From the NCBI RefSeq assembly GCF_001425785.1, contig NZ_LMDI01000012.1:311566-375565 (forward strand): DNA of 64,000 nt. The letters are read 5' to 3'. Under the pieces are notes generated by a model. The model had not been told where the DNA came from, ran no database searches, and was given only the letters and a program-made list of their open reading frames with translations. The position numbers were made by a program, and so were the translations under genes. Of the stretch, positions 1 to 64,000 are shown piece after piece (within the stretch, counting starts at the first letter, position 1; every line of letters starts with the position of its first letter). This stretch comes from Rhizobacter sp. Root1221 (GTDB lineage Bacteria; Pseudomonadota; Gammaproteobacteria; Burkholderiales; Burkholderiaceae_C).

Positions 1-778
1 TCAGCTCGCAGGTGCCGATGGAAAACAGCTGCAGCAGCTCTCGCGCGAAGTTCTCGTTCGGCGCGGCACGATCGTTGTTGGCGTTGTTGAGGAAGTCACC
101 CATCACCGGTGACAGCGTCACCTTGCGCAGCACCTCGCGGTAGTTGCCGAACGACAGGTCGAGCAGGTTGTTGTGGTACTTGCGGAAGCCGTACGTGCCG
201 CTCACCTCGACGCTGCTGACCACGAGGATCTGCTGCAGCGCGAACGCGACACGTTGGCGCAGCTGGTCGGGCTGGCCGAGCGCGTTGCGGTAGAAGTCCC
301 AGAGGAGCGGCTCGGTGGAATACCAGTCGCGCCAGCAGTTCACGCCCTTGCCGGTGCAGAAGTCGGCCGACGAGGTCCACTTGTGGATGTCAGGCCCGTT
401 GCCACTGGTGTAGCGCGACGAGGCGGGCAACGCCATCTGCTCGGCCACCCACGTGCCGGGGCCCTTGGCCTTGATGGTGGTGATGAGCGCTTCCGTGGGG
501 CCGAACGAAGCCTGGTCGGCGAGGCGCACCGCGTCAGCCTGGGTGGTGGGGGCCGGCGGTGGGGGCGGCGGTGGCGGTGGGGAGGCCGGGGGCGGCGTTG
601 CCGCGGGTTCGTCGGACGAAGGGGCGCCTGCGGCCGGCGCACCCGCGGACGGCGTGTCGCTGCCACCACTGCCGCCGCACCCGGCCAGCGCCGCGGTGAA
701 CACGGCCGCGGCCGTCACCGCGTGCCAGCGCGACCGCCAATGCCCCGATTCCGGAGCGGAAGAACGTTCATCGACCAT
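1..778 (-). CDS. DUF1800 domain lipoprotein, N-terminal part (cut by window edge)
   Basis: Reads on the minus strand from the ATG at 776-778 and runs off the window, so only about 259 residues are visible. The N-terminus has a hydrophobic segment ending in a lipobox-like LAGC at about residue 33, then a Gly/Ser/Ala/Pro-rich linker including a long proline run, which suggests a lipoprotein held away from the membrane. The remainder matches the start of the DUF1800 family: RQRVAFALQQILVVS, a conserved YHNNLLDLSFGNYR region and APNENFARELLQLFSIGT at the edge. DUF1800 genes are often paired with DUF1501 genes; the partner would lie outside the window. Biochemical function is unknown. The next gene on this strand ends at 923. 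Confidence 0.85.
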   Translation of the reverse strand, partial: MVDERSSAPESGHWRSRWHAVTAAAVFTAALAGCGGSGGSDTPSAGAPAAGAPSSDEPAATPPPASPPPPPPPPPAPTTQADAVRLADQASFGPTEALITTIKAKGPGTWVAEQMALPASSRYTSGNGPDIHKWTSSADFCTGKGVNCWRDWYSTEPLLWDFYRNALGQPDQLRQRVAFALQQILVVSSVEVSGTYGFRKYHNNLLDLSFGNYREVLRKVTLSPVMGDFLNNANNDRAAPNENFARELLQLFSIGTCEL

Positions 779-922
779 GACAGACCCACCCTGTATTTGC
801 TTGCAAAAGCGCCGCCGGTTGTCACTGAGGGACAAACCTGGTCACCTCACCCGGGGAAACCGGGGAGATCGGCGCGCAGGAAGCATTGCAGCAGGAAGGG
901 TGCCGCCCGCTGTTACGGGATG

Positions 923-2626
923 TCAGGGCAGTGCCATGCGGGCCAGCACGTGGGCGGACATGCCCCGCGCCAGCTCGTGTTCACCGACGAACACCTTGCC
1001 CACGAGGTCGCGTTCCAGGAGTTCGGCCTCGCTCTCGTTGTGGCTGCGCACGATCACCTCGATGGAGGGGTTCAGCAGCCGGGCCGTCTCCACCATCTTG
1101 CGCACGTTGAAGGCATCCGGCACTGCGATGACCAGCATGCCGGCCCGGGCGATGTGCGCCTGGATCAGCACGGCCGGATCGGCGGCGTCACCCGCCACCG
1201 CGGGGATGTTGCGCGAGCGCAGCATCTCGACCACCTCGCGCTGTTCGTCGGCCACCACGAAGGGCACACGGTGTTCGGTCAGCGTGCGCGCGATGCGCCG
1301 CCCCACCCGGCCGTAGCCCACCAGCACGACCTGGCCTCGCAGCAGGTTGGCGTCCACGGTGATCGGCAGTTCGGCCAGCGGGTCGTCGCGGGCCTCCAGC
1401 CGGCGCGCGAGCGGCGAATGCTTGCGGATCCACGCCTGTGCCGGTTCGATGGCGGCGAACAGCGCGGAGTTCAGCGCGATGGAGATCAGCGCGCCGGCGA
1501 GGATCAGGCTCTGGCCGGTGGCCGGCAGCAGCTTCATCTGCAGCCCCAACCCGGCGAGGATGAACGAGAACTCGCCGATCTGCGCGAGGCTCACGCCCAC
1601 CGTCAGCGCCGTGTTGAGCGGGTAGCGGAAGGCCAGCACCAGCGCGAACGCGGCGAGGGTCTTGCCCACCATGATGATCAGCACCACGACCAGCACCTTC
1701 AGCGGTTCGTCCACCAACACCATGGGGTCGAACAACATACCGACGGACACAAAAAACAGCACGGAAAACGCATCCCGCAACGGCAGCGATTCCTCGGCCG
1801 CGCGGTGGCTGAATTCCGACTCGCGCATCATCATCCCGGCAAAAAAGGCGCCGAGCGCAAACGACACGTCGAAGAGCCTGGCCGAGGCGTAGGCCACGCC
1901 GAGTGCCGCTGCCACCACGCACAGCGTGAACAGTTCACGGGAGCCGGTGCGGGCCACCAGCCACAGCAGCTTCGGGAACGCCCAGCGGCCCACCACCAGC
2001 ATCAGCGCCATGAACACCGACACCTTGGCGAGCGTGAGGCCCAGTGTCACGGCGATGCCGCGGCCCGGCTCGGCGAGGGCCGCCGGTGCGGGGTCGCCGC
2101 CGAGCAGGCCGGCCAGCGGCGGCAGCAGCACGAGCACCAGCACCATCGCCAGGTCCTCGACGACGAGCCAGCCCACCGCGATGCGGCCGTTGACGGATTC
2201 GAGCACCCCGCGGGCCTCGAGCGCCCGCAGCAGCACCACGGTGCTTGCCACCGACAGCGCCAGGCCGAACACGAGGCCCGCCCCGAGGTTCCAGCCCCAC
2301 CAGGTGGCAGTGCCCACGCCCATCAGCGTGGCCACGGTGATCTGCAACACCGCGCCGGGAATGGCGATGCGGCGCACCGCGAGCAGGTCGGACAGCGAGA
2401 AGTGCAGCCCCACGCCGAGCATCAGCAGCATCACGCCGATCTCGGCCAGCTGCCCGGCCAGTGCCACGTCGGCGACAAACCCCGGCGTGGCCGGGCCGAT
2501 CACGATCCCGGCGAGCAGGTAGCCCACCAGCGGCGGCAGCTTCAGCCGGGCCGCGACGAAGCCCAGCACCATCGCCAGGCCGAGCCCGACGGCGATGGTG
2601 GAGATGAGGCTGGCGTCATGCGGCAT
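923..2626 (-). CDS. CPA2-family cation/proton antiporter with TrkA-N domain (KefB/YbaL type)
   Basis: A 567-residue inner-membrane protein. Residues about 1-390 form many hydrophobic helices typical of the Na+/H+ exchanger (CPA2) fold, including PPLVGYLLAGIVIGP near the start and SFALGAFFAGMMMRESEFSH midway. From about residue 430 comes a TrkA-N (RCK) nucleotide-binding domain with the Rossmann motif GYGRVGRRIA, followed by VVADEQREVVEMLR and AGDAADPAVL. This architecture is that of KefB/KefC/YbaL potassium or cation efflux systems gated by NAD(H) or glutathione adducts; which ligand applies here cannot be read. It is separated from the upstream garR gene by a strong terminator and looks like a single transcript. 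Confidence 0.88.
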   Translation of the reverse strand: MPHDASLISTIAVGLGLAMVLGFVAARLKLPPLVGYLLAGIVIGPATPGFVADVALAGQLAEIGVMLLMLGVGLHFSLSDLLAVRRIAIPGAVLQITVATLMGVGTATWWGWNLGAGLVFGLALSVASTVVLLRALEARGVLESVNGRIAVGWLVVEDLAMVLVLVLLPPLAGLLGGDPAPAALAEPGRGIAVTLGLTLAKVSVFMALMLVVGRWAFPKLLWLVARTGSRELFTLCVVAAALGVAYASARLFDVSFALGAFFAGMMMRESEFSHRAAEESLPLRDAFSVLFFVSVGMLFDPMVLVDEPLKVLVVVLIIMVGKTLAAFALVLAFRYPLNTALTVGVSLAQIGEFSFILAGLGLQMKLLPATGQSLILAGALISIALNSALFAAIEPAQAWIRKHSPLARRLEARDDPLAELPITVDANLLRGQVVLVGYGRVGRRIARTLTEHRVPFVVADEQREVVEMLRSRNIPAVAGDAADPAVLIQAHIARAGMLVIAVPDAFNVRKMVETARLLNPSIEVIVRSHNESEAELLERDLVGKVFVGEHELARGMSAHVLARMALP

Positions 2627-2690
2627 GCGGGCTCCTCCAGGGTGAACGCGGTGGATCGGATGGTCCGGGTCAGTTTATCGGCAGAAACGA

Positions 2691-2715
2691 AAACGCCTCC
2701 ACGAAGGAGGCGTTT
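2691..2715 (-). terminator. Rho-independent terminator after garR
   Basis: A perfect 10-bp inverted repeat (AAACGCCTCC / GGAGGCGTTT) with a 5-nt loop. Read on the minus strand it is followed by a T-rich tract, 20 bp past the stop codon of the reductase gene. It separates the garL-garR transcript from the antiporter gene. Confidence 0.85.
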
Positions 2716-2736
2716 CATAGGGGCAAACGCCGGCGG

Positions 2737-3630
2737 TCAGGCTGCGTCGGGCGCCACCGGGTGGTCGGCCATCAGCTCGAGCGCGCGCACGAGGGCCGAG
2801 TGGTCCAGGTCCTTCATGCCGTTGGCCGCGCAGGTCTGCATCAGCTGGGCGGCACCGGCCGTCTGCGGCAGCGCCACACCCAGTTCGCGGGCGCCGGCGA
2901 GCGCGAGGCTCAGGTCCTTCTGGTGCAGGCCGATGCGAAAGCCCGGGGCAAACGTGCGCTTGATCATGCGCTCGCCATGCACTTCGAGGATGCGCGACGA
3001 GGCGAAACCGCCCATCAGCGCCTGGCGCACCTTGGCGGGGTCGGCCCCGGCCTTGCTGGCGAACACCAGCGCTTCACCCACGGCGGCGATGTTCAGCGCC
3101 ACGATGATCTGGTTGGCCACCTTCGTGGTCTGGCCGTCACCGTTGCCGCCCACGAGCGTGATGTTCTTGCCCATCAGCTCGAACAGCGGCTTGACGCGCT
3201 CGAAGGCCGCCTCGGTGCCACCGATCATGATGGTCAGGCTCGCGGCCTTGGCGCCCACTTCCCCGCCGGACACCGGCGCGTCGAGGTAGTCGCAGCCCAG
3301 GTCGTTGATCTTCCTGGCAAACGTCTTCGTTTCCATCGGCGAGATGGAGCTCATGTCGACGACGGTCTTGCCCTTCGCGAGGCCGGCGGCGACGCCGTTG
3401 TCACCGAACAGCACGGTGGCGACGTCGGGCGTGTCGGGCAGCATCAGGAAGATGATGTCGGCCTTCTGCGCGACCTCGGTGGCGTTGGCGCACGACTTGG
3501 CGCCGAGGGCCGTCAGGTCGGCCGGCACGGTGCGCCGTGTGTGGACGTACAGCTCGTGGCCGCCCTTGATGAGGTTGGTGGCCATGGGCGTGCCCATGAT
3601 GCCCAGACCGATGAAACCCAGCTTGCTCAT
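2737..3630 (-). CDS. garR: 2-hydroxy-3-oxopropionate (tartronate semialdehyde) reductase
   Basis: A 297-residue member of the 3-hydroxyisobutyrate dehydrogenase family. The Rossmann motif GFIGLGIMGTPMA lies at residues 5-17, the substrate signature DAPVSGGEVGA near residue 118, and the catalytic lysine is expected in GDGQTTKVANQ near residue 170. It would reduce tartronate semialdehyde to D-glycerate with NAD(P)H. It lies 30 nt downstream of the GarL-type aldolase gene, with a ribosome site AGGA ahead of the ATG, so the two are almost certainly co-transcribed and act in sequence. The glycerate produced would go to the glycerate kinase encoded near 13 kb. Related 3-hydroxyisobutyrate dehydrogenases look similar; the aldolase partner decides the call. 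Confidence 0.9.
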   Translation of the reverse strand: MSKLGFIGLGIMGTPMATNLIKGGHELYVHTRRTVPADLTALGAKSCANATEVAQKADIIFLMLPDTPDVATVLFGDNGVAAGLAKGKTVVDMSSISPMETKTFARKINDLGCDYLDAPVSGGEVGAKAASLTIMIGGTEAAFERVKPLFELMGKNITLVGGNGDGQTTKVANQIIVALNIAAVGEALVFASKAGADPAKVRQALMGGFASSRILEVHGERMIKRTFAPGFRIGLHQKDLSLALAGARELGVALPQTAGAAQLMQTCAANGMKDLDHSALVRALELMADHPVAPDAA

Positions 3631-3660
3631 GTGTGTGTCCTGGAAAAAGGGTGGAAAGGG

Positions 3661-4443
3661 TCAGGGGCGGTACTTGTCGCAGAGGGCCTGCGTGGCGGCA
3701 CGGAACACGCCCAGGTCGCTGCCCACCGCGACGAATGTCGCGCCCATGTCGAGGTAGCGGCGCGCGTCGGCTTCCACCGGCGCGAGGATGCCGATCGGCT
3801 TGCCGTGCTGGCGCGCGGCGGCGAACACCCCGGTGATGGCGGCCTGCACCTCCGGGTGGTTGGCGTTGCCCAGGTGGCCCAGGCCGGCGGCCAGGTCGGA
3901 CGGCCCGACGAACAGGCAGTCGACGCCATCCACCGCGGCGATGTCGGCCGCGGCGGCCAGGCCGGCGCGGCTTTCGATCTGCACCGCGACGCAGATCTGT
4001 TCGTTGATGCCGGTGAAGTAGCCGGGCACGCTGCCGTACCGGTTGCTGCGTTGTGACACCGACACCCCGCGCACGCCCTGCGGCGGGTAGCGGGTGGCGG
4101 CCACGGCGCGCCGTGCATCGTCGGCGCTTTCGACGAACGGCACGAGGAAGTTGTAGAAACCGGCGTCGAGCAGCCGCTTGATCTCGACGGTGTCGTTCTG
4201 GGACGGCCGGACCACCGGTGCGCTGGGGCTGTCCTTCAGTGCCATCAGCTGCGGGATGAAGCTGATCACGTCGTTGGGGGAGTGTTCGCCGTCCAGCAGG
4301 ATCCAGTCGAAGCCGGCCACGCCCAGCACCTCGGTGGTGATGGGGTTCGCCAGCGAACACCAGCAACCGATCAGGCGTTTGCCCGCGAGCAGGTCTGCGC
4401 GGAGCGAGTTCGGGAAGCTGGAATACGGGGTGACGGACGTCAT
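3661..4443 (-). CDS. garL: HpcH/HpaI-family aldolase, probable 2-dehydro-3-deoxyglucarate aldolase
   Basis: A 260-residue class II aldolase of the HpcH/HpaI family. Visible motifs: [14 protein letters not shown] (metal/substrate region), [26 protein letters not shown] and [15 protein letters not shown]. Enzymes of this family split 5-keto-4-deoxy- or 2-keto-3-deoxy-glucarate into pyruvate and tartronate semialdehyde. The start was placed at 4443, where AAGG lies just upstream and homologues begin; an upstream in-frame ATG at 4524 would put the N-terminus across the operator-like site. Followed 30 nt later by garR, which consumes its product. A perfect GTTGTA-N8-TACAAC palindrome lies 33-52 bp ahead of the start, suggesting control by the neighbouring GntR regulator. 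Confidence 0.88.
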
Positions 4444-4475
4444 GGGCGGACCTTCAAAACGCGGGCAGAGAACCC

Positions 4476-4495
4476 GTTGTATGTCATCGTACAAC
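4476..4495. promoter_or_regulatory. Candidate operator ahead of garL
   Basis: Inverted repeat GTTGTA-N8-TACAAC. The same half-sites and spacing recur ahead of the uronate dehydrogenase gene (7492-7511), and a variant lies ahead of the pectate lyase gene (7345-7364). The neighbouring FadR-type GntR regulator is the likely ligand-responsive protein. A related shorter palindrome, TTGT-N7-ACAA, lies at 4543-4557 in the same intergenic region. Confidence 0.55.
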
Positions 4496-4630
4496 CTGAG
4501 CTGCCACCCTGCAACCCGTGGCAACCCCAGGGAATCCCTTGGTTGTTAACGATACAAAAAATGACCGAGATCACCGGGAAATCCGTTGCTGAACGGGTCG
4601 TTGGAGATCGGCATGCGCCGGGACGACCGT

Positions 4631-5371
4631 TCAGGCGTCTCCGGCCAGCGCGGCCGCGCGCCGGCGGCGTTCGCGGCTGTTTGCCAGGTGGGTACGCATC
4701 GCGGCGCGGGCCGCTTCGGGGTCCTGCGAGGCGATGGCGTCGTAGATGCTTTCGTGTTCGCCGTTGACGCGCCTCAGGTAGCTCAGCTTCTCGGCATCCG
4801 CGGAGACGGATGGATCGAGCCTTGCGCGCGGAATGGCCGTCATGCCGAGTGCCCCGATGAGGTCGGTGAAGTGCGGGTTCTGCGTGGCGCGCGCGATCTC
4901 GGAATGGAACGCGAAGTCTGCGGTGACCGCATCGAGGCCGGCGCTGACCGACGCGGCGAAATCGTCGAGGGCCTGGCGCATGGTGGTGAGGTTGGCTTCG
5001 GTGCGCCGCACGGCGGCGAGGCCCGCGGCCTCGGTCTCCAGGCCGATGCGCAACTCGAGCACCGCGATGATGTCGCGCAACGTGGCGAGTTGTTCCGGCC
5101 CGATGCGGAAGGCGCTGGCATCGCCGAGGCCCACCACGAAGGTTCCAACACCGTGGCGCGTCTGCACGACACCGGAGGCCTGCAGCTTCGACAGCGCTTC
5201 ACGGACCACGGTGCGGCTCACGCCGAACTCGTCCATGATGGCCGCTTCGGTGGGCAGTTTCGCGCCGACAACGAGGGCGCCTGCGCGCACGCGCTCCACC
5301 ACCGCGTCGACTACGTCGAGTGCAAGGTTGCGGGGCTTGGTGCGTCGTGTGGCCAGCGTGGGCGTGTTCAT
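4631..5371 (-). CDS. GntR-family (FadR/FCD subfamily) transcriptional regulator
   Basis: A 246-residue regulator. The winged helix-turn-helix occupies about residues 15-80 with LPTEAAIMDEFGVSR and VVREALSKLQASGVV, ending in the wing RHGVGTFV. The C-terminal FCD effector domain follows, with the LELRIGLETEAAGLAA helix and acidic/His residues (DFAFHSEIARATQNP) that usually bind metal and a small carboxylate. The start at 5371 was preferred over in-frame ATGs at 5386 and 5494 because GAGGAAA lies 6-7 nt ahead of it. It lies between the garL-garR pair and the pectate lyase gene, so control of uronic-acid catabolism by a sugar acid is the natural inference. Confidence 0.88.
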   Translation of the reverse strand: MNTPTLATRRTKPRNLALDVVDAVVERVRAGALVVGAKLPTEAAIMDEFGVSRTVVREALSKLQASGVVQTRHGVGTFVVGLGDASAFRIGPEQLATLRDIIAVLELRIGLETEAAGLAAVRRTEANLTTMRQALDDFAASVSAGLDAVTADFAFHSEIARATQNPHFTDLIGALGMTAIPRARLDPSVSADAEKLSYLRRVNGEHESIYDAIASQDPEAARAAMRTHLANSRERRRRAAALAGDA

Positions 5372-5507
5372 CGATTTCCTCTTCATGACGGATGTGCCAG
5401 GGGTGCGAAATCGATGTATGACGACCCCTGACAGTCGAACTGTAGCAAAGCCCGTGTGGAGGGCGGCCGCCGGCACCTCGGCGCCGCAGATCACACGGGC
5501 CTGTGGC

Positions 5508-7289
5508 TCACTTCACCGGGGAGACATAGGCAACGAGCTTTGCCATGTTGGCCACCCAGTTGCTCGTGGAGATGCCGAGCGGACGATCCTTCTTCGTGTA
5601 TGGCGCGATCTCCGGTGCTTCGAGCGAATCGTACGGCGACGTGTCGTACACATCACCGACGTGTTTGCTGCGATAGGCGGTGCCGGTGTACGGCGTCGAC
5701 GGCCCGTCGCCGCGGTACGAGTTGGTCACCTGCGGCAGCGGCGTCAGCCAGTGGTTCTTCGTGCCGAGGTCGTCGATGATCGCCTTCGCGGCGGCTTCCG
5801 TCACGTCGGGTGTTTTCATCACCGCGTTCGTGAACAGGTCGGCGAAGTCGACTTCCCGGATCGAGAAGTACTTCGGCAGTGGACGCGGCGTGGTCACCTT
5901 CAACGGCGAGTTCGCCACCATCTCGGCGATGGCCGCGTCGGTCATGCCGTTGAGCTGGTCGTACGTGGCCTGGAGGCCCGTGATGTTGATGGGGCGGCCG
6001 GCAGAGTAGTGGCTGATCGTGTTGGTGTGGTCGTAGTCGTGGAAGTACGCGCCGTTCTCGATGTTGGAGCCATACCGGTGGACGAAACGCCCCTGGTTCG
6101 TGCCGAGTTCGATGAAGGTCGGGTGCGTGCGGCCGGCCAGCAGCGGGTTGTCGGCGATCTGCTGGGCGGTGAGCTTGCAGCTCTCCAGCCAGGCGATGGC
6201 CTCGGGCACGCGGGCCAGGTACTTGCGGTCGCCCGTCACGCGGAAGTAGTTGAACAGCTGCTGCACGTTCGTCTGCGTCGTGTGGGTTGCGAGCGAGCGC
6301 GGCTCGTAGCTGCGCGCGCCCGCCGGTGCGCCTGCCACTCGGCCGTTGCGATCTGCCGCCAGGTGTTGCAGGCCCCAGCCGGCCTGGGGGCCGGGCTGTT
6401 GCAGCGTGCGCAGGCATTCCATCGCGCGGGTGATCGGGGCCACGAGGCGGGTCTCGCCGAGGCCGGCCACGCACATCAGCAGGAACTTGATGTTCTCGCC
6501 GGCCACGTCGTCGTTGAACGTGACCATCGTGGTGTAGTCGCCGTCTTCCATGCCGGCGATGGCGCCGGTGGGCAACTGGCCCGGGTTCGGCAGCGCCATC
6601 GACGAGATTGCCGCCGGCTGGACGGGCCAGCGCTGCGGCCAGCCGCCGTCGGCCACGCCGCCCTGGAACTGTGCGGCCAGCACGAAGTCGATTGCCTTGT
6701 CGACGGCGGGCTTGAACTGGGCGTCCTTCTTCTCGAGGTAGACGCGCAGCAGGAACTGCGATGACACGGCGGTGCCGGCGTCATCGAACGTGGCGTTGCC
6801 GTAGAAGTGCTGGAACTCCTCGAGGCGCCAGCCGTTCTTGCCGATGGTGTCGTACCAGTGCTTGAGCGACTCCTCGCCCGCGAAGTCATGGATGTAGTTC
6901 CAGCCGCCGGCTGGGTGCTGCGCGCTGATCAGCGCCTGCGCGGTGCGCACGGCGGCGTTGTAGAAGAGTTCGTTGCCGGTGGCGTGGTAGGCGTCGAGGA
7001 AGGCATGACCGGCGGTTGGGGTGCCGGGCGGCTGGATCCAGCACATGCTGCGCTTGGCCTCCATCTCGCCCCAGCTCACGGACAGGTCGGGGAGGTACTG
7101 CCACACGTAGCCGCCGCGGTAGGACACGTTCTGGTCCATGTGTTCAGCGGCGCGCTTGAGGGCGTCGAGGGCGGCGCCCCGGGTGCCGGTGGTGGACGGG
7201 TCGGGCTGGGCGACGTCGTCGTCACCGCCGCCGCACGCTGCCAGCGCGATGGGCGCCAGGCTGGACATCACGAACATTCTGCGTTTCAT
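5508..7289 (-). CDS. Secreted pectate lyase-like lipoprotein (PL10 type)
   Basis: A 593-residue exported protein beginning MKRRMFVMSSLAPIALAACGG, with a lipobox (LAAC) at about residue 19. The body shows features of the polysaccharide lyase family 10 / pectic acid lyase fold: GGWNYIHDF, ADGGWPQRWPV, the loop YTTMVTFNDDVA, AGWGLQHLA and a later ARSYEPRSLATHTTQ, which resemble the conserved ITFND, WxQQ and ARxYEPPS regions of PL10. Homology beyond about residue 400 is less familiar and may be a family-specific extension. It would cleave polygalacturonate outside the cytoplasm and feed the uronate genes downstream and upstream. Promoter region shared back to back with the uronate dehydrogenase gene. 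Confidence 0.75.
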   Translation of the reverse strand: MKRRMFVMSSLAPIALAACGGGDDDVAQPDPSTTGTRGAALDALKRAAEHMDQNVSYRGGYVWQYLPDLSVSWGEMEAKRSMCWIQPPGTPTAGHAFLDAYHATGNELFYNAAVRTAQALISAQHPAGGWNYIHDFAGEESLKHWYDTIGKNGWRLEEFQHFYGNATFDDAGTAVSSQFLLRVYLEKKDAQFKPAVDKAIDFVLAAQFQGGVADGGWPQRWPVQPAAISSMALPNPGQLPTGAIAGMEDGDYTTMVTFNDDVAGENIKFLLMCVAGLGETRLVAPITRAMECLRTLQQPGPQAGWGLQHLAADRNGRVAGAPAGARSYEPRSLATHTTQTNVQQLFNYFRVTGDRKYLARVPEAIAWLESCKLTAQQIADNPLLAGRTHPTFIELGTNQGRFVHRYGSNIENGAYFHDYDHTNTISHYSAGRPINITGLQATYDQLNGMTDAAIAEMVANSPLKVTTPRPLPKYFSIREVDFADLFTNAVMKTPDVTEAAAKAIIDDLGTKNHWLTPLPQVTNSYRGDGPSTPYTGTAYRSKHVGDVYDTSPYDSLEAPEIAPYTKKDRPLGISTSNWVANMAKLVAYVSPVK

Positions 7290-7344
7290 GCTTCTCTCTC
7301 CTCTGGGTTGGACAAACGCCGCGGTTGCGGCAACAGACCCTCTT

Positions 7345-7364
7345 GTTGTCAGTCATCGTATGAC
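7345..7364. promoter_or_regulatory. Candidate operator ahead of the pectate lyase gene
   Basis: GTTGTC-N8-TATGAC, an imperfect copy of the garL operator. The similarity covers the spacer (GTCATCG is shared) and continues into the CCTGAG that follows both sites. Lies 56 bp upstream of the pectate lyase start on the minus strand. Confidence 0.45.
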
Positions 7365-7491
7365 CTGAGGAGATCGCGTGCAATCCTTCACGGATTCGGA
7401 CAAACCCGCAGGTGTTGTGAGGGGCGCATTAGGGTAACCACCACAGGACCTTGCCTTGACTTCAGGGGTCCGCTCGGCGACGATTGACCTC

Positions 7492-7511
7492 GTTGTACGA
7501 CAACCTACAAC
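7492..7511. promoter_or_regulatory. Candidate operator ahead of udh
   Basis: Perfect GTTGTA-N8-TACAAC inverted repeat, identical in half-sites and spacing to the site at 4476-4495. It lies 56 bp ahead of the uronate dehydrogenase start and probably governs the udh-lactonase-TRAP operon. Confidence 0.55.
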
Positions 7512-7566
7512 GCGGCCAAAAGGCTCTGCAATGGGTTATCGTGCGTGCCGCACAACGAAGATCACC

Positions 7567-8385
7567 ATGCCAGCCACCACCTGCTCCATCCGTTTTCCTC
7601 GCCTGCTGCTGACGGGCGCCGCCGGCGGGCTCGGCCGCGAACTGCGCACCCGCCTGAAGCCCCACTGCGACGTGCTCCGCCTGTCCGACATCGCCGACCT
7701 CGGCGCGGCCGCCCCGGGCGAAGAGCTGTCCGTCACCCCGCTCGAAGACCGCGCGGCCGTGCTGAACCTGCTCGAAGGCGTGAGCGCCGTCGTCCACCTG
7801 GGCGGTGTGTCGGTCGAAACGCCGTGGGACCCGATCCTGCAAGCCAACATCGTCGGCACGTACAACCTGTACGAGGCCGCTCGCAAGCAGGGTGTGCGCC
7901 GCGTGGTGTTCGCCAGCTCCAACCACGTCACCGGCTTCTACCGGCAGGACGAAGTGATCTCCCCGGCCGACCCGATGCGCCCCGACGGGCTGTACGGCGT
8001 CAGCAAGGCCTTCGGCGAGAGCCTCGCCCGCTTCTACTTCGACCGCTTCGGCATCGAGACCGTGGCCCTTCGCATCGGCTCGTCGTTCACCGCCCCGCGC
8101 GACCGCCGCATGCTCGCCACGTGGATGAGCTACGACGACCTCGAGCGCCTCGTCGTCGCGTCGCTGACCGCCCCGGTGGCGGGTTTCTCCGTCATCTACG
8201 GCGCGTCCGACAACCGCACCAAATGGTGGGACAACACGTCGGCCGGCCACATCGGCTACGTGCCCCAGGACAGCTCCGAACAGTTCCGCGCGGAAGTGGA
8301 GTCCCGCCAGCAGGTGCTCGACTTCAACGACCCCGCCGTGCTGTACCAGGGCGGCCCCTTCGTGCGCACCGGCCCCTTCGAATGA
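7567..8385 (+). CDS. udh: Uronate dehydrogenase (NAD-dependent)
   Basis: A 272-residue short-chain dehydrogenase/epimerase-fold enzyme. The nucleotide-binding motif TGAAGGLGR lies at residues 17-25, the serine region FASSNHVTGFY near residue 120, and the YGVSKAFGE motif supplies the catalytic Tyr and Lys. SNHV and the C-terminal pattern fit uronate dehydrogenases, which oxidise D-galacturonate or D-glucuronate at C1 to the aldarolactone. The start at 7567 matches the family length; ATGs at 7531 and further upstream would run over the operator. The stop codon overlaps the start of the lactonase gene (ATGA), so the two are translationally coupled. Confidence 0.88.
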   Translation: MPATTCSIRFPRLLLTGAAGGLGRELRTRLKPHCDVLRLSDIADLGAAAPGEELSVTPLEDRAAVLNLLEGVSAVVHLGGVSVETPWDPILQANIVGTYNLYEAARKQGVRRVVFASSNHVTGFYRQDEVISPADPMRPDGLYGVSKAFGESLARFYFDRFGIETVALRIGSSFTAPRDRRMLATWMSYDDLERLVVASLTAPVAGFSVIYGASDNRTKWWDNTSAGHIGYVPQDSSEQFRAEVESRQQVLDFNDPAVLYQGGPFVRTGPFE

Positions 8386-9275
8386 CCACCGTGTTCGCCG
8401 TCTCCGACCTCCGTGACCAGGTGGGCGAAAGCCCGGTCTGGTCCGTGGCCGAACAGGCCTTGTACTGGGTCGACATCGAAGGCCGCCAGATCCGCCGGTA
8501 CGACTGGGCGTCGCGTTCGGTGCAGAGCTGGGCCACCGATGAACGCATCGGCAGCATCGTGTTGCGCGAAGGCGGTGGCCTGGTGGCGGGCATGGAATCC
8601 GGCGTGTTCGAGATCGACCTGCCCGCCGGCAACCCGCACGCCGCCGAACGCCTGCTGTTCCCGATGACGTTCCCGCAGGCCGGCATGCGCTTCAACGACG
8701 GCCGCTGCGACCGCGACGGCCGCTACTGGGTCAGCACGATGGTGCGCGACATGTCGCTCGCCGCCGCCGTTGGCAGCCTGTACTGCGTCACCCGTGCCGG
8801 CATCGGCGAGCCGCTCGTGAGCGGCCTGATCACTGGCAACGGCCTGGCCTTCTCGGCCGACCGGCGCCACCTGTTCGTGTCGGATTCGCACCCGAACGTG
8901 CAGACCATCTGGCGCGCGCCGCTGTCGGGCGATGGCACGATGGGTGAGCGCGAAATATTTGTCGACATGAAACCCCTGCCCGGCCGTCCCGACGGCGCCG
9001 CCGTCGACGAGGACGGGGGATACTGGATCTGCGCCAACGATGGCGGCCAGGTGCATCGTTTCACGTCAGATGGCAAGCTCGACCGGTCGATCGCCGTGCC
9101 GGTGTCCAAGCCGTCGATGTGCGCGTTCGGTGGCCCCGATCTCGATCAACTGTTCATTGCCTCGATCCAGCCCCCGAGGCCCGTCGAGGGTTACGATGCC
9201 GCCCGCGATGGCGCGCTGTTTGTCACGCGGCCGGGTGGGCGCGGTATCGCTGAAGTTCCTTTCCGCACACGTTGA
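8382..9275 (+). CDS. SMP-30/gluconolactonase-family sugar lactonase
   Basis: A 297-residue six-bladed propeller protein of the SMP-30/regucalcin family. Visible metal-site and blade motifs: LGESP-like [19 protein letters not shown] at the N-terminus, [18 protein letters not shown] near residue 108, [18 protein letters not shown] near residue 155, and [20 protein letters not shown] near residue 207. Placed directly after uronate dehydrogenase with a 4-nt overlap, it most likely opens the galactaro- or glucaro-lactone to the free aldaric acid. Family members differ in substrate, so the exact lactone is inferred from context. Confidence 0.85.
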
Positions 9276-9289
9276 ACTGGAGTCCCTGC

Positions 9290-10270
9290 ATGAAAAACAT
9301 CACCCTGCGCCTGCGTACCGGCGTCCTCGCCGCCGCGCTGGCTTGCGTCGGCTCGTTGGCCAGCGCCACCGAGTTCCGTTCGTCGGACATCCACCCTGAC
9401 GACTACCCCACCGTGCTGGCGGTCCGCCACATGGGTGAACTCGTTGCGAAGCGCACGAACGGCAAGCACACCATCAAGGTGTATGCGAAGTCCGCCCTGG
9501 GCATCGAGAAGGACACCATCGAGCAGACCAAGCTGGGCGCGCTGGCCATGACCCGCGTCAACGTGGCGCCGATGAACAACATCTGCCCGGAAACCACCGT
9601 GCCGACGATGCCGTTCCTCTTCAACAGCAAGGAGCACATGCGGCACGTCCTCGACGGCCCCATCGGCGACGAGATCCTGAAGGCCTGCGCGGCCCAGGGC
9701 TTCATCGGCCTCGCGTTCTACGACAGCGGCGCCCGTTCGATCTACTCCGTCAAGAAGCCCATCAAGACCATCGCTGACACGAAGGGCCTGAAGGTGCGCG
9801 TGCAGCAATCCGACCTGTGGGTCTCGCTGCTCGAGGCCATGGGCGCCAACGCCACGCCGATGCCCTTCGGTGAGGTCTACACCGCACTGAAGACCGGCCT
9901 GATCGACGCCGCCGAGAACAACTACCCGAGCTACGAGAGCTCGCGTCACTTCGAAGTGGCGAAGTACTTCTCGAAGACCGAACACTCGATGGCCCCCGAG
10001 ATCCTGTTGTTCTCGAAGAAGATCTGGGACACGCTGACCCCCGACGAGCAGAAGATCTTCCGCGAGTCCGCCAAGGAATCGGTCGGCTACATGCGCAAGC
10101 TGTGGGACGAGCGTGAAGAGAAGTCGCTCGCGACCGTCAAGGCCGCTGGCGTCCAGATCGTCGAAGTGGACAAGGCATCGTTCCAGTCGGCGATGAGGCC
10201 GGTGTATGACAAGTACCTTCAGGATCCGAAGCTGAAGGCCATGGTCGCACGGGTGCAGGCCACGAAATGA
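9290..10270 (+). CDS. TRAP transporter solute-binding protein (DctP family)
   Basis: A 326-residue periplasmic receptor with a signal peptide ([21 protein letters not shown], cleavage near SLASA-T). The mature part follows the DctP pattern: a [14 protein letters not shown] helix, [38 protein letters not shown], and [35 protein letters not shown], where the arginine of the RVQQS strand normally pairs with the substrate carboxylate. It is followed by the two membrane subunits, so the system is complete. Because it sits in the uronate operon after the lactonase gene, galacturonate or glucuronate is the likely ligand. Confidence 0.9.
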
Positions 10271-10812
10271 CCGTCGCATCGCATTCCCTGGTAGCTCCAA
10301 TGACCGCGTCTCCGCCGCCCAACCTGTTCACGCGAACTTGCAGTTTCATCGCGAAAACCTGCTTGAACATCGGCGTGGTCGGCATGGTGCTGCTGGTGAT
10401 TGCGGTGCTGTACCAGGTCTTCGGTCGTTACATCATGAACGACACACCCACGTGGGCGGAGACCATCGCGATCCTGCTCGTGCTGTACGTGACGATGCTC
10501 GGTGTGGCAGTGGGCGTCCATGACGCCGGCCACATCGGCCTCGAGTCGTTCCTGGTGCTGGCCCCCGAGTGGCTGCGCCTGAAACTCGAGATCCTGATCC
10601 ACGCGCTGGTGCTGGTCTTCGGCGTGGTCATGGCGTGGCAGTGCGGCATCCTGGCCGAGTCGGTCATGGCGTACAAGCTGCCCACGCTGGGCATTTCCGA
10701 GGCGTTCAGGTACTTGCCGGCATCGTTGGCCGGCGTCCTCATCGCACTCTTTTCGTTTGAACACATTGTTGCGCTCGTGCGTGGCACCGAGGTTGAGCCC
10801 GCATGGCACTGA
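10267..10812 (+). CDS. TRAP transporter small permease (DctQ family)
   Basis: A 181-residue membrane protein with four hydrophobic segments, characteristic of the small TRAP subunit; the [22 protein letters not shown] stretch is typical of the second helix pair. The start codon overlaps the stop of the receptor gene (ATGA). An alternative ATG at 10300 would remove eleven residues and still leave all membrane helices. The 3' end overlaps the large-permease gene by 10 bp. Confidence 0.88.
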
Positions 10813-12086
10813 CAATTCTCTGCATCACGTTCGCCCTGCTGCTGCTGCTGGGCGTTCCGGTCGCGTTCTCGATCGGCCTCTCGTCGCTCGCGACCATCCT
10901 GTATGAAGGCTTGCCGCTCGCGGTGGGCTTCCAGCAGATGATCTCCGGGATGAACCCGTTCTCGTTCCTCGCGATCCCGTTCTTCATCTTTGCCGGTGAA
11001 ATCATGATGTACGGCGGCATTGCCGACCGCATCATCGCGCTGGCCAAGAGCCTGATGGGCCATGTGCGAGGTGGTCTCGGCATGAGCAACGTCGTGGCCT
11101 GCACGCTGTTCGGTGGTGTCTCCGGTTCGCCGGTGGCCGACGTGTCGGCCATGGGCGCGGTGCTGATCCCCCAGATGAAAAAAGAGGGCTACCACGCTGA
11201 CTACGCCGTCAACGTGACAACCCACGCCTCGCTCGTGGGCGCCCTGATGCCCACCAGCCACAACCTGATCATCTTCGCGCTCGCCGCGAGCGGCAAGGCG
11301 AGCATCTCGACGCTGATCCTGGCGGGTGTCCTGCCGGCCATCCTGCTGACCCTGTGCAACCTGGGCGCGGCGTACCTGGTGGCGGTCAAGCGCGGTTACC
11401 CGGCCGGTGAATTCCCGGGCTGGGCCATCGTGGCCAAGTCGTTCGGCCAGGCGCTGCCGGGCCTGTTCGTGGTGGTGATCATCATCGCGGGCATCCTGTC
11501 GGGGGCGTTCACCGCCACCGAATCGGCTGCAGTCGCCGTGCTGTGGGCGCTGCTGCTCACGGTCATTGCCTACCGCACGCTGACCATGGAACAGTTCATC
11601 CGCTCGGCTGCCAAGGCGGTGAAGACCACCGGCGTGGTGCTGCTGCTGATCGGCATTTCGTCGATGTTCGGGTACCTGATCGGCCTGTATGGCGTGGCGG
11701 AGATGACGGGCACTGCCTTGTCGAACCTCTCCACCACCCCGTGGGTCATCTTCCTGGCCGTCAACGTGATCCTGTTCGTGCTGGGCACGTTCCTCGACAT
11801 GGCCGCCACGATCCTGATCTGCACGCCGATCTTCCTGCCCATCTGCCAGCAGTTCGGCATGAGCACCGAGCAGTTCGGCATCGTGATGCTGATCAACTGC
11901 GCGCTGGGCCTGAACACGCCGCCCGTGGGTACCACCCAGTTCATCGGGTGTGCCATCGGGGGGGTGTCGGTGGGCACGGTGATGCGCACGATCTGGCCGT
12001 TCTACGGCGCGCTGATCCTGGCGCTGATGCTGGTGACCTACGTGCCGGGCTTCTCGATGTGGTTGCCGAATCTCGTCTTGAAATAA
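10803..12086 (+). CDS. TRAP transporter large permease (DctM family)
   Basis: A 427-residue membrane protein with the about twelve helices of DctM. Diagnostic stretches include LGVPVAFSIGLSS at the N-terminus, MNPFSFLAIPFFIFAGEIM, VACTLFGGVSGSPVADVSAMG and the C-terminal LNTPPVGTTQF. It forms the sodium-driven channel with the small subunit encoded just upstream. It is the last gene of the udh operon; the dispersed repeat and a strong terminator follow. Confidence 0.92.
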   Translation: MALTILCITFALLLLLGVPVAFSIGLSSLATILYEGLPLAVGFQQMISGMNPFSFLAIPFFIFAGEIMMYGGIADRIIALAKSLMGHVRGGLGMSNVVACTLFGGVSGSPVADVSAMGAVLIPQMKKEGYHADYAVNVTTHASLVGALMPTSHNLIIFALAASGKASISTLILAGVLPAILLTLCNLGAAYLVAVKRGYPAGEFPGWAIVAKSFGQALPGLFVVVIIIAGILSGAFTATESAAVAVLWALLLTVIAYRTLTMEQFIRSAAKAVKTTGVVLLLIGISSMFGYLIGLYGVAEMTGTALSNLSTTPWVIFLAVNVILFVLGTFLDMAATILICTPIFLPICQQFGMSTEQFGIVMLINCALGLNTPPVGTTQFIGCAIGGVSVGTVMRTIWPFYGALILALMLVTYVPGFSMWLPNLVLK

Positions 12087-12190
12087 GGCCCCCCAGTCGC
12101 TTCGCTCCTGCCCCCAAGGGGCGCCCGCGGTCGCCCGGGGGACCCGGGCTCGGCGGTAGCTTGATCTGCGGCTTCGCTTTGCTCGCCTGA
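12087..12190 (+). repeat. Dispersed intergenic repeat, copy A
   Basis: About 100 bp beginning directly after the TAA of the large-permease gene. It starts with CCCCCCAGTCGCTTCGCTCC, holds a GC-rich middle with several short palindromes, and ends with TTGATCTGCGGCTTCGCTT. Nearly identical to the copy at 33840-33942 (opposite orientation) and similar at both ends to the copy at 45106-45210. Confidence 0.85.
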
Positions 12191-12205
12191 TCTGTTCTGT
12201 TCGGC

Positions 12206-12232
12206 AAAAGGCCCGCTTCGTGCGGGCCTTTT
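12206..12232. terminator. Bidirectional terminator between the TRAP operon and glycerate kinase
   Basis: A perfect 11-bp stem (AAAAGGCCCGC / GCGGGCCTTTT) with a TTCGT loop. The A and T runs at either side let it act in both directions between the convergent genes. Confidence 0.88.
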
Positions 12233-12254
12233 CAATGGCGTGGGTGAACGGGGA

Positions 12255-13568
12255 TCAGAGGATCAGGAGTGCGCGGAAGTCGTTCACGTTCGTGAACGTG
12301 GGGCCGGGCACGACCAGGTCGCCGAGGGGCTTGAAGAAGTTGTAGGCGTCGTTGCGGTCGAGGTGCTCGTCGGCCTTCAGGCCGAGCGCGGCGGCGCGGG
12401 CGAGGGTGTCGGGCGTGACGAGGGCGCCGGCGTTGTCCTCGATGCCGTCGATGCCGTCGGTGTCGGCGGCCAGCACGTACACGCCGGGTTCTCCCTGCAG
12501 CGCGACGGCGCAGCCCAGCAGGAACTCGGTGGCACGCCCGCCTCGGCCCCCCTTGGCTTTCACGGTCACGGTGGTTTCACCGCCGCTCAGCAGCACGCAG
12601 GGTTTGGCGAACGGCTGCCCGCGGCGCGCCACCGCGCGCGCCAGGGCCGCATGCACCTTGCCCACTTCGCGCGACTCGCCCTCGATCTCGTCCGACAGGA
12701 CGTGAGCCTCGATGCCCGCCGCCCGCGCGGCCGCTGCCGCGGCCTCCAGCGACTCCTGGGGCGTGGCGATCATGTGCACCGTGTGGCCGTCGAAACACGG
12801 GTCACCCGGCTTCGGCGTCTCGAACGCGCCGGACTCGAGCCCCGCGCGCGCCGCCGGCGGCACGTCGATGCCGTAGCGCGCGAGGATGGCGAGGGCGTCG
12901 GCGCACGTGGTGGTGTCGGGCACCGTGGGGCCGCTGGCGATCACTTCGGGCGCGTCACCGGGCACGTCGCTGATCAGCAGCGTGACCACGCGTGCGGGCG
13001 CGCACATCGCCGCGAGCCGCCCGCCCTTGATGGCCGACAGGTGCTTGCGCACGCAGTTCATCTCGTCGATGGCCGCCCCGCTCTTGAGCAGCGCCTTGTT
13101 GATGGCCTGCTTGTCTTCGAGTGACACGCCGGCGGCCGGCAGCGACAGCAGCGCCGAGCCACCGCCGGAGATCAGGCAGAGCACCAGGTCGTCTGCCGTC
13201 AGGCCGTGGGTGAGCGCCACGACGCGCGCGGCCGCGTCGCGGCCGGCGGCGTCGGGCACCGGGTGCGCCGCCTCCACCACCTCGATGCGCCCCGGAGCGG
13301 CCCGGTAGGCAGGGGGGACATGGTCGTAGCGGGTCACCACCAGACCGGAAAGAGGCGCATGCTGCGGCCACAGGGAATCCACGGCGTGGGCCATGGCACC
13401 GCCGGCCTTGCCGGCGCCCAGCACCAGCGTGCGGCCCTTCGGCGGCGCGGGCAGGTAGGCCGCGGTGACGTCCGCGGGCAGTGCGCGGGAGACGGCCGTG
13501 TCGTACAGCGCGCGCAGGAACGCGGCGGGATCGGTGTGCGGAGACGGGGTGTGCATCATGCGTTGCAT
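12255..13568 (-). CDS. ttuD: Glycerate 2-kinase (MOFRL family, TtuD/GckA type)
   Basis: A 437-residue protein of the DUF4147/MOFRL family. Key stretches: LVLGAGKAGGAMAHAV near residue 48, LCLISGGGSALLSLPAAGV near residue 125, NCVRKHLSAIKGGRLA near residue 165, LISDVPGDAPEVIASGPTVPD near residue 195, LLSGGETTVTVKAKGGRGGR near residue 320 and the C-terminal ADTDGIDGIEDNAGA typical of the MOFRL domain. It phosphorylates glycerate to 2-phosphoglycerate, the last step of the route fed by GarL and GarR. Older annotations call this family hydroxypyruvate reductase. Three close ATGs (13568, 13559, 13556) are possible; 13568 has GAGG nine bases upstream. Confidence 0.88.
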   Translation of the reverse strand: MQRMMHTPSPHTDPAAFLRALYDTAVSRALPADVTAAYLPAPPKGRTLVLGAGKAGGAMAHAVDSLWPQHAPLSGLVVTRYDHVPPAYRAAPGRIEVVEAAHPVPDAAGRDAAARVVALTHGLTADDLVLCLISGGGSALLSLPAAGVSLEDKQAINKALLKSGAAIDEMNCVRKHLSAIKGGRLAAMCAPARVVTLLISDVPGDAPEVIASGPTVPDTTTCADALAILARYGIDVPPAARAGLESGAFETPKPGDPCFDGHTVHMIATPQESLEAAAAAARAAGIEAHVLSDEIEGESREVGKVHAALARAVARRGQPFAKPCVLLSGGETTVTVKAKGGRGGRATEFLLGCAVALQGEPGVYVLAADTDGIDGIEDNAGALVTPDTLARAAALGLKADEHLDRNDAYNFFKPLGDLVVPGPTFTNVNDFRALLIL

Positions 13569-13735
13569 TTTCGATGGCCTCGCGCCCGAAGCCCAGAGTT
13601 TTCTGAGCAGCCGTGGGCCACTGGGAACACCGATTGCCGAGACGGGCTCATCCCGTTGCCCTTCGCTGCCCATGCCCCACCTCCTCCCGTTGGCCACCCT
13701 CACCTCCGTTGCCCCGTCTGCCCCGTGGAGGTTCC

Positions 13736-15697
13736 ATGGCCGGCGCTGACGCGACGGCCGCCGATGAGGTGAGCATCGCCCCGGGTGACCGCGCCGACGC
13801 CGCGTCGCGCACCCTGTCCTTCGGCCTGGGCAACGGGGTGCTGTTCGTGCTCGCGGTCGACCCCGAGGTGGCGTTCGGGCACGAGGGGCCGTCTGACCCC
13901 GTGTGCTTTTTTGCCGGAGGCCGCCTGATCGATTTGCCGAATGGCCTCGCGTTGAGCTGGCGCCACGACGGCGAGGCGGCGTGGTTCCGGCCCCGGCCCG
14001 ACCAATTCCTGCGTTGCGAACACCGCCTGCGGCTGTCCGAGGGCGTCGCCGTGCGCGAAGCGCTGGTCCAGGACGATGCCGGCAGGCAGACGCTGTGGCG
14101 CGAGACCCGCCTCGTGAGCCTGGCGCACGCGCACGTGGTGTTGCTCCGCTGGGAACTGACACCGCAGAACTGGTCCGGCCCCATCGTGGTCCGCTCGCTG
14201 CTGGACCTGCGCGCGCAGCGGCAGGCGGCCCATCATCCAGCGTGGGCCCATGGCGGCGAGCCCCATGACGTGCACGACCTGCTGCCCGACGACGGCCTGG
14301 CTGTGCGTGTGACGGGCCCCGGTGCCGGCCAGGCCCTGCGCGTGGACGTGAGCCTGCGCACCTCCGGCGCGCCGTGCCGCCAGGCGGGCCGGGCCCACGA
14401 CCACGACCAGAGCTACCAGCAGCGGCGCGTCGAGCTGCCGCCCGGCGCGGCCGTGTGCATCGACGTGGCAATGACGGTGGTCGATGCCGGCGTCGCGCCG
14501 GTCACGGTGCCCGCGTTCGACCCGGAACTCGAACGGCACCGTGCGGCTTGGCAGGGCCTGTGGTCGCGAGTCCAGGTGTCGGCACCGCAGGACGTGCCGC
14601 TGGAACGCGCCTGCCGCTTCAACGCCTTCCACCTGCTGCAGGCGGTGTCTCCGCTCTCGGTGGGGCGCGACGTGGGCCTGCCGGCCTGGTCCGCGCCCGA
14701 CGGCGCCCCCGGCCACGATGCCTGGGACGAAACGATGGCGCTGCCGTTCTACAGCCTGCACCTGCCCGCCCTGGCCCGCGAACTGCTGAACCACCGCGCC
14801 CGGCGCCTGGGGCCCCAGTCGGCGCGGCCGTGGCATGGCGCTGCGCCCATGGCCGCCTGGCGGCACCACCTTGCCACCCGCGACCGCGCGCTGCTCGAAC
14901 ATGCCTCCGGCGATGTGCTGGTGGCCGCCGCCCGGTTCTGGGCCGACCGTGCCGCGTCCGAGCGTTCCCTGGTGGCAGCCTGGGCGTTGCGTTGTGCCGC
15001 CGGCCTGCGCGACCACCTCGACGAAGCCGCGTGGTCGCGGCTGTGCGCCCGCGTGCAACTGCAGGCGCACGAACCGGCGCTGTGGCACGACCTCAGCCGC
15101 AGCGTCACCGTGCCATGGCACACCGGCGGGGTGCTCGCGCTGCCCGGCGGGGACGGCGCTGACACCCTGATGCTGCTGCACCTGCTGGGTGAGGACGGTG
15201 CCAACGACCTGATCGCCCACGCGGGTGGCCGACCGGCCGCCGGCTGGTACGCGCGCACCGTGCACCACCACATCGCCGCAAGCGCGCCGGCCACGGCCGT
15301 GTCCCGTGTGGTTCGCGCCGGTGTGTTGGCGGCCGTGGACCCGGCCGCCTCGTGGGCGAACTTCCATGTGGCCTTGCATGCCCCGCAGAACGAACGTCCG
15401 GCGCTCGACGATGGCCTCTCGTTCGGTGCGATGGGGGGCGTATGGGACGTGCTGCTGCGCCACTACCTCGGTCTCCAGCCCGAGGCCGATGGACTGCGCC
15501 TGCGGCCGCGGCCGCCCGATGCGCTCGACCGGGTCTCGGTGCGGGTGTGCCTGGCGGGCCATTGGGTGACGGTGCAGTTGCAGGGAAAGGAACTCACGCT
15601 GCACACCTCGGCCGGTGCCCGTCCGTTGGCGCTGCGATTCAACGAGCAGTTCCACGAGGTGGGGCCCGAGTCCACGTGGTCGATTCGTTGTCGCTGA
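13736..15697 (+). CDS. GH65-like protein, probably without catalytic activity
   Basis: A 653-residue protein; GGAGG lies 5 nt before the chosen ATG. It resembles glycoside hydrolase family 65 (disaccharide phosphorylases): the N-terminal beta-sandwich shows LSFGLGNGVLFVLAVDPE, RLIDLPNGLALSWRHDGE and LRWELTPQNWSG; the barrel begins with GAPGHDAWDETMALPFYSLH and LARELLNHRARRL; the end shows DGLSFGAMGGVWDVLLRHYLGL and LRLRPRPP. The stretch that in GH65 enzymes carries the general-acid glutamate (GPDEY) should fall between FWADRA and AWALRCAAG near 14950-14990 but is missing, and the phosphate-site SHGSS is replaced by ATAVS. No transporter or phosphoglucomutase gene is adjacent. It may be a decayed enzyme or a binding protein. 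Confidence 0.75.
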   Translation: MAGADATAADEVSIAPGDRADAASRTLSFGLGNGVLFVLAVDPEVAFGHEGPSDPVCFFAGGRLIDLPNGLALSWRHDGEAAWFRPRPDQFLRCEHRLRLSEGVAVREALVQDDAGRQTLWRETRLVSLAHAHVVLLRWELTPQNWSGPIVVRSLLDLRAQRQAAHHPAWAHGGEPHDVHDLLPDDGLAVRVTGPGAGQALRVDVSLRTSGAPCRQAGRAHDHDQSYQQRRVELPPGAAVCIDVAMTVVDAGVAPVTVPAFDPELERHRAAWQGLWSRVQVSAPQDVPLERACRFNAFHLLQAVSPLSVGRDVGLPAWSAPDGAPGHDAWDETMALPFYSLHLPALARELLNHRARRLGPQSARPWHGAAPMAAWRHHLATRDRALLEHASGDVLVAAARFWADRAASERSLVAAWALRCAAGLRDHLDEAAWSRLCARVQLQAHEPALWHDLSRSVTVPWHTGGVLALPGGDGADTLMLLHLLGEDGANDLIAHAGGRPAAGWYARTVHHHIAASAPATAVSRVVRAGVLAAVDPAASWANFHVALHAPQNERPALDDGLSFGAMGGVWDVLLRHYLGLQPEADGLRLRPRPPDALDRVSVRVCLAGHWVTVQLQGKELTLHTSAGARPLALRFNEQFHEVGPESTWSIRCR

Positions 15698-16256
15698 CCC
15701 TGTGACAGGGGGCTACGCGAAACGGCCTCGACACCTGTGACGCCATGAGCCCCTTCGGGGAGACCTGGCGGAGCGAGCCGGCGCGACGCCGGTTGTCCCC
15801 CATCGCGCCCGCGTCCGGCCTTCGCATGACATTCCGTTTCCGCGACCCGACGAACGAGGAGCGCCCCTGTCGGGTGCCGGCAAGTCCACGCAGGCCAACC
15901 TGCTGGACGAGTCCTTGCACGCCTCTGGCCACCACGCCTTTGTGGTGGACGGCGTGGATGCCGAGTGAAGGTGTGACAACGTGTTCCGAGTCGCCCGCTC
16001 GGAACCGGCGCCACCCGCCCGCGACGACACCGATCACAGCGGGACCGCCAGGGGCCAACGACCGTTCTGTGACGGATCGCGGGCACCACACCGCGACACC
16101 GCGGACAACGTATCGACACAGTGCAACACGGCCTCCTCATGGATCGGTCATGACGATCGCCCCGTGTGGCCCCCATGATCGCGGCCTGGCCTCCCGCACC
16201 ACGGGCGTGCCGGCAAGAAGAGCACCCACCCGCCACGACAACTGTCAGAGGAAGAC
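15698..16256. other. Long intergenic region with a decayed kinase fragment
   Basis: 559 bp between the GH65-like and the secreted-protein genes. No intact gene was found. It holds the CysC-like fragment described separately; the rest shows no recognisable coding pattern, and the last part presumably carries the promoter of the secreted-protein gene. Confidence 0.6.
15867..15968 (+). pseudogene. Remnant of an adenylylsulfate kinase (CysC)-like P-loop domain
   Basis: In one frame the DNA reads LSGAGKSTQANLL, then ESLHASGHHAFVVDG, and stops at TGA (15966-15968). This follows the APS-kinase pattern LSGAGKST-ANxL...LHxxGxxxxxLDGDN closely: P-loop, helix, and second strand in the right spacing. 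Nothing of the rest of the domain is visible after the stop, and upstream only a few residues in another frame (NEER) recall the segment before the P-loop. At about 33 codons it cannot be functional. Similarity was judged by eye. Confidence 0.5.
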
Positions 16257-17822
16257 ATGAAGCGCACGCATCGCAAGACCCTGATCGCCGGTACCGCCAC
16301 GGCCCTACTGTGTGGAAGTGCAGTTCCGGCGTTCGCCGCCGATTGGCCGAGCGGCTTTGCGAAGTGTGCCAACGAACGCGCCACCTGCGCCGTTGGCGCG
16401 AGCTCGCGGCAGGTCTCCTATGGGGCCCAGGACAAGTGGAACATCAAGACCCTGTCAGGCAATGTCGCGTGCACCAACGCCACCTTCGGCGACCCGATTC
16501 CCGGCAAGAAGAAGGCATGCGCGATCGGCCCGGCACCTGCACCTGCACCTGCACCTGCACCTGCACCTGCACCTGCACCTGCGCCTGCGCCAGCGCCAGC
16601 GCCAGCGCCAGCGCCAGCAGCCTGCGACCCCCTGGCGCAACGTGTTCGCACGACCAGCGTTGCCGTGGGCGGCAGCGTCTCGCCGAGCGACGAGTACACC
16701 CCGTCGGTGATTGCCCCGCGCGCCGACGGCACGTCCGTCCTGGCCTGGACCGACAGCGCCGCCCGGAGCGTGCGCATGGCCACGCTGACCTCCAAGGACG
16801 CACTCAATCGCACGCTGCCCGGCGTGGCCGGCCTCGAGGTCCACGCCGCATTGGCCACCTCCAATGGCATCGCCCTGGCGGTCGTGGCCAACGACCCCGA
16901 CATCTACTCGCCCAAGTACTGCCAAGGCAGCAGCACGCCGAACAACAACGTGTGCGGCAAGATGGACCTGGTTCGGCTGGACGCCAACGGCAACCCGCTC
17001 ACGCGCACCACGCTGACCAAGAAGGGCAACGCCGACAGTGACGGCGCGCAGTTCATCTGGTGGTACGGCCATACGGCGCGGCTGGCCACCGATGGCTCGA
17101 AGATCGCGGTCTACTACCGGTCGGCGATGTCCACCGCCCGCCCCAACGTGGCCGGCGAGGTCGACATCCACGCGGGCGACACGCTCAAGTTCGTCGACCT
17201 CGCCAACGGTGCCCTGCTTTCCGGCGGGTGGGACTGGGGGTGCAGCCACAGCTGGTCGGTGCGCACGGCCTACGATGGCAAGCAATGGGCGGCCGCCTGC
17301 CACGGCGACGGTTTCCCCAATGCGATGCAAGTGGGACGCTTGTCCACGCCCACCGCGGCACCCAGCTACCTGCAGTGGCTGGGCGACACCGACCCCGCGA
17401 CCCGCGCCCTGGGCGGCATGGTGCCTGCCAGCGATGGTTTCTGGATCAACTACATCCAGTCCGACAACGGCAACCTCTCCCTGCGGCTGGCCAAGGCCCC
17501 GAGCAACGGCTCGGCCTTGCTGCAACAGCGCACCATCACGGCCGCCACGTCACTGGACAACGCCTATCCGTTCCGGCCCTACATGGCCGCCTACGGCACC
17601 GGCAAGTTGCTGATGGGCTGGAAGGCCTCCGGACGCCTGGTGCTGGCGGTAGCCGATGCCACCACCGGTGCCGTGCTCGAAGGCCCCGTGGCAACGTCCC
17701 TGAACATCGATCAGTTCCAGGACATGACCACCGCGTCCAACGGCGACGTGCTCTGGGCACACAGCAACGGAGGGGGTGTCGTCGGCGTCAACCGCGTTGC
17801 AGCGTGCAAGTTGACCAACTGA
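16257..17822 (+). CDS. Secreted protein with cysteine-rich N-terminal module and Ala-Pro repeat linker
   Basis: A 521-residue exported protein of unknown function. A signal peptide (MKRTHRKTLIAGTATALLCG, cleavage near AFA-A) is followed by a small module (residues about 28-90, WPSGFAKCANERATCAVG ... GNVACTNATFGDPIPGKKKAC) of a type often attached to secreted carbohydrate-active enzymes. A linker of alternating Ala and Pro (residues about 93-121) comes next, and then a 400-residue domain with repeated short beta-like segments (TSVLAWTDSAARSVRMATL, GKLLMGWKASGRLVLAVAD), suggesting a propeller. Spacing Cys residues hint at disulfides. GAGGAAG lies upstream of the ATG. The linker is encoded by a hexanucleotide repeat. 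Confidence 0.75.
   Translation: MKRTHRKTLIAGTATALLCGSAVPAFAADWPSGFAKCANERATCAVGASSRQVSYGAQDKWNIKTLSGNVACTNATFGDPIPGKKKACAIGPAPAPAPAPAPAPAPAPAPAPAPAPAPAPAACDPLAQRVRTTSVAVGGSVSPSDEYTPSVIAPRADGTSVLAWTDSAARSVRMATLTSKDALNRTLPGVAGLEVHAALATSNGIALAVVANDPDIYSPKYCQGSSTPNNNVCGKMDLVRLDANGNPLTRTTLTKKGNADSDGAQFIWWYGHTARLATDGSKIAVYYRSAMSTARPNVAGEVDIHAGDTLKFVDLANGALLSGGWDWGCSHSWSVRTAYDGKQWAAACHGDGFPNAMQVGRLSTPTAAPSYLQWLGDTDPATRALGGMVPASDGFWINYIQSDNGNLSLRLAKAPSNGSALLQQRTITAATSLDNAYPFRPYMAAYGTGKLLMGWKASGRLVLAVADATTGAVLEGPVATSLNIDQFQDMTTASNGDVLWAHSNGGGVVGVNRVAACKLTN
16533..16619 (+). repeat. Hexanucleotide tandem repeat encoding an Ala-Pro linker
   Basis: Eight perfect GCACCT units, one GCGCCT, then five GCGCCA units and a partial unit, all inside the secreted-protein gene. 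Each unit encodes Ala-Pro, so gain or loss of units would change linker length without shifting frame. Confidence 0.95.
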
Positions 17823-17943
17823 CGACGAGGGTGAGGTCCATCGAGCCGGCCGACACTGCGACGGCAGGTCGCCGGCCGAGGTGGGCCCCGCCTTTGCGGC
17901 AGAATCCCGAGCCACAGGAATCACGAAGTACGAAGGAGTCCCG

Positions 17944-20166
17944 ATGACCAACGAACGCCACACCGTCGCTGCCGCCAGCGACGCGCCGGATGCCCCCGAG
18001 CGCCGGCTGCTGCTGCGGGGCCTGAGCACGGTGCCCCTGTTGACGACGCTGGCGGCCTGCGGCGGTGGTGGCGGTGGGGTGGCAAGCGAGACCGGGACCG
18101 GGGCCAGCACCTCCTCCGACACCGCGGAGGGAACGGCCCTCCTCGAAGAAGCCAAGCCGGCTGCGGCTGGCACGAGTGCCCGCACCTTCGCCCACCCCGG
18201 CCTGCTGCATACCGAGGCCGACTTCACCCGCATGCGCGACAAGATCGCCAAGGGCGAGCAGCCCTGGGCCGATGCCTGGGGGGCGCTCACGCGCAGTGGC
18301 CGCGCCCAGCTCGGCCGGGCCCCCACGCCGCTCGAGACCGTGATCCGCGGCGGCACCGGTGAGAACCACCGTGCGATGGTCGAGGACATGCAGCGCGCCT
18401 ACCAGTTCGCGCTGCGCTGGAAGGTCTCGGGCGACACCGCCTACGCCGACCTGGCGGTGACCTACCTGAACGCCTGGTCCTCGACCATGAAGGTGCTGAC
18501 CGGCAACAACGACCAGATTCTCGCCGCGGGCCTCTATGGCTACCAGTGGGCCAACGCCGGCGAGATCATGCGCACCTACCCGGGGTGGGCCGCCGCCGAC
18601 CTCGCGCGCTTCCAGAAGATGCTGGTGGATCTCTTCTATCCGTGGATCAGCGGCTTCCTGGTCAACCACGCCGGCTCGAAGATCACCAACCACTGGGCCA
18701 ACTGGGACCTGCAGGCGATCTGCGGCATCCTGGCCATCGGCATCTTCTGCGACCGCGCCGACCTCTACGCCGAAGCCATCGCCTACTACAAGACCGGGCG
18801 CGGCAACGGTTCGCTGCCGCACGCCGTCCACTACGTGCACCCCGGCCACATGGGCCAATGGCAGGAGAGCCCGCGCGACATGGGCCACACCACGCTGGGC
18901 ATCTCGCTCGGCAGCATGTTGAGCGAGATGGCCTGGAACCAGGGGGACGACCTCTATGGCCTGTGGAACAACCGCCTGCTCGCCGGGGCGGAGTATGTGG
19001 CCAAGGCCAACCTGAGCGATGCCTCGGGCGTGCGCTACATCGTGCCGTTCACACCGTACTCCACCAACAAGGGCACGTTCACGGCCGCGGCCACCGACGG
19101 TCCGAATGCACGCCCCGCCTGGGAAGCGATCTACAACCACTACGCCAACCGCAAGGGCCTCTCCACGCCCTACGTCGCCCGGATCGCGGCGTCGTTGCGG
19201 CCCGAGAAGCTGGATTGGGTCGGTGACGAACCCGGGTTCGGCACGCTGCCCTACAGCCGCGACCCCTACAAGGACCTGATCGCGCCGAGCGGGTTGGCCG
19301 CCAACGTCATCGCCGGCCGCGTGGTGCTGTCCTGGTGGGGCAGTGCGCGGGCGAGCAGCTACAACGTCAAGCGCGGCAGCTCGGCCAGCGGCCCGTTCTC
19401 CACCATCGCCACGGTCACCGACCCGCGCACCCATGAGGACAACCCCGGTGCGGGGGCCTGGTACTACGTCGTCACGTCGGTCGGGGACGCCGGCGAGAGC
19501 CAGCCCTCGAGCGTGGCACGTGCCGCCACGTCGCCAGAGCTGCTGGGGCTGTGGCCGCTGAATGCCGGGAGCGGCACGGCCGCCACCGACACCACGAGCC
19601 GGGCGCGGCACGGCACGCTGGCCGGCGGGGCGCGCTGGGGCACCGGCCGCAATGGTGGCAACGCCCTGTTGCTGGACACGAAGGGCGCGCACGTGGCGCT
19701 GCCGGCCGACGCGCTGGCCCAGGTCTCCGACTTCACGATCGCCGTGTGGGTGTACTGGAGCGCGGCCGCGACCAACACGCGCATCTTCGACTTCGGCACG
19801 AGCGACATCGCCTACATGGCGTTGATCCCGCGCGACTCGGGCGGCAAGCTGCGGTTCACCGCCACGCGGAGCCAGTTCTACGGCGAGCAGAACGTTGTCT
19901 CGACCGAGGCGCTGCCCACCGGGCGCTGGGTGCACGTGACGGTCAAGCTGTCGGGCACCGTCGGCAAGCTCTACGTGGACGGCGTGCAGGTCGGCGAGGG
20001 CAGCGGCATCGTCGTCACGCCGTACCAGCTCGGCAACACACCCAACGCCTGGCTCGGCCGTTCACAGTACGGCGCCGACCCCAGCTTCAACGGGCAGCTG
20101 CAGGACCTGCGCATCTACAACGGCGCGCTGGGTGACGCCGAGATCGCTGCGCTCGCCAAGGCCTGA
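17944..20166 (+). CDS. Alginate lyase-family lipoprotein with LamG-like C-terminal domain
   Basis: A 740-residue exported protein; AAGGAG precedes the ATG. A Tat/Sec-like leader (RRLLLRGLSTVPLLTTL) ends in a lipobox LAAC at about residue 39, followed by a Gly/Ser-rich linker. Residues about 80-440 resemble the alginate lyase (PF05426) toroid: FAHPGLLHTEADFTRMRDKI, the active-site-like GSKITNHWANWDLQA and QWQESPRDMGHTTLGISLG. Residues about 445-525 look like a fibronectin type III module and about 530-735 like a concanavalin/LamG domain (LLGLWPLNAGSGTAATD, LYVDGVQVG, LQDLRIYNGAL). It probably degrades or binds an acidic polysaccharide at the cell surface; the substrate may not be alginate. Confidence 0.8.
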   Translation: MTNERHTVAAASDAPDAPERRLLLRGLSTVPLLTTLAACGGGGGGVASETGTGASTSSDTAEGTALLEEAKPAAAGTSARTFAHPGLLHTEADFTRMRDKIAKGEQPWADAWGALTRSGRAQLGRAPTPLETVIRGGTGENHRAMVEDMQRAYQFALRWKVSGDTAYADLAVTYLNAWSSTMKVLTGNNDQILAAGLYGYQWANAGEIMRTYPGWAAADLARFQKMLVDLFYPWISGFLVNHAGSKITNHWANWDLQAICGILAIGIFCDRADLYAEAIAYYKTGRGNGSLPHAVHYVHPGHMGQWQESPRDMGHTTLGISLGSMLSEMAWNQGDDLYGLWNNRLLAGAEYVAKANLSDASGVRYIVPFTPYSTNKGTFTAAATDGPNARPAWEAIYNHYANRKGLSTPYVARIAASLRPEKLDWVGDEPGFGTLPYSRDPYKDLIAPSGLAANVIAGRVVLSWWGSARASSYNVKRGSSASGPFSTIATVTDPRTHEDNPGAGAWYYVVTSVGDAGESQPSSVARAATSPELLGLWPLNAGSGTAATDTTSRARHGTLAGGARWGTGRNGGNALLLDTKGAHVALPADALAQVSDFTIAVWVYWSAAATNTRIFDFGTSDIAYMALIPRDSGGKLRFTATRSQFYGEQNVVSTEALPTGRWVHVTVKLSGTVGKLYVDGVQVGEGSGIVVTPYQLGNTPNAWLGRSQYGADPSFNGQLQDLRIYNGALGDAEIAALAKA

Positions 20167-20181
20167 AGGCGGCCGCACCAC

Positions 20182-20205
20182 CCCGTCACCCGGGCGGGTG
20201 ACGGG
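20182..20205. terminator. Candidate terminator between convergent genes
   Basis: A perfect 10-bp stem (CCCGTCACCC / GGGTGACGGG) with a 4-nt loop, midway between the stop codons at 20166 and 20242. There is no T-run, so it may only help termination or protect the 3' ends. Confidence 0.55.
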
Positions 20206-20241
20206 AATCCATGTCGGATCAGCCTGACGGCAGGCAGGGCC

Positions 20242-21342
20242 TCAACGCTGGAAGCGGCCGTCCGGCCCCACGATCGAGAGGTCGGCGTAGTCGAGGCCCG
20301 TGTGGTCGGTGGGGCTGAAGGTCAGCTCCAGGCCGCCCAGGTCGTAGTGGTTGATCGTTTCCAGCGCGCGGCGCAGCTTGTCGCGCGTGGGTTGCGGGCT
20401 CGCGCGGCGCAGGCCTTCCACAAGCACCTTGGCCGACACGTACCCCTCGATCACGCTGGGGGTCAGTTCCACCTTCGCGGCCTTGGCGAGTTCCATGGCC
20501 TCCTTCACCAGGGGGGACGCGATGGAACGCTCGTACGGGAACACCTGGCTCACGATCACGCCGCGGGCCACGGGGCCCAGGTCCTTGATGAAGCCGGACG
20601 ACGCGTTGTTCGACAGCGTGACCATCTGCGCCCGCGAGCCGGCAGCGCGCAGCGCCTTCATGCCGTCCACCACCGCGGTGCCCGAGCCGATGAACATCAC
20701 GGCCTGCGGGTCGGTGGCGACGATCTTCGGCATGATGGGGCCGAAGTCGGGTTTGCTGCGGTCGTACTTCTCGAGCGCGAGCGGCTGCTTGTTGACGGCG
20801 GTGAGGCCCTTGAGCGCACCACCAACGGCGTCGGTACCGAACGAGTCGTCCACGTGCACGATGGCGATGCGGTCCACGCCGATGAGGCTCAGGTGGGCGA
20901 TGGCCCGTTCGGCTTCACGCCGGTAGGGGGCCCGCACGTTGAATAACCAGGGGTGCACCGGGTTGTGCAGCACCATCGAGCCGGTGCACGGCCCCACGAG
21001 CGGCACCTTGTGCTCGGCCAGCAGCGGCATGATTGCTTGCGAGTGCGGCGTGCCGCGGTTCAGGAACAGCGCGATCACCCCCTGGTCGATCAGCTGGCGG
21101 GCGTTGTCGGCCGCCAGCTTCGGATCGAACTTGTCGTCGAGAGAGATCAGCTGGATCTTCTCGCCATGGACACCGCCGCGGGCGTTGACGGCGTCGAAGT
21201 AGAGCTTGGCGCCCTGGTTGGCATCGAGCACGCTGGCCGACACGGCGCCGGTCTGCCCGGCAGTCTGCCCGATGCGGATGTCCGCCCACGCGGGGCCCGA
21301 CACGACGGCCCAGAGGGCTGCGCACAACGCAAATTTTTTCAT
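20242..21342 (-). CDS. Branched-chain amino acid-type ABC transporter substrate-binding protein
   Basis: A 366-residue periplasmic protein of the Peripla_BP_6 (LivJ-like) family. Signal peptide MKKFALCAALWAVVSGPAWA, then IRIGQTAGQTGAVSASV, a typical first strand and helix, VNARGGVHGEKIQLISLDD, and ALFLNRGTPHSQAIMPLL. The start at 21342 gives a standard signal peptide; an in-frame ATG at 21393 would add unrelated residues. No permease or ATPase genes are nearby, so it is an orphan receptor whose ligand cannot be told from sequence. Confidence 0.85.
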   Translation of the reverse strand: MKKFALCAALWAVVSGPAWADIRIGQTAGQTGAVSASVLDANQGAKLYFDAVNARGGVHGEKIQLISLDDKFDPKLAADNARQLIDQGVIALFLNRGTPHSQAIMPLLAEHKVPLVGPCTGSMVLHNPVHPWLFNVRAPYRREAERAIAHLSLIGVDRIAIVHVDDSFGTDAVGGALKGLTAVNKQPLALEKYDRSKPDFGPIMPKIVATDPQAVMFIGSGTAVVDGMKALRAAGSRAQMVTLSNNASSGFIKDLGPVARGVIVSQVFPYERSIASPLVKEAMELAKAAKVELTPSVIEGYVSAKVLVEGLRRASPQPTRDKLRRALETINHYDLGGLELTFSPTDHTGLDYADLSIVGPDGRFQR

Positions 21343-21380
21343 ATGGCGATTCACCGCGGAGCGGCGCTGCTGTGACGAAC

Positions 21381-21491
21381 TGTGAAGCACCATACCTGAT
21401 CAGCAAGGCCCTCGCCTGGGAGGTCGGCCGGCATGGGATCCGCGTCAGTACCGTGTTCAAGTCAGGCCGGTTCGCCATGAAGGGCGGCTGA
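21381..21491 (+). pseudogene. C-terminal remnant of a short-chain dehydrogenase (SDR)
   Basis: One frame reads YLISKALAWEVGRHGIRVSTV and stops at TGA 21489-21491. The spacing Y-x3-K followed by a helix and HGIRVxTV is the catalytic helix and following strand of classical SDR enzymes. The Rossmann half and the rest of the protein are absent, so this is a fragment of about 35 codons. It lies between the receptor gene and tRNA-Phe, just beyond the tRNA 3' end. Confidence 0.45.
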
Positions 21492-21509
21492 TCGACGAGC
21501 GGATGTAGA

Positions 21510-21541
21510 AAAGCCCCGGGCACTTGCGTGCACGGGGCTTT
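21510..21541 (-). terminator. Terminator of the tRNA-Phe transcript
   Basis: A 9-bp stem (AAAGCCCCG / CGGGGCTTT) extended inside by GCAC/GTGC around a TTGC loop, ending in T on both strands. It starts 12 nt beyond the 3' end of the tRNA. Confidence 0.8.
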
Positions 21542-21553
21542 CTATGACGATCT

Positions 21554-21629
21554 TGGTGGCCAAGGGCGGAATCGAACCACCGACACGCGGATTTTCAATC
21601 CGCTGCTCTACCAACTGAGCTACTTGGCC
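21554..21629 (-). tRNA. tRNA-Phe (GAA)
   Basis: A 76-nt cloverleaf on the minus strand. The acceptor arms GGCCAAG and CTTGGCC pair perfectly, the D-arm GCTCAGTTGGTAGAGC and T-arm GGTGGTTCGATTCCGCC are standard, and the anticodon loop TTGAAAA gives anticodon GAA. CCA is encoded. Confidence 0.97.
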
Positions 21630-21654
21630 AAGAGCCTGAGAGTATAGCCTGTTT

Positions 21655-22356
21655 TCAGAGCCCGCCGCTACGTTTGTTGCGAGAGAGATCCACGCCCAGT
21701 TGCTTGAGCTTGCGGTAGAGGTGCGTGCGCTCGAGGCCGGTCTTCTCGGCCACCCGGGTCATGCTGCCGTTTTCCTTCGACAGGTGGAACTCGAAGTAGC
21801 TTTTCTCGAAGGCGTCGCGGGCCTCACGCAGCGGGCGGTCGAGTTCGAACACCTGCTCGCTCTGGGGGCCGATGGGCAGCGTGGACAGCGGCAGCGAGTT
21901 GGCGGGGGCCAGCGCGGATTCGATGGTCACCAGGCCATCGAGCCGGGTGGTGAGGGGTTGCGGGCTGGCCGGGCCGGGTTGCGGACGCGGTGCGGGCTTG
22001 GCGAGCGCCTGCTCCACGGCGCGCAGCAGCTTCTGCAGCGTGATCGGTTTCTCGAGGAACGCGACGGCGCCCACCTTCGTGGCCTCCACGGCGGTGTCGA
22101 TGGTGCCGTGGCCCGACATCATGATCACGGGCATCGTGAGCAGCGACGTGGCGCCCCACTCCTTCAACAGCGTGATGCCGTCGACATCGGGCATCCAGAT
22201 GTCCAGCAGCACGAGGTCGGGACGCACCCGTTCCCGGCAGGCCCGGGCCTGCGCTGCGTTTTCCGCCAGCTCGACGCTGTGACCCTCGTCGGTCAGGATC
22301 TCCGAAAGCAGGGCGCGGATGCCCAGTTCGTCATCAACAACAAGAATGGTGGCCAT
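21655..22356 (-). CDS. NtrX-like response regulator without AAA+ domain
   Basis: A 233-residue two-domain regulator. The receiver domain covers residues 1-120 with acidic pocket VVDDE (residues 6-10), phospho-acceptor Asp52 in LVLLDIWMP, and the later MMSGHG and FLEKP. After a Pro-rich linker comes a Fis-type helix-turn-helix at the C-terminus (MTRVAEKTGLERTHLYRKLKQLGVD). The sigma-54 activation domain found in full NtrX is absent, a known arrangement in this group of betaproteobacteria. It lies 21 nt after the histidine kinase gene and forms a two-component system with it. Confidence 0.88.
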   Translation of the reverse strand: MATILVVDDELGIRALLSEILTDEGHSVELAENAAQARACRERVRPDLVLLDIWMPDVDGITLLKEWGATSLLTMPVIMMSGHGTIDTAVEATKVGAVAFLEKPITLQKLLRAVEQALAKPAPRPQPGPASPQPLTTRLDGLVTIESALAPANSLPLSTLPIGPQSEQVFELDRPLREARDAFEKSYFEFHLSKENGSMTRVAEKTGLERTHLYRKLKQLGVDLSRNKRSGGL

Positions 22357-22377
22357 GGGTCCTCGGTGCGCCCGGCA

Positions 22378-24642
22378 TCAAGCGGTTGCAGGGACAGCGG
22401 AGGGGCTGTCTGCCGGCGCCAATTTTGAAAATGATATCGAAACTTGGGCACCGGCAATACCCTGCCCTCCTTCGGCGTCCGCCGGGAGGTTGGCCAGGCG
22501 GATGCGTGCCCCGTGTTCGTCGACGATCTTCTTGACCACCGCGAGGCCCAGGCCCGTGCCTTTGCTCTTCGTGGTGACGTAGGGTTCGAATGCGCGTTTC
22601 AGCACTTTTTCGGGGAACCCCGGCCCATTGTCCAGCACTTGCAGCCGCACGGCCCGCAACTCGCCCTGTTCGTTGCGTGCCACCTCGGTGCGCAGGCGCA
22701 CGTGGCCGTCGGGCTGGTCGGTGACGGCGTCGAGGGCGTTCTGCACGAGATTGTGGATCACCTGCCGCAGCTGGGTGGTGTCGCCCACGATGGGGGGCAG
22801 GCCGGCGGTCAGCTCGGCCTTCAGGCGCCCCGATTCCTGCGCGGTGGCGTAGAGCCCGAGCACCTCGCTCGCCAGCGCGTTCAGGTCGAGCGACTGCAGG
22901 CGTGCCGACGGCAGCCGCGCGTAGTCGCGGAACTCGTTGACGAGTGTCTTCATCGCCTGCACCTGGTTCACGATGGTGCCTACCGACCGCACGAGCATCG
23001 CCTGGTCGGTGCCTTCGAGCTTTGATTCCAGCTTGTGCTGCAGGCGCTCGGCCGACAGCTGGATGGGGGTGAGCGGGTTCTTGATCTCGTGCGCCAGGCG
23101 CCGCGCCACCTCGCTCCAGGCCTCGGCGCGCTGGGCAGACACCACCTCGGTGATGTCGTCGAACACCATCAGGCGGCCCGCATGGGGCATGGCCGCACCG
23201 CGCACGAGCAGCGTCACCTTGTCGCGCTCCATCGCGTTGGCCGACCCGGTCTGCAGGTCGAAGGCGTCCTGCCAGTGGTCGCGTTCGCCCGCCTCCGGGC
23301 TCGTGCGGTGCAGGTCGAAGCGCTGTTGCACGGCATTCGCGAATTCCTCGAGGCCGGGCACGTCACCGAGCGGCCGGCCTCGGTACGCCGACAACGGGAG
23401 CCGCAGGATGCGCGTGGCGCCCGGGTTCACGGTGTCGATGCGGCCGTCTTTGTCGAACACGATGACACCGGCCGTCAGGTTGTCCAGGATGGTCTGCAGG
23501 TTCGTGCGCGCGGCCTCGAGCTGCGACAGGCTGCGCTGCACGAGTGACCGGGCATCCGACAGCTGACCGGTCATGTCGGCGAACGAACGCGTGAGGCCGC
23601 TCAGTTCGTCGGTGGCGGCCAGCACCTGTTTCGGGGTCAGGTCGCCGCGGGACACCTGTCGCACGCCATCGGCCAGCACGAGCAGTGGCCGCGCCAGCTG
23701 GTTGCCGAGCGTGACGGCCAGCAGCAGCGCGCCGAACACCGCGAGGATCAGCGTGAGTGTCAGCGTGCCGATGTACATGCGCCGCAGGCCGTTGCGCGCG
23801 AGCGCGCGGGCCTGGTACTCGCGGTACGCCGCCTGCACCGACAGCGCGTTGGCCACCACCTGGCTCGGCAGCAGCTGGGTGACCATCAGGAAGCGGTCCT
23901 GGGCGTTCAGCGAAAAGCTGCTGTTGGGCATGTGCGCCAGTGCGCGGATGCGCGCCTCGTTCGACCCGCTCGGGTTGTCTTCGTCGAGCCCTTCGAGCTG
24001 GCCCACCACCCGGGCGCTGCGCGCCTGCCGCATCTGCGCGGTGGACGGGCGCTCGGGCGCGAAGCGGGCCGTGCGGCCGGTGGTGGCAAGCACCTGGCCG
24101 CTCGGCCCCAGCAGGGTCACCTCCTGGGCCGACAGTTGTTCGCGCAGCCGCTCCAGCGCGATGGGCTGGATGGCCTGGCCGGCGTCACCGAGGCGTTCGG
24201 CCGCCAGGCGGGTCTTGGCGGCGAGTTCGTTCACCTGGGTGTCGAGTGTGCCGCGGCCGAGGCTCAGGCCGGCTTCGAGGGCCCCTTCCACCTTCAGGTC
24301 GAACCAGGTCTCGATGCTGCGCGCCACGAACTGGTACGACACCGTGTAGATCAGCAACCCGGGCAACACCCCCACCATCGCGAACACGAGGGCCAGCCGC
24401 ATCAGCAGCCGGCTGCCGAACTTGCCGCGCCGCACCCGCATCAGCAGGCGCACGCCGGCGATGCCGATCACGAGCATCAGCAACCCGGCCACGATCACGT
24501 TGACCCAGAACAGCCAGACGTAGTGGTGCTCGTAGAGGCCGCGGCTGTTCGTGGCGAGGGACAGCAGGAACACGAGGACCAGGCCGGTGCCGATGACGGC
24601 CACCAACGAAATGATCCACGCCCAGCGGGAGGCTTTGCTCAT
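22378..24642 (-). CDS. NtrY-like sensor histidine kinase
   Basis: A 754-residue membrane kinase. Several N-terminal transmembrane segments (about residues 8-115) and one near residue 300 enclose a periplasmic sensor region. A HAMP segment (NQLARPLLVLADGVRQVSRGD) follows, then a PAS domain (about 385-480), the phospho-acceptor helix ARRLAHEIKNPLTPIQ with His near residue 520, and the ATPase domain with N box HNLVQNALDAV, G1 DNGPG and G2 GTGLGL. Located between the DUF4390 gene and its cognate regulator. In related bacteria this pair acts on nitrogen or redox control; the signal is not visible in the sequence. Confidence 0.88.
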   Translation of the reverse strand: MSKASRWAWIISLVAVIGTGLVLVFLLSLATNSRGLYEHHYVWLFWVNVIVAGLLMLVIGIAGVRLLMRVRRGKFGSRLLMRLALVFAMVGVLPGLLIYTVSYQFVARSIETWFDLKVEGALEAGLSLGRGTLDTQVNELAAKTRLAAERLGDAGQAIQPIALERLREQLSAQEVTLLGPSGQVLATTGRTARFAPERPSTAQMRQARSARVVGQLEGLDEDNPSGSNEARIRALAHMPNSSFSLNAQDRFLMVTQLLPSQVVANALSVQAAYREYQARALARNGLRRMYIGTLTLTLILAVFGALLLAVTLGNQLARPLLVLADGVRQVSRGDLTPKQVLAATDELSGLTRSFADMTGQLSDARSLVQRSLSQLEAARTNLQTILDNLTAGVIVFDKDGRIDTVNPGATRILRLPLSAYRGRPLGDVPGLEEFANAVQQRFDLHRTSPEAGERDHWQDAFDLQTGSANAMERDKVTLLVRGAAMPHAGRLMVFDDITEVVSAQRAEAWSEVARRLAHEIKNPLTPIQLSAERLQHKLESKLEGTDQAMLVRSVGTIVNQVQAMKTLVNEFRDYARLPSARLQSLDLNALASEVLGLYATAQESGRLKAELTAGLPPIVGDTTQLRQVIHNLVQNALDAVTDQPDGHVRLRTEVARNEQGELRAVRLQVLDNGPGFPEKVLKRAFEPYVTTKSKGTGLGLAVVKKIVDEHGARIRLANLPADAEGGQGIAGAQVSISFSKLAPADSPSAVPATA

Positions 24643-24664
24643 GGTCGGACGGACACGCGCCGGT

Positions 24665-25273
24665 TCAGTTCAACCGGCGCGACCGTTCGGCACGCAACGA
24701 CCAGTCGGCCTGGCCGCCGATGCCGATCTGCATGGGGCGGGGCATCTGGCTGGTGTCGAGGGCGTAGCGGAACTCGACGTAGTGGCCATCGCCATCGAGC
24801 TGCGACGGCTCGGCGATCTTCCAGTTCACCGAACTGCTGAGCGACGCCAGCGCGTCGGCCAGGTTGTCGTGGTTCTGGTTCAGGCCGCCGAACGTGACGC
24901 GGTACTTGCGCGTGAGCGGCTGGTAGGCGAGCCGCCAGGTGCGGACGGCTTCGTTCACCCGTTTGTCGCGCCAGTACCAGCGGTCGCGGAACACCGCGGC
25001 CTCGGCCACGAACACGAGCGGCACGCCCTTTTGCAGCGCGTCCTCGACGGAACGGGGCAACTCGAACTTGGCCGAGAACGTGAGCTGCAGCCCTTCGTCG
25101 GTGCGCACCAGCTCGAACGCGGTGAGGTTGACCCCGTCGGCCCGCACCGGCCCGGCCATCAACAGGGCCAGCGCGCACAACAACGCCAGCACGGCCGCGC
25201 GCAGCCCGCCCGTCCGGTGCGGTGCGCCGTGGCGGAACCCGATTGATGGAAGGGGCCAGTGGATCCGGAGCAC
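24665..25273 (-). CDS. DUF4390 family exported protein
   Basis: A 202-residue protein. A hydrophobic stretch at about residues 25-44 (VLALLCALALLMAGPVRA) looks like a signal peptide after a longish basic N-terminus, so the true start may be a little downstream. The body matches DUF4390: LTFSAKFELPRSVEDALQKGVPLVF, RDRWYWRDK and YQPLTRKYRVTFGGL. The function is unknown. It is 10 nt from rsmB upstream and 22 nt from the NtrY-like gene downstream, an arrangement conserved in Burkholderiales. Confidence 0.82.
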   Translation of the reverse strand: MLRIHWPLPSIGFRHGAPHRTGGLRAAVLALLCALALLMAGPVRADGVNLTAFELVRTDEGLQLTFSAKFELPRSVEDALQKGVPLVFVAEAAVFRDRWYWRDKRVNEAVRTWRLAYQPLTRKYRVTFGGLNQNHDNLADALASLSSSVNWKIAEPSQLDGDGHYVEFRYALDTSQMPRPMQIGIGGQADWSLRAERSRRLN

Positions 25274-25282
25274 GCGGCAGGG

Positions 25283-26608
25283 TCAGGGCAAGGGTTTGGT
25301 CAGCAGGGCGTAATAGAAACCGTCGGGCGACGCCCCGGCATCGGGCGCGTCTTCCACGGCACGATTGTCGGGCCCCGGCAGCAGATGACCGGGAGAAGGT
25401 GGCCGGCCCACAAGGCTGAGCCCGCCCTGGCGTTGCAAAAAAGCGTCGATTCCGGCGTCGCCCTCGGCCCGGAACACCGAACAAGTGCAGTAGACGAGGC
25501 GGCCGCCCGGTTTCAGCAGTGGCCACAGCGCGTCGAGCATCGCAGCCTGGGTCTCGGCCAGCGCCGGGATGTCCGTGGGGCGGCGGAGCCATCGCACGTC
25601 GGGGTGGCGGCGCACGATGCCCGAGGCGCTGCACGGGGCGTCCAGCAGGATGGCGTCGAACGCCTGGCCGTCCCACCAGGTGTCGGGTTGCCGGGCGTCC
25701 GCCGCCGCGGTGCGGGCGACAAGGCCAAGGCGGTGCAGCGTGTCGTCCACCCGGCGCAGCCGGTCGGCATCGCTGTCGAGGGCCAGCACGTCGAGGTCGG
25801 CCAGCTCGAGCAGGTGGGCGGTCTTGCCACCGGGGGCGGCGCAGGCGTCGAGCACCCGGGCCCCCGGGGGCAGCCCTCCACCGAGCAGCAGCGGGGCGGC
25901 CAACTGGGCGGCGGCGTCCTGCACCGACACGTCGCCGTCGGCGAAACCGGGCAGGTCCGACACGGGCGCAGGCCGGCCGAGGCGAACGGCATGCGGACCC
26001 ACCACCGTGCCCTCGAGCCCCGCGGCCGCGAGGCGCGCCACGTACGCCTGCGGCGTGGTGCGGCGGGCGTTGACCCGCAGTGTCATCGGCGGGTGGTCGT
26101 TGTCGGCCTCGAGCACGCCGCGCCACGCGCTGGGCCAGTCGGCGCGCAACCGGTCGATCCACCAGCGCGGGTGGTTCAGCGCAGCCACCGGGTCGGCCTG
26201 CACCGCGGCCACGACGGTGTCGCGGTCGCGCAGGAACCGGCGCAGCACCGCGTTGATGAACGGGGCGCTGGCCCGGGCGGTCTGCTTGGCCGCCTCGACG
26301 GCCTGGTTGACCAGGGTGTGCGGGGCGTAGCGGGCGCCGGTGTCGTCGCCGGGCCACAGCAGCGCCAGCGCCGTGGTGAGGAGCGCGTCGACGTTGGGGG
26401 CGGGCGCCTTGGGCGCGAGGTGCTGGCGCGCGGCCTGCGCGCCGCCCAGGCGCCGCAGCACCTGGAACGCGAGGGCCTGGGTGCCGGGCCGGGCCGCGGG
26501 CGGGCAGCGGTCGAGCACGTCGTTGAGCGACCGGCCGGCACGCACCGCCTGCAGCGCGGCAGCGGTGTGGACCAGCAGGGTCGAGAGGGGCAAGGAAGGC
26601 GTGTTCAC
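25283..26608 (-). CDS. rsmB: 16S rRNA (cytosine-967-C5) methyltransferase RsmB
   Basis: A 441-residue enzyme. The NusB-like RNA-binding domain covers about residues 8-150, then the S-adenosylmethionine-dependent methyltransferase fold: DACAAPGGKTAHLLE near residue 255, DAPCSASGIVRRHPD near residue 324 and the catalytic YCTCS near residue 372. The two cysteines of PCS and CTC are those used by m5C methyltransferases. First gene of the four-gene run rsmB - DUF4390 - kinase - regulator. Divergent from folE across a GC-rich 124-bp region. Confidence 0.92.
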   Translation of the reverse strand: MNTPSLPLSTLLVHTAAALQAVRAGRSLNDVLDRCPPAARPGTQALAFQVLRRLGGAQAARQHLAPKAPAPNVDALLTTALALLWPGDDTGARYAPHTLVNQAVEAAKQTARASAPFINAVLRRFLRDRDTVVAAVQADPVAALNHPRWWIDRLRADWPSAWRGVLEADNDHPPMTLRVNARRTTPQAYVARLAAAGLEGTVVGPHAVRLGRPAPVSDLPGFADGDVSVQDAAAQLAAPLLLGGGLPPGARVLDACAAPGGKTAHLLELADLDVLALDSDADRLRRVDDTLHRLGLVARTAAADARQPDTWWDGQAFDAILLDAPCSASGIVRRHPDVRWLRRPTDIPALAETQAAMLDALWPLLKPGGRLVYCTCSVFRAEGDAGIDAFLQRQGGLSLVGRPPSPGHLLPGPDNRAVEDAPDAGASPDGFYYALLTKPLP

Positions 26609-26732
26609 CCACCGAGTCTATCGGCCCGGACCCGGGGGCCCGGGGCGGCAGAAAGAAGAGCCCGGGACCCCGGCGGGCACGGGCGCGCCGGGGCGGTCAC
26701 AATCTGGACTTCAGAAGTAAGAGGATCGAGCC

Positions 26733-27461
26733 ATGTCCGGTGAGCCCACCGCCCCCATCTTTCGCAGCGAGGAAGAGCTTGCGAAGCTCAGCGCCTCCGA
26801 GCGCATCCGTTACCGGCTCGTCGGCGCGGACTGCCGCTACCACGCGAACGACAACATCGCGGCGTTCATCCGCCCGGGCGAGATGGACGAGCTGCGGTCC
26901 GAGGTGGAAGCCAAGATGCAGGGGGTGCTCGAGTCCCTGGTGATCGACACCCAGAGCGACCACAACACCAACGAAACCGCGCGCCGCGTGGCCAAGATGT
27001 TCCTCACCGAGGTGTTCGGCGGCCGGTACGTGCCCATGCCGCTGGTCACCGAGTTCCCGAACGTCGAACGGCTGAACGAGCTGATGATCGTGGGCCCGGT
27101 CACCGTGCGCAGCGCCTGCTCTCACCACCTGTGCCCCATCATGGGCAAGGTGTGGATCGGCATCCTGCCGAACGAACACTCGAACCTGATCGGGCTGTCG
27201 AAGTACGCACGCATCTGCGACTGGATCATGAGCCGCCCGCAGATCCAGGAAGAGGCGGTGACGATGCTCGCCAACGAACTGCAGGAGCGGGTCAAGCCCG
27301 ACGGTCTCGCCATCGTGATGGAGGCCGACCACTTCTGCATGCAGTGGCGCGGTGTCAAGGACATCAACTCGAAAATGACCAACAGCGTGATGCGCGGGGC
27401 GTTCCTGAAGGACCCGAACCTGCGCCGCGAATTCCTGTCGTTGATCGGGCAACGCAACTGA
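26733..27461 (+). CDS. folE: GTP cyclohydrolase I
   Basis: A 242-residue enzyme that converts GTP to 7,8-dihydroneopterin triphosphate. Visible: TARRVAKMFLTEVFGG, the zinc-site stretch VRSACSHHLCPIMGKVWIG (Cys, His, later Cys in DHFCMQWRGV) and GLSKYARICDWI. It is somewhat longer at the N-terminus than the minimal enzyme. It is followed 19 nt later by a BLUF photoreceptor gene, which suggests co-transcription. Confidence 0.92.
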   Translation: MSGEPTAPIFRSEEELAKLSASERIRYRLVGADCRYHANDNIAAFIRPGEMDELRSEVEAKMQGVLESLVIDTQSDHNTNETARRVAKMFLTEVFGGRYVPMPLVTEFPNVERLNELMIVGPVTVRSACSHHLCPIMGKVWIGILPNEHSNLIGLSKYARICDWIMSRPQIQEEAVTMLANELQERVKPDGLAIVMEADHFCMQWRGVKDINSKMTNSVMRGAFLKDPNLRREFLSLIGQRN

Positions 27462-27480
27462 ACCCAACGGAGGGGCTGCC

Positions 27481-27906
27481 ATGCTGGTACGACTGATGTA
27501 TGCAAGCCGGGCCACCGGCGCGGTGGACCAGGACGCGCTCGTCGCGATCCTGAAACGCTCGAAGGTGCACAACCCGGCCGTCGGGATCACCGGGGTGTTG
27601 TGCTTTTCGTCGGGCGTCTTCCTGCAGGTGCTGGAAGGCGGCCGTTCGGCCGTGAGCGCGCTCTACAACCGCATCGCCACCGACCCGCGCCACCGCGAGG
27701 TCGTGCTGCTGAGCTACGAGGAAGTCGACGAACGCCGGTTCGCGGTGTGGTCGATGGGCCAGGTGAACATGTCGCGCCTGAACCCCGCGTTGCTGCTGAA
27801 GTACTCGGAGTCGGCCGCGCTCGACCCGTTCGCGGTGTCGGGCAAGGTGTCGCTGGCGCTGTTCGACGAACTGGTGGCCACCGCGTCCATCGTGGGCCAG
27901 GGCTGA
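27481..27906 (+). CDS. BLUF-domain blue-light photoreceptor
   Basis: A 141-residue protein consisting of a single BLUF domain and a short C-terminal tail. The residues that bind and switch FAD are present: Tyr7 (LMYAS), Asn31 (HNPAVGITGVL), Gln49 (FLQVLEGG), and Trp90/Met92 (AVWSMG). It has no attached output domain, so it would signal by binding a partner. GGAGG lies 9 nt before the ATG. It appears to share the folE transcript. Confidence 0.92.
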   Translation: MLVRLMYASRATGAVDQDALVAILKRSKVHNPAVGITGVLCFSSGVFLQVLEGGRSAVSALYNRIATDPRHREVVLLSYEEVDERRFAVWSMGQVNMSRLNPALLLKYSESAALDPFAVSGKVSLALFDELVATASIVGQG

Positions 27907-27928
27907 AAAACTCAGCCTCTGGTGCCCG

Positions 27929-28744
27929 TCAGTCCGCGTCGGGTTCGGCGTAGTGCCGGGCCAGTTCCGGCGGCATGGGGCAATCGAGCAGTTGGCCGGC
28001 GAGGCGCAGTGCGTCGGCCGCATCGGGAACCAACCGGCGCGACGGGCTCAACGCCAGCGCCTGCTCGAGCCAGCCGCGCACGAGCACCGGCCGCAGCATC
28101 CACGGCATCGCCTGCACTTCGGCCAGTGCGTTGAAGAACCCGTCGGCGTCGGGCGGTTGGCACGCGGGGAGATCGTGTGACGTGAGCCACGGCGACATCA
28201 CCGCAAGGTACCAGCCCTGTCCGGCCACCGCTTCGCCGGTGGGCACGAGGCGCGACAGGAACGCGGTCACGCGGGCCACCTCGCGCAGCGTGTGCAGCGA
28301 CAGCTCGGCCATCTCGTTGTGCGCTGCGGGCTGGGCGACTGCCCTCACCGGGTCGCCGAGGCGGTGGCGCAGCACGAGCCAATGCAGGCGGTCGATGGGG
28401 CGGATCTGGCCGTCGGCGGCCATCACGCGGCGCGCGGCTTCCACCAGGGCCTGGCGATCGCCGAGCGGGGCCTTGGCCAGGCGGCCCAGCAGGCGTTCGA
28501 GCCATGGCAGGCGCGACGCGCGCGACAGCTGCATGACCGTGGCATGCCAATCCCGGGCCGTGCTCAGCCCGCGGGTCTCGGCCTGCCAGGCTCGGCGTTC
28601 GCGCTGGCTTTCGGGGGTGAGCAGCAGTGCGAGCACGGTGGCACGCAGTTCGCCGGGGCCGTGCAGGCGGGCCAGGTGGTCGAACGCATCGCGTTCATCG
28701 TCGGTGAGCGCTGCGCGGGGCAGGTGGAGGGCGGGATCGGCCAT
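27929..28744 (-). CDS. Uncharacterised protein downstream of LemA
   Basis: A 271-residue soluble, helical protein with no signal peptide or membrane segment. The central part RQALVEAARRVMAADGQIRPIDRLHWLVL recalls the TerB-like stretch found in the C-terminal tails of M48-type metallopeptidases that usually follow lemA in Burkholderiales. No HExxH zinc motif is present, so if it comes from such a peptidase the catalytic part has been lost or was never there. The start ATG is directly beside the stop of lemA; a TTG three codons upstream is also possible. Function unknown. Confidence 0.6.
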   Translation of the reverse strand: MADPALHLPRAALTDDERDAFDHLARLHGPGELRATVLALLLTPESQRERRAWQAETRGLSTARDWHATVMQLSRASRLPWLERLLGRLAKAPLGDRQALVEAARRVMAADGQIRPIDRLHWLVLRHRLGDPVRAVAQPAAHNEMAELSLHTLREVARVTAFLSRLVPTGEAVAGQGWYLAVMSPWLTSHDLPACQPPDADGFFNALAEVQAMPWMLRPVLVRGWLEQALALSPSRRLVPDAADALRLAGQLLDCPMPPELARHYAEPDAD

Positions 28745-28749
28745 GGGTG

Positions 28750-29328
28750 TCAAACGGTCCGGGGCCCGCTGTCGACCGGCGCAGGCAGCAGCGCCGCTTC
28801 GCGGAAGCCGAACAGGCTGGACAACACGCGGGTGGGGAACTCCTGGGCCGCGGTGTTGTACGCGGTCACGGTGTCGTTGAACATCTGCCGCGCAAAACCG
28901 AGGCGGCCTTCGGCGCCGAGCAGGTCGTCGCGCACGGCCTGGACGGCCGGCTCACCCTTCAGGGCCGGTTGCCGGTCGATGGCCTGTTGCAGGCGGCGGC
29001 AGGCGTCTTCCAGCACCTGCTCGGCCATCGCCAGGCTCACCATGGGCCCGGGGGCGCCGGGGTGGGCGCGCGCCAGGTCGAGTGCGGCATGGGCCTGGTG
29101 GCGGGCGGCCACCGCGGCATCGAGCACGTCGGTGTCGGTGCCGGGGTCGGTGCGGGCGGCTTCGGCCAGGTGCGGAATCAGGTCGTGGCGGCGGCGCACC
29201 TGCGCGTCGAGCTGGCTGAAGGCCGCGCGCATCGCATTGCGCAACGACATCAGCCGGTTGTAGGCCCCCACCCCCCAGAACAGCAACACCGCCGCGACGA
29301 TGACCGCCACGGCCTGCGAGGTGGTCAT
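28750..29328 (-). CDS. LemA family membrane protein
   Basis: A 192-residue protein with one N-terminal transmembrane helix ([20 protein letters not shown]) followed by the helical bundle of the LemA family: [32 protein letters not shown] and, later, [16 protein letters not shown]. The start at 29328 overlaps the end of queC by four bases (ATGA). LemA proteins are anchored outward-facing helical bundles of unclear function. Confidence 0.85.
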
Positions 29329-30071
29329 GGCGCGAGGCCCAGCGGGTCGGTATCGGCGAACTCGGGTTGGCCGCGTTCGCGCCAGCCCTTGTAGCCGCGG
29401 CGGCGCAGCGCGCAGGCCGGGCACTGGCCGCAGCCGTAGCCCCATTCGTGGCGCTGGCTGCGGTCGCCGAGGTAGCAGGTGTGGGTGTGGTCGACGATCA
29501 GCGCGTTCAGCGCTTCACCCCCGAGCGCGGCGCTGAAGGCCCAGGTCTGGGCCTTGTCGAGCCACATCAGCGGCGTCTCGACGGTCATGGGCGTGTCCAT
29601 GCCGAGGCTGATGGCCACCTGCAGGGCCTTCAGCGTGTTGTCACGGCAGTCGGGGTAGCCGGAGAAGTCGGTCTCGCACATGCCGCCCACGAGCACGTTG
29701 AGTCCGCGGCGGTATGCCACGGTGGCCGCGAACGTGAAAAACAGCAGGTTGCGGCCCGGCACGAACGTGTTGGGCAGGCCGTTGCGGGTCATCTCGATTT
29801 CGCGTTCGGACGTGAGCGCCGTGTCGGAGATCTGCCCCAGGAGCGACAGGTCGAGCAGGTGGTCGTCACCCAGGCGCCTGGCCCATTGCGGGAAGCCGGC
29901 CACGAGGTGCTCGCGCACGGCCTTGCGGCATTCGAGTTCGATGGCGTGGCGCTGGCCGTAGTCGAAGCCGATGGTCTCGACGTGGTCGTGGTGTTCGAGC
30001 GCCCACGCGAGGCAGGCGGTGGAGTCCTGCCCGCCCGAGAACAGGACCAGCGCGCGGCGCGACGGCCTCAT
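29325..30071 (-). CDS. queC: 7-cyano-7-deazaguanine synthase
   Basis: A 248-residue enzyme of queuosine biosynthesis, making preQ0 from 7-carboxy-7-deazaguanine with ATP and ammonia. The PP-loop SGGQDS lies at residues 12-17; [15 protein letters not shown] and [13 protein letters not shown] are further family signatures; the zinc-binding cysteines are in [16 protein letters not shown] near the C-terminus. Its ATG overlaps the stop of proA. Confidence 0.93.
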
Positions 30072-31348
30072 TGCCGCACTTCGCCCTGGCCCAGCACCAC
30101 CCACTTCATCGACGTCAGCCCCTCGAGGCCCACCGGGCCGCGGGCGTGGAACTTGTCGGTGCTGATGCCGATCTCGGCGCCGAGGCCGTACTCGAAGCCG
30201 TCGGCGAAACGGGTGCTGGCGTTGACCATCACGCTCGCCGAGTCGACTTCGCGCAGGAACCGCATGGCGTTCGAGTGGTGTTCGGTGAGGATGGCGTCGG
30301 TGTGGTGCGAGCCGTAGCGGTTGATGTGCGCGATGGCTTCGTCGAGGCCGGACACCACCTTCACGCTGATGACCGGCGCGAGGTATTCCTCGGACCAGTC
30401 CTGCTCCGTGGCAGGCACGACGGTGGCCCCGGCCACCCCCTGCAGCAGCACGCGGCCACGGTCGTCGGTGCGCATTTCCACGCCCTTGGCGGCGAACACG
30501 GCGCCGATGCGCGGCAGGAACGCGGCGGCGATGGCCTCGTGCACGAGCAGCGATTCGGCCGCGTTGCAGGGGCTGTATTTCTGCGTCTTCGCGTTGTCGG
30601 TGACGCGCAGCGCGAGTTCGAGGTCGGCCGAGGCGTCGACGAACACGTGGCAGTTGCCGTCAAGGTGCTTGATGACCGGCACCTTCGCTTCGCGGCTGAT
30701 GCGTTCGATCAGGCCCTTGCCGCCGCGCGGGATGATGACGTCGACCGACTCGGGCGAAGCGATCAGGAACCCCACCGCGGCGCGGTCGGTGGTCTGCACG
30801 AGCTGCACGGCGTCAGGCGGGAGCCCGGCTTCCGACAATGCGGCCTGCACGAGTTTCCACAGCGCGAGGTTCGAATGGATGGCTTCCGAACCCCCGCGCA
30901 GGATGCACGCGTTGCCGCTCTTGATGGCAAGCGACGCGGCCTCGATGGTGACGTTGGGCCGGCTCTCGTAGATCATGCCGAACACCCCGAGCGGCACGCG
31001 CATGTGGCCCACGCTGATGCCCGTGGGCCGGCGGCGCAGGTTGGTGATCTCGCCCACCGGGTCGGGCATCGCGGCGATCTGGTCACAGCCCTCGGCCACG
31101 GTGGCGAGCACCTTCGGCGTGAGGCGCAGGCGGTCGACCAGCGGTGCGGCCAGGCCGGCGGCCTCGGCGGCGGCGATGTCTTTTGCGTTGGCCTCGGCGA
31201 GGGCGGCGGTGTCGCCGCGCAGCAGGCGGGCGAGCGCCGACAGCGCCTGGTTCTTGGCGGCGGTGGGGGCCGCGGCCATTTTTGTGCTGGCCGCACGTGC
31301 CGCCGCGCCCATGTGGGCGACGGTGGCCTGGAGGTCGGTGGAGGTCAT
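30068..31348 (-). CDS. proA: Gamma-glutamyl phosphate reductase
   Basis: A 426-residue aldehyde-dehydrogenase-fold enzyme of proline biosynthesis. Motifs: [16 protein letters not shown] near residue 115, [16 protein letters not shown] near residue 140, [12 protein letters not shown], and the catalytic cysteine in [14 protein letters not shown] near residue 262. The proB partner is not in the window. It heads the run proA - queC - lemA - tail-like gene, with overlapping start and stop codons throughout. Confidence 0.93.
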
Positions 31349-31405
31349 CCCTGCATTGTCCCAAAAACCGGGGCCGGGCGGGCCCTTCTCTCCGCGGCCC
31401 GGCTT

Positions 31406-31984
31406 CTAGGGCGCGATCGCCTCGATCTGCACGACCAGCCGCACGCGGTCGGCCACGAACGGCAACCCGTAGGTGATGCCGAACTCACCCCGGCTCAGTT
31501 CGCCTTCGAAATCGCCGCCGCACACCTCGCGCTGCAGTCGTGGGTGCGTGTAACAGTTGAATCGGGTGGCGGTGAGGGTCAGCCCGGTCGAGACGTCGCG
31601 CAGGGTCAGTTCACCGACCACTTGTGTCAGCCGGCCGTCCTTGAACACCAGCTGCCGCGACACAAAGTAGGCGCGTGGGTGCGCGGCCGATGCGAAGAAG
31701 TACTCACCTCGCAGGATCGAATCGAGCGGTGGCACCCCCGTGCTGACGGAGGCGGTGCCCACGGTGATGGCCACCTCGCCACGCCCGGCGGCGCGGTCCA
31801 GCGACACCTGGCCCTGGACGTCATCGAAGCGGCCGCGGCTGGTGGACGTGCCGAAGTGCCGCACCTCCCAGAAGACCTTGGTGTGCGACGGGTCCAGCTG
31901 GTAGGGCAGGCTTTGTGCTTGTGCAGACGCGCCGGCGCAAGCCACCAGTGCTGCCAGGCCGAACATTCGGAGGTTAGGACACAT
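31406..31984 (-). CDS. YceI family periplasmic protein (paralogue 1)
   Basis: A 192-residue exported protein with a signal peptide ending near ASAQA-Q. The mature part is the YceI lipocalin-like barrel: LDPSHTKVFWEVRHFGTS, RGRFDDVQGQVSLDRAAG, TGVPPLDSILRGEYFF and FNCYTHPRLQREVCGGDF. YceI proteins bind isoprenoid lipids such as polyprenyl or ubiquinone-like molecules. AAGGAA lies 6 nt before the start; longer upstream frames lack a leader. Related most closely to the second paralogue near 34 kb, sharing the paired cysteines. Confidence 0.88.
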   Translation of the reverse strand: MCPNLRMFGLAALVACAGASAQAQSLPYQLDPSHTKVFWEVRHFGTSTSRGRFDDVQGQVSLDRAAGRGEVAITVGTASVSTGVPPLDSILRGEYFFASAAHPRAYFVSRQLVFKDGRLTQVVGELTLRDVSTGLTLTATRFNCYTHPRLQREVCGGDFEGELSRGEFGITYGLPFVADRVRLVVQIEAIAP

Positions 31985-32057
31985 GCGGGTTCCTTGGGCG
32001 GTGGACGGGTCGGGATAATGGGGTGCGAATGACATGACACGGCTCGAAAGGCCCTCG

Positions 32058-33839
32058 ATGACCGAATTCTCGTCGCCCGGCGGGGCGGCCGCTGCCGACG
32101 GCGATGGCGGGCTGGACCGGCGCGTGCGCGAGGCGCGCATCGCACTGCTCTACCAGCGGTCGCAGATGGTCAACTGGGCCGGTGCGGCGTTTGCGCTGCT
32201 GCTGTCGTTCGGGCTGCTGCCGCATGTCAACCCGCGCGGGGTCTGGGCGTGGTTTGCGCTGCGCTGCCTCGTGTCGGTGTCGCGGCTGTGGTTGAACCTG
32301 CGCTACAGCGCCTCCGCCGACCGGGGCCGGCCGGGCTGGGAGTCCGCGTTTGTCGTGGGCATCGGCATCGACGGCCTGGCCTGGTCGATCGTGGGCCTCT
32401 GGGTGATCCCGCAGGACCTGCCCGCCGTGTCGATCCTGGTGCTGACCGCCCTCGTGGGCGTGGGGTCGGTGGGCATCTTCGTGCTGCAATCGAACTGGCG
32501 GGCCAGCGCCGTGTTCCTCACGGCGCTGCTGGCGCCCATCGCCGCGCTGGAGCTGGCCCTGGACTCCCGCACCGGCCTGTACGTGGGCGCCGGATTGACG
32601 CTCTACCTGGCGCTGATGCTGATCGAGGCGCGGCACTCCGAGCAGCGCATCGGCGAGTTGCTGCGGCTGCGTTTCTGGACCGACCGCATCGCCGAGGAGC
32701 GGGCCGAGGCGTTGCGGCTCGCGCAGCGCCAGAGCAACGTCAAGGGCCAGTTCCTTGCCACGATGAGCCACGAGATGCGCACCCCGCTGCACGGCATCCT
32801 GGGGCTCGCGCGCGGGTTGCGACAGGCCGACCCGGCGGTGCCCCAGCTGGCGCTGATCGAGCGGGCGGGCGAACACCTGCTCACGCTCATCAACGACGCG
32901 CTCGATTTCTCGAAGCTCGAGGCCGGCCAGGTGAAGCTGTCGCCGCAGTACTTCGACCTGGCGGCGCTGATCGACGACGTGGTGTCGCTGTCGGTGCCGC
33001 CTGCCACCGAGGCCGGGCTGCAGCTGACGGCCCGCCTGCACATGCCGCGGCCCTGCCCGGTGGTCGGCGACCCGGCACGCCTGCGCCAGATCCTGCACAA
33101 CCTGGTTGGCAACGCCATCAAGTTCACCGAGATGGGCAGCGTGACCGTGGTGGCCAAGCACAACGCCGAACAGGGCCGGGCGCGCATTGCGGTGTACGAC
33201 ACCGGGGTGGGCATTGCGCCGGAGCACCTGTCGGTGATCTTCGACGCCTTCCACCAGGCCGACGGCTCGTTCACCCGCCGCTTCGCCGGCACCGGGCTCG
33301 GGCTGACGATCGCGCGCGAACTGGCGCGGGCCATGGGCGGGGACCTGCGGGTCACGAGCGAGCTGGGCAAGGGGTCCTGCTTCACGCTCAAGCTCGACCT
33401 GCCGCGCCCGGAGGTGGACGTGCCCATCGACGTGGGAGCCACGCCGCTGCCGCAGGTGCTGTCGGGCCGGGTGCTGCTGGCCGAGGACAACCCCGTCAAT
33501 GCGCTCGTGGCCGAGGCTGTGTTGCACAAGCTGGGCCTCGACGTGGTGGTGGTGCCCGACGGCCTTCAGGCCGTGGACGCGTTCCGGAACCACCGGCCCG
33601 ACCTGGTGCTGCTCGATTGCCAGATGCCGGTCATGGACGGCCTGGAGGCCGCCCGCCGCATGCGCGATCACGAGGCCGCCCAGGGCTGGCCCCGCACGCC
33701 GTTGGTGGCGCTCACCGCCAACGCCTTCGACGTGGACCGCGCCCAGAGCATCGCCGCCGGCATGGACGAACACCTCGCCAAGCCGTTCAAGGACAACGAC
33801 CTGACAAGGGCACTAGCCAAGTACCTGAGCCCCCGATAG
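32058..33839 (+). CDS. Hybrid sensor histidine kinase with receiver domain (RpfC-like)
   Basis: A 593-residue protein. About five to six N-terminal transmembrane segments (residues about 40-190) make a membrane sensor; a coiled stretch leads into the phospho-acceptor FLATMSHEMRTPLHGILG (His near residue 241), then an ATPase domain with HNLVGNAIKF, YDTGVGI and GTGLGLTIA, and a C-terminal receiver with AEDNPVNA and LVLLDCQMPVMDG (Asp near residue 521). There is no Hpt domain, unlike complete RpfC. The start at 32058 has AAAGG upstream; an ATG at 32034 is also possible. Lies between divergent and convergent YceI genes. No cognate synthase is seen. Confidence 0.85.
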   Translation: MTEFSSPGGAAAADGDGGLDRRVREARIALLYQRSQMVNWAGAAFALLLSFGLLPHVNPRGVWAWFALRCLVSVSRLWLNLRYSASADRGRPGWESAFVVGIGIDGLAWSIVGLWVIPQDLPAVSILVLTALVGVGSVGIFVLQSNWRASAVFLTALLAPIAALELALDSRTGLYVGAGLTLYLALMLIEARHSEQRIGELLRLRFWTDRIAEERAEALRLAQRQSNVKGQFLATMSHEMRTPLHGILGLARGLRQADPAVPQLALIERAGEHLLTLINDALDFSKLEAGQVKLSPQYFDLAALIDDVVSLSVPPATEAGLQLTARLHMPRPCPVVGDPARLRQILHNLVGNAIKFTEMGSVTVVAKHNAEQGRARIAVYDTGVGIAPEHLSVIFDAFHQADGSFTRRFAGTGLGLTIARELARAMGGDLRVTSELGKGSCFTLKLDLPRPEVDVPIDVGATPLPQVLSGRVLLAEDNPVNALVAEAVLHKLGLDVVVVPDGLQAVDAFRNHRPDLVLLDCQMPVMDGLEAARRMRDHEAAQGWPRTPLVALTANAFDVDRAQSIAAGMDEHLAKPFKDNDLTRALAKYLSPR

Positions 33840-33942
33840 GCGAGCACAGCGAAGCCGCAGATCAAGCTACCGCCGAGCCCGGGTCCCCCGGGCGACCGCG
33901 GGCGCCCCCCTTGGGGGGCAGGAGCGAAGCGACGTGGGGGGC
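33840..33942 (-). repeat. Dispersed intergenic repeat, copy B
   Basis: Occupies the whole 103 bp between the stop codon of the hybrid kinase (33839) and that of a YceI gene (33943) on the opposite strand. Nearly identical to copy A, in inverted orientation, differing mainly by a few bases in the C-rich parts. Confidence 0.88.
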
Positions 33943-34515
33943 TTACTGCTTCACGGCTTCGACTTGGATCAGGAGGCGAATGTCGTCGGGGATGCCAGGC
34001 AGGCCGTACTTCACGCCGTACTCGCTGCGCTTGATGGTGGTCTCGAAGTCACCACCGCACACCTCGCGCTTGAGCATCGGGTTCGTGTAGCAGTTGAAGT
34101 TGCTGGCGGCCAGCGTGACGGGCTGCGACTGGCCGGCCAGGGTCAGCGTGCCGGCGACGGACTTGACCTTGTCGCCGTCGAACGTGAACTTGTCGCCCAC
34201 GAACTTGGCGGTGGGGAACTCGGCGGTGTTGAAGAAGTCCTTGCTCTTCAGGTGGCCGTCGAACGGGCCCACGCCGGTGTTGATGGACGTGGTGTCGATG
34301 GTGACTTCGACCTTGCCGGATTTCGCGGCCTTGTCGAGCGTCACGGAGCCTTCCTTCTTGTCGAAGCGGCCGCGGTTCGTGCTGGTGCCGAAGTGGCGGG
34401 CCTCGAAGGTCACGAAGGTGTGGGTGGGGTCCACGCTGTACGTGGTGCTTTCGGCCTGGGCGGCGCCGGTGATGGCCAGCAGGCTGGCGGCGATGAGCAT
34501 GGTCTTGGTGAACAT
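33943..34515 (-). CDS. YceI family periplasmic protein (paralogue 2)
   Basis: A 190-residue exported protein with signal peptide MFTKTMLIAASLLAITGAAQA. YceI barrel: YSVDPTHTFVTFEARHFG, NRGRFDKKEGSVTLDKAA, TGVGPFDGHLKSKDFF and FNCYTNPMLKREVCGGDFE. It keeps the same cysteine pair (NCY and EVC) as paralogue 1, suggesting a disulfide. Downstream of paralogue 3 on the same strand with an 80-bp gap; likely one transcript from cytochrome b561 onward. Confidence 0.9.
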   Translation of the reverse strand: MFTKTMLIAASLLAITGAAQAESTTYSVDPTHTFVTFEARHFGTSTNRGRFDKKEGSVTLDKAAKSGKVEVTIDTTSINTGVGPFDGHLKSKDFFNTAEFPTAKFVGDKFTFDGDKVKSVAGTLTLAGQSQPVTLAASNFNCYTNPMLKREVCGGDFETTIKRSEYGVKYGLPGIPDDIRLLIQVEAVKQ

Positions 34516-34595
34516 GGTGTGTCCTTGGTTGGAGGGATGAGCGGAGGCCGGAGCCGGGGGGAACTGCCAGGCGGCCGGGGCGTGGGCCCCGTCCG

Positions 34596-35171
34596 TCAGA
34601 GGGGGGCGACGCCGGTCAGGGCGAGCTTGAACTTGATCTGGACGGCGTCAGCCACCATCGAGGTGTCCTTCCAGTCGCCGTCACCGATCTTGTAGTCGAG
34701 ACGCTTGATGGTGAAGGCGCCGGTGGCGGTGGTGGTGGGGCCGGCCTGCGCGATGGTGACCGGCACCACCACGTCCTTCGAGGCGCCCTTGATCGCGAGC
34801 TTGCCCGCCACTTCGAACTTCCCACCCCCCACGGCCTTGACCGTGGTGGACTGGAACGTGGCCTGCGGGAACGCCTTGGTGTCGAACCACTCGGGCTTGA
34901 CGACTTCGGCCTCGGTTTCCGAGGCGCCGAGCGACACGCTGCCGAGGTCGACCGTGAACGCGATCTTCGAGGCGTCAGCCTTCTTGGGGTCGAACGTCAC
35001 CTGGGCGTCGAACTTCTTGAACTTGCCGTCCACCGGCACGCCCATCTGGCGGCTGGTGAATGCGATTTCACTCTGGGCAGGGACCAGCTTCTGTTGGGCC
35101 GCGGCCGGCAGGGCCACGGAGACGAGGGCGCCGGAAACGGCGGCGAAGGCAGCGAATTTGGAGAGGTTCAT
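34596..35171 (-). CDS. YceI family periplasmic protein (paralogue 3)
   Basis: A 191-residue exported protein with a signal peptide ending at LPAAAQ. The YceI barrel is recognisable (EIAFTSRQMGVPVDGKFKKF, AFTVDLGSVSLGASETEAE, WFDTKAFPQATFQS) but it lacks the cysteine pair of the other two and belongs to a different branch. It follows the cytochrome b561 gene by 43 bp, the usual pairing in which the cytochrome and YceI act on lipophilic quinone-like substrates. Confidence 0.9.
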   Translation of the reverse strand: MNLSKFAAFAAVSGALVSVALPAAAQQKLVPAQSEIAFTSRQMGVPVDGKFKKFDAQVTFDPKKADASKIAFTVDLGSVSLGASETEAEVVKPEWFDTKAFPQATFQSTTVKAVGGGKFEVAGKLAIKGASKDVVVPVTIAQAGPTTTATGAFTIKRLDYKIGDGDWKDTSMVADAVQIKFKLALTGVAPL

Positions 35172-35214
35172 GGAGTCCTCAGTGCAAGGCGGGCGGGAAA
35201 AGTTCAGTGTTTGT

Positions 35215-35754
35215 TCAGCGGCCGGACGGCAGCATCCGGGACAACAGGCCGTCGCGGTCGACGAACTGGTGCTTCAGCGCGCCGGCCACGTGCAACACCA
35301 CGAGCGCGGCCATCGTGTAGGCCAGGTAGCCGTGCCACGGCTTGATCATCTCTGACAGCGCCTTGTCGGGCGACACGAAGTCGGGCAGGGGCAGCACGCC
35401 GAACAGCACGATGGGGAACCCGGCGGACGAGCTGTAGGCCCAGCCCACGAGCGGCACTGCAAAGAACAGCGCGTACAGCAGGTAATGGGTGGCGTGGGCG
35501 GCGATGCGTTGCCATGCCGGCATCGGCACGTCGGCCGGCGGGCGGTGGGTCAGGCGCCACAACAGGCGGATGGCCGACAGCGCGAGGATCGTCACGCCGG
35601 CCCACTTGTGCCAGTTGTAGAGCTTCAGGCGCTGGGGCGAAAACGGCAGGCCGCTCATGTACACCCCGACGCAGAAGGACACGATGATGCCGAGCGCGAG
35701 CAGCCAGTGCAGGGCCTTGGCCACCGGGGTGTATCGGCCGGGAGAGGGGGTCAT
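35215..35754 (-). CDS. Cytochrome b561 family membrane protein
   Basis: A 179-residue four-helix di-heme cytochrome. It starts YTPVAKALHWLLALGII (first heme-ligand His), continues with LYNWHKWAGV, RIAAHATHYLLYALFFAVPLVGWAYSS and HGYLAYTMAALVVLHVAGALKHQF, which place the four histidines in the expected helices. AGGTGA lies upstream of the ATG at 35754. It heads the run cytochrome b561 - YceI - YceI, likely moving electrons between the quinone pool and a YceI-bound lipid. Confidence 0.9.
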   Translation of the reverse strand: MTPSPGRYTPVAKALHWLLALGIIVSFCVGVYMSGLPFSPQRLKLYNWHKWAGVTILALSAIRLLWRLTHRPPADVPMPAWQRIAAHATHYLLYALFFAVPLVGWAYSSSAGFPIVLFGVLPLPDFVSPDKALSEMIKPWHGYLAYTMAALVVLHVAGALKHQFVDRDGLLSRMLPSGR

Positions 35755-36018
35755 CGGGTCACCTGTGAAGAGAAGGATGTTGAGTTCAGGAACGGAATGT
35801 AGAGGGTTCCCGCCCACAGCGCTTTCACGCGGCTTGTTGTGATCGTTCAAAAAAATCCACGGATCGGCCCCACCGCGGCGGTGGAAACCCTGTCCGGAGT
35901 TTCCCCGCCGTGGCGCTGGGGACACGCGGGCGCCAGGTGGCCCGCCGTAGACTGGTCTGGCGCCGTTCCATCCGCCGCACCCGCGTCCGGCCGTGAACGC
36001 CGCCCTCGGGGAACCGCC

Positions 36019-37221
36019 ATGAACAAGATGACCGCAACCGCCCTGGCCGCCTGCGCCCTGCTGTCCGCAGGTGCCGCACAGGCCCAGATCTCCGGTGATG
36101 TGATCCGCATCGGGTTGATCACCGACATGTCCGGCCTCTACGCCGACCTCGACGGCGCCGGTGGCGCCGAGGCGGTCAAGATGGCCATCGCCGATGCCGG
36201 GGGCAAGGTGAACGGCAAGACGGTCGAGTTCGTGGTGGCCGACCACCAGAACAAGCCCGACATCGCCGCCGCCAAGGCGCGTGAGTGGTTCGACACCCAG
36301 GGCCTCGACATGCTGCTCGGGGGCACCAACTCGGGCACCAACCTCGCGATGGCCAAGGTGGCCTCTGAAAAGAAGAAACCGTTCATTTCACTCGGGGCGG
36401 CCAGTGCGGCGCTCACCAACGAGCAGTGTTCGCCTTACATCGTGCACTACGCCTACGACACGGTGGCACTCGCCAAGGGCACGGGCAACGCGGTGGTGAA
36501 GTCGGGTGGCAAGACCTGGTACTTCCTGACGGCCGACTATGCCTTCGGCACGTCGCTGCAGAACGACACCACCACGGTGGTCAACGCCGCGGGCGGCAAG
36601 GTGCTCGGCGCCGTGCGGCACCCGCTGTCGGCGAGCGATTTCTCGTCGTTCCTGCTGCAGGCCCAGGGGTCCAAGGCGCAGATCCTCGGGCTGGCCAACG
36701 CGGGGGGCGACACCGTCAACGCCATCAAGGCGGCCAACGAGTTCGGCATCACGAAGACCATGAAACTCGCCGGCCTGCTGCTGTTCATCACCGACGTGCA
36801 TGCGCTCGGGCTGAAGGCCACGCAGGGCCTGTACCTCACCGACGGCTGGTACTGGGACCAATCGCCCGAATCGCGCACCTGGGCGCGCCGGTACTTCGGC
36901 GTGATGAAGAAGATGCCGTCCATGGTCCAGGCGGGCGACTACTCGGCCACCGCGCAGTACCTCAACGCCGTCAAGGCCACCGGCACCGACGACGCCGATG
37001 CGGTGATGGCCCAGCTCAAGAAGGCGAAGATCAACGACATGTTCACCAAGGGCGGCTACGTGCGCGCCGACGGCCGCATGGTGCACGACATGTTCCTGAT
37101 GCAGGTGAAGACGCCCGAGGAATCGAAGGCGCCGTGGGACTACTACAAGATCATCGAAACCATCAAGGGCGATGACGCCTACACCACGAAGGCGGAGTCC
37201 AAGTGCCCGCTGTGGAAGTGA
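36019..37221 (+). CDS. Branched-chain amino acid-type ABC transporter substrate-binding protein
   Basis: A 400-residue periplasmic receptor with a signal peptide ending at GAAQA-Q. Peripla_BP_6 pattern: IRIGLITDMSGLYADLDGAGG, AVKMAIADAGGKVNGKTVEFVVADHQNKPDIAAAKAREW, and WYFLTADYAFGTSLQ. The length and the SLGAASAALTNEQCSPY stretch fit the subfamily of orphan receptors common in Burkholderiales. No permease genes are adjacent. Ligand unknown. Confidence 0.87.
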   Translation: MNKMTATALAACALLSAGAAQAQISGDVIRIGLITDMSGLYADLDGAGGAEAVKMAIADAGGKVNGKTVEFVVADHQNKPDIAAAKAREWFDTQGLDMLLGGTNSGTNLAMAKVASEKKKPFISLGAASAALTNEQCSPYIVHYAYDTVALAKGTGNAVVKSGGKTWYFLTADYAFGTSLQNDTTTVVNAAGGKVLGAVRHPLSASDFSSFLLQAQGSKAQILGLANAGGDTVNAIKAANEFGITKTMKLAGLLLFITDVHALGLKATQGLYLTDGWYWDQSPESRTWARRYFGVMKKMPSMVQAGDYSATAQYLNAVKATGTDDADAVMAQLKKAKINDMFTKGGYVRADGRMVHDMFLMQVKTPEESKAPWDYYKIIETIKGDDAYTTKAESKCPLWK

Positions 37222-37304
37222 ACGTGTAGGACGACGGCGCGCCGTGCGGCGAGCGGGGCCGCGGAGCCCCTACCATCGGGGCCATCGCATTTTGCCCTGC
37301 TGCC

Positions 37305-38399
37305 ATGCCGCCTTCCGTCCGACACACCTTCCCGGCCCTGGCCTTCCTCGCCGCCTGCAGCGCGGCCTCGGCCGGCGACACCCCCACGCTCGAACATTGC
37401 GCCGCCATCGGTCCCGCGGCCGACCGCCTCGCCTGCTACGACAAGCTGGCCGGCCGTGCGCCGTCTGCACCGGTACCGCTGGCAGCCGACGAGCCGAAGC
37501 CGTCCACCTCGCTGCTGGCGCCGAAGGACGCGGCGGCGGCGCCCGCCCAGGCCGCGGTGTCGGGGACGTCGGGCTCGGGCAGCCTGCTGTCCAAGTACTG
37601 GGAACTCGACCCCGAGGACAAGCGCGGCACCTTCAACTTCACCGGCTACCGGCCCAACTACGTGATGCCGCTCCACTACACGAGCCGCATCAACCGGTCG
37701 CCGATGTCGCCCACCCAGGCGGTGGTGTCGTTGCCGGCGTACCGGCAGGTGGAGGCGAAGTTCCAGTTGTCGTTGCGCACCAAGGTGGCCCAGGACCTGC
37801 TGATCGACAACGCCGACGTCTGGCTCGCGTTCACGCAGCAGGCCATGTGGCAGATCTGGAACGGCGCCGACTCGAAGCCGTTCCGCAACACCGACTACGA
37901 GCCTGAACTGATCTACATGGTGCCGGTGCCCAAGGGCCTGCGCGAGTTGCCCGGGGGCGTGACGTGGCGGTTCGGGCAGGTGGCGCTGGCGCACCAGTCG
38001 AACGGCCAGTCCGACCCGCTGTCGCGCAGCTGGAACCGCGTGTACTTCGGCACCGGGTTCGAGCGTGGCAACTGGACGCTGACGGCGCGCTACAACCACC
38101 GCCTCGACGAAGGCCCCGACACCGACAACAACCCCGACCTGCAGCACTTCAGGGGCCGCGGGGAACTGGCGCTCGCATGGAGCGCCGGGCCGGCCACCAC
38201 CACGCTCCAGTGGCGCTCGTCGTTCAACAACACGAAGCGCGGCAACCTGCAACTCGAATGGTCCTACCCGGTCTTCAGCGACCAGCCCAACGGCCTGCGC
38301 TGGTTCGTGCAGGGGTTCAGCGGCTATGGCGAAACGCTCACCGACTACAACTTCAAGCAGAACAGCTTCGGCGCGGGCGTGTCCTTCATGCAGTTTTGA
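37305..38399 (+). CDS. pldA: Outer-membrane phospholipase A1
   Basis: A 364-residue outer-membrane enzyme. Signal peptide ending near SAASA-G, then a periplasmic lead-in with two cysteines (EHCAAIGPAADRLACYDKL), then a 12-stranded barrel. The catalytic stretch HQSNGQSDPLSRSWNR carries the His and Ser of OMPLA, with calcium-binding residues in the same loop; FSGYGETLTDYN and a terminal Phe are typical of barrel ends. It hydrolyses phospholipids in the outer leaflet. Its 3' end overlaps that of the convergent oxidoreductase gene by 14 bp. Confidence 0.9.
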   Translation: MPPSVRHTFPALAFLAACSAASAGDTPTLEHCAAIGPAADRLACYDKLAGRAPSAPVPLAADEPKPSTSLLAPKDAAAAPAQAAVSGTSGSGSLLSKYWELDPEDKRGTFNFTGYRPNYVMPLHYTSRINRSPMSPTQAVVSLPAYRQVEAKFQLSLRTKVAQDLLIDNADVWLAFTQQAMWQIWNGADSKPFRNTDYEPELIYMVPVPKGLRELPGGVTWRFGQVALAHQSNGQSDPLSRSWNRVYFGTGFERGNWTLTARYNHRLDEGPDTDNNPDLQHFRGRGELALAWSAGPATTTLQWRSSFNNTKRGNLQLEWSYPVFSDQPNGLRWFVQGFSGYGETLTDYNFKQNSFGAGVSFMQF

Positions 38400-41300
38400 G
38401 GGCCTTCCCTGAGAGCGCTTCGTCCCACTCGGCCATCAGCGCCGCTTCGTGCGCGCGCGCCGCAACCAGGTGGCGCAGCTTGACATGTCCGTACCCGCGG
38501 ATCTCCTCCGGCACCCGGGCGATGCGGGCGGCCAGCGGCAGGTTCTCGGCAGTCAGCTGCGGCAGCAGCGCCGCGATGCGGGCCTCGTAGTCGGCGATGA
38601 GCGCGCGTTCGGTGCGGCGTTCTTCCGTGTAGCCGAACACATCGAACGGGGTGCCGCGCAGGCCCTTGAGCCGGGCGAGCACGTGGAACACGCCGCGCAC
38701 CCACGGGCCGAACGGGCGTTTGACCAGCTCGCCCCGTGCGTTGCGCGGTGACCCGATGGGCGGGGCCAGGTGGTGGTGCAGCGTGATGTCACCCTCGAAG
38801 CGATCGCGCACCTGCTGCACGAACGTGGGGTCGGTGTGCAGGCGCGCCACCTCGTACTCGTCCTTGTAGGCCATCAGCTTGAACAGGTAGCGGGCCACCG
38901 CTTCGGTGAGCTGCTGGCCGCCGACGGCAGTCTCGGCCGCGCGCACCCGCTTCACGAACGCCTCGTAGCGGTTGGCCCACGCCCGGTTCTGGTATTGCGT
39001 CAGGAACTCGATGCGCCGGGCGATGGTGTCGTCGAGCCGCGGCTTGTGCAGGAACGTGATGGGCTGGGTGGCGGGTGCCATCAGGGCCGCCACCGCCTCG
39101 GGTTCATGGGCGAGCCGGCGGCCCCACGCAAACGCCTTCTGGTTCAGTTCCGGGCGCACCCCGTTCAGCTCGATGGCACGCATCAGCGACACCAGCGACA
39201 GCGGCACCCGCCCCATCTGCCACGCATAGCCCAGCATCAGCGGGTTCGTGTAGATCGAGTCGCCAAGCAACTGCACCGCGGCCCGGTCGGCATCGAAGCG
39301 GCCCAGGTGATCGGTGCCCACGGCGTCGGCGATGGCTGCCTCGCAATGGGCCGACGGGAACTGCCAGTCCGGGTTGTTCACGAATGCGGCCGTGGGTGTG
39401 GCATGTGTGTTGAGGGCCACGTAAGTGCGGCCCTGGCGCATGGTGGCGAGAGTCTGCCGGTCGGCGGCCACGATGGGGTCGCCCGCGATCACCAGGTCGG
39501 CCTCGGCCGTGCCCACCTTCGTGGTGTGGATCGCGTCCTGCGTGTTGGCGATCTGGATGTGGCTCCAGGTGCTGCCGCCCTTCTGCGCGAGGCCCGCGGC
39601 GTCCTGCGTGATCACGCCCTTGCCTTCCAGGTGCGCGGCCATGCCCACCAGTTGCCCGATGGTGATGACCCCGGTGCCCCCGATGCCGGCGACCACGATG
39701 CCCCAGGCGGACGTGGCATCGGGCAGCTGTGGCTCGGGCAGCTCGGGCAAGGCGAACGGATCGGGCCGCGCGGCGGCCTTCGCACCCTTGAGCTTGCCGC
39801 CCTCCACCGTCAGGAAGCTGGGGCAGAAACCATCAAGGCACGAATAGTCCTTGTTGCAGGTGTTCTGGTTGATGCGGCGCTTGCGGCCGAACTCGGTTTC
39901 CACCGGCTCCACGCTCAAGCAGTTGCTCTTGGTGGAGCAGTCGCCACAGCCTTCGCAGACCAGTTCGTTGATCACCACGTGGCGTGCCGGATCGGCCATC
40001 GTGCCGCGCTTGCGGCGGCGCCGCTTTTCCGTGGCGCAGGTCTGGTCGTAGATCAGCACCGTGCAGCCCTCGACCTCGCGCAACTGGATCTGCACGGCCT
40101 CGAGTTCGCTGCGCGGGTACACCGTGACTCCGGGGGCGAGCCGGCCGCGCACCGCGTCGTACTTGTCGGGCTCGTCGGTGACGATGGCGATGCGGCGGGC
40201 CCCTTCGGCCTCCAGCTCCCGGGTCATCTCCGGCACCCGCAGCGTGCCGTCCACCGGTTGGCCGCCGGTCATGGCCACCGCGTCGTTGAACAGGATCTTG
40301 TAGGTGATGTTGACCTTCGCCGCGATGCTCTGGCGGATGGCCAGAAGCCCCGAGTGGTAGTAGGTGCCGTCGCCGAGGTTCGCGAACACGTGGCGATCGG
40401 TCGTGAACGGGGCCTGGCCCACCCACGTGACCCCCTCGCCGCCCATCTGCGTGAACGTGGTGGTCTGGCGGTCCATCCACAGCACCATGTAGTGGCAGCC
40501 GATGCCGGCGAGCGCACGTGACCCCTCGGGCACTTTCGTGCTGGTGTTGTGCGGGCAGCCGCTGCAGTAGAACGGCATGCGGTCGGCGCCACTGCCCAGG
40601 TCGAGCGCCTGCAGGCTGCGTTCCTTGGCGTCGATCAATGCCATGCGGGCGTCGATGCGGGCCGCGGTGTCGGCATCGACCCCGAGCTTCTTCACGCGGC
40701 GGGCGATCGCCCGCGCGATGATCGCCGGGGTCAGGTCCGCCTGCGCCCGCAGCAGCCAGTTGCCACTGGGGTTCGGCTGCGACCACTCGCCACCGGACCG
40801 GTCGTCCTCGGCCTCGTCGAACTTGCCCAGCACGTTCGGCCGCACGTCAGGCCGCCAGTTGTAGAGCTCCTCCTTCAGCTGGTACTCGATGACCTGGCGC
40901 TTCTCCTCGATCACCAGGATCTCCTGCAGGCCCTGCGCGAAGTCGCGGGTGATGGTGGCCTCGAGCGGCCACACCACCCCCACCTTGTGCAGGCGGATGC
41001 CGAGGCGGCGGCAGTCGGTGTCGGTCAGGCCAAGGTCGTGCAGCGCCTGGCGCATGTCGTTCCACGCCTTGCCGCTGGCGATCAGGCCGAGGCGGTCGTC
41101 CGGGGTGTCGACGACGTTGTGGTTCAGCCGGTTGGCGCGGATGTACGCGAGTGCGGCGTACCACTTGTGGTTCATCAGCCGCGCTTCCTGCTCCAGCGGC
41201 GGGTCGGGCCAGCGGATGTGCAGGCCGCCGGGCGGCATCGTGAAGTCCTCGGGCAGCAGGATGCGCACACGGTCCGGGTTCACGTCCACCGTGGTCGACG

Positions 41301-41955
41301 ACTCCACGATCTCCTGGATCGTTTTCATGCCGGCCCACACGCCGGAGAAACGGCTCAGCGCAAACGCGTGGAGGCCGAGGTCGAGGATCTCCTGCACGCT
41401 GCTCGGGAAAAAGACCGGCAGCCCGCAGGCCTTGAAGATGTGGTCGCTCTGGTGGGCGGCGGTGCTGCTCTTGGCGATGTGGTCGTCACCGGCCACGGCC
41501 ACCACCCCGCCGTGTTTCGCGGTGCCGGCCATGTTGGCGTGCTTGAACACGTCGGCGCAGCGGTCCACGCCCGGTCCCTTGCCGTACCAGAGGCCGAACA
41601 CCCCGTCGTACTTCCGCGCCTCGGGGTACAGGTCGAGCTGCTGCGAGCCCCATACCGCGGTGGCACCGAGTTCCTCGTTGACCCCGGGCTGGAAAACGAT
41701 GCGGTTGGCCGCGAGGTGTTCACTGGCTTGCCACAGGGCCTGGTCGTACGTGCCGAGCGGCGAGCCGCGGTAGCCGCTGATGAACCCCGCGGTGTTGAGT
41801 CCGGCGAGCGTGTCGCGCGTGCGCTGCAGCATGGGGAGGCGCACGAGCGCCTGCACCCCGCTCATGAAAGCGTGCCCCTCGGCGAGGCGGTACTTGTCGT
41901 CCAGCGTGACCTGCTCGAGGGCACGGCGGACGGCTTCGGGAAGCGGTGCATTCAT
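38386..41955 (-). CDS. Fused indolepyruvate (2-oxoacid):ferredoxin oxidoreductase
   Basis: A 1189-residue fusion of the subunits of an arylpyruvate/2-oxoacid:ferredoxin oxidoreductase. An N-terminal pyruvate-oxidoreductase-like domain (GFISGYRGSPLGTYDQALW) comes first; the thiamine-diphosphate-binding part includes GIGCHYMVLWMDR and FANLGDGTYYHSG; a cysteine-rich stretch (CEGCGDCSTKSNC and NTCNKDYSCLDGFCPSF) should hold Fe-S clusters; the gamma-type domain follows with GIVVAGIGGTGVITIGQLVG, and a C-terminal region of unknown role ends the protein. AGGAG precedes the start at 41955; longer upstream frames have no such site. It would oxidise aryl- or branched-chain 2-oxoacids to acyl-CoA. No neighbour shares its pathway. 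Confidence 0.9.
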   Translation of the reverse strand: MNAPLPEAVRRALEQVTLDDKYRLAEGHAFMSGVQALVRLPMLQRTRDTLAGLNTAGFISGYRGSPLGTYDQALWQASEHLAANRIVFQPGVNEELGATAVWGSQQLDLYPEARKYDGVFGLWYGKGPGVDRCADVFKHANMAGTAKHGGVVAVAGDDHIAKSSTAAHQSDHIFKACGLPVFFPSSVQEILDLGLHAFALSRFSGVWAGMKTIQEIVESSTTVDVNPDRVRILLPEDFTMPPGGLHIRWPDPPLEQEARLMNHKWYAALAYIRANRLNHNVVDTPDDRLGLIASGKAWNDMRQALHDLGLTDTDCRRLGIRLHKVGVVWPLEATITRDFAQGLQEILVIEEKRQVIEYQLKEELYNWRPDVRPNVLGKFDEAEDDRSGGEWSQPNPSGNWLLRAQADLTPAIIARAIARRVKKLGVDADTAARIDARMALIDAKERSLQALDLGSGADRMPFYCSGCPHNTSTKVPEGSRALAGIGCHYMVLWMDRQTTTFTQMGGEGVTWVGQAPFTTDRHVFANLGDGTYYHSGLLAIRQSIAAKVNITYKILFNDAVAMTGGQPVDGTLRVPEMTRELEAEGARRIAIVTDEPDKYDAVRGRLAPGVTVYPRSELEAVQIQLREVEGCTVLIYDQTCATEKRRRRKRGTMADPARHVVINELVCEGCGDCSTKSNCLSVEPVETEFGRKRRINQNTCNKDYSCLDGFCPSFLTVEGGKLKGAKAAARPDPFALPELPEPQLPDATSAWGIVVAGIGGTGVITIGQLVGMAAHLEGKGVITQDAAGLAQKGGSTWSHIQIANTQDAIHTTKVGTAEADLVIAGDPIVAADRQTLATMRQGRTYVALNTHATPTAAFVNNPDWQFPSAHCEAAIADAVGTDHLGRFDADRAAVQLLGDSIYTNPLMLGYAWQMGRVPLSLVSLMRAIELNGVRPELNQKAFAWGRRLAHEPEAVAALMAPATQPITFLHKPRLDDTIARRIEFLTQYQNRAWANRYEAFVKRVRAAETAVGGQQLTEAVARYLFKLMAYKDEYEVARLHTDPTFVQQVRDRFEGDITLHHHLAPPIGSPRNARGELVKRPFGPWVRGVFHVLARLKGLRGTPFDVFGYTEERRTERALIADYEARIAALLPQLTAENLPLAARIARVPEEIRGYGHVKLRHLVAARAHEAALMAEWDEALSGKALKTA

Positions 41956-42184
41956 CAGCTGACTCCTGACTTTCCTGACTTCGCGGCGGGCAGTTCTACC
42001 CAGTGTAGGGATTTCGAATGACTGGTGTCGCGGCGCGTTTTTAGGTACCGTCGCCCCTGCGGCAATAATCCCCCGATCAGCGCTCTCCTCTGCAAAGGCC
42101 CGACGCCATGCCACCCACGCCTTGCACGACGTCCGAACGACACATGGCGGCCGCACTGCGCCCGGTTCATGCTGCGGTGCACAA

Positions 42185-43306
42185 GTGGCGAGTCTGAGGC
42201 AGCGGGTGGGCCGCTCGGCCCTGTGCCGGCGGGCGATGGGCATCGAGCCCAAGCAGCGCCTCCGGTTGGCCCAGTGGAGCGTGGCCATGCTGCTTGTCAC
42301 GTGCAGCGTGGTCAACATGTTCTACCTGGTGTGGCTCGGCATCGCGCCGTTCGTCCCCGTGGTGGTCTGGTCGCTGGTGCTGGCTGGCGGGTTCGTGGTG
42401 TTCTACGTCGTCATCCGCAGCGGGCGCAACCAGAGGTTCGCCGAGCCGTCGCTCACGGTGCCGCAGATGGTGTTCGCCATCGTCTGCGGGGCAGCCGCCT
42501 ACGCCATCGCCGGTGAGGGCCGCGGGGGGGTGTTCCCCATCGTCATGGTCATCTTCATGTTCGGCATGTATGCGCTCACCGCGCGGCAGATCTGGCGCGT
42601 GGGCGTGTTCACGGTGGCGGTGCTCGGCACCATGATGGCCATCATGAGCCGGTTGCGGCCCGAAGTGCATGTGCCGGCGGTCGAGTCGAGCCACTTTTTC
42701 ATGATCGCGGTGATGGTGCCCGCGGTGGCCATGATGACGAGCCAGCTGAGCCGCATGCGCGAGCGGCTGCGCCGCCAGAAAAAGGACATCGCCATCGCCC
42801 TCGCCCGCATCCAGGACCTGGCCACCCGCGACGAACTCACCGGCCTCATCAACCGGCGCCACATGGTCGAGCTGATGGAGCAGGAGCGCCAGCGTGGCGT
42901 GCGTTCCGGCCAGACCTTCTGCATCGCGATGCTGAGCCTCGACGAGTACGCGGCGCTGTCGGCGGCCCGGGGGGCCGGGTACGGTGACGACCTGCTCAAG
43001 TGTTTCGCCCGCGAAGCGCTGGCGGTGATCCGGATCTCCGACCTGCTGTCGCGCTGGAACGGCGCGGAATTCCTGCTGATGCTGTCGGACACCCGGTCGT
43101 CGCTGGCGCGGCTGAGCCTCGAGCGCTTGCGCGACCGCGTGTGCAACCTGTGCGCCGACCCGGCGGCGTTGCAGTCCCACACCGGTTTTTCGGTGGGGGT
43201 CACCGAACACCGCGCCGGGGAGACCGTGGCACAGACCATCGAGCGGGCCGGACTGGCGTTGCAGAATGCGCAGGCGGCCGGCGTCAGCCGTGTCGTGCTG
43301 ACCTGA
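42185..43306 (+). CDS. Membrane GGDEF-domain protein with degenerate active site
   Basis: A 373-residue protein with about six N-terminal transmembrane segments and a C-terminal GGDEF-type domain. The active-site signature reads NGAEF at 43058-43072 instead of GG(D/E)EF, so cyclase activity is unlikely, while the inhibitory-site RxxD (RISD) five residues earlier is intact, so it may still bind c-di-GMP. It is a close paralogue of the next gene across its whole length, pointing to tandem duplication. The GTG at 42185 was chosen because it aligns with the start region of the paralogue (VASL / MVSL); ATG at 42236 is the conservative alternative. Confidence 0.75.
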   Translation: MASLRQRVGRSALCRRAMGIEPKQRLRLAQWSVAMLLVTCSVVNMFYLVWLGIAPFVPVVVWSLVLAGGFVVFYVVIRSGRNQRFAEPSLTVPQMVFAIVCGAAAYAIAGEGRGGVFPIVMVIFMFGMYALTARQIWRVGVFTVAVLGTMMAIMSRLRPEVHVPAVESSHFFMIAVMVPAVAMMTSQLSRMRERLRRQKKDIAIALARIQDLATRDELTGLINRRHMVELMEQERQRGVRSGQTFCIAMLSLDEYAALSAARGAGYGDDLLKCFAREALAVIRISDLLSRWNGAEFLLMLSDTRSSLARLSLERLRDRVCNLCADPAALQSHTGFSVGVTEHRAGETVAQTIERAGLALQNAQAAGVSRVVLT

Positions 43307-43322
43307 ACGAGGGCCAGGATGC

Positions 43323-44531
43323 ATGCCCACCCGCATTCGTGGAAAGCGCACGCCGGACGGCCTCGCCCCGGTGCCCCCCTCTCAAGTCGATTCCCCGCCC
43401 GACGATAAGTCCGCCATGGTGTCCCTCAGTGCTTCCCGCGTGTTCTCGCAGTGGCTCGCGCCGAGCAGCAGCGCCCAGCGCGTGCGCGCGTCGCAGTCGC
43501 TGCTCGCCGTGCTGATCTACGTGGCATTCGCCGCGGTACAGCACGCCGAGGTGCTCGCGGGCCTCGTGGACCTGCATGCGTCGATGTGGCTGAGCGCGTT
43601 CTACCTGGGTGGGTCTCTTGGCTTCTACGCGGTCGTCCGCTCGGGGCTGAACGAGCGGCTGGGCAGCGACCCGTCGCTGACGTTGCCGCAGATGGTGCTG
43701 GGGGTGCTCGCGGCGGTCGGGTCGTATGCGATCACCGGGCCGGCCCGGGGCGCGGTGATGTCGCTGCTGGTGCTGGTGCTGGTGTTCGGCATGTTTGCGC
43801 TTCGCCCGCGCCAGGCGCGTGACCTGGCGCTTTTTGCCTGCGCGCTGCTGGGCGCCACGATGGTCTGGAAGGGCATCACCGACCCGGCGCGCTACCCGCC
43901 GGCGGTGGAGGCGGTGCACCTGCTGTTCGCCGTGATCATCCTCGCCTCGGTGGGCACGCTCACCGCCCGCATGGCCGTGATCCGTGCGCGCCTGCGCGGC
44001 CAGAAGGCCGACCTCGAACACGCGCTTGCACAGATCCGCCTCCTCGCCAGCCGCGACGAACTCACCGGCCTGTCGAACCGCCGCCACATGAACGAGCTGA
44101 TGGCCATCGAAAAGGCCCGCCAGCGCCGCACGGGCCAGCCGATGGCCGTGGCCCTGCTCGACATCGACTGGTTCAAGCGCATCAACGACACCTACGGCCA
44201 CAGCGGCGGTGACCTGGTGCTCAAGACCTTCGCCCAGCTCACCCGCGACAGCCTGCGCACCACCGACGTGATGGGCCGCTGGGGGGGCGAGGAGTTCCTG
44301 CTGATGCTGCCCGACACCACGGCCACCGACGCAATGGCCTGTGTCGACCGCATGCGCACGCAGCTGGCACGGTTGTCGGCCGATGCCATCGCCCCGGGCC
44401 TGCGCGTGACCTTCTCGGCAGGGGTGGCCGCCGTCAACAGCGCCGACGAATTCGAGGCCGCCATCGAACGGGCCGACCAGGCCATGTACCGTGCGAAGGT
44501 GCAGGGCCGCAACTGCACCGTGGTGGCATAG
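43323..44531 (+). CDS. Membrane diguanylate cyclase
   Basis: A 402-residue protein with about six N-terminal transmembrane helices and a C-terminal GGDEF domain. The active-site motif is GGEEF (RWGGEEFLLML), preceded by the RTTD inhibitory site, and the DELTGLSNRRHM and DIDWFKRINDTYGH stretches are canonical, so it should make c-di-GMP from two GTP. AGGA lies just ahead of the first ATG; a second ATG at 43416 aligns better with the neighbour and may be the real start. It follows the degenerate paralogue by 16 nt and is probably co-transcribed with it. Confidence 0.88.
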   Translation: MPTRIRGKRTPDGLAPVPPSQVDSPPDDKSAMVSLSASRVFSQWLAPSSSAQRVRASQSLLAVLIYVAFAAVQHAEVLAGLVDLHASMWLSAFYLGGSLGFYAVVRSGLNERLGSDPSLTLPQMVLGVLAAVGSYAITGPARGAVMSLLVLVLVFGMFALRPRQARDLALFACALLGATMVWKGITDPARYPPAVEAVHLLFAVIILASVGTLTARMAVIRARLRGQKADLEHALAQIRLLASRDELTGLSNRRHMNELMAIEKARQRRTGQPMAVALLDIDWFKRINDTYGHSGGDLVLKTFAQLTRDSLRTTDVMGRWGGEEFLLMLPDTTATDAMACVDRMRTQLARLSADAIAPGLRVTFSAGVAAVNSADEFEAAIERADQAMYRAKVQGRNCTVVA

Positions 44532-44661
44532 GCATTGCGTTGCCCCTCCGGGGGCCTGTTGCCCGCGGCCGCGGCACCGATCCGGTGCTGGGGAAGCCGC
44601 TGTCCCGCCGCTGGCGGCCACCCGTTGCAATGACTTCCCAACCCACCACAAGGAACTGACG

Positions 44662-45105
44662 ATGAGCCGTCTGGACGTGACCGAGAAGATCGTGGCCGCG
44701 AAGGTCACCCGGGGCCTGAAATGGTCCGACGTGGCCGAACGTGTGGGCAAGAGCAAGGAGTGGGTCACCGCCGCCTGCCTGGGCCAGATGACCATGACCG
44801 CCGAGCAGGCCGCCATCGTGGGCGACATCTTCGGCCTGACCGACACCGAGCAGAAGTGGCTGCAAGTGGTGCCGTACAAGGGATCGCTGCCCACCTCGGT
44901 GCCCACCGACCCGCTGATCTACCGCTTCTACGAGTTGGTGAGCGTGTACGGCACCACGTTCAAGGAACTGATCCACGAGGAGTTCGGCGACGGCATCATG
45001 AGTGCGATCGACTTCAAGATGGACTTGAAGCGGGAGGCGGATCCGAATGGCGACCGCGTGCGCATCTTGATGTCCGGCAAGTTTCTCCCGTATAGGACTT
45101 ATTAG
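44662..45105 (+). CDS. cynS: Cyanate hydratase (cyanase)
   Basis: A 147-residue enzyme that converts cyanate and bicarbonate to ammonia and CO2. The N-terminal helical DNA-binding-like domain (LKWSDVAERVGKSKEWVTAACLG) and the C-terminal catalytic domain are both complete; the active-site residues are Arg88 and Glu91 (RFYELV) and Ser114 (IMSAIDF). AAGGA lies 9 nt ahead of the ATG. No carbonic anhydrase or cyanate transporter gene is adjacent. The dispersed repeat begins right after its stop codon. Confidence 0.95.
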   Translation: MSRLDVTEKIVAAKVTRGLKWSDVAERVGKSKEWVTAACLGQMTMTAEQAAIVGDIFGLTDTEQKWLQVVPYKGSLPTSVPTDPLIYRFYELVSVYGTTFKELIHEEFGDGIMSAIDFKMDLKREADPNGDRVRILMSGKFLPYRTY

Positions 45106-45210
45106 CCCCCCAGTCGCTTCGCTCCTGCCCCCGAGGGGCGACCCCGGGTCGGCCGGCGGAGCCGGACCTCGCGGGTGGCTTGATCTGCGGCTTCGCTTCC
45201 GCTCGCCTTT
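45106..45210 (+). repeat. Dispersed intergenic repeat, copy C
   Basis: Begins directly after the cynS TAG with the same CCCCCCAGTCGCTTCGCTCC as copy A and ends with the same TTGATCTGCGGCTTCGCTT, but the GC-rich middle differs (GGTCGGCCGGCGGAGCCGG). Ends just before the stop codon of the convergent sigma factor gene. Confidence 0.82.
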
Positions 45211-45213
45211 TCT

Positions 45214-45987
45214 TTACCAGTCGCGCATGCGTACGCGCAGCTTGGCCACGGTTGCCTGGTGGATCTGCGAGATGCGGGATGCGCTGACGCCCAGCGCGGT
45301 GCCGATCTCGGCGAGGTCGAGTTCGCGGCCATAGATCATGTCCATCACCGCGCGCTCCTGGGGTTCGAGGGCGTCGAAGGCCTGGGCGAGGGCCTCGTGG
45401 CGCTGCCGGCGCTGCAACACACGTTGCGGGTCGGCATGTTCGTCGACCGCCGCGTGGGCCGCATCGTGGCCGTTCGGGCTGCTGTCGTCGGAAGGTGGCT
45501 CGAGGGCTTCGTCCTCGAGCCGCGTGGGGGCCGCGCCGGCGTCGAGCATGGCGCGGTAGAACACCTCCAGCGTCCAGCCGAGTTCGTTGGACACCTCCTT
45601 CGCACGCGGGGCCCGTCCGAGGCGGTGTTCGAGCGCCTGCACCGCGGCCCGGATCTGCCGCTGCTGGCTGCGCACGTGGCGGGACAGTTCGTCCGACGAC
45701 CGCAGCGAGTCGAGCATCGACCCTTCGATGCGGCGCGACGCGTAGGTGTCGAAAGTCGCACCGCGCCCCTCCTCGAAACGCGTCAGGGCTTCGTTGAGGC
45801 CGATCATGCCGGCCTGCACCAGCTCGTCCATCGCGACGTTGGCCGGCAGCCGTGACAGCATGCGGCTCGCAATGCGCCGCACGAGCGGGCGGTGGGCCAG
45901 AAGGCGCACGTTGCGTTCGTCGGGATCGGGGGGGAGGACGTTCGGGTTCAACTGGGCGGCCGGTTGGGGTGAACGGGCGTCCAGCAT
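45214..45987 (-). CDS. FliA-type (sigma-28) RNA polymerase sigma factor
   Basis: A 257-residue sigma-70-family protein. Region 2 is seen in HRPLVRRIASRMLSRLPANVAMDELVQAGMIGLNEAL and FDTYASRRIEGSMLDSLRSSDELSRHVR, region 3 in RLGRAPRAKEVSNELGW, and region 4 in LEPQERAVMDMIYGRELDLAEIGTALGVSASRISQIH, all typical of FliA/WhiG. The stretch DLAEIG and the RSSDELSRHVR end of region 2 differ somewhat from enteric FliA. No flagellar genes are in the window, so its regulon cannot be told from context; motility or a general stress role are both open. Confidence 0.85.
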   Translation of the reverse strand: MLDARSPQPAAQLNPNVLPPDPDERNVRLLAHRPLVRRIASRMLSRLPANVAMDELVQAGMIGLNEALTRFEEGRGATFDTYASRRIEGSMLDSLRSSDELSRHVRSQQRQIRAAVQALEHRLGRAPRAKEVSNELGWTLEVFYRAMLDAGAAPTRLEDEALEPPSDDSSPNGHDAAHAAVDEHADPQRVLQRRQRHEALAQAFDALEPQERAVMDMIYGRELDLAEIGTALGVSASRISQIHQATVAKLRVRMRDW

Positions 45988-46078
45988 ATCGTTCGGCCTA
46001 CACCCCGCCGCCGGGCAGGGGTTTGGTGTTTCACTACCGCGCGGTGGCGCGAGGGGCCCCGCGCGTCCGTGTGCGGCG

Positions 46079-47095
46079 TCAGGCGAGCGCGGTGTAGGCG
46101 GCCTGCACCCCCGGGGTCCACTGGGCCACCTGGTCGGGGTTCTCGTGGACCCGCCCGGCCGACACCAGCACCCGCAACGCTGCCACGCGGTTGCCCGCGA
46201 GCAGCAGCTGCGCCAGCGGGTCTTCCGCGGCGGCGAACCCCTGTGCCGCCTTCACCGAGCGGGCGGCCGCATGCAGCGTCGGGCTCAGCCGCCAGCCCGT
46301 GATGAACTGCGCGAACAACCGCTCGCGCCGCACCTGGAAGGCCTGGCGAAAGCCGTTGCTGAACGCGAGGCCGGCCGGTGGGGTGTGGCTGTCGAAGATG
46401 CGGTCGAGTGCGCGCAGGCCGGCGGTCCAGCCCACATCGAACAGCAGGCCGCCGAGGTACGCCTCGAAGGGGTCGACCCCGCGTTCCCGGCCCAGCGCGC
46501 GGCACAGGTCGGCCTGGGCCTGGGAGTGGGCCCACAGCGGGCCCGTGGCGCGCAACGACAGCACGCCGGCCTGGGCGCTGAACATGGGCTTGAGCACCAC
46601 CTTCGCGACCGCCTGCCGTACGCCCGTCGTGCCGACACGGCGAATCGCGCCGGCCAGCTCGGTGACGGGCTCGGTGCCGCGGAACGCGATGCTGTTGGCG
46701 AGCCGCGTGACCTCGGCGACGAGGTTCGGGTCGCGGGCCACCCGCTGGGCGAGTTCACCGTCCGACTGCGCTTCGTCCCGCAAGCTGTTGAGGAGCTGCG
46801 GGATCACACCGGCCGCCCGCGGCAGCAACTCGCCGCGGCCCTTGTCGGCGGCGATCATCGCGTCCAGCTCGGCGAGCCACAGGGGTTCGTCCGGGTGGGG
46901 CGGGTGCTCGCTGGCCGGCAACTCGCCGAGCAGCCAGCTGAAAAGCTCGCCGTCCAGGTCGAGGAGCGGTGCGGCCGCCCTTCGGTCGGGCAGTGGGCTG
47001 CTGCCAGCGGCGGTGGCGTTGGCGGCGGTGGTGGCGGAACGCGGGGAGGGGTCTTTCGACAGCAGGTTGCTGAATCGGCGCACCCAGCTTGTCAT
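46079..47095 (-). CDS. HDOD-domain protein
   Basis: A 338-residue soluble protein. After a variable N-terminus with Ala/Pro-rich linkers and a short acidic region, residues about 95-300 form an HDOD domain: AQRVARDPNLVAEVTRLANSIAFRG, AIRRVGTTGVRQAVAKVVLKPMF and ATGPLWAHSQAQADLCRALG. As usual for HDOD, the metal-binding His-Asp pair of true HD phosphohydrolases is not kept. Such proteins take part in signalling. It is upstream of the sigma factor on the same strand, 91 bp away. Confidence 0.82.
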   Translation of the reverse strand: MTSWVRRFSNLLSKDPSPRSATTAANATAAGSSPLPDRRAAAPLLDLDGELFSWLLGELPASEHPPHPDEPLWLAELDAMIAADKGRGELLPRAAGVIPQLLNSLRDEAQSDGELAQRVARDPNLVAEVTRLANSIAFRGTEPVTELAGAIRRVGTTGVRQAVAKVVLKPMFSAQAGVLSLRATGPLWAHSQAQADLCRALGRERGVDPFEAYLGGLLFDVGWTAGLRALDRIFDSHTPPAGLAFSNGFRQAFQVRRERLFAQFITGWRLSPTLHAAARSVKAAQGFAAAEDPLAQLLLAGNRVAALRVLVSAGRVHENPDQVAQWTPGVQAAYTALA

Positions 47096-47156
47096 GGCGG
47101 CAACACGGTCCGGAATGAGGTTGCCTCGAGTATCGCCGCGCCGTGTGCGGGGCGCG

Positions 47157-48326
47157 TCAGGATCTGGGCCACAGAACCCACAGGCGCAGCGGCTGTTTCA
47201 TGCGCCCGGCCTGCTGTTCGGCGGTGGTGCCCCAACCCCAGAAGTAGTCGGCCCGCACCGCACCGACGATGGCGCTGCCGGTGTCCTGCGCCATCACGAG
47301 CCGTTGCAGCGGCTGGCTGGAGAGCGGTTCGGTGGTGTCGAGCCACACCGGCGTGCCGTACGGGATGCTCAGCGGGTCGACCGCGATGGAACGGCCCGGG
47401 GTCAGCGGCACCCCCTGGGCGCCCTTCGGCCCCATGGACGGGTCGGCCAGCGCTTCCTCGCGGAAGAACACCGTGCGCGGGTTGCTCCACAGCAGTTCGT
47501 TCAGGCGCTGCGGGTTCTTCTGCGCCCACGCCTTGATGCCGGGCCACGAGGCCTGGTCGGCGCGCAGTTCACCCTGTTCGATGAGCCAGCGGCCCACCGA
47601 CTTGTACGGTTGGTTGTTGTGCCCCGCAAACGCCGCGCGCATCAGCCGCTGCGTGCCATTGGCTTCCTGCACCTGGAGGCGGCCGGAGCCCTGGATCTGC
47701 AGGATCAGCGCGTCGAGCGGGTCGGCCACCCACGCGATCTCCCGGCCGTGCAGCGCGGCCTTCGCGGCCGGCACCGTGTCGAGCTGCTGGCGTGTCCAGT
47801 ACGGGTTGCGCAAGGCCAGGTCGGCCGGCGGGCCGTACAGCGGCACACGGTACGGGCCTCGGGCCACGCGGCTGGCTTCGATCAGCGGTTCGAAGTAGCC
47901 GGTGACGAGGCCTTCGTTGGCCCCTTCGAGTGTTTCGACCCGCCACGGCTGCAGGCGCGCACGCAACCACGCCCGGGCCGCGGCGTCGGTCATGGGGCCT
48001 GCGGCGCGGGCATCCACGCACACCCGGGCCCAGTCGAACGCGGGCTTCTCGCAGCCCCGCAGCAGCGACGGCCACAGCTCGGTGGTGGTGTCCTGTTCCC
48101 AGCCGGGCAGGTCGGTCCATTGGGCCGACACCCAGCGGGCACGCTGGCGCATCAGCGTGGCCCCCGGTTCGGCGGCCGGGCGGGCGGCAGGGGCCGGCGT
48201 GGCGCCGCGGTCTTCCACCGGGGCAGGCGGCGAGGACGGGCCGGTCGCGCACGCGCCCAGCACTCCTAGAATCAGCGCGGTCAGGGCCGGCCGCACCCCG
48301 CGGAACGGGCGAAGGAACTGCATCAT
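47157..48326 (-). CDS. mltA: Membrane-bound lytic murein transglycosylase A
   Basis: A 389-residue outer-membrane lipoprotein that cleaves peptidoglycan to 1,6-anhydromuropeptides. Lipobox LGAC near residue 25, then a Pro/Ala linker. Family stretches: LVTGYFEPLIEASR, AWVADPLDALILQIQGSGRLQV, the FFREE region, and the catalytic-domain end AQDTGSAIVGAVRADYFWGWG, whose Asp is the catalytic residue of MltA. It is the usual neighbour of the apaG-rpe-gph block. Its start codon overlaps that of a small divergent gene. Confidence 0.92.
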   Translation of the reverse strand: MMQFLRPFRGVRPALTALILGVLGACATGPSSPPAPVEDRGATPAPAARPAAEPGATLMRQRARWVSAQWTDLPGWEQDTTTELWPSLLRGCEKPAFDWARVCVDARAAGPMTDAAARAWLRARLQPWRVETLEGANEGLVTGYFEPLIEASRVARGPYRVPLYGPPADLALRNPYWTRQQLDTVPAAKAALHGREIAWVADPLDALILQIQGSGRLQVQEANGTQRLMRAAFAGHNNQPYKSVGRWLIEQGELRADQASWPGIKAWAQKNPQRLNELLWSNPRTVFFREEALADPSMGPKGAQGVPLTPGRSIAVDPLSIPYGTPVWLDTTEPLSSQPLQRLVMAQDTGSAIVGAVRADYFWGWGTTAEQQAGRMKQPLRLWVLWPRS

Positions 48327-48444
48327 GGGTTTGATCTTGCTGGAAGCGCTCGGTGCGCTTGTCGTGTTGGTGTTGATCGTCTGGTGGACGATGTTCTCGG
48401 GCCGCCGCGGCGGCGAGCGGCGCGATGACGATTCCGGTCACTGA
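48325..48444 (+). CDS. Small single-helix membrane protein
   Basis: A 39-residue reading frame divergent from mltA. It starts MGLILLEALGALVVLVLIVWW, one transmembrane helix, followed by a short basic and then acidic tail (SGRRGGERRDDDSGH). AAGGA lies 9 nt before the ATG. The two start codons share bases through a CATG palindrome at 48324-48327, and the 3' end overlaps the stop of the next gene by 7 bp. Length and pattern fit a genuine small membrane protein; no function is known. Confidence 0.6.
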   Translation: MGLILLEALGALVVLVLIVWWTMFSGRRGGERRDDDSGH

Positions 48445-50474
48445 CCCCGAGGCGGTTGTGCATCGCGGGGCGGAACGATGAAACTCAGCGGCTTGCGCCA
48501 CAGGCGCTGCCGGATGGCGCGGTAGATGCGGCTGCGGTCGCGCAAGCGGATGCCGCGCGAGCGCAGCGCCACCTTGAACGCCAGCAGGAAACTCACGCTC
48601 AGGTTCAGCAGGCCGGTCACGGGAATGGCGGCCACGCACCACCAGAACGCCGGCAGCTTCACGATGTCCGCGCCCATGGCCCCGGCTGCGGCCGCGAGCT
48701 GGCCGGTGGACAGCGTGACGTGGCGAACGTCGATGGGCAGCCCGAAGAACGCGGCAACCACCGGCACGATGCCCAGCATCAGGCCCAGCGAGATGTTCGA
48801 CGTGAAGCCCGAGATGTTGTGGCGCCAGTACTCGGCCCAGCGCTGCGCCCGCGTGCGGCCGAGCGCGGCCACGATGCGCGGGTTCCAGGCGATGGCGCTG
48901 TCGAGGCGGTGCCACACGAACCAGTTTTCCACCCAGCCCGCGATGATCGAGCTGGCGAACAGCAGCACGCCGGTGAACGCAGCATACAGCGGCGTGCCGC
49001 CCAGCAGCGTCAGCGAGTCGAGCACGTGGGCACCGGCCTCCACGCCCACGAGCGGTTTGCCGAACACGGCCTCGCTCGCGAGCTGTGCCACCAGCACCAC
49101 CGGTGCCACGATCGACAGGTTGCCCAGGATGCCGGCGGACTGCGACCGGATCAGGTGGGCCACCTCGTCGACGAACCCTTCCACGGCGTCGTCGTTCGAC
49201 ACGTCGCGCAGCTTCTCGGCCATCGCCGGCGCGGTCATCGCGGGCTGTTTGGTGGCGACGGTCCAGTGCGCCAGGTGGATCAGCACGAAGCTGCCCGCGT
49301 AGTTGATGCCGGCCCAGAAGCCGGCCCAGAACGCCGTGAGGCCGAGCGCCAGCACGAAGAACTTCATCAGCGTGGTGCCCGCGAGCACCGCACCGCCACC
49401 GGCCGCGGCTTTCAGCATGCGCCCGTAGGCGCTGCGGTCGCGGGTGATGTAGTGCTCACCGGTTTCGGCGCTGCGTTCGGCCACCTTGCGCGCCAGCATC
49501 GAGTAATGGCGCGCGAACAGCGCGCGCAGGCTGCGGCGTTCATCGGCCGTGCGCACCAGTTGAGCGAGCAGCCGGGTGATTTCGGTGCCGGGCGTGGTGC
49601 TGAGCACACACGTGAGCAGGTCTTCGATGCGGCGCGAGCGGCGGTCGAGCTGGTCGAGCTCGAACACGAGCCCCACCGACACCCCGTGGTCCTCGAGGTG
49701 CTCGTGCACGCTGTCGGCGCAGCGCCGGCACGTGTCGAGCAGCGCACGCAGGTACTGGGCCGACGTGAACAGCAACTCGGCGTTGCCCGCCTCCGCGGCA
49801 TCGCAGACGTCCTCGGCCACGCGGGCCAGCTGGCGGAAGGGCCGGTCGACGAGCAGGTCGCGGCTCATGCGCGCGCGGATCGACGGCGAAAACCCGAGCG
49901 CCCGCACCGAGGCCGCCAGGAACATGATCGCGTCGAGGAACGGGGCCTGCCAGTCGATGCGTGTGCCGTCCTGTGGCGTCAGCAGCGCGATCAGGCGGGT
50001 CAGCGTGGGCGTGTCGATGGCATCGAGCCAGTCGGCATCGCTCGCCACCGGGAACAGCAGGTAGAACAGTTCGGCCAGGTCGCGGGTGTCGGGCGTGCCG
50101 GGCAGCAGGCGCAACCGCAGGCGCTGGCCGAGTTCGCCGATCAGGTCCATGCGCGGGGCGAAGCCGAAGTCGGCCAGCAGCGCGGCGGTGTCCACATCGG
50201 TCCAGAAGCGGCGCAGCACGGCGCGCACCTGCACCTCGTGTTCCGGGTTGCGCTCCAGCACGTTCAGCAAGTGGCGCAGCCGCAGGATGGGGGTGGGCGT
50301 CTGCTGCTGCGGCAGCGGCGCATGCCTCAGCCATTCGAGCAGGCGCACGAGCCACAGGTGGCGCTCGGGCTGCGAGGCGTTCACGTCGGCGACGGTCAGC
50401 AGGGCGCTCAGGTCCCACGGCCCTTCGGCCCCGGGCAGGGGGCCGCGCAGGGTCAGCTTCAGCTTCGACAGCAT
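48438..50474 (-). CDS. Integral membrane protein of the so-called site-specific recombinase family (PF10136)
   Basis: A 678-residue protein. The first 350 residues are helical and soluble-looking (LRLRHLLNVLERNPEHEVQVRAVLRRFW); the second half holds several clear transmembrane segments (LMKFFVLALGLTAFWAGFWAGI, VLLFASSIIAGWVENW, LGLMLGIVPVVAAFFGL). It lacks tyrosine- or serine-recombinase motifs, and the membrane topology argues against the family name. It overlaps the apaG stop by one base (TGATG) and belongs to the conserved mltA-apaG-rpe neighbourhood. Confidence 0.82.
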   Translation of the reverse strand: MLSKLKLTLRGPLPGAEGPWDLSALLTVADVNASQPERHLWLVRLLEWLRHAPLPQQQTPTPILRLRHLLNVLERNPEHEVQVRAVLRRFWTDVDTAALLADFGFAPRMDLIGELGQRLRLRLLPGTPDTRDLAELFYLLFPVASDADWLDAIDTPTLTRLIALLTPQDGTRIDWQAPFLDAIMFLAASVRALGFSPSIRARMSRDLLVDRPFRQLARVAEDVCDAAEAGNAELLFTSAQYLRALLDTCRRCADSVHEHLEDHGVSVGLVFELDQLDRRSRRIEDLLTCVLSTTPGTEITRLLAQLVRTADERRSLRALFARHYSMLARKVAERSAETGEHYITRDRSAYGRMLKAAAGGGAVLAGTTLMKFFVLALGLTAFWAGFWAGINYAGSFVLIHLAHWTVATKQPAMTAPAMAEKLRDVSNDDAVEGFVDEVAHLIRSQSAGILGNLSIVAPVVLVAQLASEAVFGKPLVGVEAGAHVLDSLTLLGGTPLYAAFTGVLLFASSIIAGWVENWFVWHRLDSAIAWNPRIVAALGRTRAQRWAEYWRHNISGFTSNISLGLMLGIVPVVAAFFGLPIDVRHVTLSTGQLAAAAGAMGADIVKLPAFWWCVAAIPVTGLLNLSVSFLLAFKVALRSRGIRLRDRSRIYRAIRQRLWRKPLSFIVPPRDAQPPRGQ

Positions 50475-50848
50475 CAGTGCAGCGCGGAGGCCAGCGTGAG
50501 GCCGAACTCCGGGATGGGGGCGTCGAACGGGTGGGCGTCCTCCGTCATGCAGAAGAACGTGCCGCGCATGCTGCCTTGCGGGCTCGCGATGGTGGTCCAG
50601 CTGGTGTATTCGAACCGTTCACCCGGTTGCAGCAGCGGCTGCTGGCCCACGACGGCGAGGCCGCGCACCTCGTCGGTGTGCCCGTGGGCGTCGGTGATGA
50701 CCCAGTGCCGCGCGATCAGCTGCGCCGCGATGTCACCGGTGTTGCGGATGGTGATCGTGTACGCGAACGCGTGCCGGCCGGTCTCCGGTTCCGATTGTTC
50801 GGGGAGGTGGCGGACGGTGGCACTGCAGGTGAATTCGGGCTGGCTCAT
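50474..50848 (-). CDS. apaG: ApaG domain protein
   Basis: A 124-residue protein made of one fibronectin-like ApaG domain: FAYTITIRNTGDIAAQLIARHWVITDAHG, EVRGLAVVGQQPLLQPGERFEYTSW and GSMRGTFFCMTEDAHPFDAPIPEF. ApaG is linked to magnesium/cobalt resistance and diadenosine-tetraphosphate metabolism in enterics; its action is not settled. The start at 50848 (MSQPEFTC) matches the family; another ATG lies three codons upstream. Divergent from rpe across 79 bp. Confidence 0.92.
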   Translation of the reverse strand: MSQPEFTCSATVRHLPEQSEPETGRHAFAYTITIRNTGDIAAQLIARHWVITDAHGHTDEVRGLAVVGQQPLLQPGERFEYTSWTTIASPQGSMRGTFFCMTEDAHPFDAPIPEFGLTLASALH

Positions 50849-50927
50849 GCAGGCCATTCTAGAAGCGCGAAGAAAGTCACATCCGGGCAGACCCCAGGGC
50901 GCTGGTCGGAAATCCTAAAATGCCGGG

Positions 50928-51617
50928 ATGAGTCAAACCACCTACCGCATCGCCCCGAGCATCCTGTCCGCCGACTTCGCCCGCCTGGGCGACGAAGTGC
51001 GCCAGGTCATCGATTCGGGCGCCGACTGGATCCATTTCGACGTGATGGACAACCACTACGTCCCCAACCTGACCTTCGGTCCGATGATCTGCGAGGCGTT
51101 GCGCAAACACGCGGTCACCGCAACGGGTGCCCGGGTGCCCATCGACGTGCACCTGATGGTGCAGCCGGTAGACGCGCTGGCCCAGGCCTTCTGCAAGGCC
51201 GGCGCCGACCTGGTGAGTTTCCACCCCGATGCCAGCACCCACGTGGACCGCACCCTGCAGCTGATCAAGGCCGAAGGTTGCCAGGCTGGCCTCGTGTTCA
51301 ACCCGGCCACGCCGCTCGACGTGCTCGAGTGGGTGATCGACAAGGTCGACCTCGTGCTGATCATGAGCGTCAACCCGGGTTTCGGCGGGCAGAGTTTCAT
51401 CCCGTCGGCACTGAAGAAGATCGAACAGGCGCGCCGCCTCATCGACGCGAGCGGGCGCGACATCCGCCTCGAGGTGGACGGAGGCATCAAGGCCTCGAAC
51501 ATCCGCGAGGTGGCCGCCGCCGGCGCCGACACGTTCGTGGCCGGCAGCGCCATCTTCACGCAGAAGGACTACAAGGCCGCCATCGACGCGATGCGCGCCG
51601 AACTGGCGCGTGCCTGA
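50928..51617 (+). CDS. rpe: Ribulose-phosphate 3-epimerase
   Basis: A 229-residue TIM-barrel enzyme interconverting ribulose 5-phosphate and xylulose 5-phosphate. Motifs: [36 protein letters not shown] with the metal-binding His and Asp, VDVHLMVQP-like [27 protein letters not shown] and [12 protein letters not shown]. In related genomes gph follows directly; here a 10-kb segment intervenes. Confidence 0.95.
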
Positions 51618-51674
51618 GCGGCACGACCCGGGGCGCCCGCCCGGCGCCTGACGCGTTGTCTCGACGAGGGCCAG

Positions 51675-51708
51675 GCACATCGGCGCGATGACGATGCGGT
51701 TGGGCAGC
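51675..51708 (-). repeat. 34-bp fragment matching the start of the flavin oxidoreductase gene
   Basis: Read on the minus strand this codes for LPNRIVIAPMC, and 33 of 34 bases equal 53998-54031 inside the intact gene. Similarity stops sharply on both sides. The two copies are direct repeats 2.3 kb apart, flanking the HAF/PEP-CTERM gene. The rest of the 200-bp gap holds nothing recognisable beyond the ribosome site of the next gene. Confidence 0.7.
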
Positions 51709-51818
51709 CGCCGACACGACCCCGGCCCTTGTGTCCCCTTGTCCTTCCCCTGCCCTGAGGATGCCGGCGCGCGCCATGGCCCGTACCGTGCGTGGACCGA
51801 CCACCACAGGGAGCTCCC

Positions 51819-52898
51819 ATGCGCGTACCTACCCGGCTCGTATCCATCGCGGCGGCGGCCGTGTTCGCCCTCGCGAGCCTGCCCTTGCAGGCCGCCCCGC
51901 AGTACACCTTGTTCGACCTCGGGGCGCTCGGCAGCGGCAGCTCGACCGCCGCGCAGATCAACGATGCCGGCCAGGTGATCGGTTCTTTCGGCGCCAACGC
52001 GTTCGTGTACACGCCGGGCCTGGGCGTCACCGACTTCGCCACGCTCGCAGGCCAGCCCGCCGGCGCCACCAGCAGTGTGTACGGCATCAACGGCCTTGGC
52101 CAGGTCGTGGGGTCGGTGGGGGCCGGGTCGTCGGTCGTGTATCGCCCCGGTATCGGCACCGAGTACCTGGCCGACGGCCTCGGTGTCCGCCGCATCAACG
52201 ACGCGGGCCAGTACATCGGCGAAGGCTACGACGGGTCGGCCGGGTTCGGCTATCGGTACACGCCGGGCACTGGTATCGAACTGCTGCCGGGGTTGTACTC
52301 GCTGGTCGCCGACATCAACAACCATGGGCAGGTCGCCGGCGTCGCCGCCTACACCGACGACAGCATCGACCACGCCGCGCGGCTCGACGCGGATGGCGTG
52401 CAGCTCCTGGGCGATCTCGGTGGGGGGTTCAGCAAGTCGACCGCGATCAACAACGGCGGCGATGTCGTTGGCTACGCGGGCGTGAGCAGCGACTTGGTGC
52501 ACGCCTTCCGGTACACCGACGCGGGCGGCATCGTGGACCTCGACCCGTCGGGCCTCTTTCACAGCATGGCCGAAGCCATCAACGACCAGGGGTTGGTCGG
52601 TGGGGCGTTCTGGACGACGAGTGACGGCACGGAAAAGCGTGCCTTCATCGCCGGCGCGACGTCGGGCCTGATCGACCTCAACACCCTGCTCGACCCGTCG
52701 ACCGGGGCCGGTTGGACGCTGCTGGAGGTGAGCGACATCAACAACGCGGGCCAGATCGTCGGCACCGGCCTGTTCGGCGGTGCGGAGCGTGCTTTCGTGC
52801 TGAGCGCCGTGGCCGCGCCGGTGCCGGAGCCCGCCGCGTGGCTGCTGGCGCTGGTGGCCTGGCCGCTGTTGCGGCGGGGGGCGCGCCAGGCGTGCTGA
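51819..52898 (+). CDS. HAF-repeat protein with PEP-CTERM sorting signal
   Basis: A 359-residue exported protein. Signal peptide ending near LPLQA-A, then repeated HAF-type units (YTLFDLGALGSGSSTAAQINDAGQVIGSF, INGLGQVVGSV, INDAGQYIGEG, INNHGQVAGVA, INDQGLVGGAF, INNAGQIVGTG) about 45 residues apart. The C-terminus is a PEP-CTERM signal: PVPEPAAWLLALVAWPLL followed by basic residues, which directs the protein to exosortase for surface display. Role unknown, possibly in extracellular polymer. AGGGAG precedes the ATG. Confidence 0.85.
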   Translation: MRVPTRLVSIAAAAVFALASLPLQAAPQYTLFDLGALGSGSSTAAQINDAGQVIGSFGANAFVYTPGLGVTDFATLAGQPAGATSSVYGINGLGQVVGSVGAGSSVVYRPGIGTEYLADGLGVRRINDAGQYIGEGYDGSAGFGYRYTPGTGIELLPGLYSLVADINNHGQVAGVAAYTDDSIDHAARLDADGVQLLGDLGGGFSKSTAINNGGDVVGYAGVSSDLVHAFRYTDAGGIVDLDPSGLFHSMAEAINDQGLVGGAFWTTSDGTEKRAFIAGATSGLIDLNTLLDPSTGAGWTLLEVSDINNAGQIVGTGLFGGAERAFVLSAVAAPVPEPAAWLLALVAWPLLRRGARQAC

Positions 52899-52944
52899 TG
52901 GCGGTCGGAGGCCGGCAACTGGCCTCGCACGGCGACGAGGCCCG

Positions 52945-54072
52945 CTACATGGTGCGGCCGCCCGGCCCCTGGCGAGTCATGTCGAACAGGTCCTTGGCCT
53001 CCCGCGGCTGGCATCGCCAGTACTGCGGCGGCGCTGCCACCCGTGCGCCGAGTTCGGCGGCGGCGTGCCACGGCCAGCGCGGGTCGTAGAGCATCGCCCG
53101 TGCGAGGCCCACCGCGTCGGCCTCGCCGTCGGCGATCACCGCTTCGGCATGGGCCGCGCTGGTGATGAGCCCCACGGCGATCGTGGGCAGGCCCACCTCG
53201 GCCTTCACGCGGCGCGCGTGTGGCACCTGGTAGCCGGGCGCGAGCGGGATCGCCTGCGCCGTGGACACCCCGCCGCTCGACACATGGATGGCAGCGCAAC
53301 CTCGCGCCTTCAATGCGTGAGACAGCGCCACGGTGCCGTCGAGGTCCCAGCCACCCTCCACCCAATCGGTGGCCGACAGGCGGATCCACACCGGGCGGCC
53401 GGCGGGGAACGCCTCGCGCACCGCCTCGAATACCTCCAGCGGGAAGCGCATGCGGTTCTCGAGCGGTCCACCGTAGGCATCGGTGCGGTGGTTGGCCAGC
53501 GGCGACAGGAACTGGTGCAGCAGGTAGCCGTGCGCCGCATGCAGCTCGATGCCGTCAAACCCGAGCCGCGCGGCCCGCCGCGCCGCCCGGGCAAAGTCGT
53601 CGCGCACACGGCGCAAGCCGTCCGCGTCGAGGGCGTGCGGCGGGGTGTCGGTGGCTGCGTGGGGCACGGCCGACGGGCCCAGGGTTTGCCAGCCCGCCGG
53701 TTCGTGCGGGTGGACTTGCGAGCCACCTTCCCACGGCACCTGCGTGGAGCCTTTGCGGCCGGCGTGCGAGAGCTGGATGGCCAGCGGCATCGCAGCGTGC
53801 CGGCGCACGGAGGCCAGCACGAGCGCGAGCGCGGTTTCGTTCGCGTCGTTCCAGAGTCCCAGGTCGGCCGCGGAGATGCGGCCTTCCGGCGACACGGCCG
53901 TGGCCTCGAGCACCATCAGGCCCGCGCCCGAGAGCGCCAGGCTCCCGAGGTGGATCAGGTGCCAGTCGGTGGCGTTGCCATCGACCGCGGCGTACTGGCA
54001 CATCGGGGCGATGACGATGCGGTTGGGCAGCGTGAGCGACCCCAGCGGCAGGGGGGAAAACAGGCGGGACAC
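52945..54072 (-). CDS. NADH:flavin oxidoreductase (old yellow enzyme, YqjM-like)
   Basis: A 375-residue FMN enzyme reducing activated C=C bonds. Motifs: LTLPNRIVIAPMCQYAA, with the Cys of YqjM-like enzymes, IQLSHAGRKGS, FDGIELHAAHGYLLHQFLSP, NHRTDAYGGPLENRMRFPLEV, and AVGLARAMLYDPRWPWHAA. The GTG at 54072 was chosen because GGAG lies 7 nt upstream and it gives the usual length; a GTG at 54180 would add 36 residues and overlap the LysR stop. Same strand as and directly after the LysR regulator gene. Confidence 0.87.
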   Translation of the reverse strand: MSRLFSPLPLGSLTLPNRIVIAPMCQYAAVDGNATDWHLIHLGSLALSGAGLMVLEATAVSPEGRISAADLGLWNDANETALALVLASVRRHAAMPLAIQLSHAGRKGSTQVPWEGGSQVHPHEPAGWQTLGPSAVPHAATDTPPHALDADGLRRVRDDFARAARRAARLGFDGIELHAAHGYLLHQFLSPLANHRTDAYGGPLENRMRFPLEVFEAVREAFPAGRPVWIRLSATDWVEGGWDLDGTVALSHALKARGCAAIHVSSGGVSTAQAIPLAPGYQVPHARRVKAEVGLPTIAVGLITSAAHAEAVIADGEADAVGLARAMLYDPRWPWHAAAELGARVAAPPQYWRCQPREAKDLFDMTRQGPGGRTM

Positions 54073-54176
54073 GAGCGGGCTCCGGATGGCGGGATGCACC
54101 GCACTGTGCCGTGTTTCCGCCCCGCGCGGGCGGTGGGGGATTTTGGTGAGCACCTCGCGAAGCCGTTCGAGGTTCT

Positions 54177-55142
54177 TCACGTGCGCCTCGAACCCGCAGC
54201 CCTCGGTGTCGTGGGTGGCGCCGCCCTCGCCTTCGATGGGGAGCGTGCCGGCCGCTTGACGTCCTCGAACAGGTCATACAGCTGTTGGGCGGCGGTCGAC
54301 AATGAACGCCCGCGGCGCCGAATCAACCCCACCTTGCGTGTGACCACGGGGTCGACAAGAGGAAGGCTGACGAGCAACGGGTGATCAGGACCCGGCATGG
54401 CCATGGACGGGACGGCGGCGACGCCGAGGCCTGCTTCAACCAGACCGATCATCGTCGTCACATGCTGCGCTTCGTAGATCGCCTGCGGTCTGCCGCTCAC
54501 GCCGGCCAGCGCCTGATCCAGCAGGACACGGTTGCCCGAAGCGCGCCCAACCGAAATGAAGTCGTACTCCGCAAGTTGTGCCCATGTCACGCGGCGCAGC
54601 TTCGCCATCGGATGATCGCGCCGGCAGGCCGCAACAAAGCGCTCTTCCACCAGCGGCTTGAACTCCAGTTCGCCCTCCTGGGATCCGATGAAGTTGAGCC
54701 CGAAGTCGGCCTCGCCGCGGCCCACCGCCGCCAGCACCTCGTTCGCGCCCGCATCCAGCACCTTGACCCGCACCTTCGGGCATAGCACGTGATACCGGCG
54801 TATCACCTCTGACAGGTAGTAGTAGACGGTCGACGGGACGCATGCGACCGTCACTTCGCCCATGTGCGTCGCGGCCACGCCGCGGATGCCCAGCAGCGTG
54901 GCGTCGAGCTCGTCCAGCAGCTCTCGCACCTTGCGCTCGAAGTCACGGCCCACTGCCGTGAGCGTCACCCGCCGGGTGGTGCGTTCAAGAAGCCTCACCC
55001 CCAGTGCCTGCTCGAGCTTGTCGATCCGCCGGCTGAAGGCCGGCTGCGACAGATGAACGGATTCCGCCGCCTTGCGAAAGCTGCTCAGTTCCGCCACGGC
55101 GCGAAAGGCGAGCAAGTCGTTGAGGTCGAAGTTGATGGCCAT
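54177..55142 (-). CDS. LysR-family transcriptional regulator
   Basis: A 321-residue regulator. The N-terminal winged helix is clear (LNDLLAFRAVAELSSFRKAAESVHLSQPAFSRRIDKLEQALGVRLLER is the expected arrangement over residues 7-55), followed by a linker helix and the two-lobed effector domain (EVTVACVPSTVYYYLSEVI, ADFGLNFIGSQEGELEF). Divergently transcribed from the tautomerase-like gene across an 89-bp gap, the classic layout for a LysR activator of the adjacent catabolic operon. Confidence 0.88.
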   Translation of the reverse strand: MAINFDLNDLLAFRAVAELSSFRKAAESVHLSQPAFSRRIDKLEQALGVRLLERTTRRVTLTAVGRDFERKVRELLDELDATLLGIRGVAATHMGEVTVACVPSTVYYYLSEVIRRYHVLCPKVRVKVLDAGANEVLAAVGRGEADFGLNFIGSQEGELEFKPLVEERFVAACRRDHPMAKLRRVTWAQLAEYDFISVGRASGNRVLLDQALAGVSGRPQAIYEAQHVTTMIGLVEAGLGVAAVPSMAMPGPDHPLLVSLPLVDPVVTRKVGLIRRRGRSLSTAAQQLYDLFEDVKRPARSPSKARAAPPTTPRAAGSRRT

Positions 55143-55231
55143 GGTGAACCCCTCGATTGATGTTCAAAGCGGATCAGTTGATCTTAAAGATGCAATTCAC
55201 TTTTGCAATGCCGTCGACCACTATTCAGTCC

Positions 55232-56329
55232 ATGAACCAAGTCATCCCCTGCGTCCTCATGCGTGCCGGCACGTCGAGAGGCCCCTTCTTCCTCCGCGAG
55301 TGGTTGCCTGCCGACGACGTGGCCCGCGACGAGGCATTGATCGGCGCCATCGGTGCATCCGACCTGTTGCAGGTGGATGGCGTCGGCGGCGGAAGCACCC
55401 TGACGAGCAAGGTCGCGATCGTCTCGAAGTCGAAAGAGCCGGGCTGCGATGTGGACTACCTGTTCGCGCAGGTCGGTGTGGGCCAGCGGTCCGTCGACAC
55501 CCGCCCCAACTGCGGCAACATGCTGTCCGGGGTGGCCCCGTTCGCCATCGAGCAAGGCCTCGTCCGTGCGCAAGATGGCGAGACCGTGGTGCGCGTGTTC
55601 AACGTCAACACACGGTCGCGCATCGACGTCACGGTGCAGACCCCTGGCGGGCGTGTGACGTATGAAGGCGAGACGGGCATCGACGGCGTGGCGGGTACCG
55701 CCGCCCCCGTCCGGCTCAACTTCCTCGATGCCTGGGGCGCTGTCACCGGATCGCTCTTTCCCACGGGCCGGCGCATCGACACCTTCGGTGGCCTGGCCGT
55801 GACCTGCATCGATGCGGCGATGCCGCTCGTGATCCTGCGGGCCAGCGAGCTTGGCCTGACCGGCCGTGAGACGCCGGCCGTGCTGGACGCCGACCGCGCC
55901 TTGCTCGATCGCATCGAATCCATCCGGCTGGCCGCCGGCGAGGCGATGGGCATGGGCGACGTGTCAGGCAGCGTCGTGCCCAAGCCGGTGATCGCCAGCG
56001 AGGGTGACGATGCCGACAGCGTGACGTCGCGCTACTTCACGCCGCGCCGCTGTCATGCGTCACATGCGGTGACCGGCGCCATCGGCGTCGCGACCGCCTT
56101 CGCCCTGCCGGGAACGGTCATCAGCGGTGCCTCGCACCGCGGCGGCACGCGGGGCATCTCCGTGCTGCATCCCCAAGGACGCATCGACGTCGAAGTCACG
56201 GTCGAGGGCACCGGCGACGGCGCCAGCGTCCAACGTGCCGCACTCGTGAGAACTGCGCGCAAGATCCTGCAGGGCGACCTGCATATCCCGTCCTATGTCT
56301 ATTCCAGACACGTTGAAGGAGACCGCCCC
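55232..56329 (+). CDS. PrpF-family isomerase (aconitate isomerase / 4-oxalomesaconate tautomerase-like), without its own stop codon
   Basis: About 366 residues of the PrpF fold (two diaminopimelate-epimerase-like halves): IPCVLMRAGTSRGPFFL, QVDGVGGGSTLTSKVAIVS, RPNCGNMLSGVAPFAIE and the second-half SRYFTPRRCHASHAVTGAIGVATAFALPG. Family members shift double bonds in unsaturated tricarboxylates, for example cis- to trans-aconitate, or 2-methylaconitate or oxalomesaconate. The start follows the family pattern MNQV-IPC; ATGs at 55208 and 55190 are alternatives. No stop codon ends this domain: the frame continues through IPSYVYSRHVEGDRP directly into the receptor protein. Confidence 0.8.
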
Positions 56330-57292
56330 ATGAAACGCCTCATTGCACCCGCAGTCGCTGCCGCCGTCCTCGCCGCCTCCGCACCGCTGGCGATGGCCTT
56401 TCCCGACAAGACCATCACCATCGTGGTTCCTACCGCGGCCGGGGGTGGCAACGACGCCATGGCCCGGACCATCGCGCAGCGCCTCGGCGCCCTGCTCGGC
56501 CAGACGGTCATCGTCGACAACCGCGCGGGGGCCAACGGCGCCATCGCCTGCGAGTACGTGGCGCGGGCCACGCCCGATGGCCACACGCTGGTGTTCGGGT
56601 ACATCGGCACGCACGCGATGAACCCCGCCCTGCAGAAGCTCCGCTATGACCCGGTAGCCGACTTCGCCCCGATCGGGCTGGTGGGCTACTCGCCGACCCT
56701 GATGGTGGCCAACAACACGGTCCCGGTGAAGGATGTGAAGGACCTGGTGGCCCAGCTCAAGGCCAAGCCCGACAAGTACACCTATGCCTCCGCCGGCAAC
56801 GGCACCGCGCCGCACTATGCCGCCGAACTGTTCAAGCTGAGCACCGGTGTCGTGATGCTCGGAGCTCCGTACAAGGGCGCCGCTCCCGCCATCAGCGACA
56901 CGATCGGCGGCCAGACCCAGTTCATGTTCCCGAGCCTGTTCACGGCACTTCCCCACGTCAAGTCCGGCAAGCTGCGCGCTTTTGCCATCGCCGGGCCGGC
57001 ACGGTCGCCGCTGTTGCCTGACGTGCCCACGCTCAAGGAGGCCGGCGTGAGCGGCGTGGAGGTTCAGCAGTGGTACGGCTTTTTCGCTCCCGCGAAGACG
57101 CCGAAGGCCGTGGTCGATCAACTGAACAAGGCGTTGAACCAGGTCCTTGCCGAAAAGGACATCGTCAAGCGGATGGAGGATCACGGCGCCACGGTCGAGA
57201 GCAGCACGCCGGAGCAGTTCGGGGCGTTGGTCAAGGGCGAGATCGTGAAATGGAAGGCCGTCGTCCAGCAGGCCAAGCTGACCGTCGAGTAA
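56330..57292 (+). CDS. Bug-family (TctC) tripartite tricarboxylate receptor
   Basis: A 320-residue periplasmic receptor with its own signal peptide (MKRLIAPAVAAAVLAASAPL, cleavage near AMA-F). Bug signature: FPDKTITIVVPTAAGGGNDAMARTIA, LLGQTVIVDNRAGANGAIACEYVARATPDGHTL and the YAPVADF-like YDPVADFAPIG. It has AAGGAG at 56315-56320 ahead of its ATG, so independent initiation is likely although the upstream frame is open. Bug proteins bind di- and tricarboxylates; no TctA/TctB membrane genes are adjacent. Confidence 0.87.
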   Translation: MKRLIAPAVAAAVLAASAPLAMAFPDKTITIVVPTAAGGGNDAMARTIAQRLGALLGQTVIVDNRAGANGAIACEYVARATPDGHTLVFGYIGTHAMNPALQKLRYDPVADFAPIGLVGYSPTLMVANNTVPVKDVKDLVAQLKAKPDKYTYASAGNGTAPHYAAELFKLSTGVVMLGAPYKGAAPAISDTIGGQTQFMFPSLFTALPHVKSGKLRAFAIAGPARSPLLPDVPTLKEAGVSGVEVQQWYGFFAPAKTPKAVVDQLNKALNQVLAEKDIVKRMEDHGATVESSTPEQFGALVKGEIVKWKAVVQQAKLTVE

Positions 57293-57305
57293 GGGAGGCC
57301 GAGCC

Positions 57306-58166
57306 ATGAACGCGTCCCTAGACGACCTGCAGGCCTGGGTTGGCCGCAGCGAATCCACGCACGACGAGATCAGCCCGACGCCCGTGAAGGCCCTCGATGC
57401 CACGCTGGACCACCCGCCGCGTGCCATCGAACGCGGCACCCCCTTGCACCCGCTCTGGCACTGGCTGTACTTCCTGCCATTGCACCGGCAGAGCGACATC
57501 GGCGCCGATGGCCACGCGCGTCGCGGCGGGTTCCTGCCTCCCGTGCCCTTGCCGCGTCGCATGTGGGCGGGCAGCCAGTTCGAGTTCAATGCACCGGTGC
57601 GTGTGGGTGATGTGGTGGAACGCCGGTCCACCATCACCGATGTCTCCGTGAAGGACGGCCGCACCGGGCAGCTGGTGTTCGTGAAGGTGCGGCACGAGCT
57701 TCGATGCAATGGCGCGGCCGCGCCTGCCATCGTCGAGTTCCACGACATCGTGTACCGCGAGGCCAAGCGGCCCGGCGACGTCGAACCACCCCCGCGGCTC
57801 GCCGAGACCGATGCGGCCTGGCAGCGGGTGGTGGTTCCCGACGACGTGTTGCTGTTCCGCTATTCCGCGCTCACGTTCAACGGCCACCGCATTCACTACG
57901 ACCGGCAGTACGTCACCCAGGTGGAGGGCTACCCCGGCCTGATCGTCCACGGCCCGCTGATCGCGACGCTGTTGATGGACCTGGTCCGCAGGAACGCACC
58001 TCAGGCCGACATCGCGACGTTCCGCTTCAAGGCGGTGCGGCCCACCTTCGACCTGAATCCGTTCCAGCTCAACGGCCAGGTCGGCGGCGATGGCAAGAGC
58101 GTTCGGCTGTGGGCCCAGGACCATGAGGGCTGGCTCACGATGGATGCAGTGGCGACGCTGCGCTGA
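57306..58166 (+). CDS. FAS1-like/MaoC-type acyl-CoA hydratase
   Basis: A 286-residue double hot-dog protein of the HTD2 / mesaconyl-C4-CoA hydratase type. The first half shows LHPLWHWLYFLPLHRQSDIGADGHARRG and MWAGSQFEFNAPVRVGDVVER; the second half LLFRYSALTFNGHRIHYDRQYVT, where the hydratase-motif Asn and His lie, and GLIVHGPLIATLLMD. GGGAGG precedes the ATG. Beside a CoA transferase and a CitE-like lyase it most likely hydrates itaconyl-CoA or mesaconyl-CoA to citramalyl-CoA. Confidence 0.82.
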   Translation: MNASLDDLQAWVGRSESTHDEISPTPVKALDATLDHPPRAIERGTPLHPLWHWLYFLPLHRQSDIGADGHARRGGFLPPVPLPRRMWAGSQFEFNAPVRVGDVVERRSTITDVSVKDGRTGQLVFVKVRHELRCNGAAAPAIVEFHDIVYREAKRPGDVEPPPRLAETDAAWQRVVVPDDVLLFRYSALTFNGHRIHYDRQYVTQVEGYPGLIVHGPLIATLLMDLVRRNAPQADIATFRFKAVRPTFDLNPFQLNGQVGGDGKSVRLWAQDHEGWLTMDAVATLR

Positions 58167-58183
58167 AATCAAGGGAACTCACC

Positions 58184-59365
58184 ATGCAACCCCTCAAGGG
58201 CATCACCGTGGTCACGCTGGAGCACGCCATCGCGGCCCCGTTCGCCACGCGCCAGCTCGCCGACCTCGGTGCCCGTGTCATCAAGATCGAGCGACCCGGC
58301 GTGGGCGATTTCGCCCGAGGCTACGACAACCGTGTGCGCGGGCTGGCTTCGCACTTCGTGTGGACCAACCGCTCGAAGGAAAGTCTCACCCTCGACGTCA
58401 AGCATGCCGATGCGGCCCAGGTGCTCGAACGCCTGGTCCTCGAGAAAGCCGACGTCGTGGTGCAGAACCTGGCCCCCGGCGCCGCTGCGCGACTGGGCTT
58501 GGGGTACGAAGCCCTGGCCGCCAGGAAGCCATCGATCATCGTGTGCGACATCTCGGGCTACGGTGCGGACGGACCGTACCGCGACAAGAAGGCCTACGAC
58601 CTGCTGATCCAGAGCGAAGCGGGTTTCGTGTCCGTCACCGGAACGGCCGACGAGCCCTGCAAGGCCGGCCCGTCGATCGCCGACATCGCCGCAGGCATGT
58701 ACGCCTACACCAACATCCTGGCGGCGCTGCTGCAGCGCGCGCAGACAGGACGCGGCCAGCACATCGACATCTCGATGCTGGAGGCCCTGGCCGAATGGAC
58801 CAGCTATCCGCTGTACTACGCCTTCGGCGGTGCGCCGCCGCCGCCGCGCACCGGGGCGGCGCACGCCACCATCTACCCGTACGGCCCGTTTCCCTCCGGC
58901 GCCGATGGCGGCAGTGTCATGCTGGGCCTGCAGAACGAACGGGAGTGGGTCAACTTCTGCGACAAGGTGCTTTGCCGTCCGGAACTCGCGAAAGATCCTC
59001 GCTTCGCAGGAAACGCCAGGCGCGTCGCGGAGCGGGGCGTGCTGCGGGACATCATCGTCGACGCGTTCTCGACGTTGAGCGCGGCCCAGGTGGTGGAGCG
59101 GCTGGATGCGGCCCAGATCGCCAACGCAAGGGTGAACACGATGCACGACGTCTGGGCGCATCCGCAGTTGCAGGCCCGCAGCCGATGGCGAGACGTGGGA
59201 ACGCCCGCCGGCGCCGTGCCGGCGATGCTGCCGCCGGGCACGTGGAACGAGGGACCCCGCATGGACCCAGTGCCCTCGCTCGGCCAGCACACGGATGCGA
59301 TCCTGGCTGAACTCGGGCTCGACACCGGTACGGTCAATCGCCTGCGGGCGGCGGAGGCGATCTGA
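58184..59365 (+). CDS. CaiB/BaiF family CoA transferase
   Basis: A 393-residue family III CoA transferase. Starts LKGITVVTLEHAIAAPFATRQLADLGARVIKIERP, the conserved first strand and helix; the catalytic Asp is expected in GPSIADIAAGMYAYTNILAAL near residue 168, and GRGQHIDISMLEAL follows. Such enzymes move CoA between carboxylic acids, often from succinyl-CoA. In this cluster itaconate or mesaconate is the likely acceptor. AAGGGA precedes the ATG; the stop overlaps the next start. Confidence 0.9.
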   Translation: MQPLKGITVVTLEHAIAAPFATRQLADLGARVIKIERPGVGDFARGYDNRVRGLASHFVWTNRSKESLTLDVKHADAAQVLERLVLEKADVVVQNLAPGAAARLGLGYEALAARKPSIIVCDISGYGADGPYRDKKAYDLLIQSEAGFVSVTGTADEPCKAGPSIADIAAGMYAYTNILAALLQRAQTGRGQHIDISMLEALAEWTSYPLYYAFGGAPPPPRTGAAHATIYPYGPFPSGADGGSVMLGLQNEREWVNFCDKVLCRPELAKDPRFAGNARRVAERGVLRDIIVDAFSTLSAAQVVERLDAAQIANARVNTMHDVWAHPQLQARSRWRDVGTPAGAVPAMLPPGTWNEGPRMDPVPSLGQHTDAILAELGLDTGTVNRLRAAEAI

Positions 59366-60198
59366 TGCCGGCCTCGCTCACGGATGCACGCACCTACCTC
59401 TTCGTGCCGGGGAACCGCCCCGAACGGTTCGCGAAAGCACTGGACAGCGGTGCCGATGCCGTCGTGTTCGACCTGGAGGATGCCGTGGCGCCAGACGACA
59501 AGGGCGCCGCACGTGACGCCATCGCGCGATGGTGTGGTGGGGCGGACAAGCGGAACCGGGAACGTGTGCTCATCCGCATCAACGAGGCGGACTCGCGGCA
59601 TTTCCCGGACGATCTTCGCTTGCTGCGAGAGGCCTGCATCGGGCAGTTGATGCTGGCGAAGGCGGAAACGCCGGATCATGTCCGGTGCGTGTTGTCGGGT
59701 GTCCCGGAGGCAGCCGTTCTCGCATTGGTCGAGACGGCGCGGGGCGTTGCCCAAGTGCAGACCCTGGCCCGCACCCCGGGTGTCGTTCGACTCGCGTTCG
59801 GCACGCTGGACTACGCGCTGGATCTCGACCTGGACATCGCCGACAGCGCGGATGGCCTCGCGCATGCGGCAGGAGCGCTCGCGCTCGCCTCTCGCGTGGC
59901 GGATCTTCCGCCGCCGGTGGCCGGCGTCACCCCGCAGCTCGACGAGCAGCCCCGGCTGCTGGCGGACTGGGCGTGGGCGCGCCGGTTCGGTTTCGGCGCG
60001 AAGCTGTGCATCCACCCGAGGCAGATCGCACCGCTTCACGGCGCCATGGCACCGGACCCGCAGGCGATCGCCTGGGCCGGGCGTGTGCTCGCGGCAGAAA
60101 CCGCCTCGCCAGGGGCCGCGCAACTCGACGGCCGAATGATCGACCGTCCCGTCGTCCTGCTCGCGCAACGCACGTTGCAGCGCGCTGCCCGGAACTGA
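59365..60198 (+). CDS. CitE-family CoA-ester lyase (citramalyl-CoA lyase-like)
   Basis: A 277-residue HpcH/CitE-fold lyase. Motifs: YLFVPGNRPERFAKALDSGADAVVFDLEDAV, RVLIRINEADSRHF, LVETARGVAQVQTLAR and KLCIHPRQIAPLH. The metal-binding Glu and Asp (VETARG ... FGTLDYALDLDL) are present. Proteins of this type split (S)- or (R)-citramalyl-CoA or malyl-CoA. It begins within the stop of the CoA transferase gene (TGATG). In context it would yield acetyl-CoA and pyruvate from citramalyl-CoA. Confidence 0.87.
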   Translation: MPASLTDARTYLFVPGNRPERFAKALDSGADAVVFDLEDAVAPDDKGAARDAIARWCGGADKRNRERVLIRINEADSRHFPDDLRLLREACIGQLMLAKAETPDHVRCVLSGVPEAAVLALVETARGVAQVQTLARTPGVVRLAFGTLDYALDLDLDIADSADGLAHAAGALALASRVADLPPPVAGVTPQLDEQPRLLADWAWARRFGFGAKLCIHPRQIAPLHGAMAPDPQAIAWAGRVLAAETASPGAAQLDGRMIDRPVVLLAQRTLQRAARN

Positions 60199-60228
60199 TT
60201 CCGTCACCACCCTCCAGAGGAACCCATC

Positions 60229-61575
60229 ATGTCAGCCACCATCATCGACTCGGCCATCTTCCAGGGCATCTTCTCCAGCGATGAGATGCGTCACGTGTGG
60301 TCCGACGAGAACCGCACGAAGAAGTACCTCGACATCGAGTCCGCGCTGGCCAAGGTGCAGGGGCGCCTGCGCCTCATCCCCCAGGAAGCGGCCGACGAGA
60401 TCGTCAGCCACTGCCACCTCGACCAGATCGACATGGCGAAGCTGCGCCTGCAGACCGAACGCATCGGCTACCCGATCCTCGGGGTGGTGTCGCAACTCAA
60501 CGCGTTGTGCCGCGACAAGCTCGGTGAATACTGCCACTGGGGCGCCACGACCCAGGACATCACCGACACGGCCACCGTGTTGCAGATCCGCGAGGGTCTC
60601 GACATCGTCGACCGGGAGCTCGCTGCCATCTCCGCCGCGCTGGCCCGCCACGCGAAGGTGCACCGTGACACCCCGATGATCGGCCGCAGCAACCTGCAGC
60701 AGGCCATTCCGGTGACCTTCGGCTACAAGATGGCAGGATTGCTCTCTGCCATCGAGCGCCACCGCGAACGGCTGACGCAACTGCGTGAGCGGGTTCTCGT
60801 GGGCGAGTTCGCCGGGGCTGCCGGCACGTTGGCTTCGCTGGAGAGCGGGGCGATGGAGACGCAGGCGGGGCTGTGCGCCGAGCTCGGCTTGAAGCAGCCG
60901 GTGATCGCCTGGCACACGATCCGCGACAACATCGCGGAGGTGGGCACGTTCCTCGGCCTGGTGGGCGGCACGCTCGGCAAGCTCAGCATGGACGTGAAGC
61001 TCATGATGCAGACCGAAGTGGGCGAGGTCTACGAGCCGTTCGCCCATGGCCGCGGGTCCTCGAGCACCATGCCGCAGAAGCGCAACCCGATCTCCAGTTG
61101 CTACATCCACGCAGCCATCTCGGTCGTTCGCCAGCATGCGGCAGCGCTGATGGACGCGATGGTCGCCGACCACGAGCGTTCCACCGGCCCGTGGGAGATC
61201 GAATGGATCGTGCTTCCCGAGGCCTTCTGCCTCATGGCAGGCGCGCTGAAGCAATCCCGCTTCGTGCTCGAAGGCCTGGAGGTCGATGCCGAAGCGATGC
61301 GCCGCAACATCGACATGACCCAGGGGCTCGTGATGAGCGAGGCGGTGATGATGGGGCTGGGCCGCTACATCGGCCGCGAGTATGCGCACGACCTCGTGTA
61401 CGACATCTGCCGCGAGACGGTGAAGCAGCGCCGTCCGCTGCTCGACCTGCTCGCCGAGCATCCCGAGATCAGCCCGCACCTCGATCGTGCCGCGCTGGCC
61501 AAACTGTGCGACCCCGCCAACTACCTGGGTCAGTCAGGGGTGATGGTCGACCGGGTGCTGGCCACCCTGCGCTGA
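60229..61575 (+). CDS. Fumarase/adenylosuccinate lyase-superfamily enzyme (CMLE-like), possible trans-aconitate decarboxylase
   Basis: A 448-residue protein of the aspartase/fumarase superfamily, closest in pattern to 3-carboxy-cis,cis-muconate cycloisomerase: GEYCHWGATTQDITDTATVLQ, IGRSNLQQAIPVTFGYK, and the flexible loop signature GRGSSSTMPQKRNPISS near residue 276. GAGGAA precedes the ATG. No protocatechuate genes accompany it, so a muconate role is doubtful. The fungal trans-aconitate decarboxylase belongs to this same superfamily and is paired with a PrpF-type aconitate isomerase, exactly the pairing seen here. Confidence 0.85.
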   Translation: MSATIIDSAIFQGIFSSDEMRHVWSDENRTKKYLDIESALAKVQGRLRLIPQEAADEIVSHCHLDQIDMAKLRLQTERIGYPILGVVSQLNALCRDKLGEYCHWGATTQDITDTATVLQIREGLDIVDRELAAISAALARHAKVHRDTPMIGRSNLQQAIPVTFGYKMAGLLSAIERHRERLTQLRERVLVGEFAGAAGTLASLESGAMETQAGLCAELGLKQPVIAWHTIRDNIAEVGTFLGLVGGTLGKLSMDVKLMMQTEVGEVYEPFAHGRGSSSTMPQKRNPISSCYIHAAISVVRQHAAALMDAMVADHERSTGPWEIEWIVLPEAFCLMAGALKQSRFVLEGLEVDAEAMRRNIDMTQGLVMSEAVMMGLGRYIGREYAHDLVYDICRETVKQRRPLLDLLAEHPEISPHLDRAALAKLCDPANYLGQSGVMVDRVLATLR

Positions 61576-61693
61576 ACTTCTTGCCATGTGCATCCGATAC
61601 CGACTCCAGTAAAGTGCGAGGTGCCGTCACGAAGCCTGTGCGTTTGCAATCTCTGCTCGCGAGCGGTCGTGGGGTGAACTCAATTTCGAAGTT

Positions 61694-62365
61694 GTGAACG
61701 CCATTCAGTCCAACCAGCCCCGCTTCGCTGCCGCCATCGTCGACCTCGACGGCACGATGGTCGACACCCTCGGTGACTTCCAGGTGGCCCTCAACGCCTC
61801 GCTGGCCGACCTGGGGGCCGAGCGGGTCGACCGCACGTTCATCGAGCAGACGATCGGCAAGGGCTCCGAGCACCTGGTGCGCCAGACGCTGGCCGAGGTG
61901 GGCGCCCCGGCCGGCCGCTTCGATGAAGCGTTCGAGCGGTACCAGCACCATTACCAGCGCATCAACGGCAAGTACGCCAACGTGTATGACGGGGTGGTGG
62001 AAGGGCTCGTGCGCCTGCAGGCGAGCGGGCTCAAGCTCGCATGCCTGACGAACAAGCCGTTGGCGTTCGCCCGCACGTTGCTCGAACAGAAGGGCCTCGC
62101 CCCGTTTTTCCAGGTGTGTTTCGGCGGCGACAGCTTCGAACGCAAGAAGCCCGACCCGCTGCCGCTCCTGCGCACCTGCGACGCGCTGGGGGAGGCGCCG
62201 TCACGGGTGCTCGTGATCGGGGACTCGGTGAACGACGCGCTGGCCGCGCGTGCCGCGGGCTGCGAGGTGGTGCTGGTGCAGTACGGCTACAACCACGGCC
62301 AGCCGGTGGCCGATGTGGACTGCGACGGGGTGATCGACCGGCTGGACGCCGTGGCGATCGCCTGA
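61694..62365 (+). CDS. gph: Phosphoglycolate phosphatase
   Basis: A 223-residue HAD-family phosphatase removing phosphate from 2-phosphoglycolate. Motif I IVDLDGTMVDT with the nucleophile Asp is near residue 17, motif II CLTNKPL near residue 118, and motifs III-IV in KPDPLPLLRTCD and VIGDSVNDALAARAAG. The frame starts with GTG at 61694, since the next in-frame ATG falls inside motif I. Normally placed between rpe and trpE in this group, here separated from rpe by the accessory segment. Confidence 0.9.
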   Translation: MNAIQSNQPRFAAAIVDLDGTMVDTLGDFQVALNASLADLGAERVDRTFIEQTIGKGSEHLVRQTLAEVGAPAGRFDEAFERYQHHYQRINGKYANVYDGVVEGLVRLQASGLKLACLTNKPLAFARTLLEQKGLAPFFQVCFGGDSFERKKPDPLPLLRTCDALGEAPSRVLVIGDSVNDALAARAAGCEVVLVQYGYNHGQPVADVDCDGVIDRLDAVAIA

Positions 62366-62368
62366 ACG

Positions 62369-62953
62369 TCAGTCCGCCGTTCGGCCCAGCAGGTTTTCCT
62401 TGAGCAGCGAGTCGGCGGGCGACTTGCCCAGCCAGATCTTCAGCAGCGCCGAATAGAACTCGGGTTCCTTGATGGGCTGGCCGGCCACCTTGCCGTTCAC
62501 GGTGATGACCGTGCCGGTGCCGGGCACCCAGTCGACCGTGAACGAGTCGCCGGCGCCGAGCTTCTTGTACTGGAAGAAGATGTCGCTCATGGCCATCACA
62601 CCCGCCACCGACTTCGAGAACTCGTCGCGCGGTGCGTTGTCTTCCATGCCGCGCGCGAACAGCTTGCCGAGTTCGGCGGCGTTGATCTCGCGCAGCATCA
62701 CGATGTGCATGCGTTTCGGGCCCGGCTGCGCGATGACGGCGTCGGGCGTGGTGGCCTTGGCCGGCAGGTACAGCGCGGCCGTGTAGACCTTGAAGATGGC
62801 CTTGAGCCGCAGGCCCGCGCCGTTCAGCTGCAGCTTGCTGTTGGCCACCTGGGCCGTGTCGTCGTACTTGACGCCGGCCACCGTGACGGGTGCGGCAAGG
62901 CTGGTCAGCGGGAAGGCCAGGGCCAGGCTGGCGGCAATGAAAAATCGACGCAT
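62369..62953 (-). CDS. Chalcone isomerase-like exported protein
   Basis: A 194-residue exported protein with a signal peptide (MRRFFIAASLALAFPLTSLA). The mature part matches the bacterial chalcone isomerase-like family: VAGVKYDDTAQVANSKLQLNGAGLRLKAIFKVYTAALYLP, PKRMHIVMLREINAAELGKLFARG and VPGTGTVITVNGK. Bacterial members are not known to act on flavonoids and their role is open. Convergent with gph, with a gap of three bases, and divergent from the trpE leader. Confidence 0.85.
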   Translation of the reverse strand: MRRFFIAASLALAFPLTSLAAPVTVAGVKYDDTAQVANSKLQLNGAGLRLKAIFKVYTAALYLPAKATTPDAVIAQPGPKRMHIVMLREINAAELGKLFARGMEDNAPRDEFSKSVAGVMAMSDIFFQYKKLGAGDSFTVDWVPGTGTVITVNGKVAGQPIKEPEFYSALLKIWLGKSPADSLLKENLLGRTAD

Positions 62954-63109
62954 CGCGGAGGCAATTCCATCAGGTTGAACGAACGGCTCCGGCCAAAAGC
63001 GGCCAGGGTGCAAACGATTGTGACAGCAGCCGGGCCGCGGCACCCCCCGGGTTTGTGGGGCCTGCGCTGCGAAACCTGGCGACTCTGCCGAGCCTGCTAC
63101 ACTTTTTCG

Positions 63110-63190
63110 ATGTTCATCGCGCGCAAGCAAACCAAAGGGTCGCACGACCGGGGAGCCTGGCCCTGGCGGGGCCGGACCACGCTGGTTTGA
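63110..63190 (+). CDS. Probable trp operon leader peptide
   Basis: A 26-codon frame starting with ATG and ending with TGA, 143 bp ahead of trpE. It contains Trp codons at 63158-63160 and 63164-63166 (GAWPWRGR), the pattern of an attenuator peptide in which ribosome stalling senses charged tRNA-Trp. A TACACT hexamer lies 7-12 bp upstream and may be a -10 box, which would leave almost no 5' leader before the ATG. No clear ribosome site is seen. Confidence 0.55.
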   Translation: MFIARKQTKGSHDRGAWPWRGRTTLV

Positions 63191-63247
63191 GTTTGCCGCG
63201 GGCGCGTCTCGGGTTCCCTTGGCGGATCCACGGTGCCCTCCGGCGTC

Positions 63248-63278
63248 ATCGGCAGCCAACAGGCTGCCCCTTGCCGAT
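63248..63278 (+). promoter_or_regulatory. Mutually exclusive hairpins in the trpE leader
   Basis: GGCAGCC (63251-63257) pairs perfectly with GGCTGCC (63262-63268) around AACA. Overlapping it, ATCGGCA (63248-63254) pairs perfectly with TGCCGAT (63272-63278). The two cannot form together, as expected for an antiterminator/terminator switch. Neither is followed by a T-run, so the mechanism could instead act through Rho or translation. Confidence 0.45.
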
Positions 63279-63333
63279 CAATCACACGCGGGCGCGCATT
63301 GGCCGCCCGCCGGGCCGTGGAGGGCCCTGACCC

Positions 63334-64000
63334 GTGATCACCCAATCCGAATTCAATCGCCTGGCCGAAGAAGGCTACAACCGCATCCCGTTGACGGCCG
63401 AAGCCTTCGCGGACCTGGAAACCCCCCTCTCGCTGTACCTGAAGCTCGCCTATGGCGCGGGCGGTGGCAAGAACAGCTTCCTGCTCGAATCCGTGGTGGG
63501 CGGCGAGCGGTTCGGCCGCTACTCGTTCATCGGCCTGCCGGCGCGCACGCTGCTGCGGGCCACGGGCTTCAAGACCGAGGTGGTGACCGACGGTGTGGTG
63601 GTGGAAACCGCCGAAGGCAATCCGCTCGACTTCATCGCGGGCTACCAGCAGCGGTTCAAGGTGGCGCTGCGCCCGGGCCTGCCCCGGTTCTGCGGCGGCC
63701 TGGCCGGCTACTTCGGCTACGACGCGGTGCGCTACATCGAACACCGCCTCGCGCAGTGCCGGCTGCCCGACCGCCTGGGCACCCCCGACATCCTGCTGCT
63801 GCAGTGCGAGGAACTGGCCGTCATCGACAACCTGTCGGGGCGCCTGCACCTGATCGTCTACGCCGACCCGGGCCAGCCCGATGCATACACGAACGCCCAG
63901 CGCCGCCTCGCGCAGCTGGCCGACAAGCTGCAGGAGAGCGTGGTGGCTCCCAGCGTCAAGCGCGGCCCGGTGCAGCCGGTGACGCGCGGGTTCGCGAAGG
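63334..64000 (+). CDS. trpE: Anthranilate synthase component I, N-terminal part (cut by window edge)
   Basis: About 222 residues of TrpE from a GTG start with GGAGGG upstream. It begins ITQSEFNRLAEEGYNRIPL, and carries the LLES element (NSFLLESVVGGERFGRYSFIG) that forms the tryptophan feedback site, then FCGGLAGYFGYDAVRYIE. The enzyme makes anthranilate from chorismate. Position after gph and a leader peptide fits the trpEGDC operon; the rest lies outside the window. Confidence 0.93.
   Translation, partial: MITQSEFNRLAEEGYNRIPLTAEAFADLETPLSLYLKLAYGAGGGKNSFLLESVVGGERFGRYSFIGLPARTLLRATGFKTEVVTDGVVVETAEGNPLDFIAGYQQRFKVALRPGLPRFCGGLAGYFGYDAVRYIEHRLAQCRLPDRLGTPDILLLQCEELAVIDNLSGRLHLIVYADPGQPDAYTNAQRRLAQLADKLQESVVAPSVKRGPVQPVTRGFAK

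Follow-up and report, generated by a model that had tools for sequence, protein, structure and literature searches.

A candidate bacterial operon for the breakdown of aconitate through itaconate, headed by an isomerase-receptor fusion gene

Here we describe a gene cluster of Rhizobacter sp. Root1221 that occupies positions 54177-61575 of a 64,000-nucleotide stretch of its DNA (the window, as this whole stretch is called below) and that quite probably encodes the breakdown of aconitate, through itaconate, to pyruvate and acetyl-CoA. This route had been put forward in an earlier note on the same DNA, and the proposal gains weight from the placement of one enzyme in the clade of the fungal decarboxylase Tad1, from the kinship of the hydratase, and from the conserved linkage of the genes. 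In the proposed pathway, trans-aconitate from outside would be bound by a Bug-type receptor and then imported; a PrpF-type domain (K60/C94) would interconvert cis- and trans-aconitate, making either isomer usable; the Tad enzyme would decarboxylate trans-aconitate to itaconate and CO2; a class III CoA transferase would form itaconyl-CoA from itaconate and succinyl-CoA; a MaoC-type hydratase would convert itaconyl-CoA to (S)-citramalyl-CoA; and a CitE-type lyase would split the latter into acetyl-CoA and pyruvate. The first gene would give rise to two proteins: the isomerase-receptor fusion in full length, and the receptor by itself, which would start internally with a signal peptide of its own. 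As expected from the earlier note, all six protein types are encoded on the plus strand, with a divergent LysR gene on the minus strand (Table 1). Both the PrpF and the Bug domain are present as that note had it, but they form one 686-codon frame instead of two separate ones, with an internal start that the note does not mention. The plus-strand frames between 55232 and 61575 are spaced by 13 bases, 17 bases, a one-base overlap and 30 bases and, as far as can be read from the sequence, the cluster is a true operon.

Table 1. Features of the gene cluster, in window coordinates
Feature	Position	Strand	Remarks
LysR-type regulator, probable substrate sensor	54177-55142	-	PF00126 + PF03466; putative sensing role
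LysR-box-like inverted repeat ATTGAT-N11-ATCAGT	55156-55178	.	divergent intergenic region; putative role
PrpF-Bug fusion, one 686-codon frame	55232-57292	+	isomerase, linker, signal-peptide-like segment, Bug/TctC domain
PrpF part	55232-56329	+	PF04303, 353 bits
Internal Shine-Dalgarno (GAAGGAGA) and ATG for Bug part	56315-56332	+	inside fused frame
Bug/TctC receptor, 320 aa, predicted internally initiated product	56330-57292	+	PF03401, 220 bits; own signal-like N-terminus
FAS1/MaoC-type hydratase, probable itaconyl-CoA hydratase, 286 aa	57306-58166	+	PF13452
Class III (CaiB/BaiF) CoA transferase, probable succinyl-CoA:itaconate CoA transferase, 393 aa	58184-59365	+	PF02515, 352 bits
CitE-type lyase, probable citramalyl-CoA lyase, 277 aa	59365-60198	+	PF03328
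Putative trans-aconitate decarboxylase (Tad), fumarase/ADSL superfamily, 448 aa	60229-61575	+	PF00206 + PF10397

For the product of the last gene, trans-aconitate decarboxylase is the most fitting assignment. The protein shares 58% identity with Tad1 of Ustilago maydis (542.6 bits); its best solved relatives are the five Tad1 chain sequences (535-543 bits), and the next ones, a 'fumarate lyase' and PcaB, score 455 and 375 bits. Purified Tad1 is reported to act on trans-aconitate and not on cis-aconitate (PMC4720413). Phylogeny, by which the earlier note would have seen its proposal refuted had the protein grouped with muconate cycloisomerases, places the protein together with Tad1 (support 100/99; a clade of 18 of the 45 rows) and away from the PcaB-like proteins and fumarate lyases; the tree comprises 45 of 151 rows, thinned at 86% identity, and Tad1 has a long branch in it, flagged by the tree tool. 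The sets used for the tree and for the residue signature exclude matches shorter than 380 residues, L087 because of a stop in it, and L001, a duplicate of the window's own protein. As for this signature, S154-N155 and S277 of the window protein correspond to S197-N198 and S320 of Tad1, and the combination of Ser-Asn with the loop Ser is found in all 97 distinct sequences of the Tad clade (108 rows) and in none of the 43 outsiders, namely, 26 sister rows and 17 other rows, the latter chosen by low identity and checked against the PcaB model for a minority at most. At the same positions, T-H and a loop Ala stand in the sister rows, and T-W, T-H or T-L with a loop Gly in the other rows, those of PcaB-like proteins included. 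The Ser-Asn and loop Ser positions are presumably catalytic; in the 9h4h chain, S320 of Tad1 is replaced by Ala. The active pocket would differ somewhat from that of Tad1, since the window protein has Ala in place of I315 of the latter (Phe in 9h4e). Identity to Tad1 amounts to 43-50% for 11 sister rows and to 32% for the genome's own PcaB-like protein; the sister group shares 50-55% identity with the window protein.

A PcaB model is the best-scoring curated one for this protein, with 507.5 bits versus a cut-off of 595, and a second PcaB cut-off is narrowly missed as well, with 350.4 versus 355.75; because the genome's own PcaB-like protein falls short of both cut-offs too (423.7 and 340.2), these misses do not count as evidence against PcaB. 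Together with the class II fumarase that adjoins the sister-group gene in three of the five sister loci read for annotation (L092, L094 and L095), as a gene for a fumarate-forming lyase would, the best score of 507 bits could mean that the lyase releases fumarate or acts as a muconate cycloisomerase, the itaconate-type genes being for a different C5 acid. We consider this very unlikely, as the window protein has the Ser-Asn and loop Ser of Tad1, unlike the sister and PcaB-like rows, the tree separates the groups, and Tad1 is 87 bits ahead of the next solved relative. Muconate cycloisomerase is rejected on the tree and the signature: the PcaB-type combination of a loop Gly with Thr-Trp or Thr-Leu is absent from the window protein, which also lies outside the PcaB-like grouping. 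In plasmid records, proteins of the Tad clade are labelled 'adenylosuccinate lyase family' or PcaB.

Downstream of the decarboxylation step, the assignments involve the hydratase, CoA transferase and lyase (the triad, for short). The hydratase is identical in 124 of 256 aligned residues (48%; 245 bits) to the solved itaconyl-CoA hydratase 8khg, which, along with 8huc, of equal length and nearly equal score, is its only strong solved relative, the first match below these two appearing at E 0.16. The CoA transferase and the lyase would fill out the known itaconate route: the former belongs to the class III family and reaches no equivalog cut-off (257 versus 750 for the succinate-glutarate model and 200 versus 700 for the mesaconate model); the latter has the RipC/Ccl lyase of itaconate degradation (NF038242) as its best curated model, at 135 bits and thus below the cut-off of 375, and 9nzb and 8khl as its best solved relatives. 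Elsewhere in the same genome, a second cluster combines a hydratase, a CoA transferase and a lyase with an acyl-CoA dehydrogenase, without Tad; therefore, the triad seems to be a module open to reuse, which Tad would feed in this operon.

The linkage of these genes was followed in the neighbourhoods of the best 80 of 320 relatives of the Tad-like protein, a choice owing to which the counts lean to close kin; 68 of these loci include 3.7 kb or more of DNA on the upstream side of the Tad-like gene. Among these 68, MaoC is found upstream in 63, CaiB in 59 and CitE in 49; all three genes are present in 48 and none in four, and the gene set is evidently not a chance neighbourhood. In the same set from the best 80 of 320, CitE is absent directly upstream at 19 of the 68 loci and a PrpF relative is absent nearby, even at E 0.001, in 12 of the 53 well-flanked ones, so neither PrpF nor CitE is strictly required. 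The triad by itself would be enough for the use of itaconate, and DctA is encoded beside some copies, which would suit an operon for external itaconate, mesaconate or citramalate with Tad and PrpF as mere side branches. Such an assignment appears highly improbable in view of the position of MaoC or CaiB directly upstream of Tad in 64 of the 68 loci (again from the best 80 of 320), of the Tad-less triad cluster that the genome already holds, and of two loci (L011 and L028) that retain LysR, PrpF-Bug and Tad, the triad being gone. Another possibility is that PrpF feeds the tricarboxylic acid cycle by turning trans- into cis-aconitate, as TarA does in Bacillus, while Tad and the triad mainly relieve toxicity of trans-aconitate or itaconate; TarA and TbrA are aconitate isomerases of the PrpF superfamily (PMC11495376), and K60 and C94 are retained in the PrpF domain. 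This seems unlikely, inasmuch as detoxification would hardly call for the whole triad plus a dedicated uptake receptor and as Tad and triad genes persist without PrpF, both in Bradyrhizobium and among the 12 PrpF-less loci. At some loci, DctA or a tripartite tricarboxylate transporter is encoded as an addition or a replacement, in keeping with a di- or tricarboxylate substrate. The Tad clade is unevenly spread: in 369 genomes of the class, a search at E 1e-80 yielded a Tad-clade protein in the own genome only, with relatives of 35-36% identity in two others, and a search of 398 genomes of the phylum gave, apart from the own genome, nothing closer than 54% identity.

The PrpF domain would function as an aconitate isomerase. 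Because its score with the 4-oxalomesaconate tautomerase model NF033377 (483) exceeds the cut-off of 440, this assignment leans on the context and on the known activities of the family. K60 and C94, the catalytic Lys and Cys expected of the family, are invariant in the 24 aligned fusions and were matched by eye to K73 and C107 of SoPrpF, using motifs in published primers. The model score, as well as a tannase-like gene adjoining the fusion in one Variovorax plasmid, would suit a tautomerase of gallate breakdown that happened to lie beside Tad. We hold this to be quite unlikely: in 150 genomes of the family, Tad is found in 23, the fusion in 21 and both in 19, so that Tad accompanies the fusion in 19 of 21 genomes, a co-occurrence not free of the effects of linkage and kinship; moreover, PMC4720413 ranks oxalomesaconate tautomerase nearest to U. 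maydis Adi1, too, and the tautomerase label is thus compatible with aconitate as the substrate.

The frame of the first gene has no stop codon between PrpF and Bug: PrpF residues 1 to about 355 are followed by a signal-peptide-like segment at about 367-390 and then by the Bug/TctC domain, the closest solved relatives of which are 2dvz, 6hke, BugD and Bug27. A sequencing error behind the fusion is ruled out, since 52 of the 55 adjacent PrpF/Bug pairs in the fetched loci (duplicates included) are in-frame fusions as well; counted as distinct junctions, 43 are fused and 3 pairs are unfused. A signal-like segment is present in 33 of the 43 distinct fused junctions, and these have a Shine-Dalgarno sequence and a start codon inside the frame; in one of them (L162, identical to L039), GAAGGAGAC precedes the ATG. 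The Gly codon at the internal Shine-Dalgarno sequence is GGA in all 33 signal-bearing junctions, versus a background of 4.9%. We infer that the first gene is a dual-product gene. The remaining 10 junctions have neither the signal-like segment nor the internal start, and hence the Bug domain of these members could only be cytosolic. The joint reading, evenly poised between right and wrong, is that the full-length isomerase-Bug fusion is made along with a periplasmic Bug alone, and that in the signal-less members a cytosolic Bug domain has a capture or regulatory role. AlphaFold models of the fusions from the window and from L081 are of moderate quality, with weak stretches beyond the linker (pTM 0.51 and 0.45), and predict no packing of the two domains with confidence. 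Beside the signal-less fusions, a further receptor gene is often encoded separately. With the fused gene, the idea of a single frame that serves both the cytosol and the periplasm can be put to the test; if the reading is true, a periplasmic receptor fold would have been co-opted as a cytosolic domain of an enzyme that feeds an aconitate-to-itaconate pathway, one so far undescribed in bacteria within the reach of the searches.

Enzymes that have been described individually, some from a fungus and some from other bacteria, are very probably joined in one route by this operon. The itaconate cluster of U. maydis likewise pairs a PrpF-family aconitate isomerase (Adi1) with a Tad of the same clade (Tad1); however, the fungus produces and exports itaconate, whereas the bacterial operon continues with genes for onward breakdown by way of CoA thioesters and has its isomerase joined to a solute-binding domain. 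The itaconate-type systems of Pseudomonas aeruginosa and Cupriavidus necator share the type of hydratase, the CoA transferase and the CitE-type lyase, but their substrate is itaconate or methylsuccinate; for C. necator, compared by description only, the description fits this operon. The tarRAB genes of Bacillus velezensis similarly employ a regulator and a PrpF-superfamily aconitate isomerase for the use of trans-aconitate, which is, however, converted to cis-aconitate there and taken up by the importer TarB (PMC11495376); the words itaconate, itaconic and decarboxylase are absent from that paper, and no transporter permease was seen among the operon proteins scanned, the Bug receptor being present instead. 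In sequence family and fold, the receptor part resembles the Bug/TctC receptors (BugD, Bug27, MatC), but it differs from them in being fused behind an isomerase, in its internal start and, in 10 of the 43 distinct fused junctions, in the lack of a signal-like segment.

Trans-aconitate is reported from maize and sugarcane, and among the six-carbon organic acids of sugarcane and sweet sorghum aconitic acid is said to predominate (PMC13188880, PMC8871043); in the parts of the literature covered, bacterial use of aconitate amounts to isomerisation to cis-aconitate. Judged by title and the start of the abstract in an open-access source, neither a bacterial route from trans-aconitate to itaconate nor a PrpF-TctC fusion appeared among the matches listed. 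If the proposed pathway is true, it would be a second bacterial route for trans-aconitate, new as far as the literature searches reach; it would also assign a role to the proteins of the Tad clade and supply bacterial Tad enzymes for itaconate production. Within the literature searched, the architecture of an isomerase-receptor fusion with an internal start was not encountered.

LysR is divergent from PrpF in 29 aligned regions, including the window, and TTGAT-N11-ATCA occurs exactly in 18 of these 29 regions, again including the window. The LysR protein would sense the substrate and act at this conserved box. A TTG at 55157 was discarded as the start of the fused gene, because the stretch it opens is the conserved intergenic region and because the ATG at 55232 aligns with the starts of many relatives.

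The last gene of the operon encodes a lyase that is best read as a trans-aconitate decarboxylase (Tad), as judged from its relatives, its phylogeny and its signature residues. Among its solved relatives, Ustilago maydis Tad1 takes the first five places (535-543 bits), as compared to 455 bits for the "fumarate lyase" 3c8t and 375 bits for PcaB 1re5. Identity to Tad1 is 58% for the window lyase, 61% for L048 (the best clade member), 53% for a Komagataeibacter protein, 43-50% for the eleven printed rows of the sister group, and 32% for L002, a protein of the same genome labelled PcaB-like from its best model, the cut-off of which it missed. The earlier note had named a placement with muconate cycloisomerases as an outcome against its reading; in a tree of 45 rows, the lyase belongs instead to a set of 16 closely related proteins (itself included) that share a 100/99 group, of unsettled inner branching order, with Tad1 and the Komagataeibacter protein. 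The neighbour of this group is the one holding 3c8t, with the PcaB-like rows further off. Although Tad1 sits on a long branch and long rows drew a warning from the tool, the signature residues concur with the tree. Specifically, the motif after the conserved arginine is S-N in all 97 distinct Tad-clade members, T-H in 26/26 sister rows, and T-W (14), T-H (2) or T-L (1) in the 17 other rows; the first residue of the "SS.MP" loop is, respectively, Ser (97/97), Ala (26/26) and Gly (17/17). The Tad1 equivalent of this serine is S320, replaced by Ala in the 9h4h chain. Two further Tad1 residues, G123 and R360, altered in 9h4g, are kept in the window lyase as G80 and R317, while the position of Tad1 I315, occupied by Phe in 9h4e, holds Ala in the window lyase (numbering by counting). 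We infer a role of these residues in Tad1 from their having been changed in the structure chains; the literature matches listed included no structure paper. According to PMC4720413, Adi1 and Tad1 produce itaconate in U. maydis, and purified Tad1 acts on trans- but not cis-aconitate.

The three enzymes that would act after Tad, encoded upstream of its gene, are, by sequence, of the itaconate-breakdown type, in line with the earlier assignment. For the hydratase, the strong solved relatives are itaconyl-CoA hydratase 8khg (124 of 256 aligned residues identical) and 8huc, two entries of equal length and nearly equal score. The closest solved relatives of the CitE-type lyase are the acyl-CoA lyases 9nzb and 8khl, and it matches the RipC/Ccl model under the cut-off; the CoA transferase clearly belongs to class III but reaches no equivalog cut-off. 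We take 8khg and 8khl to be Pseudomonas aeruginosa proteins. The C. necator system, as described, may be this operon, in which case the proposed pathway would explain it.

By Pfam, the operon encodes, in order, PrpF and TctC domains in a single 686-codon frame, a FAS1/MaoC-type hydratase, a class III CoA transferase, a CitE-type lyase, and the fumarase-superfamily lyase with an ADSL C-terminus, with gaps of 13 and 17 bases, then 1 shared base, then 30 bases. All gene types listed earlier were right, but the separation of PrpF and the Bug receptor was not, since both share one frame. The core of the candidate LysR-type box, TTGAT-N11-ATCA, recurs without mismatch in 18 of 29 aligned divergent regions; the other 11 include all five Azospirillum loci.

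Coordinates of features in the window and in fetched loci
Feature	Position	Strand	Remarks
Operon	window 55232-61575	+	divergent from LysR gene
LysR gene	window 54177-55142		divergent from operon
Candidate LysR-type box	window 55156-55178		ATTGAT-N11-ATCAGT, in 89-base divergent region
Ribulose-phosphate 3-epimerase	window 50928-51617		TIGR01163, above cut-off
HAF-repeat protein	window 51792-52898		TIGR02913; PEP-CTERM-like tail by eye
Old-yellow-enzyme-type oxidoreductase	window 52945-54180	-	PF00724; beside HAF-repeat protein
Phosphoglycolate-phosphatase-like gene	window 61694-62365		TIGR01449, just above cut-off
Porin gene	L016:6066-7136		PF13609; between Bug and hydratase
Porin gene	L050:6056-7123		between fusion and hydratase or Tad gene, by eye
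Porin gene	L028:8663-9988		between fusion and hydratase or Tad gene, by eye
Second itaconate-type cluster	L191:2901-10423		same genome, contig 5

The gene set is linked beyond this genome. Scanning a single genome for each species yielded 320 relatives, and the best 80 were kept. Of the 68 loci among them with at least 3.7 kb upstream of the Tad-like gene, 63 have the hydratase, 59 the CoA transferase, 49 the CitE-type lyase and 48 all three. This triad is wholly missing from four (L011, L028, L030, L083), two of which, L011 and L028, have LysR, PrpF-Bug fusion and Tad genes. Of 53 long-flank loci, 41 contain a PrpF relative, 28 Bug and 47 LysR. Additional or alternative transporters also occur: plasmids of Azospirillum, Bradyrhizobium and Variovorax carry DctA, and L075 has TctC with TctA. 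In the Bradyrhizobium locus, Tad is accompanied by DctA and by the hydratase, CoA transferase and lyase, but a search of 19 kb at E 0.001 gave no PrpF relative, which would fit direct uptake of trans-aconitate. Among 150 genomes of the family, a Tad-clade gene (at least 73% identity) occurs in 23, the fusion in 21, and both in 19 (Fisher p 3e-18, kinship ignored); Tad stands without the fusion in G370, G387, G468 and G496, and the reverse holds for G426 and G445. In this hand count from rows, 19 fusions cover the whole query; those of G472, where the match is ended by a contig edge past the junction, and G483, with two rows in a single open frame, were included.

The most surprising part of the locus is the fused frame, which we infer to be a dual-product isomerase-receptor gene. 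In the window, PrpF runs on, uninterrupted by a stop codon, into a Bug stretch that resembles a signal peptide. Of 55 neighbouring PrpF/Bug pairs, counted with duplicates, 52 are joined in one open frame, the other three (L176-L178) being in differing frames. Once duplicates are removed, 43 fused junctions are left, the linkers of which differ greatly in length, but only by multiples of a codon. A hydrophobic signal-like segment is present in 33 of them, preceded by x-G-D-(1 to 3)-M or V, the DNA reading GGAGA with ATG or GTG shortly after it, that is, a Shine-Dalgarno sequence and a start codon. The glycine codon at this site is GGA in 33/33 (L162 included), against 139 of 2856 glycine codons (4.9%) in the same frames (p 3e-41, computed for 32 of the 33 with kinship ignored, a guide only). 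Thus, the internal start is conserved along with the uninterrupted fused frame. The remaining ten junctions (L025, L070, L071, L081, L096, L170-L173, L175) lack both a clear signal segment and an internal start motif. In five of these loci (L025, L070, L071, L096, L170), the fetched DNA includes another Bug gene; its start, as read in L025, L070, L071 and L096, looks by eye like a signal peptide. L081 has no second Bug gene in its 21 kb at E 1e-40; the fetched DNA of the other four is short, with a Bug gene ~7 kb off on the same contig in G437 (L172). In AlphaFold models of the fusions from the window (pLDDT 73, pTM 0.51) and from L081, where the signal is missing (68.9, 0.45), the linker is of low confidence, more stretches are weak, and the domain arrangement is not given; by Foldseek, domain 1 of the window model matches the putative isomerase 6otv and LigU, and domain 2 matches 2dvz, Bug27 and BugD.

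With strong sequence support, the pathway would be a new combination of known steps. TarA of Bacillus velezensis (PrpF superfamily) converts trans- to cis-aconitate, in a paper with no occurrence of the words itaconate, itaconic or decarboxylase (PMC11495376), and SoPrpF shows aconitate isomerase activity, its K73 and C107 variants giving no support of growth on propionate (PMC5690661). Neither a bacterial trans-aconitate decarboxylase nor a PrpF-Bug fusion appeared among the matches listed in open-access searches.

The Komagataeibacter gene (L090:7001-8422) lies on a plasmid among transposase and toxin-antitoxin genes; itaconate genes are absent from the genes listed for this plasmid, the gene table being incomplete. 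Four sister-group genes with the T-H motif (L091, L092, L094, L095) adjoin GntR regulators and dicarboxylate or TRAP transporters, with a class II fumarase alongside in three; their products are, perhaps, fumarate-releasing lyases.

Ribulose-phosphate 3-epimerase and phosphoglycolate phosphatase genes are usually neighbours in such bacteria. Here, genes of these types border ~10 kb containing the operon, so that this block may be an insertion. Elsewhere in the genome, the cluster in L191 has the order Bug, aldehyde dehydrogenase, hydratase (62%), acyl-CoA dehydrogenase, CoA transferase (72%), Bug and lyase (45%), with no Tad relative in it; the triad thus behaves like a modular unit into which various entry enzymes can feed, and this second cluster, perhaps, serves methylsuccinate or a related C5 acid.
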